From Microscillaceae bacterium (GTDB lineage Bacteria; Bacteroidota; Bacteroidia; Cytophagales; Microscillaceae), in contig JAAUUB010000009.1 of NCBI GenBank assembly GCA_012031215.1, positions 1 to 47,541 on the forward strand: a stretch of DNA of 47,541 nt, read 5' to 3'. Below, piece by piece: positions 1-47,541 of this stretch. Both the position numbers and the translations under genes were made by a program. Positions within the stretch are counted from its first letter, which is position 1. Every line of letters begins with the position of its first letter. The notes under the pieces were generated by a model. The model ran no database searches and had not been told where the DNA came from. It worked only from the letters and a program-made list of their open reading frames with translations.

Positions 1-591
1 TCCGGGAGTTTGGCTTCCAGGGTGGTGAGGGAGTCATCAAGCAGGTATTTTTTCCCCTCCTGCGTGTGCAAATACACATACTTATCATCGGCTTCAAAAA
101 AAGTAATTTCATCCAAACGTATCAACACAATCTTATCCCCCAATTTTACCGTCAGAGTGCTGATGGTTTTGGGCTGGGCATAGCGCTGAACCGCAGCCAA
201 CAAATCGGGCACAGACAGGACAGTGGCCGGCAAGGCGTGTAAACGGCGGATTTTTGTACCGTGAGGGCCAGTCTTTCCGGCTCAATGGGCTTTAAGAGAT
301 AATCGAGCGAGTTCTCTTCAAAGGCGCGGATGGCGTAGTTTTCGTAAGCAGTGGCAAAATCACATAGGGCAGGTGTTGCAAACGGGCCAACATCTCAAAG
401 CCATTCAAGACAGGCATCTCGATATCCAGAAAAATCACCTGCGGGCGAAGACTTTCTATCATTTGGCGGCCTTCTTCACCATTTTGGGCCTGGCCCACGA
501 GCTTAAAATCATCCGGATATTGGGCCAGCAGACGGCGCAGGCGGTCCAGGGCCAGGGGTTCATCATCCAGAAGTAGGGTAGTGTATGCCAT
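1..591 (-). CDS. LytTR-family response regulator (partial, two frameshifts)
   Basis: Response regulator of the LytR/AlgR type, expected to bind DNA through a C-terminal LytTR domain after phosphorylation by the kinase encoded just upstream (604-1750). The receiver domain covers residues 1-120: the acidic pocket LLLDDEP (Asp9, Asp10), the phospho-acceptor Asp56 in IFLDIEMP and the KPIEPERLA segment are visible. The LytTR part follows, with the typical [10 protein letters not shown] and [16 protein letters not shown] strands, and runs off the window start, so the C terminus is missing. Two one-base losses break the frame: an A-run at 356-359 and a T-run at 251-255. Restoring one base at each gives [15 protein letters not shown] and then the LytTR domain. 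The 13 bp gap to the kinase gene indicates one operon. Target genes are unknown. Confidence 0.9.
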
Positions 592-603
592 CGTGCGAAT
601 AGA

Positions 604-1750
604 TTAAGTAGAGGCAGAGAGAGGTTCTTCCTGTGTATGCGCCAAAGCCGATTCTTTTTCCAGCCAAAGCACCACTTGTTTTTGGGGAGTGTTCTGAAAT
701 TCAATTTTTGCGGTCTCTCCCCCCAGCAAACGTAATTTATCCATGGTGCTTTGCAAGCCATAGCCAGGCAGCAGGCTTTCGGGAAAGGGGGGGCCATTGT
801 CATGCAGGCAAATGCAGAGTCGGTTTTGTTGGGCTTCTATTCGGAGGATTACCTTGCCAGTGTCGGCCCGGGGGGCAATGCCGTGTTTGAGTGCGTTTTC
901 AACCAGCGGCTGGAGCAGAAAACTGGGCACGGCACAGGCCCCCAAAGAAGCATCCGCCAGAATAATTTCGTATTGCAGCCGAGGGCCATAGCGCACTTTT
1001 TCTACTTCCAAATACGTTTCTACCATTCCAGTTCGGCTCGCAGCGAGTGGTAATAGTGTGGGCTGCGCTGGGTGCTGTAGCGGAAAAAGCGCGCCAGTAG
1101 TAAGACCATTTTTTCGGCTTTTTCGGGGTCTTCGTGCACCAGACTGGCAATCGAATTGAGGGCATTGTAAAGAAAATGCGGGTTAATTTTGGCCTGCAGG
1201 GCCTCGAGTTCCGCCTTGGTTTTTAGCTCTTTCAATAGCAAAAGCTGGTATTCCTGTTCTGTGATTTTGCGCATCTGGATTTGTTCCCGGGTTCGCCAAT
1301 GATAAAGCAGGCCCACCCCTATCAACAAATGCGAGCGGAAAATCAGGTTGAAAGGGTGAAAACTGACCAAATCCAACAAAATATTCACCGGGCTCCAGCG
1401 TCCTTCCAAAATTGCCCAGAAGATAATCTCTATCCCATAAACCCCGCCCAGCAGTGCCAGGTATTGCCCCAGGCGGGTGCGTATCTTTTTCTGAAAATAG
1501 CGCAAAAACACCTGCAACACCAGCACCCCCACCAAGGATTCAAGCGCATTGGTCAACAATACAAAGATATAGGCATTGTCGGTGTCAGATTCCACCGGGG
1601 GAAACCAACGGGCCAGGGTCAGTAAAAAAAGCTGATACCGCCCAAGGCAAAATTGATGAGCAACACAAACAAAAACTGCTGCACAAAGCGGCCCAAAGCC
1701 ATCAGGGCAGTTTTAGTGGTGGTCAATGTCTTGATTTTAGGCCCTTCCAT
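604..1750 (-). CDS. LytS/YehU-type sensor histidine kinase (two frameshifts)
   Basis: Membrane sensor kinase of the His_kinase/LytS family, partner of the LytTR regulator downstream. The start chosen is MEGPKIK at 1750. The reconstructed protein has about 382 residues. Four hydrophobic segments fill the first ~150 residues, followed by a short coiled linker. The phospho-acceptor block ALQAKINPHFLYNALNSI has the conserved His. The ATPase part has PLVENALKHG (N box), HDNGPPFPE (G1) and GYGLQST with a following LRLLGG. The frame is broken at 1624-1630 (A7 on the plus strand, one base short; restores FFLLTLARWFPP) and at 1026-1027 (TT, one short; restores RAELEMVETYLEVEKV). No periplasmic sensory domain is visible, so the stimulus is probably membrane-associated; that is inference. 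Confidence 0.9.
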
Positions 1751-1830
1751 TTTTCTTGGCTTGTTTTTTAAAATTAACCAAAAAAGGCAAATGTCCTGAG
1801 GCTTGTCTTTGTTTTTGACCTTAATTTGCC

Positions 1831-1863
1831 AAAAAAAGCAAGCCATACCGACACGGCTTGCTT
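1831..1863 (-). terminator. Rho-independent terminator
   Basis: A perfect 9 bp stem (AAGCAAGCC at 1836-1844, GGCTTGCTT at 1855-1863) closes a 10-base loop. On the minus strand it is followed by a T-run (1831-1837). It lies 10 bases past the stop of the minus-strand gene ending at 1873, and would separate that gene from the kinase/regulator operon that starts at 1750. Confidence 0.85.
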
Positions 1864-1872
1864 ATCCGGAAA

Positions 1873-2517
1873 CTACTCTGCACAGGCCGATAATATTTCG
1901 TGGATATACTCCTTGCCCCAGTTGGGGTGATGGGCAGAGGCTGGCACAAACACCCCAAATTTCTGCTCGGCCTGACGCAAATGCGGACAGGCATTTTTGG
2001 CCCCACCGCCAAAGCCTTCGGGGGTATAGAGCAGGTTCTGCCCCTGGAGCAGGTCAATCCGCGGATTTTGAGGATTAATCGCCCTTGCTTTGCCCAGGCA
2101 CTCCTGAAACATTACCCCATCCGTGCGCCAGCGGTTCATCGGGTCGGCGCTAAGGCGGGCCTGGGCAATATAGGCTCGCAAGACCCAGGTTTCGTCATTC
2201 TCGATGCGGGCGGCCTTCATTTTATCAAAGAAAGCCAGGGCCTTGTCGGCAAACTGGTCCTTTTCCGTTTCCTTTTCGGCCATATAGCTCATCAGGGTGT
2301 AGCAATAGGCCGCCCAGTAATTTGGCAACCAGGCATCGGCTTGCAAAGCCGCCAGCCTTTCAAAGCGATTGGCCGCTTCCTGGTAATCTGTGGGCGAAGC
2401 CGCCGTCTGCATTGCGTCCAGGGTTTGGGTCATCAGGGCCGGGTAATCGGCCGATTGCGCCCAGGCCGCCACTTGCATTCCAATCAAAATGGCCAGCAAA
2501 ATAAGAGACTTTTTCAT
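1873..2517 (-). CDS. Secreted TPR-like protein
   Basis: A 214-residue protein beginning MKKSLILLAILIGMQVAAWAQ, a clear Sec signal peptide with cleavage after AWAQ. This start at 2517 was preferred to upstream in-frame Met codons because it begins the signal peptide. The mature part is all-helical with tetratricopeptide-like periodicity (YQEAANRFERLAALQADAWLPNYWAAYCY; ADKALAFFDKMKAARIENDE). It ends with a glycine-rich TPEGFGGG segment and HLRQAEQKF, a combination I associate with periplasmic TPR proteins of Bacteroidota. No enzymatic motif is seen, so it is probably a scaffold or binding protein in the periplasm. It lies 62 bp downstream of the TonB receptor gene on the same strand and may share its transcript; a strong terminator follows. 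Confidence 0.8.
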   Translation of the reverse strand: MKKSLILLAILIGMQVAAWAQSADYPALMTQTLDAMQTAASPTDYQEAANRFERLAALQADAWLPNYWAAYCYTLMSYMAEKETEKDQFADKALAFFDKMKAARIENDETWVLRAYIAQARLSADPMNRWRTDGVMFQECLGKARAINPQNPRIDLLQGQNLLYTPEGFGGGAKNACPHLRQAEQKFGVFVPASAHHPNWGKEYIHEILSACAE

Positions 2518-2579
2518 CGTACAAAATGGTTTTAAAGTGAAAAATGAATAAAAAACGGGAAAATCATACGTACATGCTT

Positions 2580-4703
2580 TCAAAGCAAGGTCATACTCAG
2601 GCCCAGAAAAAAGCTGCGAAAAGTAGCCGGGTGCACCGGGGCTCGCTGCTGGCCATCCGCACTGAAACGATACCCAAATACCTGTTTGTAGTTAAGGACA
2701 TTGTTGATACTAAAAATCACAATCGTATTTTGGCCCCAGAGCGAGGTAAGGTAGTTTAGCCCCAGGCTCAGGTTATGAAAATCGGGGGTGCGTCCCGAAA
2801 GAAAGGGCGTGGCATTGGGCGCATAATAAGGGCGGCCACTGGCATAGGAGTAGGTCAGATTGCAATCCAGCGACAAAGCCCGGATAAAATGCTTATACAC
2901 CACATTTAGATTATGTTGAGAGACAAACTCCGGGGTGGCCCAGGTCGGAAAATTTTGATACAGTCTTTCGGCGTGTACAAAGCTGTAAGACACCCAGTAA
3001 TCCACGTTTTCAAAAGTGCCTTCATTGTCGCGCCAAAAGACATCCAGCCCCGTGGCATAGCCCCGCCCCGAATTGTCAAGGGGGCCTTCAATGCGGCGGT
3101 CAAAGCCAGGCAAAAAGCGGTTAGGCATGCGCTCACGCACCAGTTGGCGGTAGTTTTTCAAATATCCTTCGGCCCTAAAGGTATAGCCTTTGTGCTGCCA
3201 TTGATAGTTTAAGATATAGTGATACGCTTTTTCAAAACGAAGCCCCGCATTTTCATACAGATAAGGGCGTTCCGGGTTTTGGAAAAACTCGCCCAAAGCC
3301 AGCGATACCTGGCTATTGGGGCTGGTTTTATAGGCCAATGACAAGCGGTGGGCCAGGTTGAAGCGTTGCAAATAGCCCGAGTACTCGGCTCGCAAGCCCA
3401 CCCGGGCCGCCAGGCCTTTGCCCAGATAGGCCTCATCTTCCCAAAAAACTGCTCCCAGCACCTCCTGCATCCGGTTGCTGAAGCTTCCGAAGCCATCGCC
3501 AAAGTCTTGCCACTGCCATTCGCCGCCTATCAATAAGCTATGCTTTTCTGATAGCTCCACAATGCCCACGGTTCGGCCCTGTTGGTGGGTGGCTTCGCGC
3601 CAAATGGACTGTTCGCCTGTTTGAATTTGGTCCTGGTCATAGCCATAGCTCAGTCCGGTTTGCCATTGCCAGGCTCCCTGGGTCCAGGCATAGGTAGCAT
3701 TTTGGTAAAAGTTATGGTTTTGGAGGGTAAAAGCCGTTTTTTGCCCGTCAAAATCAGGCACATAAAACCCTACCCGGGTATGGCTATAATTGGCAAAGGC
3801 CTTTAGCATATCCCTTTCCCCAAAGCGATGCCGGAAGATGGCTGAGCCTCCCCCCCCCTGAAAAGGGCGAATCCAGTCAATGTTTTGCGGCACCAGGGCA
3901 TTGGCCAGCCCCACGTGGGTGAAACTGCCCGTAAGGGCCAGAGAAGTATTGTGCCAGCGTTGGGTTCCCGTAGCGGCCCAGGTGAGATGGCTCGCAAAAA
4001 GGTTGAGGTTGCTTTGGGCGGGCAGGTCTTCGCTCTGGAGGTTGAGCACCGACGAGAGGGCTTGCCCAAACTGCGCCGAGTAGCCTCCCGTGCTAAAAGC
4101 AGTGCCCTTGAAGAGAAAAGGCGAAAAGCGGCTTCGGGTGCTCACATCGGGCAAATCGCTGAAAAAAGGATTTTGCACCACCAACCCATCAATCATCGTC
4201 TTACTTTCGGTGGCACTCCCTCCTCTCACAAACAGGCCCTCGCTTTCGCCTACCCTTTGCACTCCGGGCAGGGTTTGGAGGGCCCCAAACAAGTCGCCAT
4301 TGGCACTGGCCGTGCGCACAATGTCCAGTGGTTTGAGCAAAACTGCTTTTTTGGCATCGCTGGCCTCGAAATAACCCGCCGTGATGAGCACTGTTTGCAA
4401 AACACCGGCTTCTTCGGCCAGGGTCAGTTGCAGGTTCTCGGCCTGGCGCAGGTCTATTTTTTGAATTCGGCTTTCATAGCCAATCAGGCTCAGCACCAGC
4501 GTATCTTGCCGGATTTGGCGGGTTACGAAGCGAAAAAAGCCCGTGCTGTCGGTAGTAGCGCCATCCAGTGTATTTTTCAAATACACATTGGCTCCGACCA
4601 AGCCCTGGCCCTGGGCATCGCGCACCCAGCCCTGGAGCTTTGTTTGGGCGGGCAGGGTGTGGGTCAGGCAAAACAACAAGATTAGCAAATGGAAAATTTT
4701 CAT
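2580..4703 (-). CDS. TonB-dependent outer-membrane receptor
   Basis: A complete 707-residue outer-membrane receptor. Residues 1-19 are a signal peptide ending in LPAQ. Residues ~22-95 form a carboxypeptidase-regulatory-like beta-sandwich (GWVRDAQGQGLVGANVYL, TTDSTGFFRF, LVLSLIGYESR), usual in Bacteroidota receptors. The plug follows (~residues 120-215: FGALQTLPGVQRV, EGLFVRGGSATESKTMIDG). The rest is a 22-strand-type barrel rich in aromatic alternating strands and ends at the C-terminal barrel residues FFLGLSMTLL. No SusD-like partner is adjacent, so it resembles the stand-alone receptors for siderophores, metals or small ligands rather than a SusCD glycan pair. At 707 residues it is short for the SusC type. 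The ligand cannot be read from the sequence. Confidence 0.92.
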   Translation of the reverse strand: MKIFHLLILLFCLTHTLPAQTKLQGWVRDAQGQGLVGANVYLKNTLDGATTDSTGFFRFVTRQIRQDTLVLSLIGYESRIQKIDLRQAENLQLTLAEEAGVLQTVLITAGYFEASDAKKAVLLKPLDIVRTASANGDLFGALQTLPGVQRVGESEGLFVRGGSATESKTMIDGLVVQNPFFSDLPDVSTRSRFSPFLFKGTAFSTGGYSAQFGQALSSVLNLQSEDLPAQSNLNLFASHLTWAATGTQRWHNTSLALTGSFTHVGLANALVPQNIDWIRPFQGGGGSAIFRHRFGERDMLKAFANYSHTRVGFYVPDFDGQKTAFTLQNHNFYQNATYAWTQGAWQWQTGLSYGYDQDQIQTGEQSIWREATHQQGRTVGIVELSEKHSLLIGGEWQWQDFGDGFGSFSNRMQEVLGAVFWEDEAYLGKGLAARVGLRAEYSGYLQRFNLAHRLSLAYKTSPNSQVSLALGEFFQNPERPYLYENAGLRFEKAYHYILNYQWQHKGYTFRAEGYLKNYRQLVRERMPNRFLPGFDRRIEGPLDNSGRGYATGLDVFWRDNEGTFENVDYWVSYSFVHAERLYQNFPTWATPEFVSQHNLNVVYKHFIRALSLDCNLTYSYASGRPYYAPNATPFLSGRTPDFHNLSLGLNYLTSLWGQNTIVIFSINNVLNYKQVFGYRFSADGQQRAPVHPATFRSFFLGLSMTLL

Positions 4704-5034
4704 GGCCCAGGTAGTTTGGAAATCTTTTCTTCAAAAGACGGCCTCACTCCTTTTCTTAGAAAGGTTTTTCTGACCAAAGCCCTAAATATTGGCGCAAAAC
4801 AAGGAACTTGGGGGATAAACCCAGCCAGCGCATTTAGCAGCCTGGCCCTAGATTCCCCAAAAAAGATGCGCTGAGCAAAGAAAAAATGGAAAAATAAAAA
4901 GGAGACAAAAAAAATACTTGTCCGCTGGGTTGATTACACTTCAAGAAATTCGCTTATATTTGTTTCAATAATTGTACCAGTGTTTTTTTGAGATAAATTC
5001 CTATTTTTGGTCAGGTAAAAAAAGGCCCTTGAAT
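4704..5034. other. Divergent intergenic region between the TonB receptor and rpoN
   Basis: This 331-base stretch separates the minus-strand receptor from plus-strand rpoN. It becomes AT-rich after about 4870. I see no credible coding region: the frames that are open lack any recognisable protein and overlap the receptor start. The only supported element is the rpoN promoter candidate at 4930-4962. No matching minus-strand -7 box for the receptor was found. Confidence 0.6.
4930..4962 (+). promoter_or_regulatory. Bacteroidota-type promoter for rpoN
   Basis: TTG at 4930-4932, a 22-base spacer and TATATTTG at 4955-4962 match the Bacteroidota housekeeping consensus (TTG, ~20 bases, TAnnTTTG). It would give a leader of about 65 bases before the rpoN start at 5035. 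Confidence 0.5.
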
Positions 5035-6484
5035 ATGCAAAAACTTGGTCTGAATCAATCTCTTCAGCAGAAACTATCACCACAGCAAATCCAGTTTATT
5101 AAGCTGTTGCAAATCCCTACGGCGGAACTGGAAGCCCGTATCGAGGAAGAACTCGAGACCAATCCCGCCCTGGACGAAGGCCGGGAAAGGGAAGAGGGCA
5201 GTGAAGAAGAGATGGGGGAAATGGATGACTATGACGAAATGGATGGCAATGATGATGACCTGAGCATCGAGGATTATATACAGGATGAGGACATCAGTGG
5301 TTATAAAATGTATGGCGATGGCAATGTGAAGGAAGAAGACAAAGAAATGCCTTTGCCTACTACTACTACCCTGCTTGACTCGCTCACGGCGCAATTGGGT
5401 TTTTTGGGGCTGGAAGAACGCCAGCGCCTGATTGCCGAACAACTCATTGGCAGTATTGACAATGATGGCTATATCCGGCGCTCGGTGGAGGCCATTGTCA
5501 ATGACCTGGCTTTTACCCAAAACATCATGACCAATGTGAAGGAAGTAGATGCCATTTTGCAAAAGATTCAATATTTTGACCCTCCGGGCATCGGTGCCCG
5601 CGACCTGAAAGAATGCCTGCTCATCCAGTTGCGCCGCCGTGATGACGACAACCCCCATAATGAAGCCGCCATTCGCCTGATTGAGCAGTGTTTTGATGAG
5701 TTTACCAAAAAACACTACGACAAAATTCAAAAAAAGCTGGGTCTGGATGAAAAACAGCTCAAAGGGGTGATTAGCATCATTACCAAATTAAACCCCAAGC
5801 CCGGCGGCTATGCCTCCGAATTTGGCCGGGGACAGTATATTATCCCGGATTTTATTCTCAAAAACAGCAATAGCAAACTAGACCTTACCCTCAACTCGCG
5901 CAATGCTCCGGAGCTACGCATCAACACTACTTATGCCGATATGCTCGATACCTACAGCAAGAGCAATAAAAAAGATAAAAAAATCCGCGAAACCATCACC
6001 TTTGTCAAGCAAAAGCTGGATGCGGCCAAGTGGTTCATTGATGCCATCAAGCAACGTCAGCAAACCCTGCTTAAGACCATGAATGCCATCATTGAATACC
6101 AGTATGAGTTCTTTCTGGAAGGAGATGAAGGCAAATTTAAACCTATGATTCTTAAAGACATTGCCGACAAAATCGGGATGGACATCTCCACGGTGTCGCG
6201 GGTGGCCAACAGCAAATCCATCCAAACTGATTTTGGTATTTTCCCGCTCAAATACTTTTTTTCGGAAGGCATTTCTACCAAGTCGGGCGAGGATGTAAGC
6301 AGCCGCGAGGTGAAATCGGTACTCAAAGAAATGGTGGACAATGAAGAAAAAACGCCGCCCGCTTTCCGACGATAAGTTGGAAAAAATGCTCAAAATACGG
6401 GGCTACCGCATTGCCCGCCGCACCGTAGCCAAATACCGCGAGCAATTGGGGATTCCGGTAGCCCGTCTTCGTAAAAAATTATAG
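5035..6484 (+). CDS. rpoN: RNA polymerase sigma-54 factor (one frameshift)
   Basis: Sigma-54 directs RNA polymerase to -24/-12 promoters and needs AAA+ activators. The start is set at 5035 (MQKLGLNQSLQQKLSPQQ), the canonical region I glutamine-rich helix; an in-frame upstream extension is non-conserved. The acidic region II (~residues 45-85) precedes the core-binding domain (GLEERQRLIAEQLIGSIDNDGYI, FDPPGIGARDLKECL) and the helix-turn-helix KDIADKIGMDISTVSRVANS. The frame is broken at the A-run 6347-6352 (one base too many). Removing it continues into RRPLSDDKLEKMLKIRG and the RpoN box ARRTVAKYRE, ending at 6484, for ~482 residues, a normal family length. Followed by a PAP2-like gene 22 bp downstream. 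No enhancer-binding activator is present in the window. Confidence 0.95.
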
Positions 6485-6505
6485 CAACGCTTCAATTTAT
6501 TCCCT

Positions 6506-7135
6506 TTGCCGCTCCGATTTCTTGCCCTTTTTTTATCGTATTTCTTTCATCCGGTTGCCTTGCCTGCCCTGGCTTTTGGCTGCTTGTTTTTTTTAACCCC
6601 GGTATCGGTCCTAAGCCTGCCACCTGAATACAAATGGCAGCTTTGGTCGCTTATTTTTCTGCTCACGCTGGCCGCTCCGGCATTGGGTCTTTTGGCTTTT
6701 TGGCTGAGTGGAGCCCATACAGGCTGGCCTGCATTGCCCGGCGATACCTCGCCCGGTCAGTTACTGCTCATCACTTTGTTTTATAGCCTGACTACCCTGC
6801 TGTTTGCTACCGTAGGTGGTTTCAGCCAGGTATCAGCCCTTTCGGTGGTGATGGGAGGCATCACCCTGACCGTTTCTCTGCTCACCTTATTGCAAAGTCT
6901 TTATAATTGGTGTGCGCAAAGTGCCACTATTGGGGGGCTGGTGGGCTTACTGCTCGGTTTCAATTATCGCCTTCACGACGGCCAGCTTTTTTGGCCCATC
7001 ATTGCCCTGATATTGCTTGCCGGCCTCGTGATGAGTGCTCGGCTTTACCTCCACCGGCACACCCCGCCCCAAGTGATGTCGGGGGCAGGCCTAGGCTTTT
7101 TGGCCAACCTGGTAGTGATTATAGGTGTTTTGTAA
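6506..7135 (+). CDS. PAP2-like integral membrane protein, degenerate
   Basis: A 209-residue, very hydrophobic protein with five or six membrane segments, started at the TTG codon at 6506. Two blocks recall the lipid phosphatase (PAP2) superfamily: WCAQSATIGGLVGLLLGFNY in the place of the PSGH motif and SARLYLHRHTPPQVMSGAGLG in the place of SRxxxxxHxxxDVxxG. The first motif (KxxxxxxRP) is not visible and the PSGH histidine is Thr, while the second histidine is kept. Catalytic activity is thus doubtful. It starts 22 bp after rpoN and is probably cotranscribed with it. The family assignment is an inference from motif position; the membrane topology is clear. Confidence 0.7.
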   Translation: MPLRFLALFLSYFFHPVALPALAFGCLFFLTPVSVLSLPPEYKWQLWSLIFLLTLAAPALGLLAFWLSGAHTGWPALPGDTSPGQLLLITLFYSLTTLLFATVGGFSQVSALSVVMGGITLTVSLLTLLQSLYNWCAQSATIGGLVGLLLGFNYRLHDGQLFWPIIALILLAGLVMSARLYLHRHTPPQVMSGAGLGFLANLVVIIGVL

Positions 7136-7159
7136 AACCAAGCCTGCTGCCTGATGGCC

Positions 7160-7983
7160 TCAAAGCTCCGTGAGATAATACCGCAGGCGGGCATCCTCAA
7201 AATAATAATGAAAATGGGGCTTGGCCGGCTGGTCAAACAGATTGAGCTGAATGGGCGTGCCCGACTTTTGAGGGTGGAATTCCTGGTTTAAGATTTCCGC
7301 CAGGATGGTTTGCTGGCAGGCCATCAGGTAGCCATAAAATGGATTGGGAATATCGGGCGCATCTGCCCCCAGCTTTTCCAGCATTTGTATATCGTCCGCA
7401 GGGCCTTCGTGCTTTTGGGCATATTCCCGCAAATCGGCATAAATATCGTGTTTTCGGAACGGGGCAGGTTCAGAAAATGCAGGAGTGCATAGAGATAGCC
7501 ATTGTCATAATGATGCGCCTCAATATTGGTATAAGCATGGCGCACAAACAGGTCGCGCAGCGAAACCCCCAAGACCTCATTTTTGAAATCCATTTTTTTA
7601 CCTAAATAAAACAAAAGCCAGCGGGCACTATAAAGGCGGGTAGTGGCCTGGCGGCTGCTCAGCCAGGAAATAATCTTATGAAAGCCCTCGTCTTCATCGC
7701 GGGCAAAATCTGTGAAGATTTTCTCAAGAATAATAATCGGGGCATAATCGTAAATGAGCAGCTTTCGCTCCTGGTTTTGCCAAAGCTTATTCAGACACTG
7801 GTCATAGAGGCTATGCACTTTTTGCTGCAAGCTCTCATCAAAAAGATTGGAAAAAGTAGCGTGGAAGAGCAGGATTTTTTCCAGCTTTTCAGAATATACA
7901 TCGGCGCGGTTGTGGCTCAGGTAATCCCGCCATTCGTTGAGGGTTTTGAGCAGTATTTCGCGGATAAGGCTGCCTAAAATCAT
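7160..7983 (-). CDS. Unrecognised alpha-helical protein (one frameshift)
   Basis: I do not recognise this protein. The start chosen is MILGSLIREILLKTLNEWRD at 7983; an in-frame Met at 8100 would add 39 residues of low-complexity, non-helical sequence. The frame is broken at a T-run at 7451-7454 (one base short). Restoring it joins NLPRSE to KHDIYADLREYAQKHEGP and gives 274 residues. The protein is mainly helical with many aromatic and charged residues, no signal peptide and no membrane segment, so it is probably cytoplasmic. Its C terminus (LFDQPAKPHFHYYFEDARLRYYLTEL) is rich in aromatics. It is convergent with the PAP2-like gene and alone on its strand. It could be a helical-repeat (HEAT-like) protein, but no repeat is regular enough to claim that. 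Confidence 0.7.
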
Positions 7984-8377
7984 ACAGTTTTGTGTTTGCG
8001 GTATGCCCTCAGGGGCTTCCCGGCTTTTGAAGCACAAGTGCAGGGCGGGCTTCTTTTTTGCAATTTTCTCTGGGCACCCCGGCGTGTAAAAAAAGTTCAT
8101 TTTTCAGACTTTTGCACCATCCTCCGCACGAATGCGGGCCTGGGTATTTTGTAAGCGAAGGGTTTAGAGCCTTTGGCCACTCCTTTTCTTGCCTTAAGTC
8201 TATTCTTCCTGGTTCTGCCTTACATCCCCTTTCGCCTTCCATTTATCTTTCTGATAAAATGCGCGTTGGTCTGTTTGTAAACACTCACGCCATCCTTCTT
8301 TTGGCCGGGGCCACCCTGCCGGGGCCGAAAGGGTGATGAATGAATCGGGATTGTTTGCTTTGGGCGGTTGGCCGTTA
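7984..8377. other. Intergenic region with a hairpin
   Basis: This 394-base region lies between two minus-strand genes. No frame carries a recognisable protein and no TAnnTTTG box was found on the minus strand. It holds the hairpin at 8298-8331. If the gene at 7160-7983 uses its upstream Met, the region shortens to 277 bases. Confidence 0.5.
8298..8331. other. GC-rich hairpin with a 9-bp direct repeat
   Basis: CTTTTGGCC (8298-8306) can pair with GGCCGAAAG (8323-8331) with one T-G wobble around a 16-base loop. GCCGGGGCC also occurs twice as a direct repeat (8304-8312 and 8318-8326). It lies 47 bases past the stop of the minus-strand amidase gene. No T-run follows on either strand, so a terminator role is only possible. 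Confidence 0.4.
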
Positions 8378-9679
8378 TTATAAACGGCGGGCCGCCTTTT
8401 TTTGGGCCCAGTTACGTATGGCTTTGTGATAAGCCCGGGCCACTTCGGCGAGCCAGTTTGGAATTTTTTGGCCATTATAATCCAGTTGCCGGTATTGCCA
8501 TTGTGCCAGGGCCGCCGGGTGGTCTTGGTACAGAGGCTCCAGATAGGCCAAGGGCCCATACACCCGCCGGGCCAGGGTCAGGTTGCGGTGATATACCCCC
8601 GGGGCAGCTGTGGGCAAGGCGTGCTGGCGCAGAAAATCCTGTTGATGTGGCTCCCGCACTGGTTTAATCTGCAAATTTGCTTCAATGCTTGTCAATACTG
8701 TCTGGCATACCTCAATAGATTCGGCAAGATGCGCTGTAAGCAGGAGACGCAGGAGATGAAAGCGGGCTTCGGGCTTTTGCAGTTCTCCGGCTTCAAAACT
8801 ACCCCCCACAAAGGCCATGCTTTCCTGCTTTTGGGTAGGCTTTTGCCAGGGTTGGTTGGCCGCATCTACATTATAATGAATGATGAGGGTAAGATGGGGT
8901 GCAAAGGCATTGATTTTTTGCACCCGGGCTTCAAAATCCCGCTTTTGAAAGGTCTCAAAAAAAGCTTTTTGGGCCGTCAGCCCGGCCAGGTTTTGCCCTG
9001 CTTTTTGCAGCGAATCACGGTAGGTGGCCCACCATTCCTGGTACGGAATGTCCAAGGCAGTGAGCCCAAAGGCTGAACGGGTGAGCAATACTTCGGCACC
9101 GTCTTGCATCAAGGCATCGGCCAGGAGACGGGCGGTAAACCAATTCAGTTCAGACTCAAAGACTGCCACCGTTTTTCCATCCGGCATTTTTATTTTGAGG
9201 TATTTTCCTTCCAACTGGGCCATTGCCATGTCGCCGGCAATGTGGCCAGGGTCCAGGGCAATCCGCCAGCCCCGCAGGGGCAGGTTGGCAGTAGGCGGCG
9301 GGAAAAAACGAGGCGAGGGGAGCGCCCCCGAAGGCAGCCTCGGATAAGCAAGCTCAGCGGCCCCGGGTGCGTGCTGAAGCCATTGTTGGTAGGCTAGTAA
9401 ATCTTCCCAGGGCAGAAAAAACTCCGCACTGTATTTTTCACTTTTGGGTGCCGAAGCAAAAAGCCGAATGCCCTCCTGGCTGATTTGCACCTGGGAGGCC
9501 AGGGCTTTATTTTTAAGAATTTGAGTGTGCAGTTTTTGGGTATAATGCCATTGCAACGAATCTTGCTGGGCCACCGTCCAGGTGGGGGTTTGTGGCTGAC
9601 AGGCCACGATGGTCCCGTGAATCCAAAGAATTCCTACGGTAAAAAAATGTTTTGCCCTCGCCAAAGTCTTTCTATCCAT
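8378..9679 (-). CDS. N-acetylmuramoyl-L-alanine amidase (Amidase_3)-like lipoprotein
   Basis: A 433-residue lipoprotein. The start MDRKTLARAKHF at 9679 yields a lipoprotein signal whose lipobox is TIVAC, so it should be membrane-anchored in the periplasm. The middle carries the zinc amidase pattern: IALDPGHIAG (first His, ~residue 155), VAVFESELNWFTARLLADAL (Glu) and LTLIIHYNVDA, the counterpart of SIHAN. The segment GAEVLLTRS also matches the family. These enzymes cut the bond between muramic acid and L-Ala in peptidoglycan. The N-terminal ~130 residues and the C-terminal ~120 residues are not recognised, and spacing between motifs is longer than in AmiC-type enzymes, so substrate could differ. 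It is divergent from the GT9 gene, only 28 bp away. Confidence 0.7.
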   Translation of the reverse strand: MDRKTLARAKHFFTVGILWIHGTIVACQPQTPTWTVAQQDSLQWHYTQKLHTQILKNKALASQVQISQEGIRLFASAPKSEKYSAEFFLPWEDLLAYQQWLQHAPGAAELAYPRLPSGALPSPRFFPPPTANLPLRGWRIALDPGHIAGDMAMAQLEGKYLKIKMPDGKTVAVFESELNWFTARLLADALMQDGAEVLLTRSAFGLTALDIPYQEWWATYRDSLQKAGQNLAGLTAQKAFFETFQKRDFEARVQKINAFAPHLTLIIHYNVDAANQPWQKPTQKQESMAFVGGSFEAGELQKPEARFHLLRLLLTAHLAESIEVCQTVLTSIEANLQIKPVREPHQQDFLRQHALPTAAPGVYHRNLTLARRVYGPLAYLEPLYQDHPAALAQWQYRQLDYNGQKIPNWLAEVARAYHKAIRNWAQKKAARRL

Positions 9680-9687
9680 TATTTTTG
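9680..9687 (+). promoter_or_regulatory. Possible -7 box for the GT9 gene
   Basis: TATTTTTG matches TAnnTTTG 20 bases before the GT9 start. The nearest upstream TTG (9652-9654) is 25 bases away, longer than usual, so the match is only moderate. Confidence 0.3.
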
Positions 9688-9707
9688 TCCTATTATGCTT
9701 TATCAAA

Positions 9708-10694
9708 ATGCCCAACAAAACTTATCATAAAATTTTAATCATCCAAACGGCCTTTCTGGGGGATGTCATATTGGCTACGGCGCTTATTGAGAAATTGTAT
9801 CAGCATTTTCCGACGGCCCAGCTTGATTTTCTTTTGCGCAAGGGCAATGAGGGCCTGCTCCAGGGGCACCCCAAGCTTCGGCAGATATTGATTTGGGATA
9901 AAAAACAGCGCAAACTGCCCCACCTCTGGCAAATCATCCGGCGGGTGCGGGCCGAGCGCTACGATTTGCTTGTCAATTTGCATCGCTTTGCCTCCAGCGG
10001 CCTCATTACGGCATTTTCGCGGGCGGGCTATACCGTAGGTTTTCGCAAAAATCCCTGGTCTTTTGCTTTCCATCACCGGGTAAGGCATCTGTTTGGCGAT
10101 GGCACCCACGAGGTGAGCCGTAATTTGTCATTAATTTCCCATCTTACGGATGCGGCCCTGGTAAAGCCGCGCTTGTATCCCCAGCCCGCCGATACCGCCC
10201 GGGTAGAAACATTAAAGAAGAAGCCCTATTTCTGCCTTGCCCCCACTTCGGTTTGGTTTACCAAACAGTGGCCCGCCGAAAAATGGATTGCTTTGTGTGA
10301 TTTGCTCCCGGCCTCTCACCCGGTTTATTTGTTGGGAGCCCCGGATGATGTGTCCCAATGCCAGGCCATTCAGGGCCGCACGCAGCATCCCGATGTGCAA
10401 GTATTGGCCGGGCAATTGTCTCTTCTGGCTTCGGCGGCCTTGATGGCCGATGCCCGAATGAACTTTGTGAACGATTCGGCGCCTTTGCACTTGGCTTCGG
10501 CCGTAAACGCCCCCACTACGGCCATTTTTTGCTCTACCCTTCCGTCGTTTGGCTTTGGGCCTTTGGCCGATGAGCACCGGGTGATTGAGGCCAGGCCTTC
10601 GCCCCATTGTCGTCCTTGTGGCAGTCATGGGCATCAGGCCTGTCCCCGGCAGCATTTTAAGTGTGCCTTTGATATTGCCCCCGAACAGGCTTAG
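9708..10694 (+). CDS. Glycosyltransferase family 9 (heptosyltransferase-like)
   Basis: A 328-residue GT-B glycosyltransferase of family 9, which transfers ADP-heptose or a related sugar to the lipopolysaccharide inner core on the cytoplasmic face. Diagnostic features are ILIIQTAFLGDVILATALIEKL near the N terminus (the family has a conserved Asp and small residues here), YDLLVNLHRFASS, the nucleotide-sugar region LAPTSVWFTKQWPAEKWIAL, and NDSAPLHLASAVNAPTTAIF. It ends in a Cys/His-rich stretch (HCRPCGSHGHQACPRQHFKCAFDI), a usual C-terminal trait of WaaF/WaaC-like proteins. The 3' end overlaps the 3' end of convergent hflX by 4 bp. Donor and acceptor cannot be set from sequence. Confidence 0.9.
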   Translation: MPNKTYHKILIIQTAFLGDVILATALIEKLYQHFPTAQLDFLLRKGNEGLLQGHPKLRQILIWDKKQRKLPHLWQIIRRVRAERYDLLVNLHRFASSGLITAFSRAGYTVGFRKNPWSFAFHHRVRHLFGDGTHEVSRNLSLISHLTDAALVKPRLYPQPADTARVETLKKKPYFCLAPTSVWFTKQWPAEKWIALCDLLPASHPVYLLGAPDDVSQCQAIQGRTQHPDVQVLAGQLSLLASAALMADARMNFVNDSAPLHLASAVNAPTTAIFCSTLPSFGFGPLADEHRVIEARPSPHCRPCGSHGHQACPRQHFKCAFDIAPEQA

Positions 10695-11878
10695 AGGGCT
10701 TCATCTGAAAAATCAAAATCAGGAATCAACTGATTAGGATAAAGCCCCTGGTATCGCTCGGCCACCATTTCGTAAAGCATCTGGCGCAACTCATCCAGAT
10801 GGAGATTTTTTTGGGCCGAGATGCCCAGTGTTTTTTCGTGCTCGCGCGTAGAGGCCTTGATATGACGCTCGTGCGCGGGCAAGAGGTCCAGCTTGTTAAA
10901 AACCAGTAAGGTAGGCTTATTGGCCGCCCCTATTTCGGCCAGCGTTTGGTTGACCACCTCCACCTGCTCTTCGCAATCGGGCGAGGCTATGTCGGCTACG
11001 TGAATGAGCAAATCGGCTTCGGTGATTTCATCGAGGGTAGATTTGAAGCTTTCAATCAAGAGGGTAGGCAACTTTCGGATAAAACCCACCGTGTCGGTAA
11101 GCAGAAAGGGTAGTTGATGGAGTACTACTTTGCGCACGGTAGAGTCAACCGTGGCAAAGAGCTTGTTTTCGGCAAAAACTTCTGATTTGGAAAGTAATTG
11201 CATGAGCGTAGATTTGCCAACATTGGTATAACCGACCAAGGCCACGCGCACAGTTTGGGTGCGGGCTTTGCGGCGAGTAGTGCTTTGCTGGTCTATTTTA
11301 TCCAGTTTTTGGCGCAACAAAGCAATTTTATCTTTGACAATACGGCGGTCGGTTTCGAGTTCTTTTTCTCCGGGCCCCCGCATCCCAATGCCGCCTTTTT
11401 GCTTGGAGAGGTGAGTCCACATACGGGTCAGGCGGGGCAGGAGGTATTGATACTGGGCCAGCTCGACCTGGGTTTTGGCCTGGACGGTGCGGGCACGGTG
11501 CGAAAAAATGTCCAGAATGAGCAAGCTACGGTCCAGGATTTTGGTTTTGGCTTCGTCAATCACAGTACCATTGATGGCCCGCTCGAGATTACGTACTTGC
11601 GAAGGGCTGAGGTCATCATCAAAAATGACGATGTCAATTTCCTGTTCTTTGACAAACTCCGTGAGCTCCATCAACTTGCCCTTGCCCAAAAAAGTCTTAC
11701 TGTCGGGTTTTTCAAGCCTTTGCACGAAAGTTTGCTTTACATTGAGGGCCAGGGTTTGGGCTAAAAAAGCCAGTTCATCCAGATGCGCCTGGGCGGTGAT
11801 AGGGTCTTGTCGGTCTTGAATCACCGCCACCAGCACAGCGGTTTCGGCGGGTTTGGCCGTGAGATGGTATTTGGTCAT
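10691..11878 (-). CDS. hflX: GTPase HflX
   Basis: Ribosome-associated GTPase that splits stalled or heat-damaged 70S ribosomes. The 395-residue protein has the HflX N-terminal domain (FLGKGKLMELTEFV, IFDDDLSPSQVRNLE, ILDIFSHRARTVQAK, QYQYLLPRLTRMW), the signature GGIGMRGPGEKELETDRR and a coiled linker. The G domain shows VALVGYTNVGKSTLM (P-loop), LLTDTVGFIRKLP (G3) and VFNKLDLL (G4). The start at 11878 (MTKYHLTAKPAETAVLVAV) is the usual one. A TATCTTTG box lies 8-15 bases upstream of the start, so the transcript may be nearly leaderless. Confidence 0.95.
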   Translation of the reverse strand: MTKYHLTAKPAETAVLVAVIQDRQDPITAQAHLDELAFLAQTLALNVKQTFVQRLEKPDSKTFLGKGKLMELTEFVKEQEIDIVIFDDDLSPSQVRNLERAINGTVIDEAKTKILDRSLLILDIFSHRARTVQAKTQVELAQYQYLLPRLTRMWTHLSKQKGGIGMRGPGEKELETDRRIVKDKIALLRQKLDKIDQQSTTRRKARTQTVRVALVGYTNVGKSTLMQLLSKSEVFAENKLFATVDSTVRKVVLHQLPFLLTDTVGFIRKLPTLLIESFKSTLDEITEADLLIHVADIASPDCEEQVEVVNQTLAEIGAANKPTLLVFNKLDLLPAHERHIKASTREHEKTLGISAQKNLHLDELRQMLYEMVAERYQGLYPNQLIPDFDFSDEAL

Positions 11879-11885
11879 ATTTGCA

Positions 11886-11893
11886 CAAAGATA
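11886..11893 (-). promoter_or_regulatory. -7 box close to the hflX start
   Basis: On the minus strand this reads TATCTTTG, a full match to TAnnTTTG, ending 8 bases before the ATG. No TTG is found at the expected upstream distance. If used, transcription would begin at or next to the start codon. Confidence 0.35.
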
Positions 11894-12010
11894 AGGAAAT
11901 TAGCGGTTTTCCGAGTGGAAGCCCACCCAAAGGCACGGAGGCCTGGCGAAGAAAAATGAAGCTCCTGAGTCATTAACGAATAATTAAATTTAGGTAGAAA
12001 TATAACAAAA

Positions 12011-12040
12011 AAACCGATTTAAACGTCTAAAAATTGGTTT
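12011..12040. repeat. Inverted repeat upstream of the polysaccharide genes
   Basis: AAACCGATTT (12011-12020) and AAATTGGTTT (12031-12040) form a 10 bp stem with one G-T wobble around a 10-base loop. It lies 77 bases before the first polysaccharide gene at 12117 in an otherwise AT-rich leader. It could be an operator or a leader-RNA stem; no T-run follows that would make it a plain terminator. Confidence 0.5.
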
Positions 12041-12116
12041 GTTTGTTAGCTACTTGTTAAAGCCTTCTTGTTTGCCCGAAGTGCTTTAATCGTTTCTCTA
12101 AACAAAACAGGTGTGT

Positions 12117-13280
12117 ATGCGCGTTGCCATTGTGTTAAATACTTCGTGGAACATTTACAATTTTCGCCAGGGACTTGTAAAATCTATTTTAGCGGAAGGT
12201 CATCAGGTCATTGCGATTGCGCCCCGGGATGATTATTCGGAACATTTGATTGCCCTGGGTTGCGAATATTACCCCGTAAAGCTTGAAAACAAAGGCTCAA
12301 ATCCGCTGCGCGACTTGGGCTATATGCACCAGCTCTACCGCATCTACAAAAAAGTGAATCCCGACGTGGTGCTTCAGTTTACCATAAAGCCTAATATTTA
12401 TGGCACTTTGGCAGCTTTTCCGCTGCGCAAGTTGGTGGTCAATAATGTCTGTGGACTGGGCACGGTCTTTTTGCACGATACCCTTACGGCCAAGATTGCC
12501 CGAATGCTTTACAAATTTTCGTTTCGCCTGCCCAAGCGGGTATTTTTTCAGAACGAGGACGACCGCAATCTTTTCCTGGAAAAAAGGCTCATCCGTGAAA
12601 AAGCTACTGATTTGGTGCCTGGTTCAGGTATTCCTTTGCATCTTTTTACGCCGCGCCCCTTTCAACGCAATCATCCTTTTACTTTCCTGATGGTGGCGCG
12701 TTTGCTCTATGACAAGGGGCTACGCGAGTATATCGAGGCCATCCGTATTTGCCAGGCCCAGGGCATCCAGGCCCGCTTTTGCCTGCTGGGGTCCTTAGAA
12801 AGTGATAAACGCCTGGGTATTTCGTGTGAATTGTTGCAGAAATGGGTAGCCGAAGGCTTAATAGAATACCTTGGTACAACCGACGATGTGCCCTCGGTGT
12901 TGGCCAAAGCGGATTGTGTGGTACTCCCTTCTTACCGGGAAGGAACCCCCCGGGCTTTGCTTGAAGCGGCCAGTATGGCCAAGCCTTTGATTACTACGGA
13001 CATTGCGGGTTGTCGCCAAACGGTGGAGGATGGCTGCAATGGCTTCTTGTGCGAGGTCAAAAACGGCCCTGATTTAGCCCAAAAGATGCTCAAAATGTAT
13101 CACCTCGATGATGCAAGCCTCAAGAGAATGGGAGAAGCCAGCCGCCAAAAGGTAGAGGCAGAATTTGATGAGCAAATTGTGATTAAAAAATACCTTTCTA
13201 TCTTGCGCTCTTATGAGGTACTGAAGCGCCGCCGAGTGGGAAAAGTCCCTCCTAAAAATCCCCAACTGATGCCTGTCTGA
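12117..13280 (+). CDS. GT4-family glycosyltransferase
   Basis: A 387-residue GT-B retaining glycosyltransferase. The start at 12117 (MRVAIVLNTSWNIYNFRQGL) matches the PglA/WbnH-like group, whose members add N-acetylhexosamine-type sugars to undecaprenyl-linked intermediates at the inner membrane. The C-terminal half has FTFLMVARLLYDKGLREYIE, the E-x7-E site SYREGTPRALLEAASMAKPL and TTDIAGCRQTVEDGCNG, typical of donor binding. A hydrophobic GTLAAFPLRKLVVNNVCGLG segment probably binds the membrane. It is the first gene of the polysaccharide block, 89 bp before the Wza-like gene. The exact sugar is unknown. Confidence 0.88.
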   Translation: MRVAIVLNTSWNIYNFRQGLVKSILAEGHQVIAIAPRDDYSEHLIALGCEYYPVKLENKGSNPLRDLGYMHQLYRIYKKVNPDVVLQFTIKPNIYGTLAAFPLRKLVVNNVCGLGTVFLHDTLTAKIARMLYKFSFRLPKRVFFQNEDDRNLFLEKRLIREKATDLVPGSGIPLHLFTPRPFQRNHPFTFLMVARLLYDKGLREYIEAIRICQAQGIQARFCLLGSLESDKRLGISCELLQKWVAEGLIEYLGTTDDVPSVLAKADCVVLPSYREGTPRALLEAASMAKPLITTDIAGCRQTVEDGCNGFLCEVKNGPDLAQKMLKMYHLDDASLKRMGEASRQKVEAEFDEQIVIKKYLSILRSYEVLKRRRVGKVPPKNPQLMPV

Positions 13281-13369
13281 GAGCAGCCCTCAGGAATTGC
13301 TGGTTTTTTTAGTGAGTTTGTACTGAGTTTGGTTAGTTTTGCGGGCGTGATGCTTTTCTGTACAGATTC

Positions 13370-14205
13370 ATGAAAAAATACCTAAATAGCCTGGCTTTTA
13401 TTGTTGGCTTGTTTGGTTGTCAGGTGTACAACCAGAACATAATGTTCCGAACCAAAGAATCTATTATCACCCAGCAAGATTCTATCCGTGCTGTACAAAA
13501 TAGTACCGAACGCAATTACCTTATTCAAAAAAATGACATTATTGAGGTGCGGGTCTTTACCGATAGCGGAGAAGTGATCATAGACCCGCCCCGGGTTGGG
13601 GATGTGAATAATTTACAAAATCAGTTATTACAGCCTGGCTTCCAAAACCAACCTGTCATTGGCGAGGGCACGGCCGGAAATACCCTCCCTTTGCAGTTTC
13701 CCAATTTTCTGGTCAAGCAAGATGGCTTTGCCAAGCTCCCTAAGGTTGGCGAAGTGAAGTTGGAAGGGCTGACACTGGACCAAGCCGACCGCCTGCTGGA
13801 GCAAAGATTTGAAGCGTTTTATCCCGGACCCTTTGTGCGCACCCGCTACACCAACAAACGGGTTTTTGTCTTTAAAGGAAATACAGGCACTATTTACCCG
13901 CTGAGAAATGAAAAATCAGTCTGATTGAAGTATTGACCCAAACGGGGGGCATGTCCGAAAATCTTCGGGCCTCCAATATTCGCCTGATAAGGGGCGATTT
14001 GAGCGACCCTTCCGTGTATCTCATTAATTTAAAAACTTTTGAAGGGCTAAGCCAACAAAATCTGACGATTGAGCCTAATGACATCGTTTATGTAGAACCA
14101 ATTCGTAAGAGTTTCTTAGAAGCCCTGCGCGACATCACGCCCATACTGAGCTTTCTGACCACCACCCTTACGTTTATTTTATTGGTAGATAATATCAGCA
14201 ACTAA
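13370..14205 (+). CDS. Wza-like polysaccharide export lipoprotein (one frameshift)
   Basis: Outer-membrane/periplasmic export protein of the Poly_export/SLBB type, which forms the secretion channel together with a Wzc-like kinase. The N terminus MKKYLNSLAFIVGLFGCQ is a lipoprotein signal with lipobox LFGC. Residues ~45-80 (YLIQKNDIIEVRVF) begin the export domain, and DGFAKLPKVGEVKLEGLTLDQADRLL is its typical second part. The frame breaks at the A-run 13911-13915 (one short). Restoring it turns LRNEKSV-stop into LRNEKISLIEVLTQTGG and continues through NDIVYVEPI to a C-terminal hydrophobic helix (LSFLTTTLTFILLVDNI), giving 278 residues. The terminal helix suggests a second membrane contact. The Wzc-like gene begins 13 bp downstream. 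Confidence 0.9.
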
Positions 14206-14218
14206 GTTTGAAGCGCCC

Positions 14219-16688
14219 TTGAATAAGCAAACCCAGATTTTGACCAATTCAGCCCAACAACCAACGGGCGGAAATGATGCCTTCAATGAAATTGATTTGG
14301 GTAAGATTTTGGGCATCCTCCGAAAAAGTATCCCCTGGATTATTCTCCTCAATGCCCTGAGCATTCTGGGTGCTTATACATATTTACGATACTACAAGCC
14401 CATTTATGAATCAAGCTCCAGTCTTAAGCTGACCATCAAAAACCAATCATCTTTGCAAGGCATCTACGGGATATTGGGCGCAAACAACGATGATAATCTG
14501 AAGCAACTTGCGGGAGAAATTGAGTTTATTCGCTCCGACATTATCATAGATGAAATCATTCGTAAGCTCAAGCTCGACATTAGCTACCACACACAAGGCA
14601 ATTTTCTGGATAGTGAGATTTACCCACATAGCCCCTTCCAGATAGAGGCCGAGGTCTTAAATCCGGCCTTTTGTAACCAAAAAATTTTTGTGCGATTTCT
14701 CAATGATAAATCCTACCAGTTGCGCTATGCCCGGGGCGAAGAAGAATACCAACAAACATTTCGCATTGGCAAAAGCATCAACACCCCGGATTTCAAACTA
14801 ATGGTGAGTTTTCGCAATGCCTACCAGAAAGAAATGTCGGCCCAAAACTACTTCTTTATTGTTTATAGCAAACCAGCCTTACAAGCCAATCTTCGTAAAA
14901 ACCTTAAAGTAGGCATCACCAAGCCCGAAGCCCGCATCATTGATATTTCTTTTACCGACCATACCCCGGCCAAAGCCCAACATATCGTTGCGGCCATTGA
15001 TTCGGCTTACATGGAAAAAAGCGTAGAAGAGAAAAACAAATCTAATCGCCAGCAAATTTCTTTTCTGAATGACCAACTCAAGCAATTTGAAGATTCACTC
15101 ACTTTGTATGAATCTCAAATTCAGAACTTTTTTCTTGAAAATAAAACCAAAAACATAGACGATAAGCTCGAGAAATCTATTCAAAACATAGAAAAACTGG
15201 TAGCCGAGAAACAAAGGCTGGCCAAAAACTTAGCCTTTTGCGCGAGCTGGAGCAGTTGGTGGTGCAGGAAGCCCCGCTCAAAGACTTTATGCCGCTGGTG
15301 CCTTTCTTAGAAAATGACAATATTGGCCAGCAAATACAATCTTTTTATAAGCGCATCGAGGACCGTGAGTTGCTCAAAATCCAGGAAAATGTGGATAAAA
15401 ACAACACCTACCGGGCCAAAAAGCTTAATATGCAAGTGCAACTAGACCGGGAGACCCTCCTGGAGTTGGTCATGGCCAATAAAAAACTACTTTATGAGCA
15501 GTTGAGCGAAGCAAATGCCCAATTGATTGAGGTAGAAAACTCACTTGTGGGCCTTCCCTCTAAGGGCCGTGAGTTTAACCGTATTAACCGCCTTTACAGT
15601 CAATTTGACCAATACTACGCCAGCTTGCTCAACAAACGCACGGAGATAAAAATTGCCGAAGCGGGCATCGTGCCGGAGTTCATTATCCTCTCCCCGGCCA
15701 GCCTTCCCCAGATACCAATTGCCCCGGTAAAGTTTCAATTCTATGCCATTGCGGGGGCTTTGGGTTTTTTTCTGAGCCTGGTGATGGTAGCCGGGCGCTA
15801 CCTGGCGCACAATACCATTACCAACCAGGCGGAGCTCGAGCGCCTGGTATCGGCTCCGGTCTTGGGCATTATTCCCGAATACCGCAAAACCAAGCTCAAA
15901 CACACCAAACTGGTGGTCTCCCAAAACCCCAAATCTTCTATCAATGAAGCCCTGCGCTCCGTGAGGACCAACCTGGATTATATGCTGCCCAGTGGCAAAG
16001 GCCTGTACAATGCGGAGGGTTGCATTGTCTTTTCTATCACCTCTACCATCAGCGGCGAAGGAAAAACTTTTGTTGCATCAAACCTGGGGGGCATCATCGC
16101 AATGGCCAACCTAAAAGTAATTATTCTGGACTTTGATATGCGCAAGCCCAAACTCCATCTGGCCTTCAATGCCGAAAACCAGCAAGGTGTCAGCAGCATC
16201 CTGATTGGCAAGAAGACGGTTGAGGAGTGTATGCAACCAACCGAAATCGGTAATCTATTTTTTATTTTCCTCCGGCCCTACCCCCCCCCAATCCCTCCGA
16301 GCTGATTTTACGCGAAGATTTTGAAATGCTCATTGATTCGCTCCGGCCCCAGTTTGACATTATCATCATCGATACCCCCCCGGTGGGCCTGGTTACAGAT
16401 GGGATTCTGATTATGCAGAACGTAGATGTGCCCATTTATGTCTTAAAAGCCAATTACTCCAAGAAAATATTTACCAAGAATATCAATCGCCTCATTCAGA
16501 CCAATAATTTTAGCAACCTGGCCGTTATTCTGAATGCCGTCAAGAGAACCCGTGCTGGTTATGGCTACGGCGGCTATGGCTATGGTGGCTATGGCTATGG
16601 CTACGGCGGCTATTACGAGGATGAGAAAGAAGGAAGATGGGCCAAAATCTGGAAAAGGCTCTTCAAGAAAGCAGATAAAGAAATATGA
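14219..16688 (+). CDS. Wzc-like bacterial tyrosine autokinase (frame broken twice)
   Basis: Co-polymerase and BY-kinase controlling length and export of capsule/exopolysaccharide. The N-terminal Wzz domain starts with a membrane segment (IPWIILLNALSILGAYTYL) and has a long periplasmic coiled region with a second membrane helix (FQFYAIAGALGFFLSLVMVAG). The cytoplasmic kinase shows Walker A STISGEGKTF, Walker A' VIILDFDMRKP and Walker B IIIIDTPPVG, then a Gly/Tyr cluster (16557-16616) as autophosphorylation tail. Frames break at 15236-15239 (T4, one short; restores NLAFLRELEQLV) and between 16265 and 16289, where a T-run and a 9-C run together appear to carry two extra bases (restores SGPTPPNPSEL). 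The corrected protein is ~822 residues, the usual size. The stop overlaps the phosphatase start by 4 bp. Confidence 0.92.
16557..16616 (+). repeat. Gly-Tyr codon repeat encoding the Wzc tyrosine cluster
   Basis: Twenty codons alternate Gly and Tyr (GGY/GY units, repeats of GGCTAT and variants), giving nine tyrosines, followed by an acidic EDEKEG stretch. In BY-kinases a C-terminal tyrosine cluster is autophosphorylated in trans; this one is unusually regular. The repeat could vary in length by slippage. Confidence 0.8.
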
Positions 16689-17443
16689 TACAATTTTCAA
16701 TCCGGCATTTTCTTCGTAAAAGATTTTATGAGCATGCCGAAGAAATAGTGAAATCGCCCTTTCGGGTGGATGTTCACTCTCACTTATTACCGGGCATTGA
16801 TGATGGTGCCCGCACTTTAGAAGAAAGCCTCGGACTTTTGAAGGGCTTCTGGCAAATGGGCTATCAAAAGGTTATCACTACCCCGCATATTATGGGTGAT
16901 TTTTATCGAAACACCCCTGCCATCATTCGTCAGAAGGAAGAGGAAGTGAGGAAGGCGCTGCTCGAGGCCGGCATACCTATCGCCCTGGAGGCCGCCGCCG
17001 AATATTATCTGGATGAATGGTTTATTCATCTGCTCGAGCAACGCAAGGAAATACTCACTTTTGGGAATAAATACTTGCTGTTTGAAACGGGCTTTGCCAA
17101 TATGCCACATCAACTTTTTGAAGTCATCTTTGAGATGCAAACCCAGGGCTACCAACCCATTTTGGCCCATCCCGAGCGTTATGTTTATCTTCAGGAGAAT
17201 CCAAACAAGCTCGATAAAATCGTGGAACGGGGCGTAGGCTTGCAAATCAATCTTAATTCGCTCAATGGCTTTTATGGACCGACCGTCAAAGAGCTGGCCG
17301 AAAAAATCTTGGCAAGCTACCCCGTGAAATTATTGGGTTCTGACTGCCACAAGCAGGCCCATTTAGAAAATCTGCGCAAAATCTTGGCTCTGCCGCGTCT
17401 CCAAAAGTGGAACCAGCCTACACTATTGAACCATAGTTTGTAG
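16685..17443 (+). CDS. CpsB/YwqE-type tyrosine-protein phosphatase (PHP family)
   Basis: A 252-residue manganese-dependent PHP-fold phosphatase that removes phosphate from the BY-kinase tyrosine cluster. The metal ligands are visible: VDVHSHLLPGIDDGA (HxH and the Asp pair), VITTPHIMGDFY, LAHPERYVYL and LLGSDCHKQAH. Family length is ~250, so it is complete. The start ATG overlaps the stop of the kinase gene (ATGA), which shows translational coupling and supports the assignment of the kinase as its substrate. A basic N-terminal extension (FLRKRFYEHAEEIVKSPF) of ~20 residues precedes the catalytic domain. Confidence 0.93.
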   Translation: MIQFSIRHFLRKRFYEHAEEIVKSPFRVDVHSHLLPGIDDGARTLEESLGLLKGFWQMGYQKVITTPHIMGDFYRNTPAIIRQKEEEVRKALLEAGIPIALEAAAEYYLDEWFIHLLEQRKEILTFGNKYLLFETGFANMPHQLFEVIFEMQTQGYQPILAHPERYVYLQENPNKLDKIVERGVGLQINLNSLNGFYGPTVKELAEKILASYPVKLLGSDCHKQAHLENLRKILALPRLQKWNQPTLLNHSL

Positions 17444-17448
17444 CTTTG
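17441..17448 (+). promoter_or_regulatory. Possible -7 box before the SDR gene
   Basis: TAGCTTTG matches TAnnTTTG and spans the stop codon of the phosphatase gene. The nearest TTG upstream is only 12 bases away, so this is a weak internal promoter candidate. Confidence 0.25.
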
Positions 17449-17478
17449 AACAAAAATTGAAAGCTTTAAACCAAGACC

Positions 17479-18483
17479 ATGTTATTGATTACGGGGGGAA
17501 ATGGCTTAGTAGGCAGTTTTATTATCCAGCACTTTTGGCAAGAAGGCATCCCCATTCGGGCCATTATCCGCCCGGATGCCCGCCTGGATTTGCTTCCCGC
17601 TAAAATCAGGACACAAATAGAATGGATTCCGCTTCGCCTTGACGAAATGCCCGACCTAAGCCCTTATTTGCAGGGCGTACAATACTTGGTGCATGCCGCG
17701 GCCCAAGTAAGTTTATTGCCAACTTCACGTCGCCAGATGTATCGTACGAATGTACTGACAACCCGGCATCTGGTCAATACGGCCTTGCAATATCCTGGCA
17801 TCACCTTTTGCCAGGTCAGCTCCATTGCGGCCCTGGGGCAGGGCCGTTTGCCCCAAAGCCGCGAAATAAATGAAAAAGCCCGTTGGGAAAACGAAGACCA
17901 GGCCTCTTTCTATGCCCAAACCAAGTATTGGGCCGAGCTGGAAGTCTGGCGGGGTATGGCCGAAGGCCTTAAAGCTTTGATTGTCAATCCTTCCTTTGTA
18001 TTAGGCCCGGGGCGTTGGCAAGAAAGCAGCACCCAAATTTTTGAATATGTATGGAAAGGTGGACGGTATTTTCCCAAAGGATGGCTCAATTATGTGGACG
18101 TTCGTGATGTAGCACAACTCATCTTCAAGCTTTCCCAGCAGCACCCTTCGGGCGAGCGTTATATTTTGAATGCGGGTACAATGGCATTTGAAGATATATT
18201 GCCCGCTATGGCCCGGCACCTGGGCTTGCCCAAAAAGCCCTGGCTCCCGCTCAGCCCCGGGCGTGCTGAATTGGGTATTTGGGGAGCCTGGATGCAAAGT
18301 TGGTTTACGGGCAAAAAGCCCGGCTTTAACCGGGCAGCACTCCAATCGATGAATCGGCAAGTACGGTATTCTAATCAAAAAATAGTTCAGCGCCTTGATT
18401 ATCAGTTTTTTGATTTAGAAGATACGCTGGCCTGGGCCGCCCAATCGCTGATAAAAAAGTATGACCTGAAGGTAAATCGCTAA
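17479..18483 (+). CDS. NAD-dependent epimerase/dehydratase (extended SDR)
   Basis: A 334-residue extended short-chain dehydrogenase. The Rossmann motif MLLITGGNGLVGSFI binds NAD(P), the active-site pair is Tyr-Lys in YAQTKYWAE, and FCQVSSIAALG provides the catalytic Ser. LIVNPSFVLGPGRW and YVDVRDVAQLI are group features of dihydroflavonol-reductase-like SDRs. Placed 35 bp after the phosphatase, it may act on a nucleotide sugar or a lipid in the envelope pathway, but the 4-reductase-like features make a small-molecule ketone or aldehyde equally possible. It has no signal or membrane segment. Confidence 0.88.
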   Translation: MLLITGGNGLVGSFIIQHFWQEGIPIRAIIRPDARLDLLPAKIRTQIEWIPLRLDEMPDLSPYLQGVQYLVHAAAQVSLLPTSRRQMYRTNVLTTRHLVNTALQYPGITFCQVSSIAALGQGRLPQSREINEKARWENEDQASFYAQTKYWAELEVWRGMAEGLKALIVNPSFVLGPGRWQESSTQIFEYVWKGGRYFPKGWLNYVDVRDVAQLIFKLSQQHPSGERYILNAGTMAFEDILPAMARHLGLPKKPWLPLSPGRAELGIWGAWMQSWFTGKKPGFNRAALQSMNRQVRYSNQKIVQRLDYQFFDLEDTLAWAAQSLIKKYDLKVNR

Positions 18484-18491
18484 AATCATCG

Positions 18492-18499
18492 TACTTTTG
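18492..18499 (+). promoter_or_regulatory. Possible -7 box before the TPR gene
   Basis: TACTTTTG matches TAnnTTTG 112 bases upstream of the TPR gene start. No TTG lies at the expected distance, so support is weak. Confidence 0.25.
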
Positions 18500-18610
18500 A
18501 AAAATATAAACGGAAAAAAGCTTGAAAAGCAAAACCAGGCCCAAGCCTGGGTTGATTTTGCACTTGTGGAGGGCCTTAGTTATGTGTGTGCCAATTATTG
18601 AGGAGATGCT

Positions 18611-20009
18611 ATGTTAGACCAAACTAATCCCGAAAAAGCGCCCTTTTTAATTCAAAGCTTCGAGAAAATGCTCCACCACCAGGGAGCCTCGTATTTAGAA
18701 TGGGAAGATTTTGAAAGATAATCCAGTATTATCAGGACCATGAGCAGTTTCAAAAAGCGCTCACGGCTTGCGATTGGGCCATTTCGCAGCACCCCTTTTC
18801 AGTAGAACCCCGGCGCTCCCGAGTTGAAATACTGGCTCAGACTGAGCGATTTTCGGAAGCTTTGTGGGAAACGGAGCAATTGCTGGCTCAGCATCCCTTT
18901 GACGAGGAAATCCTGTTTTTTGTGGAAAGTATTTATACCCGATTAGGTAAATATCAAAGGGCGATTCCGGTTTTAGAGCAGCTCCTGGAATGGCAGCCTG
19001 ATTCAGACGAGGTCTATTTTCGCCTGGCTGTATGCTTACCAAAACCTGGGAAATTATCGCTTGGCCGTGCGTTATTATAAAAAAACCTTGCGCCTCAATA
19101 ATTGCCCAGGAGCACGCCGTCTATGAACTCAACTATTGCCTGGATACCCTGGGCGAGCTGGAAATTCACCTGCCCTTTTACCGGCAATTTACGGAGCGCG
19201 ACCCTTACGCCTATCGAGCCTGGTACAATCTGGGGCTTACTTATGCCAAACTAGGCGACTTTTCCGAAGCCATTCAAGCTTTTGACTATGCCGTGGTGAT
19301 TCAGGAAGACTTTACCGCCGCACACGTAGAGATGGGGCATGCCTACATGGATATGCAACATTATCGCAAAGCCCAGAATTGCTACACCCAGGCCCTGGTG
19401 CATGGCGACGAAGGCCCCGATTTGCTCTGCTGTCTGGGTGCCTGTTATGAAAAACAACAGGATTATGAATCGGCAGTCTTTAATTATAAAGCCGCACTCA
19501 AGCTAGACAATACCTGGGAGGATGCCTGGTTTGGAATAGGTGCCTGCCTTTATGCCCAGGGAAAATGGTATGAAGCCCTTTATTTCTTGAAAAAGGCCAT
19601 TCAGTGCAATGGCCATAATGAAGTGTTTTGGATTGCAGTAGGCGACACCGAATACCGCCTCGGCAATGTGCTCAACAGCCTGGAAGCCTATGCCCAAGCC
19701 GAAAAAATTTGCCCGGTCAATGCACATCTTTGGCTCAACTGGTCTCAGGTTTATTACGAACAAGGCGACCTACAACAAGCCATTGAGTTACTACAAGAAG
19801 GCACCGAAGAATGTCCCGAAGCTGCCGAGCTTCAATATCGCCTGGCTGCTTATCTGCTCGTAGATGGACAATATGAGGAGGCTGTGCAATATCTGGAAGA
19901 AGCCTTGCTCTTGCATTATGAAGGCCACACCGCGCTGTATGAATTTTTTCCCCGTTTAGAATCCCAAAAAGCCATTTTTAAAATTATTGAACAATTCAGA
20001 CCTCGGTAA
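18611..20009 (+). CDS. Cytoplasmic TPR protein (three frame breaks)
   Basis: A ~465-residue tetratricopeptide repeat protein with no signal peptide. ATG at 18611 follows a TTGAGGAG-like ribosome binding site (~18597-18605), rare for this phylum, which decides the start. About ten TPR units cover nearly the whole length, for example AYRAWYNLGLTYAKLGDF, AHVEMGHAYMDMQHYRKAQ and VFWIAVGDTEYRLGNVLNSL. Frame breaks: one base missing near 18717-18720, one extra base near 19030 and one extra T at 19102-19103; correcting them restores TPR sequence throughout (RLAYAYQNLGNYRLAVRYYK). Two of the three are not in long homopolymers. It ends 2 bp before the phosphosulfolactate synthase gene, so the two are likely cotranscribed. 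The function is unknown beyond protein-protein binding. Confidence 0.85.
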
Positions 20010-20011
20010 CA

Positions 20012-20782
20012 ATGCAAAACTACTTTTTGAAAGACCTGCCAGAGCGTACCCAAAAACCCCGCAAAGAAGGCCTGACCATGGTCATGGACAAAGGCCTGAG
20101 CGTACGTGAGGCCGAAGATTTTTTGAGTATTGCGGGTGATTATACTGATGTAATAAAGCTGGGCTGGGCCACTTCCTATGTCAGTGCCCAACTGAGCGAA
20201 AAGCTGGAAGTATATCGCCAAGCTAATATCCCTTTTTACTTTGGGGGCACATTGTTTGAGGCCTTCATTGTCCGAAATCAATTTGAGGATTACCGCAGGG
20301 TCCTAGACAAATACAAAATGCCCCTGGTCGAGGTTTCGGATGGTTCCATTGAGATTCCGCACGAAGAAAAATGTCAGTATATCCGTACCCTCTCCGAGCA
20401 GGTGCAGGTACTCTCGGAAGTAGGCTCTAAAGATGCCGAAAAAATCATTCCTCCCTACAAGTGGATAGAACTGATGCAAGCCGAGCTGGAAGCCGGAGCC
20501 TGGAAGGTGATTGGCGAAGCCCGCGAAAGTGGCACGGTGGGCCTTTTTCGTTCTTCGGGCGAAGTGCGCTCGGGCTTGGTCCAGGAAATATTGACCAAAA
20601 TCCCTTCGGAGAAAATTATCTGGGAGGCCCCCCAAAAGTCGCAGCAGGTTTGGTTTATCAAGCTCATTGGCCCCAATGTAAACCTGGGCAATATTGCCGC
20701 CAATGAAGTGATTCCGCTGGAAACGCTAAGGCTGGGCTTGCGGGGCGATACCTTTGATTTTTTCTTAAACAAAGCACTTTAA
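20012..20782 (+). CDS. comA: Phosphosulfolactate synthase (ComA family)
   Basis: Family enzymes add sulfite to phosphoenolpyruvate to give (R)-phosphosulfolactate (EC 4.4.1.19), the first step to coenzyme M in methanogens and to sulfolactate in Bacillus spores. The 256-residue TIM-barrel protein has the family landmarks GLTMVMDKGLSVREAEDFL, VIKLGWATSYV, PFYFGGTLFEAF, LVEVSDGSIEI, KVIGEARESGTVGLF and WEAPQKSQQVWFI, ending NVNLGNIAANEVIPLETLR. No comB phosphatase or comC dehydrogenase homologue is in the window. In Bacteroidota the product could feed cysteate for sulfonolipids such as capnine; this is inference. It lies between a TPR gene (2 bp) and a DUF368 gene (21 bp) in one operon. Confidence 0.88.
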   Translation: MQNYFLKDLPERTQKPRKEGLTMVMDKGLSVREAEDFLSIAGDYTDVIKLGWATSYVSAQLSEKLEVYRQANIPFYFGGTLFEAFIVRNQFEDYRRVLDKYKMPLVEVSDGSIEIPHEEKCQYIRTLSEQVQVLSEVGSKDAEKIIPPYKWIELMQAELEAGAWKVIGEARESGTVGLFRSSGEVRSGLVQEILTKIPSEKIIWEAPQKSQQVWFIKLIGPNVNLGNIAANEVIPLETLRLGLRGDTFDFFLNKAL

Positions 20783-20803
20783 GCCAACCTTTGGTGCAAT
20801 GGC

Positions 20804-21754
20804 ATGAAATCAACTTCCTCAAATAACTGGCCTTTGCTCTATCTCAAAGGCTTGGCTATGGGAGCAGCCGATGCCGTACCGGGCGTTTCGGGGGGCACGG
20901 TGGCTTTCATAACCGGAATTTATGAAAGATTACTGGGCGCGATTCGCGGCTTGAACGGCTCAGCCCTGCGCCTCCTGCTCAAAGGGAAATTTTCGGCTTT
21001 CTGGCAGAAAGTTGATGGAACCTTTTTGGTGATATTGCTGGGAGGCATTCTCTCCTCCTTGCTCATATTTTCACGCTTGATTCTCTACTGGCTTGAAACC
21101 GTACCCGAAATCCTGTGGGCCTTTTTCTTTGGGCTGATTGTTGCTTCTTGCTGGCTAGTGGCAAAAGGGATTCCCCGCTGGAACCTGGGCACAGTGCTGT
21201 TTTTAGTGCTGGGTACTATTTCTGGATACCTGCTCACGGTACTCACCCCAGCCAATACGCCTGAGCACCTGCTTTTTATATTTCTTTCGGGTGCTATTGC
21301 CATTTGTGCCATGATTTTGCCTGGCATTTCAGGTAGTTTTATCCTAGTCATTTTAGGCAAATACGAATTTATTTTTACGGCTCTGAAAGCATTTCAGCTC
21401 AAAATCCTTCTCACTTTTGCGCTGGGCTGTGTGGCGGGTTTGCTGGCTTTTTCGCACGTGGTGCATTGGCTATTGCGCAAATTTCACAATGCCACGGTAG
21501 CTTTTCTAACCGGTATTATGATTGGCTCGCTCAATAAAATATGGCCCTGGAAGCAGGTTTTGGAGTATTACACCAACCGCCACGGCGAACAAAAACCCCT
21601 CCGAGAGGTCAATATATGGCCCGGTGCTTATCAGGAACTTACCGGTCAGGCTCCGCATCTTTGGTGGGCTTTGGGCTTTGCCGTGTTGGGCTTTTTGCTG
21701 GTATGGGGGATTGAAATGGCGGCCCGCCAAAGTCAGAAAGTACACCAATCTTAA
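20804..21754 (+). CDS. DUF368 membrane protein, PopT-type undecaprenyl-phosphate translocase candidate
   Basis: A 316-residue polytopic membrane protein with about eight helices. The two inverted-repeat signatures of DUF368 are present: AADAVPGVSGGTVAFITGIYERLL near the N terminus and AMILPGISGSFILVILGKYE in the middle, plus FLTGIMIGSLNKIWPWK. Members (PopT) have been reported to return undecaprenyl phosphate across the inner membrane for reuse in peptidoglycan and surface polysaccharide synthesis; that fits the nearby polysaccharide block. It starts 21 bp after comA. It is complete and undisturbed. Confidence 0.9.
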   Translation: MKSTSSNNWPLLYLKGLAMGAADAVPGVSGGTVAFITGIYERLLGAIRGLNGSALRLLLKGKFSAFWQKVDGTFLVILLGGILSSLLIFSRLILYWLETVPEILWAFFFGLIVASCWLVAKGIPRWNLGTVLFLVLGTISGYLLTVLTPANTPEHLLFIFLSGAIAICAMILPGISGSFILVILGKYEFIFTALKAFQLKILLTFALGCVAGLLAFSHVVHWLLRKFHNATVAFLTGIMIGSLNKIWPWKQVLEYYTNRHGEQKPLREVNIWPGAYQELTGQAPHLWWALGFAVLGFLLVWGIEMAARQSQKVHQS

Positions 21755-21862
21755 TCCGAAGTAAAAACTTTTGAAGTAAAGCCTGAGGCTTTTTCAAATT
21801 TAATTACGTACTTTCAAAAGATAAATGGCCTTGTCTATAAAAAGGCTTTATCGGAGCGCATT

Positions 21863-22639
21863 ATGCAAAAATACGGATTAATTGGATACCCACTTAGCCA
21901 CTCTTTCTCGAAGCAATTTTTTGAGGCCAAGTTTGCCCGTGAGCAACTTCAGGAAGCAAGTTATGAATTGTATGAGCTAAAATCTTTGCAAGAACTGCCC
22001 CCCTTGCTGGCGCGCGAACCGGGGCTGTTGGGCTTGAATGTAACCATTCCCTACAAGCAAAAAATACTTCCTTATCTTAAAAATCTTTCGCCTTCGGCAC
22101 AAACGGTTGGGGCTGTCAATGTCATTAAAATCAATGCAGATAAATCACTTACTGGCCATAACACCGATTATTACGGTTTTTTGCAATCGCTCAGCCACCA
22201 ATTAGGCGAATACAAAAATCTGCGTAGCCTAGATGGTTATCGTGCCCTGGTGCTGGGCACTGGCGGTGCTTCTCAGGCCGTACAGGCGGCCTTGCAAAGC
22301 CTAAAAATTCCGTTTCAGTTGGTGTCGCGCACCAAAAAGCAGCCCAAAAACTTGCTCTACGAAAACCTGAGCGAAGCCCTCATTGCTGAGCACCGCCTTA
22401 TTATCAATACTACCCCATTGGGCATGTATCCACAAACAGATACCTGTCCCCCAATCCCTTATCAATTCCTAAACGCTCAGCATCTGTTGTATGATTTGGT
22501 TTATAATCCCGAAATGACCTTGTTTCTACAAAAGGGAAATGAAGCAGGAGCCAGGATAAAGGGTGGGCTGGAAATGTTGCATTTGCAGGCCGAAAAAGCT
22601 TGGGAAATATGGCAATCGCCCGAAATATCAACAAAATGA
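21863..22639 (+). CDS. aroE: Shikimate dehydrogenase
   Basis: Reduces 3-dehydroshikimate to shikimate with NADPH in aromatic amino acid synthesis. The 258-residue protein starts MQKYGLIGYPLSHSFSKQFF, the substrate-binding SxS motif being SHSFS. LGLNVTIPYKQKILPYL contains the catalytic Lys, NTDYYGFLQSL the conserved Asp, and VLGTGGASQAVQAAL the NADPH loop. The C-terminal LVYNPEMTLFLQKGNEAGARIKGGLEMLHLQAEKAWEIW is standard. Length is slightly short for the family (270-280). It lies 108 bp after the DUF368 gene and could have its own promoter. Confidence 0.95.
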   Translation: MQKYGLIGYPLSHSFSKQFFEAKFAREQLQEASYELYELKSLQELPPLLAREPGLLGLNVTIPYKQKILPYLKNLSPSAQTVGAVNVIKINADKSLTGHNTDYYGFLQSLSHQLGEYKNLRSLDGYRALVLGTGGASQAVQAALQSLKIPFQLVSRTKKQPKNLLYENLSEALIAEHRLIINTTPLGMYPQTDTCPPIPYQFLNAQHLLYDLVYNPEMTLFLQKGNEAGARIKGGLEMLHLQAEKAWEIWQSPEISTK

Positions 22640-22759
22640 GACGGCTTTCGTAATGAAAGAAAGTCTATACAGTTAAATGTGGCTTTAACGCCCGATTAAA
22701 AAAAAAAGTTTCTGTTAGTACTTGCCGAATTTGTAAGAAAAATTTATCCACAAGAATAA

Positions 22760-22790
22760 TTGATTTTGCATATTTACCTTTATAAATTTG
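22760..22790 (+). promoter_or_regulatory. Bacteroidota-type promoter for the caspase operon
   Basis: TTG at 22760-22762, a 20-base spacer and TAAATTTG at 22783-22790 match the phylum consensus in sequence and spacing. It predicts a leader of about 100 bases before the start at 22895 and argues against any start upstream of it. Confidence 0.6.
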
Positions 22791-22894
22791 TGCTTGACCA
22801 AGAGGCAAAAAAAATTAAGCCAGGCTATTGTCATTACATACATAAATTCGTTTCAATATCAAAAGGATTCAGCGCTTGTTTATTCTTTAACAAT

Positions 22895-25149
22895 ATGGCA
22901 GACACCAAATTTTTCTCAAAAAACCTTGCGCTCTTGGGTTTACTAATGGTAGCGGCAGGGGCATCTCCCCAATTGCTGGCTCAAACCGCCACCGAATACA
23001 TCGTGCGGGGCCAGCAAAAAATGCAACAGCGCGCCTATACCGAGGCCATCGAGGATTTTGAACATGCTTTGAAATTGAATGAGACCTTAGAAGAAGCACA
23101 TCTGCTGAAAGGTCAGTCATTTTTTTACCTCCGTAGCTTTCCCGAAGCCCTAAATGCCTTCACCCAAGCCATCCAATATGCCCCTGATGTTTCTGAAACT
23201 TATTACTGGCGCAGCAAAGCCCAGTTGGAAGCCGGAGACTATCACCTTGCCCTTTGGGATGCGGTAAAAGCTACCAAGATACTCAGTGATAAGCCCGATT
23301 ATTATGTCCAAAGTGGCTGGGTCAACTTTTGCCTCGAGAGATATAACAAAGCCGCCGAAGACGCACAAACCGCCCTGGGCTACCAATCAAGCCACGCAGA
23401 AGCACTCTGCCTGTTAGGACGCGTGCGGCTGGCCGAAGGGAAACTCACAGAGGCCCGCCAATATTTTGCCCAAGCCGTGAAGGCAAGTCCCGAAAATGCC
23501 CTGGTCTATTTTCACCAAGCCGAATATTTTATCCAGGAAAAAGAATACAATCAGGCTATTGAAGTCCTGACTGCCTCCATTCACCTTTTGCCCCAGCAGC
23601 CCGAAGCGCATTTCAAAAGAGCTTTGCTCAAGCTAAGCCTGGACAATGACCTGGAGGCCCAAAAAGATGCTAATCGGGCCATATTGCACGACCGCCGTTT
23701 CTGGAAAGCCTATGCTTTGCGGGGCATTGCTTCTTATAATTTACAGGAAAAAGACCGGCACGAATATGATTTTCGGGTGTATCTCACCCAAGCCAAAACC
23801 GCCAAAGATTTTTCCTTTCTGGCCGAGCAAATCTGTTTTTTGCCAAAGATGAAAATTATCCCGATGCTCAAAAGCTCCTCCCTAGTGCCGAAACCTGGAC
23901 CCTGAAAGCCCTCCAAATGGAGGAAACATACAGCCATCACCTGCTTTATGCCCGCATTCTACTCCGGCAAAATAAAACGACCCTGGCGCGCCAAGCCGCT
24001 CAATCGGCCTACAACCTGGCCCGAAAGCAAAAAAGCCCTGGCTTGGAAGCCCAAGAAATGCTGGCCCAGATAGACCGCGAAAGTGCAGACAAAACGCCCC
24101 CCCAAATTCGTATCTACTCCCCTTTGGTGGCCGCCCGTGGGGTTATTGTGGTAGAAGCCACCGACAAAATCACGGTCATCGGCCAAGCCAGTGATGAAAG
24201 CGGCATCGCCCAAGTGATGATTAATGGCAATCCGGCCCGGCTCAGTGCTGACGGCAACTTTGATGGAGAAACTATCTTGATTCAGGAAAAAAATCTCATC
24301 ACGTTCGGGCCATGGATACGCGCGGCAATGAAAATGATGCTCACCTTTAGCGTAGATAAAAAGACCGAAGCCGTGGCCCAAACCCTACCTATCAACACCG
24401 AAATCTACCCAGCCCAGGAAGGGGGGGCCGCCGTGCACCGGGCCCTGCTCTTTGCTTCTAATCACTACGACTACTGGGATCCTCTCCTCAACCCCATCAA
24501 AGATGCTCAAACCATTGCTCGCGAGCTTGAAACCATTTATGGATTCAAAGTAGAAGTGCTGACCGACCTGCTCAAGGACGACGTAATGATTAAAATTAAA
24601 GAATACGCCCGCAAACAATACGGACCCAATGACCAGCTTTTCATTTTCTTTGCCGGGCACGGACAGTTCGACGACATCTTCAAAGAGGGATATGTAGTAG
24701 CCCGCGACTCCCGCAATGAAGACGAATCTAAGTCATCTTACATTTCCCATTCCAACCTGCGCACTTATATCAATAGCATTCCCTGCAAACACATTCTGCT
24801 AGTCATGGATGTTTGTTTTGGCGGAACCATTGACCCGCTCATTGCCTTGCGCGGGCAGGAAACCAATTTTGACCGCGACCGCGATGAACTAATCAATCGC
24901 AAAATGCGCTATGTTACCCGCCGATATCTCACCTCGGGCGGTAAAGAGTATGTGCCCGACGGCCGCCCCGGCCAGCACTCGCCTTTTGCACGCCAACTCT
25001 TGGAGGCCCTCCGCAGTGAAGGGGGGAGCGACGGGGTATTGACTTTGTCAGAAATCATCCGCTATCTGGAAGCTATCACGCCTCAGCCTCGCTACGGAGA
25101 GTTTGGGCTTAATGAGCCGGGAAGCGATTTCTTATTTATTGCCCATTAA
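22895..25149 (+). CDS. Secreted TPR-caspase (C14-like) protein (frameshifts)
   Basis: A ~751-residue exported protein. MADTKFFSKNLALLGLLMVAAGASPQLLAQ is a signal peptide, with start at 22895 set by the promoter position. Residues ~35-390 are TPR repeats. Residues ~400-490 form an Ig-like strand-rich domain (PPQIRIYSPLVAARGVIVV, VTVxA-type). The C-terminal ~240 residues are a caspase-like domain: RALLFASNHYDYW, DAQTIARELETIYGFKVEVL, the His in FIFFAGHGQFDD (~589) and the Cys in LLVMDVCFGGT (~641). Peptide-specific cleavage is expected. Breaks: T-run 23836-23841 one short (restores CFFAKDENYPDAQKLLPSAE); and a compensated pair, one lost near 24307-24309 and one gained at 24344-24345 (restores AMDTRGNENDAHFSVD). 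The protease of the papain type follows 74 bp downstream. Confidence 0.88.
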
Positions 25150-25223
25150 GACAAAACAGTAGAAAAATTGCTTAAAATAAAAATTGCTTTGCCGTACCTT
25201 TTTTAAAAGCCTGGAAAAATTGG

Positions 25224-26623
25224 ATGCGCCTCGGTCTTTTGCTGGCTCTTGGCGGCCCGGGCCACCTGTCTATTGGTCTATCCCAGGACTTTCGCACGGG
25301 TTGTACCCTTGACCCGGCCCTGTATCGAAAAGCTCCGCTGGCCCCGACGCTTTCTCGGGGGCAATATGAGAAGCTTCCCGAAAGGGTCTCGCTTCGCAAA
25401 TATGCGCCTGAGCCACAAAATCAGGGAGCTTATGGTACTTGTGTGGGCTGGTCAACGGCCTATGCCGCCCGTACTATCCTGATGGCTATTCACCAGAAAT
25501 GGGATAACCAAACTTGGATTACGGAAAACGCGCTCTCCCCCTTTTTCATCTATGAACAAGCCAAGCCCGCCGATGATATTTACTGTCAGATAGGCACAAG
25601 TCTTTATAGTGCCCTCGAAATCATCAAAGAAAAAGGCACGGTGCGCATCCGGGAGTTCTCTGGCCAATGTGGTCAGCCCATTACCGCCCAACACTCCCAA
25701 AAAGCAAATAAATTTCGCATCAAAGAATACCGCCGCCTCTTTGAAGAAGGGCAAACAAATAAACTGCTGGCCGTGAAAAAAGCCCTGGCCGAAAATCGCC
25801 CGGTAGTGATTGGCATGCAATGCTGTACCGAATCATTCCTGGAAGCCAAAGGGATTGACTACTGGCAAAGAACCCCGGGAGAGGAACCCCCCCTGAATGG
25901 CGGACATGCCCTCACAGTCATTGGCTACGACGACCAGAAAAACGGCGGCGCAATTGAACTTATGAATAGCTGGGGCACCAACTGGGGCGAAGATGGCTTT
26001 ATTTGGATTTCATACCAGGATTTTGAAAAATACTGCTTTGAAGCTTACGAAATGCATATTGAGCAGGCCGAAGAAACCCCTCTCGCCGGAAGTTTGCGTT
26101 TTCGTTTGGCCAATGGAACAGAGATGGCCTCTTTCTTAAAGGAATCGCCCAATGGCAATTATTATGAAATGCTGAAGCCTTATCATTCCGGCACGCTCTT
26201 TAGGCTTTATGTCCAGAATTCCCAACCTGCCTATGTCTATGCCTTTAGTGCTGACCTGACGGGTAAAAGCTATCGGATATTTCCTAATCGTGAGGGGATT
26301 AGCGGGCTGTTGCCATATCGTGAAAATCAGGTGGCCATCCGGACGATTATCTCTACCTGCAGCTTGATAATCAGGAAGGAATTGATTTTTTCTGTGTGCT
26401 ATACGCCAATGAGCCTTTGAATTTTACGCAGCTATTGCAAAAACTGGATGCCACACCCGGCATTTTGCCTCAAAAACTTCCTAAGGTATTAGCATCCTTA
26501 CATCCTGACCTATCCCTTGCCACACAGGTAAATTATGATGGAAAAGGAAAGATAGCTTTTCAGGCTCCGGCAAGCGAAAATCAAATTATTCCGTTGATGG
26601 TGGCCATCCGCCATTTGAAGTAA
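25224..26623 (+). CDS. Papain-like C1 protease with DUF4384-like tail (one frameshift)
   Basis: A ~466-residue predicted cysteine peptidase. The N terminus (MRLGLLLALGG...LSIGLSQ) is a weak signal peptide. The catalytic set is complete: Gln67 (QNQGAYG), Cys73 (GTCVGWS), His228 (GGHALTVIGYDD) and Asn248 (MNSWGTNWGEDGF). Residues ~285-466 form a separate domain (LRFRLANGTEMASF, YHSGTLFRLYVQNSQPAYVYAFSADL, YRIFPNREGISGLLPY) resembling DUF4384, often attached to such exported proteases. The frame breaks at 26339-26342 (one base short). Restoring it gives NQVAIPDDYLYLQLDNQEG and continues to 26623. It sits downstream of the caspase protein in the same orientation, so both probably act in the same exported system. 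Substrates are unknown. Confidence 0.87.
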
Positions 26624-26779
26624 AAGAGGTTTGCTTAAATCTCCGGCAGTATCTCTTGGCCCTCCACTCCTCTGAGCAGTTGTAAAATCGGGCCATTGGT
26701 TCAGGGATAAATTTGTGGGTGTAAGGCTGGTAATTTTCTCAAAAGGAAGTAAGACAAAAAGGAAGATATTATCCCGTGC

Positions 26780-27175
26780 TTAGCGGTTCTTACTCCGTAC
26801 CATTTCCATGAGCCTTCTTTGCACGTGCCAGTCTTTGGCTAGTTTGAGCATAGCCGTTGCCTCCATCTCGGTAACATACCCCTTGGCGTTATTGGCATCC
26901 CAGACCATGGCCAAGTATTCTACTCGGGTGTCTTCGTCGAGCTTTCCTACTATTTCATTGAGGTATTCGCGGGCCCGCTCGAAGGCCGTGTAATAATCAA
27001 GGGAAATAAAATCATTGGCCCATTTTAGTTCTTCCCAGGCTTCGTAGCGTTCGGCCGTTTTATCAAGGATTTCTTTCTCTTCATTATCCAGGCCGTGATA
27101 GTGAAAGATTACTGATTTGAGCAGTAAGATGGCTTTTTTTTGTTCACTTGTCATTACCTTGTGTTCGCCGGGCAT
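26780..27175 (-). CDS. Small helical protein, TerB-like
   Basis: A 131-residue (or 124 if MTSEQKK at 27154 is used) acidic, all-helical cytoplasmic protein. The ATG at 27154 follows AAGGTA at close range, while the ATG at 27175 has no ribosome binding site; the longer form is listed because leaders are often weak here. Spacing of KAILLLKSVIFHYHGLDNEEKEIL and YLAMVWDANNAKGYVTEMEA recalls TerB-like (tellurite/co-chaperone) helical domains, in which an acidic Asp-Gly/Asn-rich loop binds metal. This family call is tentative. It is divergent from asnB. Confidence 0.7.
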   Translation of the reverse strand: MPGEHKVMTSEQKKAILLLKSVIFHYHGLDNEEKEILDKTAERYEAWEELKWANDFISLDYYTAFERAREYLNEIVGKLDEDTRVEYLAMVWDANNAKGYVTEMEATAMLKLAKDWHVQRRLMEMVRSKNR

Positions 27176-27548
27176 ATATTGAGCACTTAGTCCAGTATTA
27201 CAAATATAAGAAAAACTACCAAATTATACAGGGCTGGCAAAAATCAATTGATAAATTCTAAACAAGAATCGGGCAAGTTTTGACAATCTCCTGATTTTGG
27301 ATGCTTTTTGGCAAAACCCTGAAAATTGCCAAAGAACAAAATTAATTAATAAATAGAAATTTGTGTACCCTGTTTGGTAAAAACCGCTCTTATGTTTCCT
27401 GTTGTGTGCTGGGAGGATGATTCAGGGCTTGGCCAAATTTTTGCGAAGGGGCCAGGCAAGCCACTTTTTTATACTATTTTCGCGGCCATGGTTTAAAGCA
27501 CTGTTTTTCCATCAATCATTTAACAGGCTGACCCAGGCTTATTTGCTT
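27176..27548. other. Divergent intergenic region before asnB
   Basis: This 373-base AT-rich region separates the TerB-like gene from asnB. An open frame runs upstream of the asnB start but the residues before MCGINGFF are not conserved and glutaminase processing requires the Met-Cys start, so it is taken as non-coding. One -7 box on the minus strand is listed at 27201-27208. I found no full plus-strand promoter for asnB; the nearest candidate (TATGTTTC near 27393) misses the last base. Confidence 0.55.
27201..27208 (-). promoter_or_regulatory. Possible -7 box for the TerB-like gene
   Basis: On the minus strand this reads TATATTTG, the same box as at rpoN, 26 bases before the 27175 start. No TTG lies at the proper distance upstream. 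Confidence 0.3.
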
Positions 27549-29417
27549 ATGTGTGGTATCAACGGTTTTTTTTCAGGACAGGGATTTTTTCAGGAATCAC
27601 AGCTAGGGCCTATGACAGAAAGCCTGCGTCATCGTGGGCCAGATGCTGGCGGGCATTTTTTTGATGGGGTTTGTGGCTTGGGCCATCGGCGGCTTAGCAT
27701 TCTGGATTTGTCTGAACGCGCCAATCAACCGATGTATGCCCAAAATGGGCGATATGTGATGGTGTATAATGGAGAAGTCTATAATTATGAAGAATTGGCC
27801 CGGCAGCTCACCATCACCCGACGCACGCGCTCTGATTCAGAAGTCATTCTCGAGCTTTTTGCCAAGGAGCACTATCGCTTTGTGTACCGCCTCAATGGGA
27901 TGTTTGCCCTGGCCATTTATGACCGCCAAGAGCAGCTATTATTTCTTTTTAGAGACCGCATCGGGATTAAACCGCTTTTTTATTACTGGGATGAACATCA
28001 CTTTGCTTTTGCCTCTGAATTAAAAGCCCTCCTGACCTTGCCTCAACTGACAAAGAAACTAAACCGAAAAGTTGTGGCCGATTTTTTACAAAGAGGCTAT
28101 ATACCCGCACCCGCCACTATTTATGAGAATATTTATAAAATGCCCGCCGGAAGCTGGCTAAGGGTGGGTAAAGAAGGGCTTCACCAGGAAAAATATTGGG
28201 ACTTGGGCGAAAAAATCTATGCTTCTGATACGCAGCACCGGCTCAATAATCTCAACCACGAACCCGAAGCCAAGAAACAATTGCACAAACTTCTACAAAA
28301 TGCGGTAGAATACCGCCTCATCAGCGATGTGCCGGTCGGTGTACTTTTAAGCGGGGGCATTGACTCAAGCCTCGTGGCGGCATTAGCCACCTCAGTGGCC
28401 ACCCAAAAGACCAAGACTTTTTCTGTCCGATTTGCCGAGGCGGCCTTCAACGAAGCCGACTATGCCCAAAAAGTAGCCGAGAAACTGGCGACCCATCACG
28501 AAGAATTTACCGTTACGGCCCAGGAGGCGCAAGCACTTATTCCGCAATTGGCGCATTTTTATGATGAACCTTTTGCCGATTCTTCCGCCATTCCCACTTA
28601 TTTGGTTTCCAAGCTGGCCCGGCAAAAAGTAAGCGTTGCCTTAGGGGGCGATGGCGGCGATGAGTTGTTCTTTGGCTATGGAATGTACCAATGGGCACAA
28701 AGGCTTCACCAGGGCTTTTGGAAAAATATGCGCCATCCGCTGGCCCAGACCTTGGGGATGCTCAAAAGCCCCCGCTATCAAAAAGCCCGTCGGCTTTTGG
28801 CCTACCCTTCGCCCCACGACCTACCGGCTCACATTTTTTCGCAAGAACAACAGTTTTTCTCCCGCCCTGAGCTCAACAATCTTTTGGCGAGACCGGAATC
28901 TGGCCCTCCCTACCAAAATCCGGTTTTGAAGCGTGTGCTCAACCCCATGGAGCAACAGGCTTTTTTTGATTTACAATATTATTTGCCCGATGACCTGCTC
29001 ACCAAAGTGGACCGGGCCTCCATGCAGCACGCCCTAGAACTGAGAGTGCCCCTGCTAGACCATCGGGTGATTGAATTTGCCCTCAATCTGCATCCAAATC
29101 TCAAATACCATAAAGGGGTAAGCAAATACTTGCTCAAACAAATTTTGTTTGACTATCTGCCCAAAAGCCTCTTTGAGCGGCCCAAGCAGGGTTTTGCCAT
29201 TCCCCTGGCACAGTGGCTGCAAAAAGACTTGGCTTATCTTCTGGATGATTACCTAAGCCCAAATACTTTGAAACACTATGGCCTCGTGAAGCCCGAATCG
29301 GTGGCCGATTTGCTCAAAAAATTTCGCAAAGGACAGGTTTTTTACTACCACCGGCTGTGGCTTTTGGTGGTTTTGCATCAGTTTTTGAGAGAAGCCTTTC
29401 CTCAGGGAATAGATTAA
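27549..29417 (+). CDS. asnB: Asparagine synthetase (glutamine-hydrolysing)
   Basis: Makes asparagine from aspartate, ATP and glutamine-derived ammonia. The start at 27549 puts Cys as residue 2 (MCGINGFFSGQG), needed as the N-terminal amidotransferase nucleophile. Class II glutaminase features are MTESLRHRGPDAGG, LGHRRLSILDLSERANQPM and VYNGEVYNYEELA. The synthetase domain has the PP-loop LLSGGIDSSLVAAL, VALGGDGGDELFFGY and DLLTKVDRASMQHALELRVPLLD. At 622 residues it is the long AsnB form, which in Bacteroidota also occurs in surface-polysaccharide loci, so it might amidate a sugar or glycan. The 3' end overlaps convergent rsmI by 4 bp. Confidence 0.93.
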   Translation: MCGINGFFSGQGFFQESQLGPMTESLRHRGPDAGGHFFDGVCGLGHRRLSILDLSERANQPMYAQNGRYVMVYNGEVYNYEELARQLTITRRTRSDSEVILELFAKEHYRFVYRLNGMFALAIYDRQEQLLFLFRDRIGIKPLFYYWDEHHFAFASELKALLTLPQLTKKLNRKVVADFLQRGYIPAPATIYENIYKMPAGSWLRVGKEGLHQEKYWDLGEKIYASDTQHRLNNLNHEPEAKKQLHKLLQNAVEYRLISDVPVGVLLSGGIDSSLVAALATSVATQKTKTFSVRFAEAAFNEADYAQKVAEKLATHHEEFTVTAQEAQALIPQLAHFYDEPFADSSAIPTYLVSKLARQKVSVALGGDGGDELFFGYGMYQWAQRLHQGFWKNMRHPLAQTLGMLKSPRYQKARRLLAYPSPHDLPAHIFSQEQQFFSRPELNNLLARPESGPPYQNPVLKRVLNPMEQQAFFDLQYYLPDDLLTKVDRASMQHALELRVPLLDHRVIEFALNLHPNLKYHKGVSKYLLKQILFDYLPKSLFERPKQGFAIPLAQWLQKDLAYLLDDYLSPNTLKHYGLVKPESVADLLKKFRKGQVFYYHRLWLLVVLHQFLREAFPQGID

Positions 29418-30118
29418 TTCTCGGAATACCCCTGCACGACTACCACAAACTCGCCCCGCACCCGATTGGGCATTTTAAAATAAGCGATAAGGTCTGCTAG
29501 ATGGCCGCGCTGGGTTTCTTCAAATTTTTTGGTGAGCTCCCTCGATACCGAAGCCATTCGCTGTGGGCCACAGTGGGTCTGGAGTTCTTCCAATAGCCGA
29601 AGCAATCGATGGGGCGATTCATACAAAACCAAAGTACGGCTTTCGGTGGCCAAGGCCTTGAGGCGGGTCAGTCGGCCTTTCTTGTGGGGCAAAAAGCCCT
29701 CAAAAACAAAGCGGTCGGTAGGAAAGCCCGAATTGACCAGCGCGGGAATAAGTGCCGTAGGGCCGGGCAGGCATTCTATGGCTATTTCGTTTCTGAGAGC
29801 CTCACGCACCAATAAGAAGCCAGGGTCGGAGATGCCGGGCGTGCCCGCATCCGAAACCAAGGCCAGTTTTTCTCCCTTTTTCAATCTTTCTAGGAGGCCA
29901 GCCAGGGTTTTATGTTCGTTGTAAGTATGAAAAGACAAAAGTGGTTTGCTAATTTCGTAATGGCGCAGCAAAATCTGGGTTTGGCGGGTATCTTCGGCCA
30001 GTATGTAATCTGCCTCGCGCAGCATCCGTAAAGCCCTCAGGGTAATGTCTTCCAGATTCCCGATAGGCGTAGGAACCAGATAAAGCGAAGGAGCGGGAGA
30101 AAGGTCGGTTTCAGCCAC
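29414..30118 (-). CDS. rsmI: 16S rRNA (cytidine-1402-2'-O)-methyltransferase
   Basis: SAM-dependent tetrapyrrole-methylase-fold enzyme that modifies C1402 of 16S rRNA in the decoding centre. Landmarks: LYLVPTPIGNLEDITLRALRML, ADYILAEDTRQTQILLRHY, LLSFHTYNEHK, ALVSDAGTPGISDPGFLLV and LPGPTALIPALVNSGFPTDRFVFEGFLP, then SVSRELTKKFEE. Its 234 residues are normal. It is the last gene of a minus-strand run, 12 bp after the ECF sigma gene, so it may be expressed from the same transcript as that sigma factor, GT2 and the toroid protein. Confidence 0.95.
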   Translation of the reverse strand: MAETDLSPAPSLYLVPTPIGNLEDITLRALRMLREADYILAEDTRQTQILLRHYEISKPLLSFHTYNEHKTLAGLLERLKKGEKLALVSDAGTPGISDPGFLLVREALRNEIAIECLPGPTALIPALVNSGFPTDRFVFEGFLPHKKGRLTRLKALATESRTLVLYESPHRLLRLLEELQTHCGPQRMASVSRELTKKFEETQRGHLADLIAYFKMPNRVRGEFVVVVQGYSEN

Positions 30119-30130
30119 ATTCGCGGAGTT

Positions 30131-30747
30131 TTAGATAATTTCACGTTTGTCCTTAATCATATCAAAGAGCAATTCTTTGGCCCGATGCAGTTGGGCTTTG
30201 ACCGTGCCCAGGGGAATGTCAATTTTTTGGGCGATTTCGTCGTAAGAATATTCTTTAAAATAGCGCAATTCCACCAGGCGGCGGTATTTGTGTGGCAATT
30301 TGGTAACAATTCTCTGCATCAGCTCCACTTTCTGGCTCTTAATGGCTTTTTCCTGCGGGTCAAGGTTTAGGTCTTTGATTTCCATGCCTACCTCTTCGCC
30401 GTTGTCATCTTTGAAAATGCCACTGATGCTCATGGTCTCGAGCTTTTTTTGCGGATAAAATCAATACAATTGTTGGTGGCAATGCGAAAAAGCCAGGTAC
30501 TGAAAGTATATTCTTTTTTAAACTTTCCTAGCCCTTTGAAGGCTTTGGCAAAGGCTTCAATGGTCAGGTCTTCGGCATCGTCGGTATTTTTGACCATTTT
30601 GAGCATTGTATGATAAAGCGGTTTTCGATAACGCTCCATCAATTCAGCGTAGGCCTGTTGGTCGCCCTCGAGACGGGCTTGGTCAATCAAGCGAAAATCT
30701 TGGAGGGCTTTGTCCGAAAACTTTTTCTTACTGTCTATCTCTTCCAT
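30131..30747 (-). CDS. ECF RNA polymerase sigma factor (one frameshift)
   Basis: A ~205-residue group 4 sigma factor. Region 2 is seen in EGDQQAYAELMERYRKPLYHTMLKM, DAEDLTIEAFAKAFKGLGKF and FSTWLFRIATNNCIDFIRKK; region 4 in QRIVTKLPHKYRRLVELRYFKEYSYDEIAQKIDIPLGTVKAQLHRAKELL. The frame breaks at the T7 run 30444-30450 (one short); restoring it joins DFIRKK to KLETMSISGIFKDDNGE. The linker between regions 2 and 4 (~35 residues) is longer than in many ECFs. No anti-sigma factor is adjacent: the flanking genes encode a GT2 protein upstream and rsmI downstream, so the control signal is not evident. Confidence 0.92.
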
Positions 30748-30772
30748 AGTATCTGCTTTTGGCTATGGGCAA

Positions 30773-31863
30773 TTATTCCCGTGATAAAAATATAAAATAT
30801 ATACAAAAAATCAAAAGGAATACACAACCAAACAGGAAGAAATAACGTATGTTTTTCCTTATTGCCCACCAGGTAAACCCAATGATCAATTCCCGGCTGA
30901 GCCCCCCAAAAAACATTCCCTTGAAAAACACCTCTTTTTGCCAAGCCAAAGCCCCCACTAAGGCTCCTAGCCAGAAAATCAGGTGCGAGGCGTGCAAAGT
31001 TCCTAAAATCCACTTGGTGAAGGGCTTGTAATATTTGCTAACGGATAAATGTCTTTTCTTTTGGGTAAACCATTCTTCCAACGTAATTTGGGATAGGAAA
31101 TTACGTAAGCCTGAGGGTTTAGGCAGATTTGCGTGTTTTTTTTATGCGCAACATTACTTATCCAGAGGTCATCATCTCCGCCTGTGATGTGTTGATATTT
31201 TCGGGTAATCTCCTGATTTTCAAGGTATAAAGCCCGTCGATAAGCCAAATTTCGCCCTAGCCCCATATAAGGCCAGCCTGCCCGGGCCAATCCCAGGTAT
31301 TGCAGGGCGGTATAAAAGGTTTCAAACTGTATGAAAGCATTCAGCAAGCCCGGCCGTTTTTCATAGGGTGATAAGCCAAGGACTACCTCCGTATTTTCCT
31401 CAAAGCATTGGGCCAAGAGCGTGAGCCATTCTTCACTGGCTGGGTAGCCATCGGCATCGGTCAATACGATGACTTCTTTCTGGGCCTGGGCCAGCCCCTG
31501 CCCGAGGGCATATTTCTTGGGGTCAAAAGCAGGGGGCGTTTTTTCAATCCGCTTGACTTGCAAGGCGGGCCAGTTTTGTTGCCATTGGGATAATATCCCC
31601 GGAGTACTGTCTTCGGAACGGTCATCTACCAGAATGACCTCAAAATCAGGATGATTTTGCGCCCTCAGCTTCCCGAGCAAATTGGGTAAATGAAGGGCTT
31701 CGTTGCGGGCGCAAATCACGACCGAAACCGAGGGCAAGGGCGAGAGATGTGATAGCAGGCGGGGGCGATAAAAAATAAGCGGCGCAAATATCCCCAAGTG
31801 AAAAAACAGTTGCAGCCCGAAGGCCAAAAACCAAATCCCGCCTAATAGACCAATTTCATTCAT
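30773..31863 (-). CDS. Family 2 glycosyltransferase, membrane-associated (one frameshift)
   Basis: A ~363-residue GT-A glycosyltransferase. An N-terminal hydrophobic helix (LLGGIWFLAFGLQLFFHLGIF) is followed by SVSVVICARNEALHLPNLL, EVILVDDRSEDST, the DxD equivalent VLTDADGYP and TGGDDDLWISNVA, with the catalytic QxxRW-like segment near the C-terminal part. Two more helices (HASHLIFWLGALVGAL and the final FFLFGCVFLLIFCIYFIF) close the protein. The frame is broken at 31076-31077 (one base short); restoring gives YPKLRWKEWFTQKKRHLSVS. The 5' end overlaps the toroid gene by 8 bp, so the two are translationally coupled, and the ECF sigma gene begins 25 bp downstream. It probably makes a glycolipid or adds sugar to a polyprenyl carrier. 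Confidence 0.9.
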
Positions 31864-32953
31864 GCTGGGCCGCGTTTAGGGCAATGATGGCCAGGGCCGT
31901 GCCCACAAGTGGGTCGTTTTCTTTGTTACGGCTGCCTTCTGGATTGGCAAAGCTTCCATTGGCTTGTTGATAAGGTTGAAGGGCTTGCCACATTCTTTCC
32001 CGCCATTGCTTGGCCGGATGTTTCATTTTTTGGTATGCTTCGGCGCGTACGGCAATGTGGTACAAAACCAGGGTCCGATGCCATTGGGCGGGGTCCTGAG
32101 GCGAAATGCCTCCGGGAAAATGCCATTGCTCATACCGACGCAGCCAGGCCCAGGCTTTTTGTACCGAAGGGGAGGAAACAGACAGACCCGCCGCCAGGCT
32201 CGCCAATAGCCCGTCGGCGGTGGCGGTGGCGTAGCCCAAAATATGACCATTTGTGTTTTGCCCGGCCTTATTGGCTCCCAGCACTACGGGCGAATAATAA
32301 AAACTGCCTTGCTGGCCTGGCTCTTTCTGTTGGCTTTGGCAAGCCGCTAAAAATTGACGGGCTTTTTGAAGCCATGCTTCTTGCATATTTGCCTGAGTAG
32401 CTTGCAAGGCTTCTAATATGCGCCGGGTGTGCGACAAATCCACGTGCCCCAGTTCTCCGGGTGGCAGTTTGGTTTCGCCAAATCCCCAACCACCATAACC
32501 CGGACGGCGGGCATTTATCTGCCGGTGCTCTATGAATTGTTGTGCGCGCAAATAATTGCTAAGCCTGGCAATATGCGCCGCATATTTTTGCGCATTTACT
32601 TTTTTTAATGTAAGTAAAGTATAGGCGGCGGTGTAATTTGGATACTCCAGCACCAGGGCTTGGGATGCTTCCAGGTTGGGCGTTTGAGACAGGATAAATT
32701 GCAAGGCTTTCTCCATTTGTTGGGGATTGGGTGCATAAACCGCAGGCGAAACTTGCAAAAGTGTATATAAGATAAAAGGACTGAGGGCTACCCCCTGTTT
32801 GAGGAGACCGTGCGTTTGGCTATGCCAAGCACCATCCTGGGCCTGTGCTTGCCAGAGAAATGCGCAAGCCTGACGCAAAGCTTTTTTTCGGGATTGGGTG
32901 TATGACAGGCCCAGAGGCTCAGCCACAAAAAAAAAGTAACCGCTTTTTCGCAT
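31856..32953 (-). CDS. Terpene-cyclase/prenyltransferase toroid-fold protein
   Basis: A ~365-residue protein of the (alpha/alpha)6 toroid class. Repeat-like signatures match squalene-cyclase QW motifs: QDGAWHSQTHGLLKQGVALSPF, RRPGYGGWGFGET, GHVDLSHTRRILEALQAT, YEQWHFPGGISPQDP and NGSFANPEGSRNKENDPLVGTALAIIAL. The DxDD acid motif of squalene-hopene cyclase is not seen, and the length is about half of such enzymes, so cyclase activity is uncertain. No signal peptide is visible. Its end overlaps the GT2 start by 8 bp. A promoter with -7 box TAATTTTG lies only 8 bases before the start. It could equally be a binding or scaffold protein. Confidence 0.75.
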   Translation of the reverse strand: MRKSGYFFFVAEPLGLSYTQSRKKALRQACAFLWQAQAQDGAWHSQTHGLLKQGVALSPFILYTLLQVSPAVYAPNPQQMEKALQFILSQTPNLEASQALVLEYPNYTAAYTLLTLKKVNAQKYAAHIARLSNYLRAQQFIEHRQINARRPGYGGWGFGETKLPPGELGHVDLSHTRRILEALQATQANMQEAWLQKARQFLAACQSQQKEPGQQGSFYYSPVVLGANKAGQNTNGHILGYATATADGLLASLAAGLSVSSPSVQKAWAWLRRYEQWHFPGGISPQDPAQWHRTLVLYHIAVRAEAYQKMKHPAKQWRERMWQALQPYQQANGSFANPEGSRNKENDPLVGTALAIIALNAAQHE

Positions 32954-32960
32954 TCGACTT

Positions 32961-32989
32961 CAAAATTAAAAAAAACAGCTTCCTTACAA
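32961..32989 (-). promoter_or_regulatory. Promoter for the toroid/GT2/ECF/rsmI run
   Basis: On the minus strand TTG (32987-32989), an 18-base spacer and TAATTTTG (32961-32968) match the phylum consensus. The box ends 8 bases before the start codon at 32953, which predicts a leaderless or near-leaderless transcript. Confidence 0.5.
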
Positions 32990-33147
32990 GAAAGAAGAAT
33001 GCAAAATCATTAACCTTTTGTAAAGCCGAATCGTAATCGGGCAAAGGCAAGAGCTACAAAGCCCTGATAATAAGCGGCTTACACATTAAAACTGGCAGAT
33101 AAATATTAAGGCCTTATTAAATTTTGAATGCAACACCGCCATTGCAC

Positions 33148-33177
33148 TTGAACAGGGGAATTTATTGAATATGTTTG
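33148..33177 (+). promoter_or_regulatory. Promoter for the Na/Pi symporter gene
   Basis: TTG at 33148-33150, a 19-base spacer and TATGTTTG at 33170-33177 match the Bacteroidota consensus fully. The expected leader is about 45 bases to the start at 33227. Confidence 0.65.
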
Positions 33178-33226
33178 CATCTTACAGAAAGCAAAAGCCG
33201 TTTAGAATAGTCCAAGAGAGGAGATA

Positions 33227-34432
33227 ATGGAAGGTAATCGTTGGGACTTTTTCAAGATTTTTGTGAGGCTCATCCTCTTTATTTTTGCATTTTTGGTATT
33301 GGTGCAATGGATGACCCTCGCTTGCAGACAACTAAATCGGGACTGGACAAATCATCTCTTGGTGGCCACTTCCAACCCATTTTTGGCCTTATTCATTGGC
33401 TTACTTATTACAGCCCTGGTACAAAGTAGTTCTGTGGTTATCTCTATGCTGGTAGCGATGGTGGCTTCGGATACCCTTGCTTTTGAGAGTGCAGTTTTTA
33501 TGGTCATGGGGGCCAATATCGGCACTACCGTAACGAGTACCTTTGTATCACTGGGTTATGTTACCCGTCGTAAGGAATTTCGCAAAGCCATTGCTGCGGC
33601 CACAGCCCACGATTTTTTCAACATATTTACCGCTGTCTTGCTCCTACCGCTTGAATATTTTTTTGGCATCCTTTCTCACTCGGCTACTCGTTTGGCCGAT
33701 TTGGCGACTTTGCCCTGGGAAGCTAATTTTTTTACGGAAATCAATCTAAGCCTTTGGGTGTTTCTGCCTATCGCGGAATATTTACAAGGGTTCTTTGTCT
33801 CGGGCCTGCTGGGCTTAGTGGCGGCCTTTTCGCTTTTGTTTCTGATTCTCAAAAACATCGCCTACCAACTACAGGATTTGCTTTTGAAAAAATCGGGTTA
33901 TCGTCTTGAGAGTGGCGTGTTGGCGCATCCATTTAAGTCTCTGGGGCTGGGTGTCTTGATTACAGGCTTGGTGCAATCCAGCTCTCTGATAACGTCGCTG
34001 GTTGTGCCGGTGGTGGCCAGTAATCAGCTCTCGCTCAAAAAGGCATTTCCCTTTATCATGGGGGCTAACATAGGCACTACTTTTACGGCCCTGCTTGCGG
34101 CTTTGCCCGCTTCGGAAGCCGCCCTTAGCCTGGCATTTTCGCACTTGCTTTTCAATGTGTTTGGGGTGCTATTCTTTTTCCCCCTCCCCTGGCTACGCAA
34201 TCTCCCCGTGCGTCTGGCCCGTCGCCTGGGCAGAGCCACCCTCAAAAACCGACTGATAGGTTTTTCTTATATTATGCTTACCTTTTTTGTCGTGCCTTTT
34301 TTTCTAATTTTTCTGACTAAAGGCAAAATAACGGTTCGCCAATATGAATACATTCAACAATTGCCTGTGGAGTATCCTAACAAAGGGGAACAAGGTGAAG
34401 ATACTTTAAAAAAAAAAGGCGAGCACCTCTGA
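33227..34432 (+). CDS. Na/Pi cotransporter family protein (NptA-like)
   Basis: A 401-residue inner-membrane transporter of the Na/Pi (PNaS, SLC34) family. It has the two inverted QSSS repeats that form the transport site: GLLITALVQSSSVVISML with FMVMGANIGTTVTSTF, and GLGVLITGLVQSSSLITSL with FIMGANIGTTFTALLAAL. About eight membrane helices are predicted and the C-terminal ~40 residues are charged and cytoplasmic (EGEQGEDTLKKKGEHL-like). It likely imports phosphate with sodium. No PhoU-like domain is fused, unlike many bacterial members. A small ORF starts 2 bases after the stop. Confidence 0.9.
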   Translation: MEGNRWDFFKIFVRLILFIFAFLVLVQWMTLACRQLNRDWTNHLLVATSNPFLALFIGLLITALVQSSSVVISMLVAMVASDTLAFESAVFMVMGANIGTTVTSTFVSLGYVTRRKEFRKAIAAATAHDFFNIFTAVLLLPLEYFFGILSHSATRLADLATLPWEANFFTEINLSLWVFLPIAEYLQGFFVSGLLGLVAAFSLLFLILKNIAYQLQDLLLKKSGYRLESGVLAHPFKSLGLGVLITGLVQSSSLITSLVVPVVASNQLSLKKAFPFIMGANIGTTFTALLAALPASEAALSLAFSHLLFNVFGVLFFFPLPWLRNLPVRLARRLGRATLKNRLIGFSYIMLTFFVVPFFLIFLTKGKITVRQYEYIQQLPVEYPNKGEQGEDTLKKKGEHL

Positions 34433-34434
34433 TA

Positions 34435-34659
34435 TTGCAATACAGCGTAGAGCAATTTAAAAGTAAGGTGAATTTTGCTGATTCTCAAAAGATTATCGTG
34501 GTCAAACAGGCGGGTGATACCTTATTTCTCAATCAATTGGCTTTATTAACCCGTGTCGGCAAAAACTGCCTTCGTGGTAAAGATGCACAGGGGACTTATT
34601 TGGTTTGTTTAGAAGCCCGGAAGTATCCTTTTGATTTGAGCCCGCGGGCGCGTTTTTGA
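34435..34659 (+). CDS. Small hypothetical protein downstream of the Na/Pi gene
   Basis: A 74-residue ORF with TTG start 2 bases after the transporter stop, which suggests coupled translation. It encodes QYSVEQFKSKVNFADSQKII and a beta-rich remainder (VVKQAGDTLFLNQLALL, TYLVCLEARKYPFDL). It has no signal or membrane segment. I do not recognise it. Because a TTG start is needed and the next ATG-led ORF is short, it may also be a fragment of a longer gene cut by an indel; nothing in the other frames confirms this. Confidence 0.45.
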   Translation: MQYSVEQFKSKVNFADSQKIIVVKQAGDTLFLNQLALLTRVGKNCLRGKDAQGTYLVCLEARKYPFDLSPRARF

Positions 34660-34699
34660 TTCTTGTTACATTTTCAGTAAAAAATATTCCCAAGCCGTT

Positions 34700-34822
34700 A
34701 TGCCTGTTTTTGAATATCGTTATTACTTGCATCCCCAACATCGGGTTTTGCTCAAAAAAGAGGTCTTAGACCAATATCGCCAGCTTTATTACCAGGAAAC
34801 TTTATTGAGCGATTTACCCTGA
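34700..34822 (+). CDS. Very small hypothetical ORF
   Basis: ATG at 34700 to TGA at 34822 encodes 40 residues (MPVFEYRYYLHPQHRVLLKK..., ending ETLLSDLP), rich in Tyr and charged residues. It is too short to rely on, but it continues the same strand after the two preceding genes and lies in an otherwise empty stretch. No family is recognised. Confidence 0.3.
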   Translation: MPVFEYRYYLHPQHRVLLKKEVLDQYRQLYYQETLLSDLP

Positions 34823-34861
34823 GAAAGTTCAGTTGCAAATGGCTATGGCTCAGGCCATTAC

Positions 34862-36614
34862 TTATAAGCGAAAACCCAGTACCAGCATATCGTCAATCTG
34901 GCGATGGCCTTTCATCCACACTTCCATTGTGCTGGCCAAAATGGCTTGCTGTTCTTCCATAGGTTCAGTATGAATTTCCTGAAAGAGGTCGCGCAAGTTT
35001 TGTTTCATAAATTTGCGGCCGCGTGGTCCACCAAACTGGTCTTCATATCCGTCGGTGAAGAGATAAAACATGCTTTTTCCGGTTCCAAAAGGAATCTTTT
35101 TCTTGTGAAAAAGGCGATGGCCTTCATTTCGGCTCCAGAATCCCCCGGCGGAAAGGGCATCGCCTGGTTCTTCAAGACATTGTCCATTTTGAAAGTATAA
35201 AAGTCCGTTTTTTGCGCCGGCAAACTCCACGTGGCCTTGCTGAAAATCAATTGTGCAAAGACTGGCATCCATCCCTTCGCGATTTTGGCTTTCTTCCTGT
35301 TTGAGGGCGGTAAAGATATTGAGATGCAATTGGGTCAGGATTTCGTCAGGGGCGGTTGTTTTTTGCAGGTGTACGATTTGGTTAAAAAACAAGGTTCCTG
35401 CCAGGGTCATAATGGCTCCGGGCACCCCGTGCCCAGTGGCATCAACGGCCGCCAACACAACCCGCTGCCCTTCTACACCCCACCAGTAAAAATCGCCGCT
35501 TACTATTTCACGGGGTTTGTAATAGACAAATATTTCGGGCAACACCGATTGCAAATGGCTGGGTTCGGGTAAGAGTGCTTCCTGGATACGCTGGGCATAG
35601 TAAAGGCTGGTTTGAAGGTCTTTGTTTTTCTTTTTGAGGGCCTGACTTAGTTCCATCACTTTTCGGGCTTCGTCGAGCGGGCTTGGCTTGGCCGTAGTGG
35701 GGGCTTGTTTTGGCCGGGAGATGTCTCGAATGCCTAGTGCCCAAAAGGAGTGCCCATCTGTGGATACTTCTTTTTTATTGATTTCTATAAAAAAGTCTTT
35801 GCCATTTTTATGCTTTCCCAGTGTTTCATACTGCTTTGCTTCCTGTTCCCAGTCGGGTATAAATTGTTGGAGTGGAAGGGCAGTGATAGCGTCGTCTTCG
35901 TAGCCAAACATCTTTCTGAAAGCAAGATTAAAGTCAAGGATTTGCCCTTGCGCCTGGATAAACACCAGGCCTTCTGAGGTGGCCTCCTCCATTTTTGCCA
36001 AATTTCGGCCTTTTGTTGAAAGCTTTTTAGGCTTGCTTGCTGTTTAAAAGCCTGCTGAAGCCCAAAAAGATGTGCTCCCAGGGATTCAGACATTTGCATC
36101 AGAAAAAGGCGGTGGGTTTCGGGCAGTATCTTGGGAAACATACCTCCATTACGCCAATGGTTTGGCCTTGATGCAAGAGCGGGAGTAAGAGGCTAGACCG
36201 AAGTCGGATTTTTTGTAAGGAGGTAACAGAGACAAAATCCTGCTCATTCTCGAGCAGGAGTGGTTCGCGGTTAAGGGCAACCTGGCCAATCAAGCCCTCG
36301 CCAAAAGTAAAGCTGCGGGGAAGATTACTGAGATAGTCAATGGCAAAACCACTCAGGAATTCCAATTTCCGGGCTTCACTATCGGCCAGATACAAGGTAG
36401 CCTGTACTCCCCCCACAAAAGGAATCAGTTGCTGGAGGCTGGCATCGGCCCAGGCTTCGGTGGTTTGTCCATCTTCCCAGCGAAAGAGCATTTGCGTGAT
36501 GGCCAGCGCACGGCTGTAAAAGCGGCTGGTTTCAGAGCCGTTTTGCAGGCGGTTGAGGTCCGCTTTTCTAACAAATATATCGCCTTCTTGAAAGGCCAGG
36601 TCTTGGATGTCCAT
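34862..36614 (-). CDS. GAF-PAS-SpoIIE serine phosphatase (two frameshifts)
   Basis: A ~584-residue cytoplasmic PP2C-type phosphatase with N-terminal GAF (residues ~50-170: GGVQATLYLADSEARKLEF, FGEGLIGQVALNREPLLLENE), PAS (~205-310: SEGLVFIQAQGQILDFNLAF, FGYEDDAITALPLQQFIP) and a SpoIIE domain (~350-584: YYKPREIVSGDFYWW, AAVDATGHGVPGAIMTL, YLFTDGYEDQFGGPRGRKF, DDMLVLGFRL), whose Asp residues bind Mn/Mg. Breaks at 36133-36138 and 35992-35996, one base short each; restoring joins GVMEVCFP to KILPETHRLFLMQ and AEIWQK to MEEATSEGLVF. No membrane segment or HAMP domain. It lies 61 bp after the large GAF-coiled-coil-PAS gene. It probably dephosphorylates an anti-sigma-antagonist (STAS) protein, but none is in the window. 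Confidence 0.9.
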
Positions 36615-36674
36615 GATTAACAGCGTTTTATTTTGTGCCCGGGCTCAGAAGGTGCAAATGCCTGGCCTCGGCGA

Positions 36675-39600
36675 TTAATTTACAAATTGTGAAATGACCA
36701 GTGTTTTGGTGATGTTTTTCTGTGCATCAAAGATGGGATTGAAATAGCTCCGCAAGCGTACCCTTTCCCCCTCTTTGCCCTGATATTTAAAAACTTCGGA
36801 AGCAAAACCACCCGAAGGCAGTTTTTTTGAGAATGGCCAGGTAGTTTTTCGGCGTTTCGCTCCGTAATATCCAAAAAGTTGCGGTGGTGCTTTCCTAGGG
36901 CTTCGCTTTCTTCGTAGCCTAAAAAGATACTAAATTGCTTGTTGGCGTAGATGATGTTTCCTTCCTGGTCAAGCTCCATGACAATAAAATAATTGTCAAA
37001 AGCTTTAAGCTTTTGGCTGGCTTCTTCATCCAAGCTCGCCGCCGCTTCGGCAGGTTGTATTTCAGGCGTATTTTCCTGAGCCTCGGTTTCGTTGACAAGG
37101 TGATTGACCAAGAGCACCACTTCATAAGGCTTACCGTCTTGGCCAATGATAGGAATAAAAGTAACGCTCATCGGGATAGACCGATTTTTGTTTCCGAGGC
37201 ATAAAAAGTAGTCAAAAGTTTGGGTAGCCCCCATTTTAAGGCCTTCCCAAAGCACCCGGTAATCTGTGGATTGAATGTATTCCTCGGGAAATAAGGCTGC
37301 CAGGGGTTTCCCTTCCAGTTCTTGTACGTTGCGTCCCAGCATCATGAGGTATTTATTGTTGATACTGAGGATATTGCCGTCCATATCAAACTCAATGGCG
37401 GCAAAGGCGGTATTGATTTTGTTGAACAAGGCTCGGAGCTCTTTTTCTTTTTGCTCGAGTTCGGTCTGGCGGGCCAGCAATTGTTCCTGTTGGCCACCGA
37501 CCACATTTTGTTGTTTTTCTACCTCTTGTTCTTTTTGGCGGAGTTCGTCCCGCAGGGCCTCGAGTTGCTGGTGTTTCTCAAGGATTTCACTTTTTTGGGC
37601 ACGAATCATATCTGTCTGTCGTCTTATTTCGGCTTCTTTTTCTTGCAGGGCATTTTGGATAGTTTCCAGTTCCGAAAGTTTATCGCTCAATCCATTCAGG
37701 GCGGGGTCAGCGGGGGTGGCCATTTCGGTCTGCTCACGCTGAAGTTGTTCTATTTTTTTTCTTTTTCCAGGAGCTGTGTCCGTAAGGTAGCCAGGGCTTC
37801 GCTTTGGCTCAATATTTCCTGCTCTTTGAGGCGTAGCTCGTCCAGGGTTTGATGGAGGGCTTCATCCTCTTGTTTCGCCTCTTTGTGGGCTTCGCGAAGT
37901 TCGGCAAGGAGTTGGTCGCGCTGGCTCAGGTCTTCTTTCAGGTTGCGCAGGGCTTCTACTTGCAGGAGATTGCCTTCCTGCATACGAAAAAGTTCGGCCT
38001 CTTTCTCGGCCAGCAATTCTTGGAGGTGGCCCAAATCATTGTCTTCAAAAATGCTTTTTTGGTTTTCCAGTCTTTCCTGGAGAAGTTGCAGCTCGCGATT
38101 TTTTTGCTCAATGATTTGTTGAAACTGCGCCATTTCGGCGGCTTGTGCCTCTATTCTTTGGGCCAGGTCAAGGTCAAAGGCAGGTTCGGATGTGGCAGCA
38201 GGACTTTCTTCCTTTTGCTGGGCCAGTTCCTGGCGGAGGCGGGCGATTTCTTCTTCTTTTTGTTGTAAGCGTTCCTGAAACGGCATCTGGAGGAGGGGGT
38301 TGGCCATTCCGCCCGTTTCTTGCTGCGCCAAAAGGTATTGGGAAACCAGCAGTTCATCTTCCTTTTTGCGCAGCTTGGCCAGGTGAGTTTCCAGTTGCTC
38401 GCTTTGCGTTTGAAAACGGCTTTCGTAGGCTTTGTTCGTATTTTGGGCTTGCTCTAGGGACTGCTTTGCAGTATGTAATTGGCTTTCAAGTGATTCAGTT
38501 TTGGCCTGTAGGTCTTGTGAGGCAGACCGCAGCATTTCCATTTCCTGATAAGCCTCGGTCAAGACCTTTGTTTTTTCATCTATCTCCGTGCGCAGGGCCA
38601 CTAATTCTTCACTGGCCTGTAGGTCTTGTATAGAAGTTCGCAGTGTTTCAATATCTTGATGAGCCTCGGTCAGGGATTTTGTTTTTTCATCTATCTCCGT
38701 GCGCAAAGCCTCTAGTTCTGCACTACTGACCAGTTCCTGAATAGCACTTTGTAGCTGTTCAAGTTCTTCCTCGCGTTGTTTGAGGGTTTTGCCCTGGCGC
38801 ACAATTTCTTCTACCTGGCTTAGGTTTTCGGAATGCAATTCATTGATGGCTTTTTCAAGGCTCTGGATAGCCTTTTTCTTTTCCAGCAGCGCATCATCCT
38901 GCCGCTCTATCTCGGCATCTTTCCATTTGATGGTTTCGCGCATCATTTCCAACTCTTTAATACGCCGCTCGAGTTCGGCTTTGAGTTGCTGGTTGCGCTC
39001 GCTTAAGACGGGGATTTGCTGATTGAGTTCGGCAATTTTCGCCTCCATCGCGCTTGTTTCCTCGTCGGAGGGCGGATTGCCTTCATGCATTCTTTCTATC
39101 TGGACGTGGAGGGCTTCTTTTCTACTTCGGCCAGGTTGAGTTCAGTGCGTAGTATCTCAAGCTGGTTTTGGGTTTGCTGAAGCTGGCGCTCAAGATTTTC
39201 AATTACCTTATCAGTTCTTTCTTTATCCTGATGCTGGCTCTGGACTTCGGCCTGTTGTTTGATTTGCGCGATTTCTTCTTCTTTTTGGCGGAGTTGTAGC
39301 CGGAGTGAATCCAGCTCCGTTTCCAGTTGCGCGCGCTGGGGATGGCTCAGTTCCTCTCCTGCTTCGGCCAGGTCTTGGGAAGGGGTACTGCCTTCGGCAC
39401 GCAACTGGGCCTCGAGGGCCTGGATTTTTTGCTCCTTTTCCTGAAGTGATTTCATCAGGTCTTGATAGGTGGCGGACTGTTCCAGGTCTAGGAGAAGTTG
39501 TTTTTTGGCTTGTTCGCGCAGGGAAAGACTCTGCAAAACCACCGCAGTGTTTCGCACAAGGTGTTGAAGCAAATCCAAAATCCGGTCTGAGGGGGCACTA

Positions 39601-40184
39601 AGCGCATTTAGCTCAATGACTCCATAAACGCTCCGGTCAAAGATTAAAGGCAGAATGAGCAAGGTAGTGGCATTCACCCGGCCTATGGAAGAATCGAGTT
39701 GGGTTTCAATATTGTCTAAGAAAAACATTTCGCCACTTTTGGCCGCCTGCCCTACCAGCCCTTCGCCCATCTGAAAAACGGGCCGGGCCATAGTCTCTAC
39801 TGTACAGGCATAGCCAGCACTGGCTTCCAGTTGTTTGCTATCAAAATTATAAAGATAAAAAGCTGCGTGTACGGCATTGCTCAGCTTGGCAATATACGTA
39901 AGTACTGCTTCTGAAAAGGTCGGCAGCGTATTATCAAAGTACTGGCGAAGCAGTTCGTCAAATAGATGCAGATTTTTATCCAACCAATAGCGGTCTTCCA
40001 AGCGTCGCCGCTCTTCAAGGAGTTTTTGTTCCAGGGCTTCGTATTCCTGAAACGTTACTTTGCGTGTAGCCAGGCCCGGGGATGAAAGACCCTCTTCAGG
40101 ATGATTGGCTTCATAAGCCGGGCTAGTTTCAAGAGGTTTTTCATCTTCCATAGAGACTGTGTGGTTAGATTTTGGATTCATCAT
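36675..40184 (-). CDS. Large GAF-coiled-coil-PAS-PAS protein (four frame breaks)
   Basis: A ~1169-residue soluble protein with GAF domain at residues ~75-220 (VHAAFYLYNFDSKQLEASAGY, PVFQMGEGLVGQAAKSGEMFFLDN), a coiled coil of about 600 residues (~225-900), PAS1 at ~923-1045 (AAIEFDMDGNILSINNKYLM, GRNVQELEGKPLAALFP) and PAS2 at ~1075-1169 (FIVMELDQEGNIIYANKQF). No kinase, phosphatase, cyclase or membrane segment is present. Frame breaks: T4 at 39118-39121 and T8 at 37753-37760, one short each; T5 at 36845-36849 and T7 at 36822-36828, one extra each; the repaired C terminus ends NITKTLVISQFVN at 36675. Net length is a multiple of three. It is 61 bp upstream of the SpoIIE gene and probably forms its sensory scaffold. 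Confidence 0.85.
38503..38724 (-). repeat. Two tandem 111-bp units in the coiled-coil region
   Basis: Two 111-base units (38503-38613 and 38614-38724) encode 37-residue copies that differ at about a third of positions; shared core is ALRTEIDEKTK-LTEA with VL/SL and YQEME/HQDIE variants. The tandem copy shows recent duplication within the coiled coil. Confidence 0.75.
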
Positions 40185-40321
40185 AGGAGCATTTTTTCAA
40201 GCATCAAAGGCATGGCTTTGCCAAAGGAAACGAAATTGGGCATATTTCTCAGGATAAAACAAATAAAATACCAAGTAAGCTTTTCCCTTTAATATTTTTG
40301 CCGATGCCCTTGAAAAGCCGT

Positions 40322-40787
40322 TCAAAGGCCGGATAATATTTGCCAAATCAGGTCTTGCTCATAGCCCTTAGCCAGGGCGTAGCGAAGGAGCTTTTGCTTG
40401 CGTGGCAAGGGCAGCTCCTCCCTCGAGTTGAGTGTTTTTTTTCTCCAAGAGGGCCTTTAAGGTCTGGCCATAGGTATCCGGGTCTATTTCAGAAAGCCCC
40501 GCCTGCACACAGTACTCGCTCAGGCCTTTAGTCCTGAGCCCCTGCGCTATCTTTCGGCGGCCCCATTGTTTGAGCCTAAACTTACCCCCGGCATAGGTGC
40601 GGGCAAAGCGCTCTTCATTGATAAAATTATCCTCAATGAGTCGCGCGATGAGTGACTCCGCTTCTTCGCCCTGCCAGCCATACTCCTCCAATCGCGCTCG
40701 TACTTCCTGCTGCGAACGTTCCTGGTAGGCACAATAACGGGCCGCTTTGGCATAGGCTTCGGTAGGATTATAAACTTTTTTGGGCAA
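40322..40787 (-). CDS. recX: Regulatory protein RecX (one frameshift)
   Basis: RecX limits RecA filament growth. The reconstructed 154-residue protein shows the three-helix modules: [46 protein letters not shown] and [23 protein letters not shown]. The frame breaks at the T8 run 40435-40442 (one base too many). Removing it converts KKNTQLEGG to [39 protein letters not shown] and shifts the stop to 40322. recA is not adjacent, which is unusual outside some phyla but common in Bacteroidota. It is divergent from the purine nucleoside phosphorylase gene. Confidence 0.93.
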
Positions 40788-40860
40788 AACTTTCAGTTTT
40801 TATGGCAAGGATGCCGTATATTCGGCCATCCTTTTGTCCCTTCTAAATTACAAAAAAATC

Positions 40861-41673
40861 GTGATTGCAGCAATACAAGAAGCCACACAATTTATTCAGG
40901 CACAAGTGGCACAAAAACCTCAGGTTGGCATCATTCTAGGCACAGGCCTGGGCGGGCTGATTCAGGAAATAGACATTGCCCACACCATTGAATACGATGA
41001 TATTCCACACTTTCCTATTTCTACGGTAGAGTCTCACCATGGCCGGCTTATTTTTGGCACCCTGGCGGGCAAACCAGTGGTCTGTATGCAGGGGCGTTTT
41101 CACTTCTACGAAGGCTACACGATGGCCCAGGTTACCTTTCCAGTGCGGGTGATGAAGCAATTAGGCATTGAGAAGCTTTTTGTGTCCAATGCAGCGGGCG
41201 GGCTTAATCCGGCTTACCAAATCAGTGAGCTGATGATTCTCCAAGACCATATCAACCTTTTGCCCGCCAATCCGCTCACAGGGCCTAATCTTGATGAAAT
41301 GGGGGTGCGTTTCCCGGATATGCTAGGAGCTTACGATGCGGAAATGATTACAATGGCTTTGGAGATTGCTGCCGAGCATCAAATCAAAGCCCACCAGGGC
41401 GTCTATGTAAGTGTGCCCGGTCCAAACCTGGAAACCCCTGCGGAATACCGATTTTTGCGCATCATTGGGGCTGATGCTGTGGGAATGTCCACCGTGCCCG
41501 AGGTGATTGTGGCTCGGCAAATGGGTCTTCCTGTATTTGCAATCTCGGTGATTACCGATTTGTGCTTTCCGGAGGCACTTAAGCACGTTACGGTGGAGGA
41601 AGTAATTGCAGCCGCCCAAAAAGCAGAACCTTCTCTTACCCGGCTGATGCGGGAGCTCATCGCAAAGAGTTAG
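40861..41673 (+). CDS. Purine nucleoside phosphorylase (type I)
   Basis: Phosphorolysis of inosine/guanosine to the base and ribose-1-phosphate. The start is set at GTG 40861 ([16 protein letters not shown]), because the upstream in-frame codons (from 40780) lie over recX and are unlike the family. Landmarks: [15 protein letters not shown] (phosphate loop), [78 protein letters not shown]. 270 residues is typical of the trimeric form. Phosphate and hexameric-form features are absent, so high-molecular-mass DeoD is excluded. It is convergent with gapA. Confidence 0.93.
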
Positions 41674-41680
41674 TGCAGGC

Positions 41681-41712
41681 AAAAAAAAGAAGCCCGGTCA
41701 TTTGCCGGACCT
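41681..41712 (-). terminator. Terminator of gapA
   Basis: On the minus strand AGGTCCGG (41705-41712) pairs with CCGGGCTT (41690-41697), with two wobbles and a 7-base loop, and is followed by a run of T (41681-41688). It lies ~30 bases past the gapA stop. On the plus strand the hairpin lacks a T-run, so it does not terminate the nucleoside phosphorylase gene. Confidence 0.6.
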
Positions 41713-41741
41713 CTGCATTCCAAAAATAACAAAGCTCAGGA

Positions 41742-42737
<996 letters not shown>

Positions 42738-42774
42738 TTAATAATTTAAAAAGTGAGAATGCAAACAACCACTA

Positions 42775-42805
42775 CAAACTTAGCAACATTCGGCTAATTT
42801 GCCAA
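42775..42805 (-). promoter_or_regulatory. Bacteroidota-type promoter for gapA
   Basis: On the minus strand TTG (42803-42805), a 20-base spacer and TAAGTTTG (42775-42782) match the consensus in sequence and spacing; the predicted leader is ~40 bases. Confidence 0.6.
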
Positions 42806-42844
42806 ACCCAAAGCGCGAACCACGTCAGGCATCAGACACTAGGC

Positions 42845-44345
42845 CTAAATCCAGTTCCAGGTAAGGAAAACCAGACTGGTAATCAACAACAGCACAAAGT
42901 AGGGCATCGCCATGATGACCATGCGCAGGTAAGATAGCTTGATGCGGGCCGCAATGGCATTGGTGAGCAAAAACAAAAAGGCCGCCTGACCATTAGGCGT
43001 GGCAATGGAGGGTATATTGGTGCCCACATTGATGGCTACGGCTACATTGGAAGCCTGCAGGGATTCGGTTCCTAGTGCGGCTACGGCTTGCTTGATGTAA
43101 ATGGTTCCTACAAAAACATTATCGCTGATGGCGGACAAAATGCCCGAAAAAGCAAAAAACATATAGGGCTGAAGCTCGCCTTTGGTCTGCAAAGCAGCTT
43201 TGATGACGGGCTCGAAGAGGTGAATATGCTCTATCATCCCGACAATTACAAAAAACACCACCAGCAAAGACGTGAAAGGCGTTGCTTCTTCAAAAGCGTG
43301 GCCGATGGTGTCTTCGTGGGTCTTGCCCAGGGCCGTAGTAAGAATGATGACCACTGAGAGCCCAATCAGCCCTACTTCGGCCAGGTGCAAAGCCAGGGCA
43401 ATGACCAGCCAGATGCCCGCCAGGGCCTGAATCAGGATAGCCCAGCGTTTATTCCCGTCCATTCAGCGGCGTTTTTTGGGCATCCTTGACCAGAATCTGG
43501 CGCACCGCCTCAGGCATCTGATAGCCGTAACCCGCGATTTTGAGCCATTCTACCAATGCGGTCGTGAGCAGGCCCACCACCAAAACAGGAATAGAAACGT
43601 GGGCCATACGCAGATAAAACTCAATAAAATCCCAGCCCATCTGAGAGGCGATAATCAGGTTTTGTGGCTCGCCTACTTGTGTAGCCATCCCCCCCAGGGC
43701 CGTGCCCACCACGCCATGCATCATCAGGTTGCGCAAAAACCCACTAAACTGCTCAAAATCTTTGCGGGCAGCTTCCTGGCGGGTATCTTCGGGCAAACCC
43801 AGGTCGGGAACTCTTTCATCCAGGCTGGCGGTGGTATAAATATTATAAAAAGCAATCGCAACAGCAATCATTACCGCCGTTACCGTCAGGGCATCAAGCC
43901 AGGCCGATAAAAAGGCCCCAACAAAGGTAAAAGTGAGCGACAATAAAATTTTGGAGCGTATGCCAGTGAGTAATTTACTAAAAATCCAGGAAAGTAAATC
44001 TTTCATAAAGTGAATCCCCGCCACCATAAAAAGCAAAAGAAGGATTACTTCCAGGTTGGCTTCCACTTCGTGATAGATACCATCTGGCTTCACCAGGCCC
44101 ATTATGGTTGCTTCAATGGCCAGCAAGCCACCCGGTATCAAAGGGTAGCAATTCAAGGCCAGGGCCAGCGTGCCAATAAACTCTATCAAAATGACCCAGC
44201 CCGTTACTATCTCGCCCAATTGCCCACCAATGCCATACAGCAAAGCGGGATTGAGCAGGAGCGCAAAAAGAACCCCTTGCTTGTACCAGAGAGGGCTATC
44301 GCCCATAAAAGCATTTAATATTACCTTACCTTTAATTTTTGACAT
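42845..44345 (-). CDS. nhaB: Na+/H+ antiporter NhaB (one frameshift)
   Basis: NhaB exchanges cytoplasmic sodium for protons and supports growth in saline habitats. N-terminal features match NhaB closely: AFMGDSPLWYKQGVLFALLLNP, LIEFIGTLALALNCYPLIPGGLLAIEA, EVEANLEVILLLLFMVAGIHFMKDLL and LTFTFVGAFLSAWLDALTVTAVMI. The C-terminal half is LVIALALHLAEVGLIGLSVVII, VVFFVIVGMIEHIHLF and SAISDNVFVGTIYI. The frame is broken between 43449 and 43465 by one extra base (in the AA or GGG of that segment), and without it the protein is ~499 residues, the family size. About twelve membrane segments. It is 113 bp from gapA, on the same strand. Confidence 0.93.
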
Positions 44346-44551
44346 GCGTTGCTTTTTTTAAGAAGAAAGTTGGCTCTTGATGGTCATATATAAAGTCGAG
44401 AAGAATACGGAGTTGATCCCGCACAACATTTATAGGCGGTTTTTTGCTTTCTGCGGGCTTTTTTTAGCCTCTTTGCTGAGCCAAAACAAGCCTGGCAAAA
44501 ATAATTTTTTTGCAAGACCGATAGGGCAAAAGGATTTTTTTTAGCCCGGGG

Positions 44552-46306
44552 CTATTCCCAAGCCAGCATTTTATCCAGGGTATGCACAGAGACAAAATGA
44601 TAGCCCGACCGAGCTTTTTGGTAGATGGCCCTTGCTTGTTCAGGGTAATGGGTCAGTAAGGCCCGATAAAGCGGACGCAAAAACTTGCGACGGCCCACCT
44701 TTTGCAAAAACTGACTCACCGCCTCCAGCGCCGGGGCATAATGCTGAGGCAAAGCCCAAGTGAGCCAGGCACACAGGATTTCGGCATTGCCCGACTGGGT
44801 GAAGCCAAAAGCCTGGTCTAAGGATTCTATTTGCGCGGGTCTGAGGGTGGGGGGCAGTCCTCTTATCCAATAAAGCCATTCGTGGCTTGTCCAGTGCTTA
44901 ACTTGCAGTTCCTTCAAGTCAATTTCTGCATTCAGCCAGGCTGTTTGTTGGGCTTGAACCGCCAAAAACCTTTTGGCCTGAGGAACCGGACAGTTGGCCG
45001 GAAGACCGGGCTGGTAAATCCATTCTTCCAGGTTGAGCGAAACGGCGGCGGGGAGTTTCTGCACCAGATATCTTATAAATTGCTCGGTATCCATTGCCGC
45101 AAAGGCGTGGTCGGCAAAATATTGCTTCAGAAACTCATCCAGGGCCGGTCGGCCTACATGCGCTTCCAGACACTTAATCAGGAAAAAGCCCTTTTCATAA
45201 GCAATGTCATTGACTCCTTCATCGGGATTGCGGCCCTTGAGGGCGAGCTTGAGATGAGTATCATGGGAGCGATGTGGCAAAAGCTCCGCCAGGGTATTTT
45301 GCAAATCCTGATAGCCAAGAAAAGCCAGCATCTCGGCATATTCGGGCCCGTAAAGTGCCTCCATAATGCGGCGTTCAAAATAAACCGTGAAGCCTTCATT
45401 GAGCCAAAAGTCGTTCCAGGTGGCATTGGTTACCAGATTGCCCGACCAGGAGTGGGCCAGTTCGTGGGCAATGAGTGAAGTAAGAGAGCGGTCGCCAGCA
45501 ATAATCGTGGGCGTGGTAAAGGTAATCCGGGGATTTTCCATGCCTCCAAAAGGGAAACTGGGCGGAAGCACCAAGAGGTCATAACGTCCCCAGGCATAGC
45601 TGCCATACAATTGCGCGGCGGCCATCAACATTGCCGGTACTTCCTCAAACTCCTGCCGGGCCGCGTCCAGGCTGTTGGGCTCGGCATATACTCCCACCTG
45701 CTCGCTGATGGGGGCAAATTCCAGCCTGCCTACGGCCAAAGCCAGCAGGTAGGCGGGTATAGGCTGAGGCATCTCAAAAGAATAAAGTCCCGATGGCGAT
45801 ATCCGGGCAGGATTTTCGGCACTCATCAGGGCCATTAGGCCTGGGGGTACTTTTATCCGGGCGGAATAGGTGAAGCGCATGCCTGGCCCGTCTTGGCAGG
45901 GTATCCAGCTACGGGCCAAAATGGCTTGAGATTGGGTAAAAAGAAAAGGATGCTGCCCGCCCTCGGTTTGGTGGGGCTCGAGCCATTGCAGGGCTTCGGC
46001 CTGGGGGGCAGTTTCGTAAAATATTTTGACCCGACGCGTATCTGGCCGAATGGGAATATGCAAGGCCTGCCCCAGCGGGGTTACATCGGGCATCAACCGA
46101 GGCACCACCTCTTCCTCTTCCTGAAATACGGCCCCAATGCTTAAGCCTTGTGTGTCTAAAACCAGTACTTCGGTGGCGGTCCGGTTTTCAATGTGCAAAA
46201 GCACCTGGCCCCGGATAATTTTTTGCTCAAAGTCAAGCTCCAAATCCAGTTCCAGATGGGTAATGCAGGCTTCCTGAGGACGCGCAAATGAGTGTGGGTC
46301 TTGCAT
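44552..46306 (-). CDS. M1-family metallo-aminopeptidase (leukotriene A4 hydrolase-like)
   Basis: A 584-residue cytoplasmic or periplasmic zinc aminopeptidase; no signal peptide is visible, so cytoplasmic. Motifs: exopeptidase PSFPFGGMENPRITF, zinc site LIAHELAHSWSGNLVTNATWNDFWLNEGFTVYFERR (HExxH then Glu 18 residues later). N-terminal beta domain (ITHLELDLELDFEQK, VLLHIENRT) and the helical C-terminal domain are typical for the LTA4H/ColAP-like group. It removes N-terminal residues from peptides. Complete and undisturbed; 74 bp separates it from the E2 gene upstream on the same strand. Confidence 0.93.
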   Translation of the reverse strand: MQDPHSFARPQEACITHLELDLELDFEQKIIRGQVLLHIENRTATEVLVLDTQGLSIGAVFQEEEEVVPRLMPDVTPLGQALHIPIRPDTRRVKIFYETAPQAEALQWLEPHQTEGGQHPFLFTQSQAILARSWIPCQDGPGMRFTYSARIKVPPGLMALMSAENPARISPSGLYSFEMPQPIPAYLLALAVGRLEFAPISEQVGVYAEPNSLDAARQEFEEVPAMLMAAAQLYGSYAWGRYDLLVLPPSFPFGGMENPRITFTTPTIIAGDRSLTSLIAHELAHSWSGNLVTNATWNDFWLNEGFTVYFERRIMEALYGPEYAEMLAFLGYQDLQNTLAELLPHRSHDTHLKLALKGRNPDEGVNDIAYEKGFFLIKCLEAHVGRPALDEFLKQYFADHAFAAMDTEQFIRYLVQKLPAAVSLNLEEWIYQPGLPANCPVPQAKRFLAVQAQQTAWLNAEIDLKELQVKHWTSHEWLYWIRGLPPTLRPAQIESLDQAFGFTQSGNAEILCAWLTWALPQHYAPALEAVSQFLQKVGRRKFLRPLYRALLTHYPEQARAIYQKARSGYHFVSVHTLDKMLAWE

Positions 46307-46381
46307 ATTTACAATAAATTAGTGGCAAGGCAAAAACCAAAAACTGCCTTGATGAAAACTTGATGCGTATTCTAAAAGCAC

Positions 46382-47541
46382 TCAGATGGCCCGGTTGATA
46401 TCAAAAGCCTCCAGATAATCGGCAAAACGACGGGCAAAAGAGCCGCCCAAAGCACCATCCACGACCCGGTGGTCGTAAGAATGAGAAATGAACATCATCT
46501 GCCGAATCGCAATGACATCCCCCGCTTCGGTTTCGAGCACGGCTGGTTTTTTCTTGATGGCCCCAATGGCCATAATCGCTACCTGAGGCTGCATAATGAT
46601 GGGCGTGCCCATTTCATTGCCAAAAGACCCGATATTTGACACACTGTAGGTCCCCCCCGAAAGTTCATCGGGTTTGAGCTTGTTTTGACGAGCACGGCTG
46701 GCCAGGTCATTTACCTTTTTGGCCAGCCCTACCAGGTTGTACTGGTCGGCATGGTGAATGACTGGCACAATCAGGTTGCCACTTGGGAGCGCCGTGGCCA
46801 TGCCAATATGAATATCTTTTTTAAGCAAAATTTTATCTCCTTCTACGGAGATATTGACCATCGGAAAATCGCGCAGGGTTTTGGCCAGGGCCTCAATAAA
46901 AATCGGGGTAAAAGTAAGTTTTTCACCTTCGCGATTTTCAAATTCCTTTTTCACCTTGTCGCGCCAGCGTACAATGTTGCTTACATCCACTTCTACAAAG
47001 TGGTAACATGAGGGGAGATGCGCTTCGACTCTACCATTCGGTCGGCAATCATTCGCCGCATCCGGTCCATTTCAATTATCTCGACATTACCCGAAATAGA
47101 GCCGGTGCTGGCGGGAACAGGCGTGGGGTTGACAGGCGTGGGGCTGGCCACAGCCGGGGCGGGTGTAGGGCTGGAGGGTATCTCGGCCACTGGCGCGGGG
47201 GTATTTTTGCGCTTGCTCAGATAGGAAATAATATCTTTTTTGGTAACCCTTTGTTCAAGGCCTGTGCCGGGTATGAGGGCCAGTTCGGCCATCGGGATAT
47301 TTTCCTGGCGGGCAATGCTCATCACCAAAGGCGAATAAAAACGGTCATCGGTAGGTTTGGCCAGGTTCTGTCCATTGGCCGGGGCGTAATTTTGGGCTTC
47401 GGCAATACTGGCCTCCACCAGTTCCAGTGGTGATTTCTCCGGCATGGTGGCCGAGGCTGGATTGGCTGTTTTTGGGACAGGACTACTTTGGGGGGTCTCT
47501 GTGGCAATCAGCGCAATAGGTTGACCAATCGGCACTACTTC
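46382..47541 (-). CDS. 2-oxo acid dehydrogenase E2, dihydrolipoyl acyltransferase (partial, one frameshift)
   Basis: Core acyltransferase of a pyruvate, 2-oxoglutarate or branched-chain 2-oxo acid dehydrogenase complex. The N-terminal lipoyl domain lies outside the window; its last strand (EVVPIGQPIALIATE) begins at the window end. A Pro/Ala linker follows, then the subunit-binding domain (SPLVMSIARQENIPMAEL, RVTKKDIISYL), a second Pro-rich linker, and the catalytic domain (MIADRMVESKRISPHVTTF, FTPIFIEALAKTL, SVSNIGSFGNEMGTPII) with the catalytic HSYDHRVVDGALGG. The frame breaks at 46997-46999 (one base short; restores TTFVEVDVSNIVRWRD). The 5' end is missing. PdhC, OdhB and BkdB cannot be separated from this part. 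Confidence 0.93.

Follow-up and report, generated by a model that had tools for sequence, protein, structure and literature searches.

A ComA-family phosphosulfolactate synthase of Bacteroidota as the probable start of a cysteate route to sulfonolipids

ComA, ComB, and ComC catalyze the initial three steps of coenzyme M synthesis in archaea, and sulfolactate also has a role in Bacillus spores. The question raised by the present locus is what a ComA-family gene does in a Microscillaceae bacterium (assembly GCA_012031215.1), on whose contig JAAUUB010000009.1 it lies within the 47,541-nucleotide stretch of DNA analyzed here, referred to below as the window. According to the accessible text of PMC11211663, sulfonolipids are tied to gliding motility, inflammation, and the multicellular development of choanoflagellates, and the cysteate sources described in the accessible text of PMC10191378 are CapA in Capnocytophaga and an archaeal-type cysteate synthase in Alistipes and Odoribacter. 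In the literature covered, which was largely open-access with subscription journals mostly outside, no direct paper on a ComA route to sulfonolipids was found. The comparisons given below suggest that ComA is probably an overlooked cysteate source for these lipids, and it is likely that it stands at the start of a route leading from phosphoenolpyruvate (PEP) and sulfite to cysteate, which is predicted to be the third such route in Bacteroidota.

Judged from its sequence, the gene at positions 20,012 to 20,782 (forward strand, 256 aa) is an intact member of the ComA, (2R)-phospho-3-sulfolactate synthase, family. Its reading frame matches Pfam PF02679 with 316 bits (cut-off 25.2) over model positions 1-243 of 243, and phmmer relates it to the phosphosulfolactate synthase of Bacillus subtilis (PDB 1u83, E 7.8e-62) and to ComA of Methanocaldococcus jannaschii (PDB 1qwg, E 1.1e-49), with identities over the aligned segments of 44 and 45%, respectively, all of which bears out the complete ComA-family enzyme of the original prediction. 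A fold predicted from an input of 20 Bacteroidota sequences (mean pLDDT 85) leads to the same two enzymes, which are the top PDB matches in Foldseek (1qwg at E 8.4e-22 and 1u83 at E 2.4e-21, with TM values of 0.75-0.85). The best matches in named records (the best 80 of at least 588 loci), at 73-79% identity, belong to Cytophagales and similar Bacteroidota (Roseivirga, Thermonema, Pontibacter, Cyclobacterium, Fulvivirga, and others), which points to a Cytophagales host.

The original prediction had noted that no other coenzyme M gene is nearby, and this holds for ComB and the ComC family, for which the genome (G000) has matches on other contigs only; its hint of an orphan ComA has to be given up, since ComB, ComC-family, and SulA-type genes are all present elsewhere in the genome. 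The searches that it had suggested, for a ComB-like gene, a sulfolactate dehydrogenase, and a cysteate acyltransferase, lead to ComB at G000:C203:24573-25241 (PF04029, 245 bits), to a gene of the ComC family (PF02615) on G000:C264, which is in two pieces with a frame shift, and to a SulA-type acyltransferase at G000:C58:7231-8475, with ComA and these three genes all being unlinked. The SulA-type protein scores 587 bits to PDB 28eh, a cysteate-C-fatty acyltransferase, and 585 bits to 7u7h, which we presume is the structure of SulA from A. finegoldii, although its listing reads only as a synthetase-like enzyme; among other acyltransferases, it scores 242 bits to serine palmitoyltransferase and 221 bits to KBL. 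A lysine (Lys281) is reported in the accessible text of PMC9304779 to distinguish SulA, and the source protein contains SQIFAKSLP, aligned with SQLYAKSLP of 7u7h, so that the AKSLPMP lysine motif is present. The best CapA-family match of the genome, a 466-aa frame, reaches 464 bits against the NF053679 cut-off of 600 and is placed in a cystathionine beta-synthase-like clade of the tree, outside the sulA-linked CapA, and on the basis of this score and the tree no CapA was assigned; an archaeal-type cysteate synthase gave no TIGR03844 match at E 1e-30. The suggestion that the sulfolactate pathway yields the cysteate for sulfonolipids is thus supported by an acyltransferase, a ComB, and a ComC-family gene in a genome with neither CapA nor the archaeal-type synthase found.

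In the proposed pathway, ComA would combine PEP and sulfite to (2R)-phosphosulfolactate, which the unlinked ComB would dephosphorylate to sulfolactate, following which the ComC-family dehydrogenase would convert sulfolactate to sulfopyruvate and a general aspartate-type aminotransferase would convert the latter to cysteate. The SulA-type acyltransferase would then use cysteate and acyl-ACP to form 3-ketocapnine, in what would be the committed step to sulfonolipids (capnine). We infer each of these reactions for the source organism, along with the aminotransferase and the sulfonolipid itself.

The distribution of these genes was followed in a draw of 198 genomes across the phylum, 49 of Bacteroidia and 149 from outside the class, with SulA called at E 1e-110 or better. 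In all 49 Bacteroidia ComA and ComB go together, 23 genomes having the two genes and 26 having neither, and SulA is found in 48, with ComA in 23 of them and without it in 25. The one SulA-negative genome, G002, is also without ComA, ComB, and PF02615, all of which are present in the other four genomes of its family (f5). A CapA-type gene is present in 21 of the 25 genomes that have SulA and no ComA (18 of f8, two of f7, and one of f9; the CapA tree held a subset of these genes), and it stands directly before sulA at six of the nine SulA loci examined in ComA-negative genomes (L203-L211); against the NCBIfam CapA cysteate synthase model (cut-off 600), one member scores 649 bits and another 546. 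In four of the five f9 genomes SulA is present, and searches for ComA, ComB, and CapA gave none that could be assigned. The 23 ComA-positive Bacteroidia of this draw have best matches to a CapA query of at most 422 bits, in frames mostly of 450-480 aa (one genome being without a match), and no CapA was assigned in them. Outside the class, ComA exceeds the cut-off in 33 genomes, 26 of which carry SulA, and none of the 116 ComA-negative genomes has SulA; the ComA-positive genomes without it are those of f13 (five) and f35 (two), in which the only SulA relatives are about 33-34% identical. Of the 198 genomes, 116 carry ComB, many of these being outside the class and without ComA, so that ComB alone is no marker.

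A second draw, of 178 Bacteroidia genomes, some of which are shared with the first, gave ComA in 149 and SulA in 156 (unmatched genomes past the first 20 rows being scored by their absence from the match lists): both genes in 143, ComA only in six, SulA only in 13, and neither in 16, i.e. 19 discordant genomes, with a Fisher p of 1.3e-10 that ignores shared descent. Counted by family, with a family taken as positive if any of its members has the gene, both are present in 53, ComA only in one, SulA only in six, and neither in five (p 3e-4). CapA is found in seven of the 13 SulA-only genomes, in five above the curated cut-off and in two, G012 (546 bits) and G037 (508 bits), below it but beside sulA. 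Of the rest, G312 has the archaeal-type cysteate synthase, in G319 sulA is preceded by a CapA-like gene (357 bits) and an SDR, G321 has ComB, with the absence of ComA possibly being due to assembly gaps, and G241, G334, and G338 gave no ComA, ComB, or cysteate synthase at the thresholds used. Two ComA-positive genomes also depart from the common pattern, G270 having an archaeal-type cysteate synthase in addition to ComA, and G271 having ComA and SulA without ComB.

It has to be noted that the CapA score alone was discarded as a separator, as CapA and cystathionine beta-synthase overlap near 440 bits, and that CapA was assigned from the length of the frame, the presence of a neighboring sulA, and a 34-protein tree. 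CapA-family matches in the ComA-positive genomes of the second draw reach at most 489 bits among the matches listed. The tree included matches from 13 ComA-positive genomes, two f23 members of the phylum draw among them, and put these beyond the CapA clade. Frames of 329-355 aa in G249, G278, and G303 (f83) are ambiguous, G249, the only one in the tree, being on a long branch, and so is the CapA of G037, which is on a long branch just beyond the CapA clade.

ComB follows ComA closely in a test of 53 chosen genomes, being present in two of the 29 without ComA (G284 and G321), in all six with ComA and no SulA, in six of seven further ComA-positive genomes, and in all 11 named ones. In one genome, G316, ComA, ComB, and SulA are all absent, and four genomes of the same genus keep all three; with a completeness of 98% and about 30 contigs, the G316 assembly is less likely to have gaps at all three genes than to reflect a joint loss. 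Proximity of ComA to SulA was set aside as evidence: three genomes have the two genes separated by about 7, 8, and 16 kb, respectively, and another by 25 kb, and by our own estimate three pairs closer than about 20 kb are roughly what chance would yield among 143 genomes. No ComB or ComC match was present in the ComA–SulA stretches read.

The independence of these co-occurrences was judged on a tree of 47 SulA proteins, on which the cysteate-route labels need eight changes. Most ComA-negative rows are in one group (f7, f8, f9, and f94; support 94/96), and a second such group, f92, is joined to ComA-positive rows of f6 with starred support. The small number of changes indicates that a switch away from ComA was rare, having happened two or three times in this tree, and the Fisher values therefore overstate the case. 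The weight is carried instead by the joint absences in G002 and G316, by the separate lineage of f23 outside the class, and by the differing replacements.

An alternative reading, which we consider improbable though the best of those weighed, takes sulfolactate as an end product (a solute, an excreted sulfonate, or a protectant) that is independent of lipids, with the SulA match reflecting shared descent. This reading would accommodate the six ComA- and ComB-positive Bacteroidia without a SulA match at E 1e-110, the possession of both ComA and ComB by f13 and f35 with their distant SulA relatives, and the lack of the ComC family in 24 of the 25 f23 genomes; it would not lead one to expect CapA or an archaeal-type synthase in genomes lacking ComA, the shared absence of ComA and SulA from G316 and G002, or the limitation of SulA outside the class to ComA-positive genomes. 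For the cysteate route, which is the preferred reading, the PF02615 family speaks in favor by being present in 21 of the 23 ComA-positive and three of the 26 ComA-negative Bacteroidia of the phylum draw, and against by being missing from G041 and G045 as well as from those f23 genomes, so that the dehydrogenase is in doubt there. The Bacteroidota ComC-family protein compared, that of the f2 locus L260, scores 284 bits to 1v9n, a “malate dehydrogenase”, and 211 bits to 2x06, an L-sulfolactate dehydrogenase, and the top NCBIfam match of L195, which is the same G146 gene, is NF040650 at 255 bits (cut-off 500). Gene neighborhoods were also tried and gave no further candidate: the gene conserved beside ComB encodes the glycine cleavage T protein and no dehydrogenase, and the ComC neighborhoods have no common neighbors attributable to the pathway.

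The co-occurrence of ComA, ComB, and a ComC-family gene in the source genome would also fit a pathway that continues to coenzyme M, via sulfopyruvate decarboxylase (ComDE) or a bacterial route, for some coenzyme M enzyme; this is very unlikely, as it leaves the tie to SulA and the exchange with CapA unexplained.

The cysteate route raises the further question of which neighbors of ComA matter. In the window, all on the forward strand, a TPR protein (matched by Pfam TPR; positions 19,032 to 20,009 for its 3′ part as an open frame) ends two bases ahead of ComA, and ComA is followed by a PopT/DUF368-like polyprenyl-phosphate translocase (20,804 to 21,754; PF04018, 326 bits, and 399.5 bits against the NCBIfam polyprenyl-phosphate transporter cut-off of 400) and by an AroE of the shikimate dehydrogenase family (21,863 to 22,639; TIGR00507, 167 bits, cut-off 200), a neighbor with no obvious link to the sulfolactate pathway. 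Alignment to the protein of a relative puts the TPR gene in one frame over about 18,682 to 19,035 and in another over 19,080 to 20,000, the frame changing between 19,035 and 19,080; the assembly, in 306 contigs, has probable indels, of which this change and the two-piece ComC-family gene are instances. Upstream are an NAD-dependent epimerase/SDR (17,479 to 18,483; PF01370), kept in the cluster of close relatives, many of the named ones having it at the same position before the TPR gene, and a CpsB/CapC-type polysaccharide phosphatase (16,685 to 17,443; PF19567, 146 bits), a capsule protein with which the 3-ketocapnine reductase CapC shares the name only. The open reading frames at 14,219 to 16,688 read like one fragmented Wzc-type gene.

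That TPR and PopT/DUF368 genes flank ComA is as originally described, and the gene order is conserved in named relatives: among the best 80 of at least 588 named-record loci, and counting only loci with enough flank here and below, the TPR gene immediately precedes ComA in 69 of 76, DUF368 immediately follows it in 61 of 78, and AroE is present in 66 of 76, so that the order TPR–ComA–PopT–AroE is not due to chance. In a cross-family set of 44 ComA loci from 42 Bacteroidia families, ComA has the TPR gene immediately before it in 37 of 44 and a separate rhodanese immediately after it in 24 of 43 (with a fused one in two more), AroE is nearby in 21 of 41, and DUF368/PopT in 11 of 42. Four of these loci (L283, L284, L285, and L287) had been chosen for their nearness to SulA, and without them, all four having both genes, the TPR count is 33/40 and that of rhodanese 20/39. 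The steadier partners of ComA are, thus, the upstream TPR gene and, outside the close relatives of the window, the downstream rhodanese.

The association with rhodanese extends to gene fusion. Among nine long ComA frames of the class draw (370 aa or more), seven are ComA followed by a rhodanese domain in one protein, from three families (G200, G240, G270, and G295 of f43, G236 of f79, and G273 and G298 of f49; the Pfam check was run on two of the seven), and in the other two (G205 and G242 of f48) the rhodanese is separate. The genes are also apart in G206 of f49, so that fusion or splitting happened within that family. A CxxGxR motif resembling the usual rhodanese active-site loop is present at 24 of 26 rhodanese loci (24 separate and two fused), the remaining two having a Cys-x4-Arg of another form and no motif, respectively; in the best 80 of at least 588 named loci, no rhodanese was found with two queries at E 1e-4. 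Thiosulfate-splitting rhodaneses release sulfite, which is the substrate of ComA, and the rhodanese that is adjacent or fused in many relatives is likely a helper supplying or handling sulfite, with the fusion hinting at how sulfite may be handled; the TPR protein is a likely helper of ComA as well.

This pairing and fusion with a sulfur enzyme, together with the close pairing with ComB, speaks against the idea that ComA has drifted to another substrate and is no longer a sulfite enzyme, as is reportedly suspected for its plant HSA32 relatives. Such drift would be in keeping with a score of 259 bits against the TIGR03849 equivalog cut-off of 280, a model that is named arch_ComA and thus bears on “archaeal-type ComA” and not on the wider family. 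Of the 73 residues constant in 114 Bacteroidota ComA sequences, all intact in the window, 58 are identical in the Bacillus enzyme, 50 in the Methanocaldococcus enzyme, and 46 in both; the 27 that differ in at least one solved enzyme, four of them due to the later start of the M. jannaschii segment, could be read as drift, and the 46 shared ones argue against it, making a change of substrate highly doubtful.

PopT fares less well as a functional clue, being a frequent neighbor in close relatives and no constant partner of ComA. In f23, TPR and DUF368 are both absent beside ComA at 14 of 14 loci, and these genomes nevertheless pair ComA with SulA; at two f23 loci (L160 and L161) the neighbors are glycogen enzymes, a BamG-like protein, and a TPR protein, with nothing sulfonate-related among the genes. 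The adjacency, to which the original prediction had attached meaning as that of an undecaprenyl-phosphate translocase, was accordingly dropped as evidence, and an envelope function in which the ComA product decorates the polyprenyl-phosphate carrier moved by PopT, in line with the conserved PopT of the named relatives and a capsule-type gene upstream, is the least credible reading of all, given the 11/42 cross-family and 0/14 f23 counts and the greater constancy across Bacteroidia families of AroE and TPR, which are unrelated to the carrier.

A broader proposal, for which we see about even chances, is that most SulA-bearing Bacteroidia lineages (143 of 156 genomes in the class draw, 23 of 48 in the phylum draw) would use ComA, ComB, and where present ComC rather than a cysteate synthase, that in many of them ComA would receive its sulfite from a rhodanese that is fused to it or docks on it, and that one lipid would have at least three interchangeable starts. 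If ComABC is the cysteate source in Cytophagales and in the many families with ComA and SulA, the missing first steps could be tested by single-gene knock-outs, and taking comA in metagenomes to indicate methanogens would be misleading for Bacteroidota.

The interchangeable starts would mirror archaeal coenzyme M synthesis, in which ComABC and a cysteate synthase replace each other. With the ComABC branch of methanogens, the present system has in common that a single genome carries ComA, ComB, and a ComC-family gene, and it differs in being bacterial, in having its genes unlinked, and in its predicted end, which is cysteate for lipids instead of coenzyme M. The sulfolactate genes of Bacillus subtilis are similar in that 1u83 is the best-scoring solved relative of the window ComA and that B. 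subtilis too has a ComB-family gene, whereas the source genome has a cysteate acyltransferase, which makes sulfolactate unlikely as the end of the pathway. The CapA–CapB/SulA–CapC pathway of Capnocytophaga and relatives, as given in the accessible parts of PMC11211663 and PMC10191378, has the same acyltransferase (SulA/CapB, of which the Algoriphagus machipongonensis enzyme is one of six tested in PMC11211663) and presumably the same later steps, and takes its cysteate from phosphoserine and sulfite via CapA, as opposed to PEP and sulfite via ComABC here. The archaeal-type cysteate synthase route, described for Alistipes and Odoribacter in the accessible part of PMC10191378 and present in the SulA-positive G312, is likewise an alternative cysteate step before SulA, and differs from the predicted ComA route in using a single enzyme, which is absent from the source genome.

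The sulA gene, encoding cysteate acyltransferase, lies in a compact cluster at L274:5050-9231 in G319 (family f94), a genome of the class draw with SulA and without ComA. Four genes stand there almost without gaps: one for a protein of 395 aa that matches GNAT weakly, one for an SDR and candidate for the 3-ketocapnine reductase, one for a PLP enzyme resembling CapA (357 bits), and sulA itself. A different arrangement is seen in family f9, where sulA of genomes G064 and G158 (L277:7178-10279 and L278:7099-10155) is flanked by an SDR on one side and a gene of the glyoxalase/dioxygenase (VOC) fold on the other, the VOC family scan covering L277 only. Genome searches of G064 and G158 found no ComA and assigned no CapA, and the VOC gene could be part of yet another cysteate-making route. 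In genome G179 (family f39), a single 1126-aa frame (L222:7472-10852) joins a SulA-like domain to AMP-binding and phosphopantetheine-carrier domains, and this fusion is perhaps a self-loading acyltransferase.

ComB adjoins a glycine cleavage T-protein gene (GcvT) at L143:7277-9269, from which the families were assigned, and at other ComB loci. Clustering of 13 fetched ComB loci recovered ComB in 12 and GcvT in 11, the pair being adjacent in 10, including one genome of f23, a family outside the class Bacteroidia.

The low-scoring ComA of G271 (254.8 bits; G271:C17:11314-12018, locus L326) lacks all four of the neighbour families that were scored, and the genome search did not find ComB in G271 despite its ComA; the congener G241 keeps SulA and is missing both ComA and ComB. 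Six genomes of the phylum draw (G003, G008, G033, G081, G151, and G195) carry two ComA copies each.

In the window's own genome, frame changes break a Wzc-like stretch (window 14219-16688, judged by eye), the TPR gene (window 18682-20009), and the ComC-family gene (G000:C264:15502-16520), which together suggest indel errors in the assembly.

Among structures matching ComA, PDB 9cm1 is a designed icosahedral nanoparticle whose building block seems to be a ComA chain, which would account for its 60 chains among the matches.
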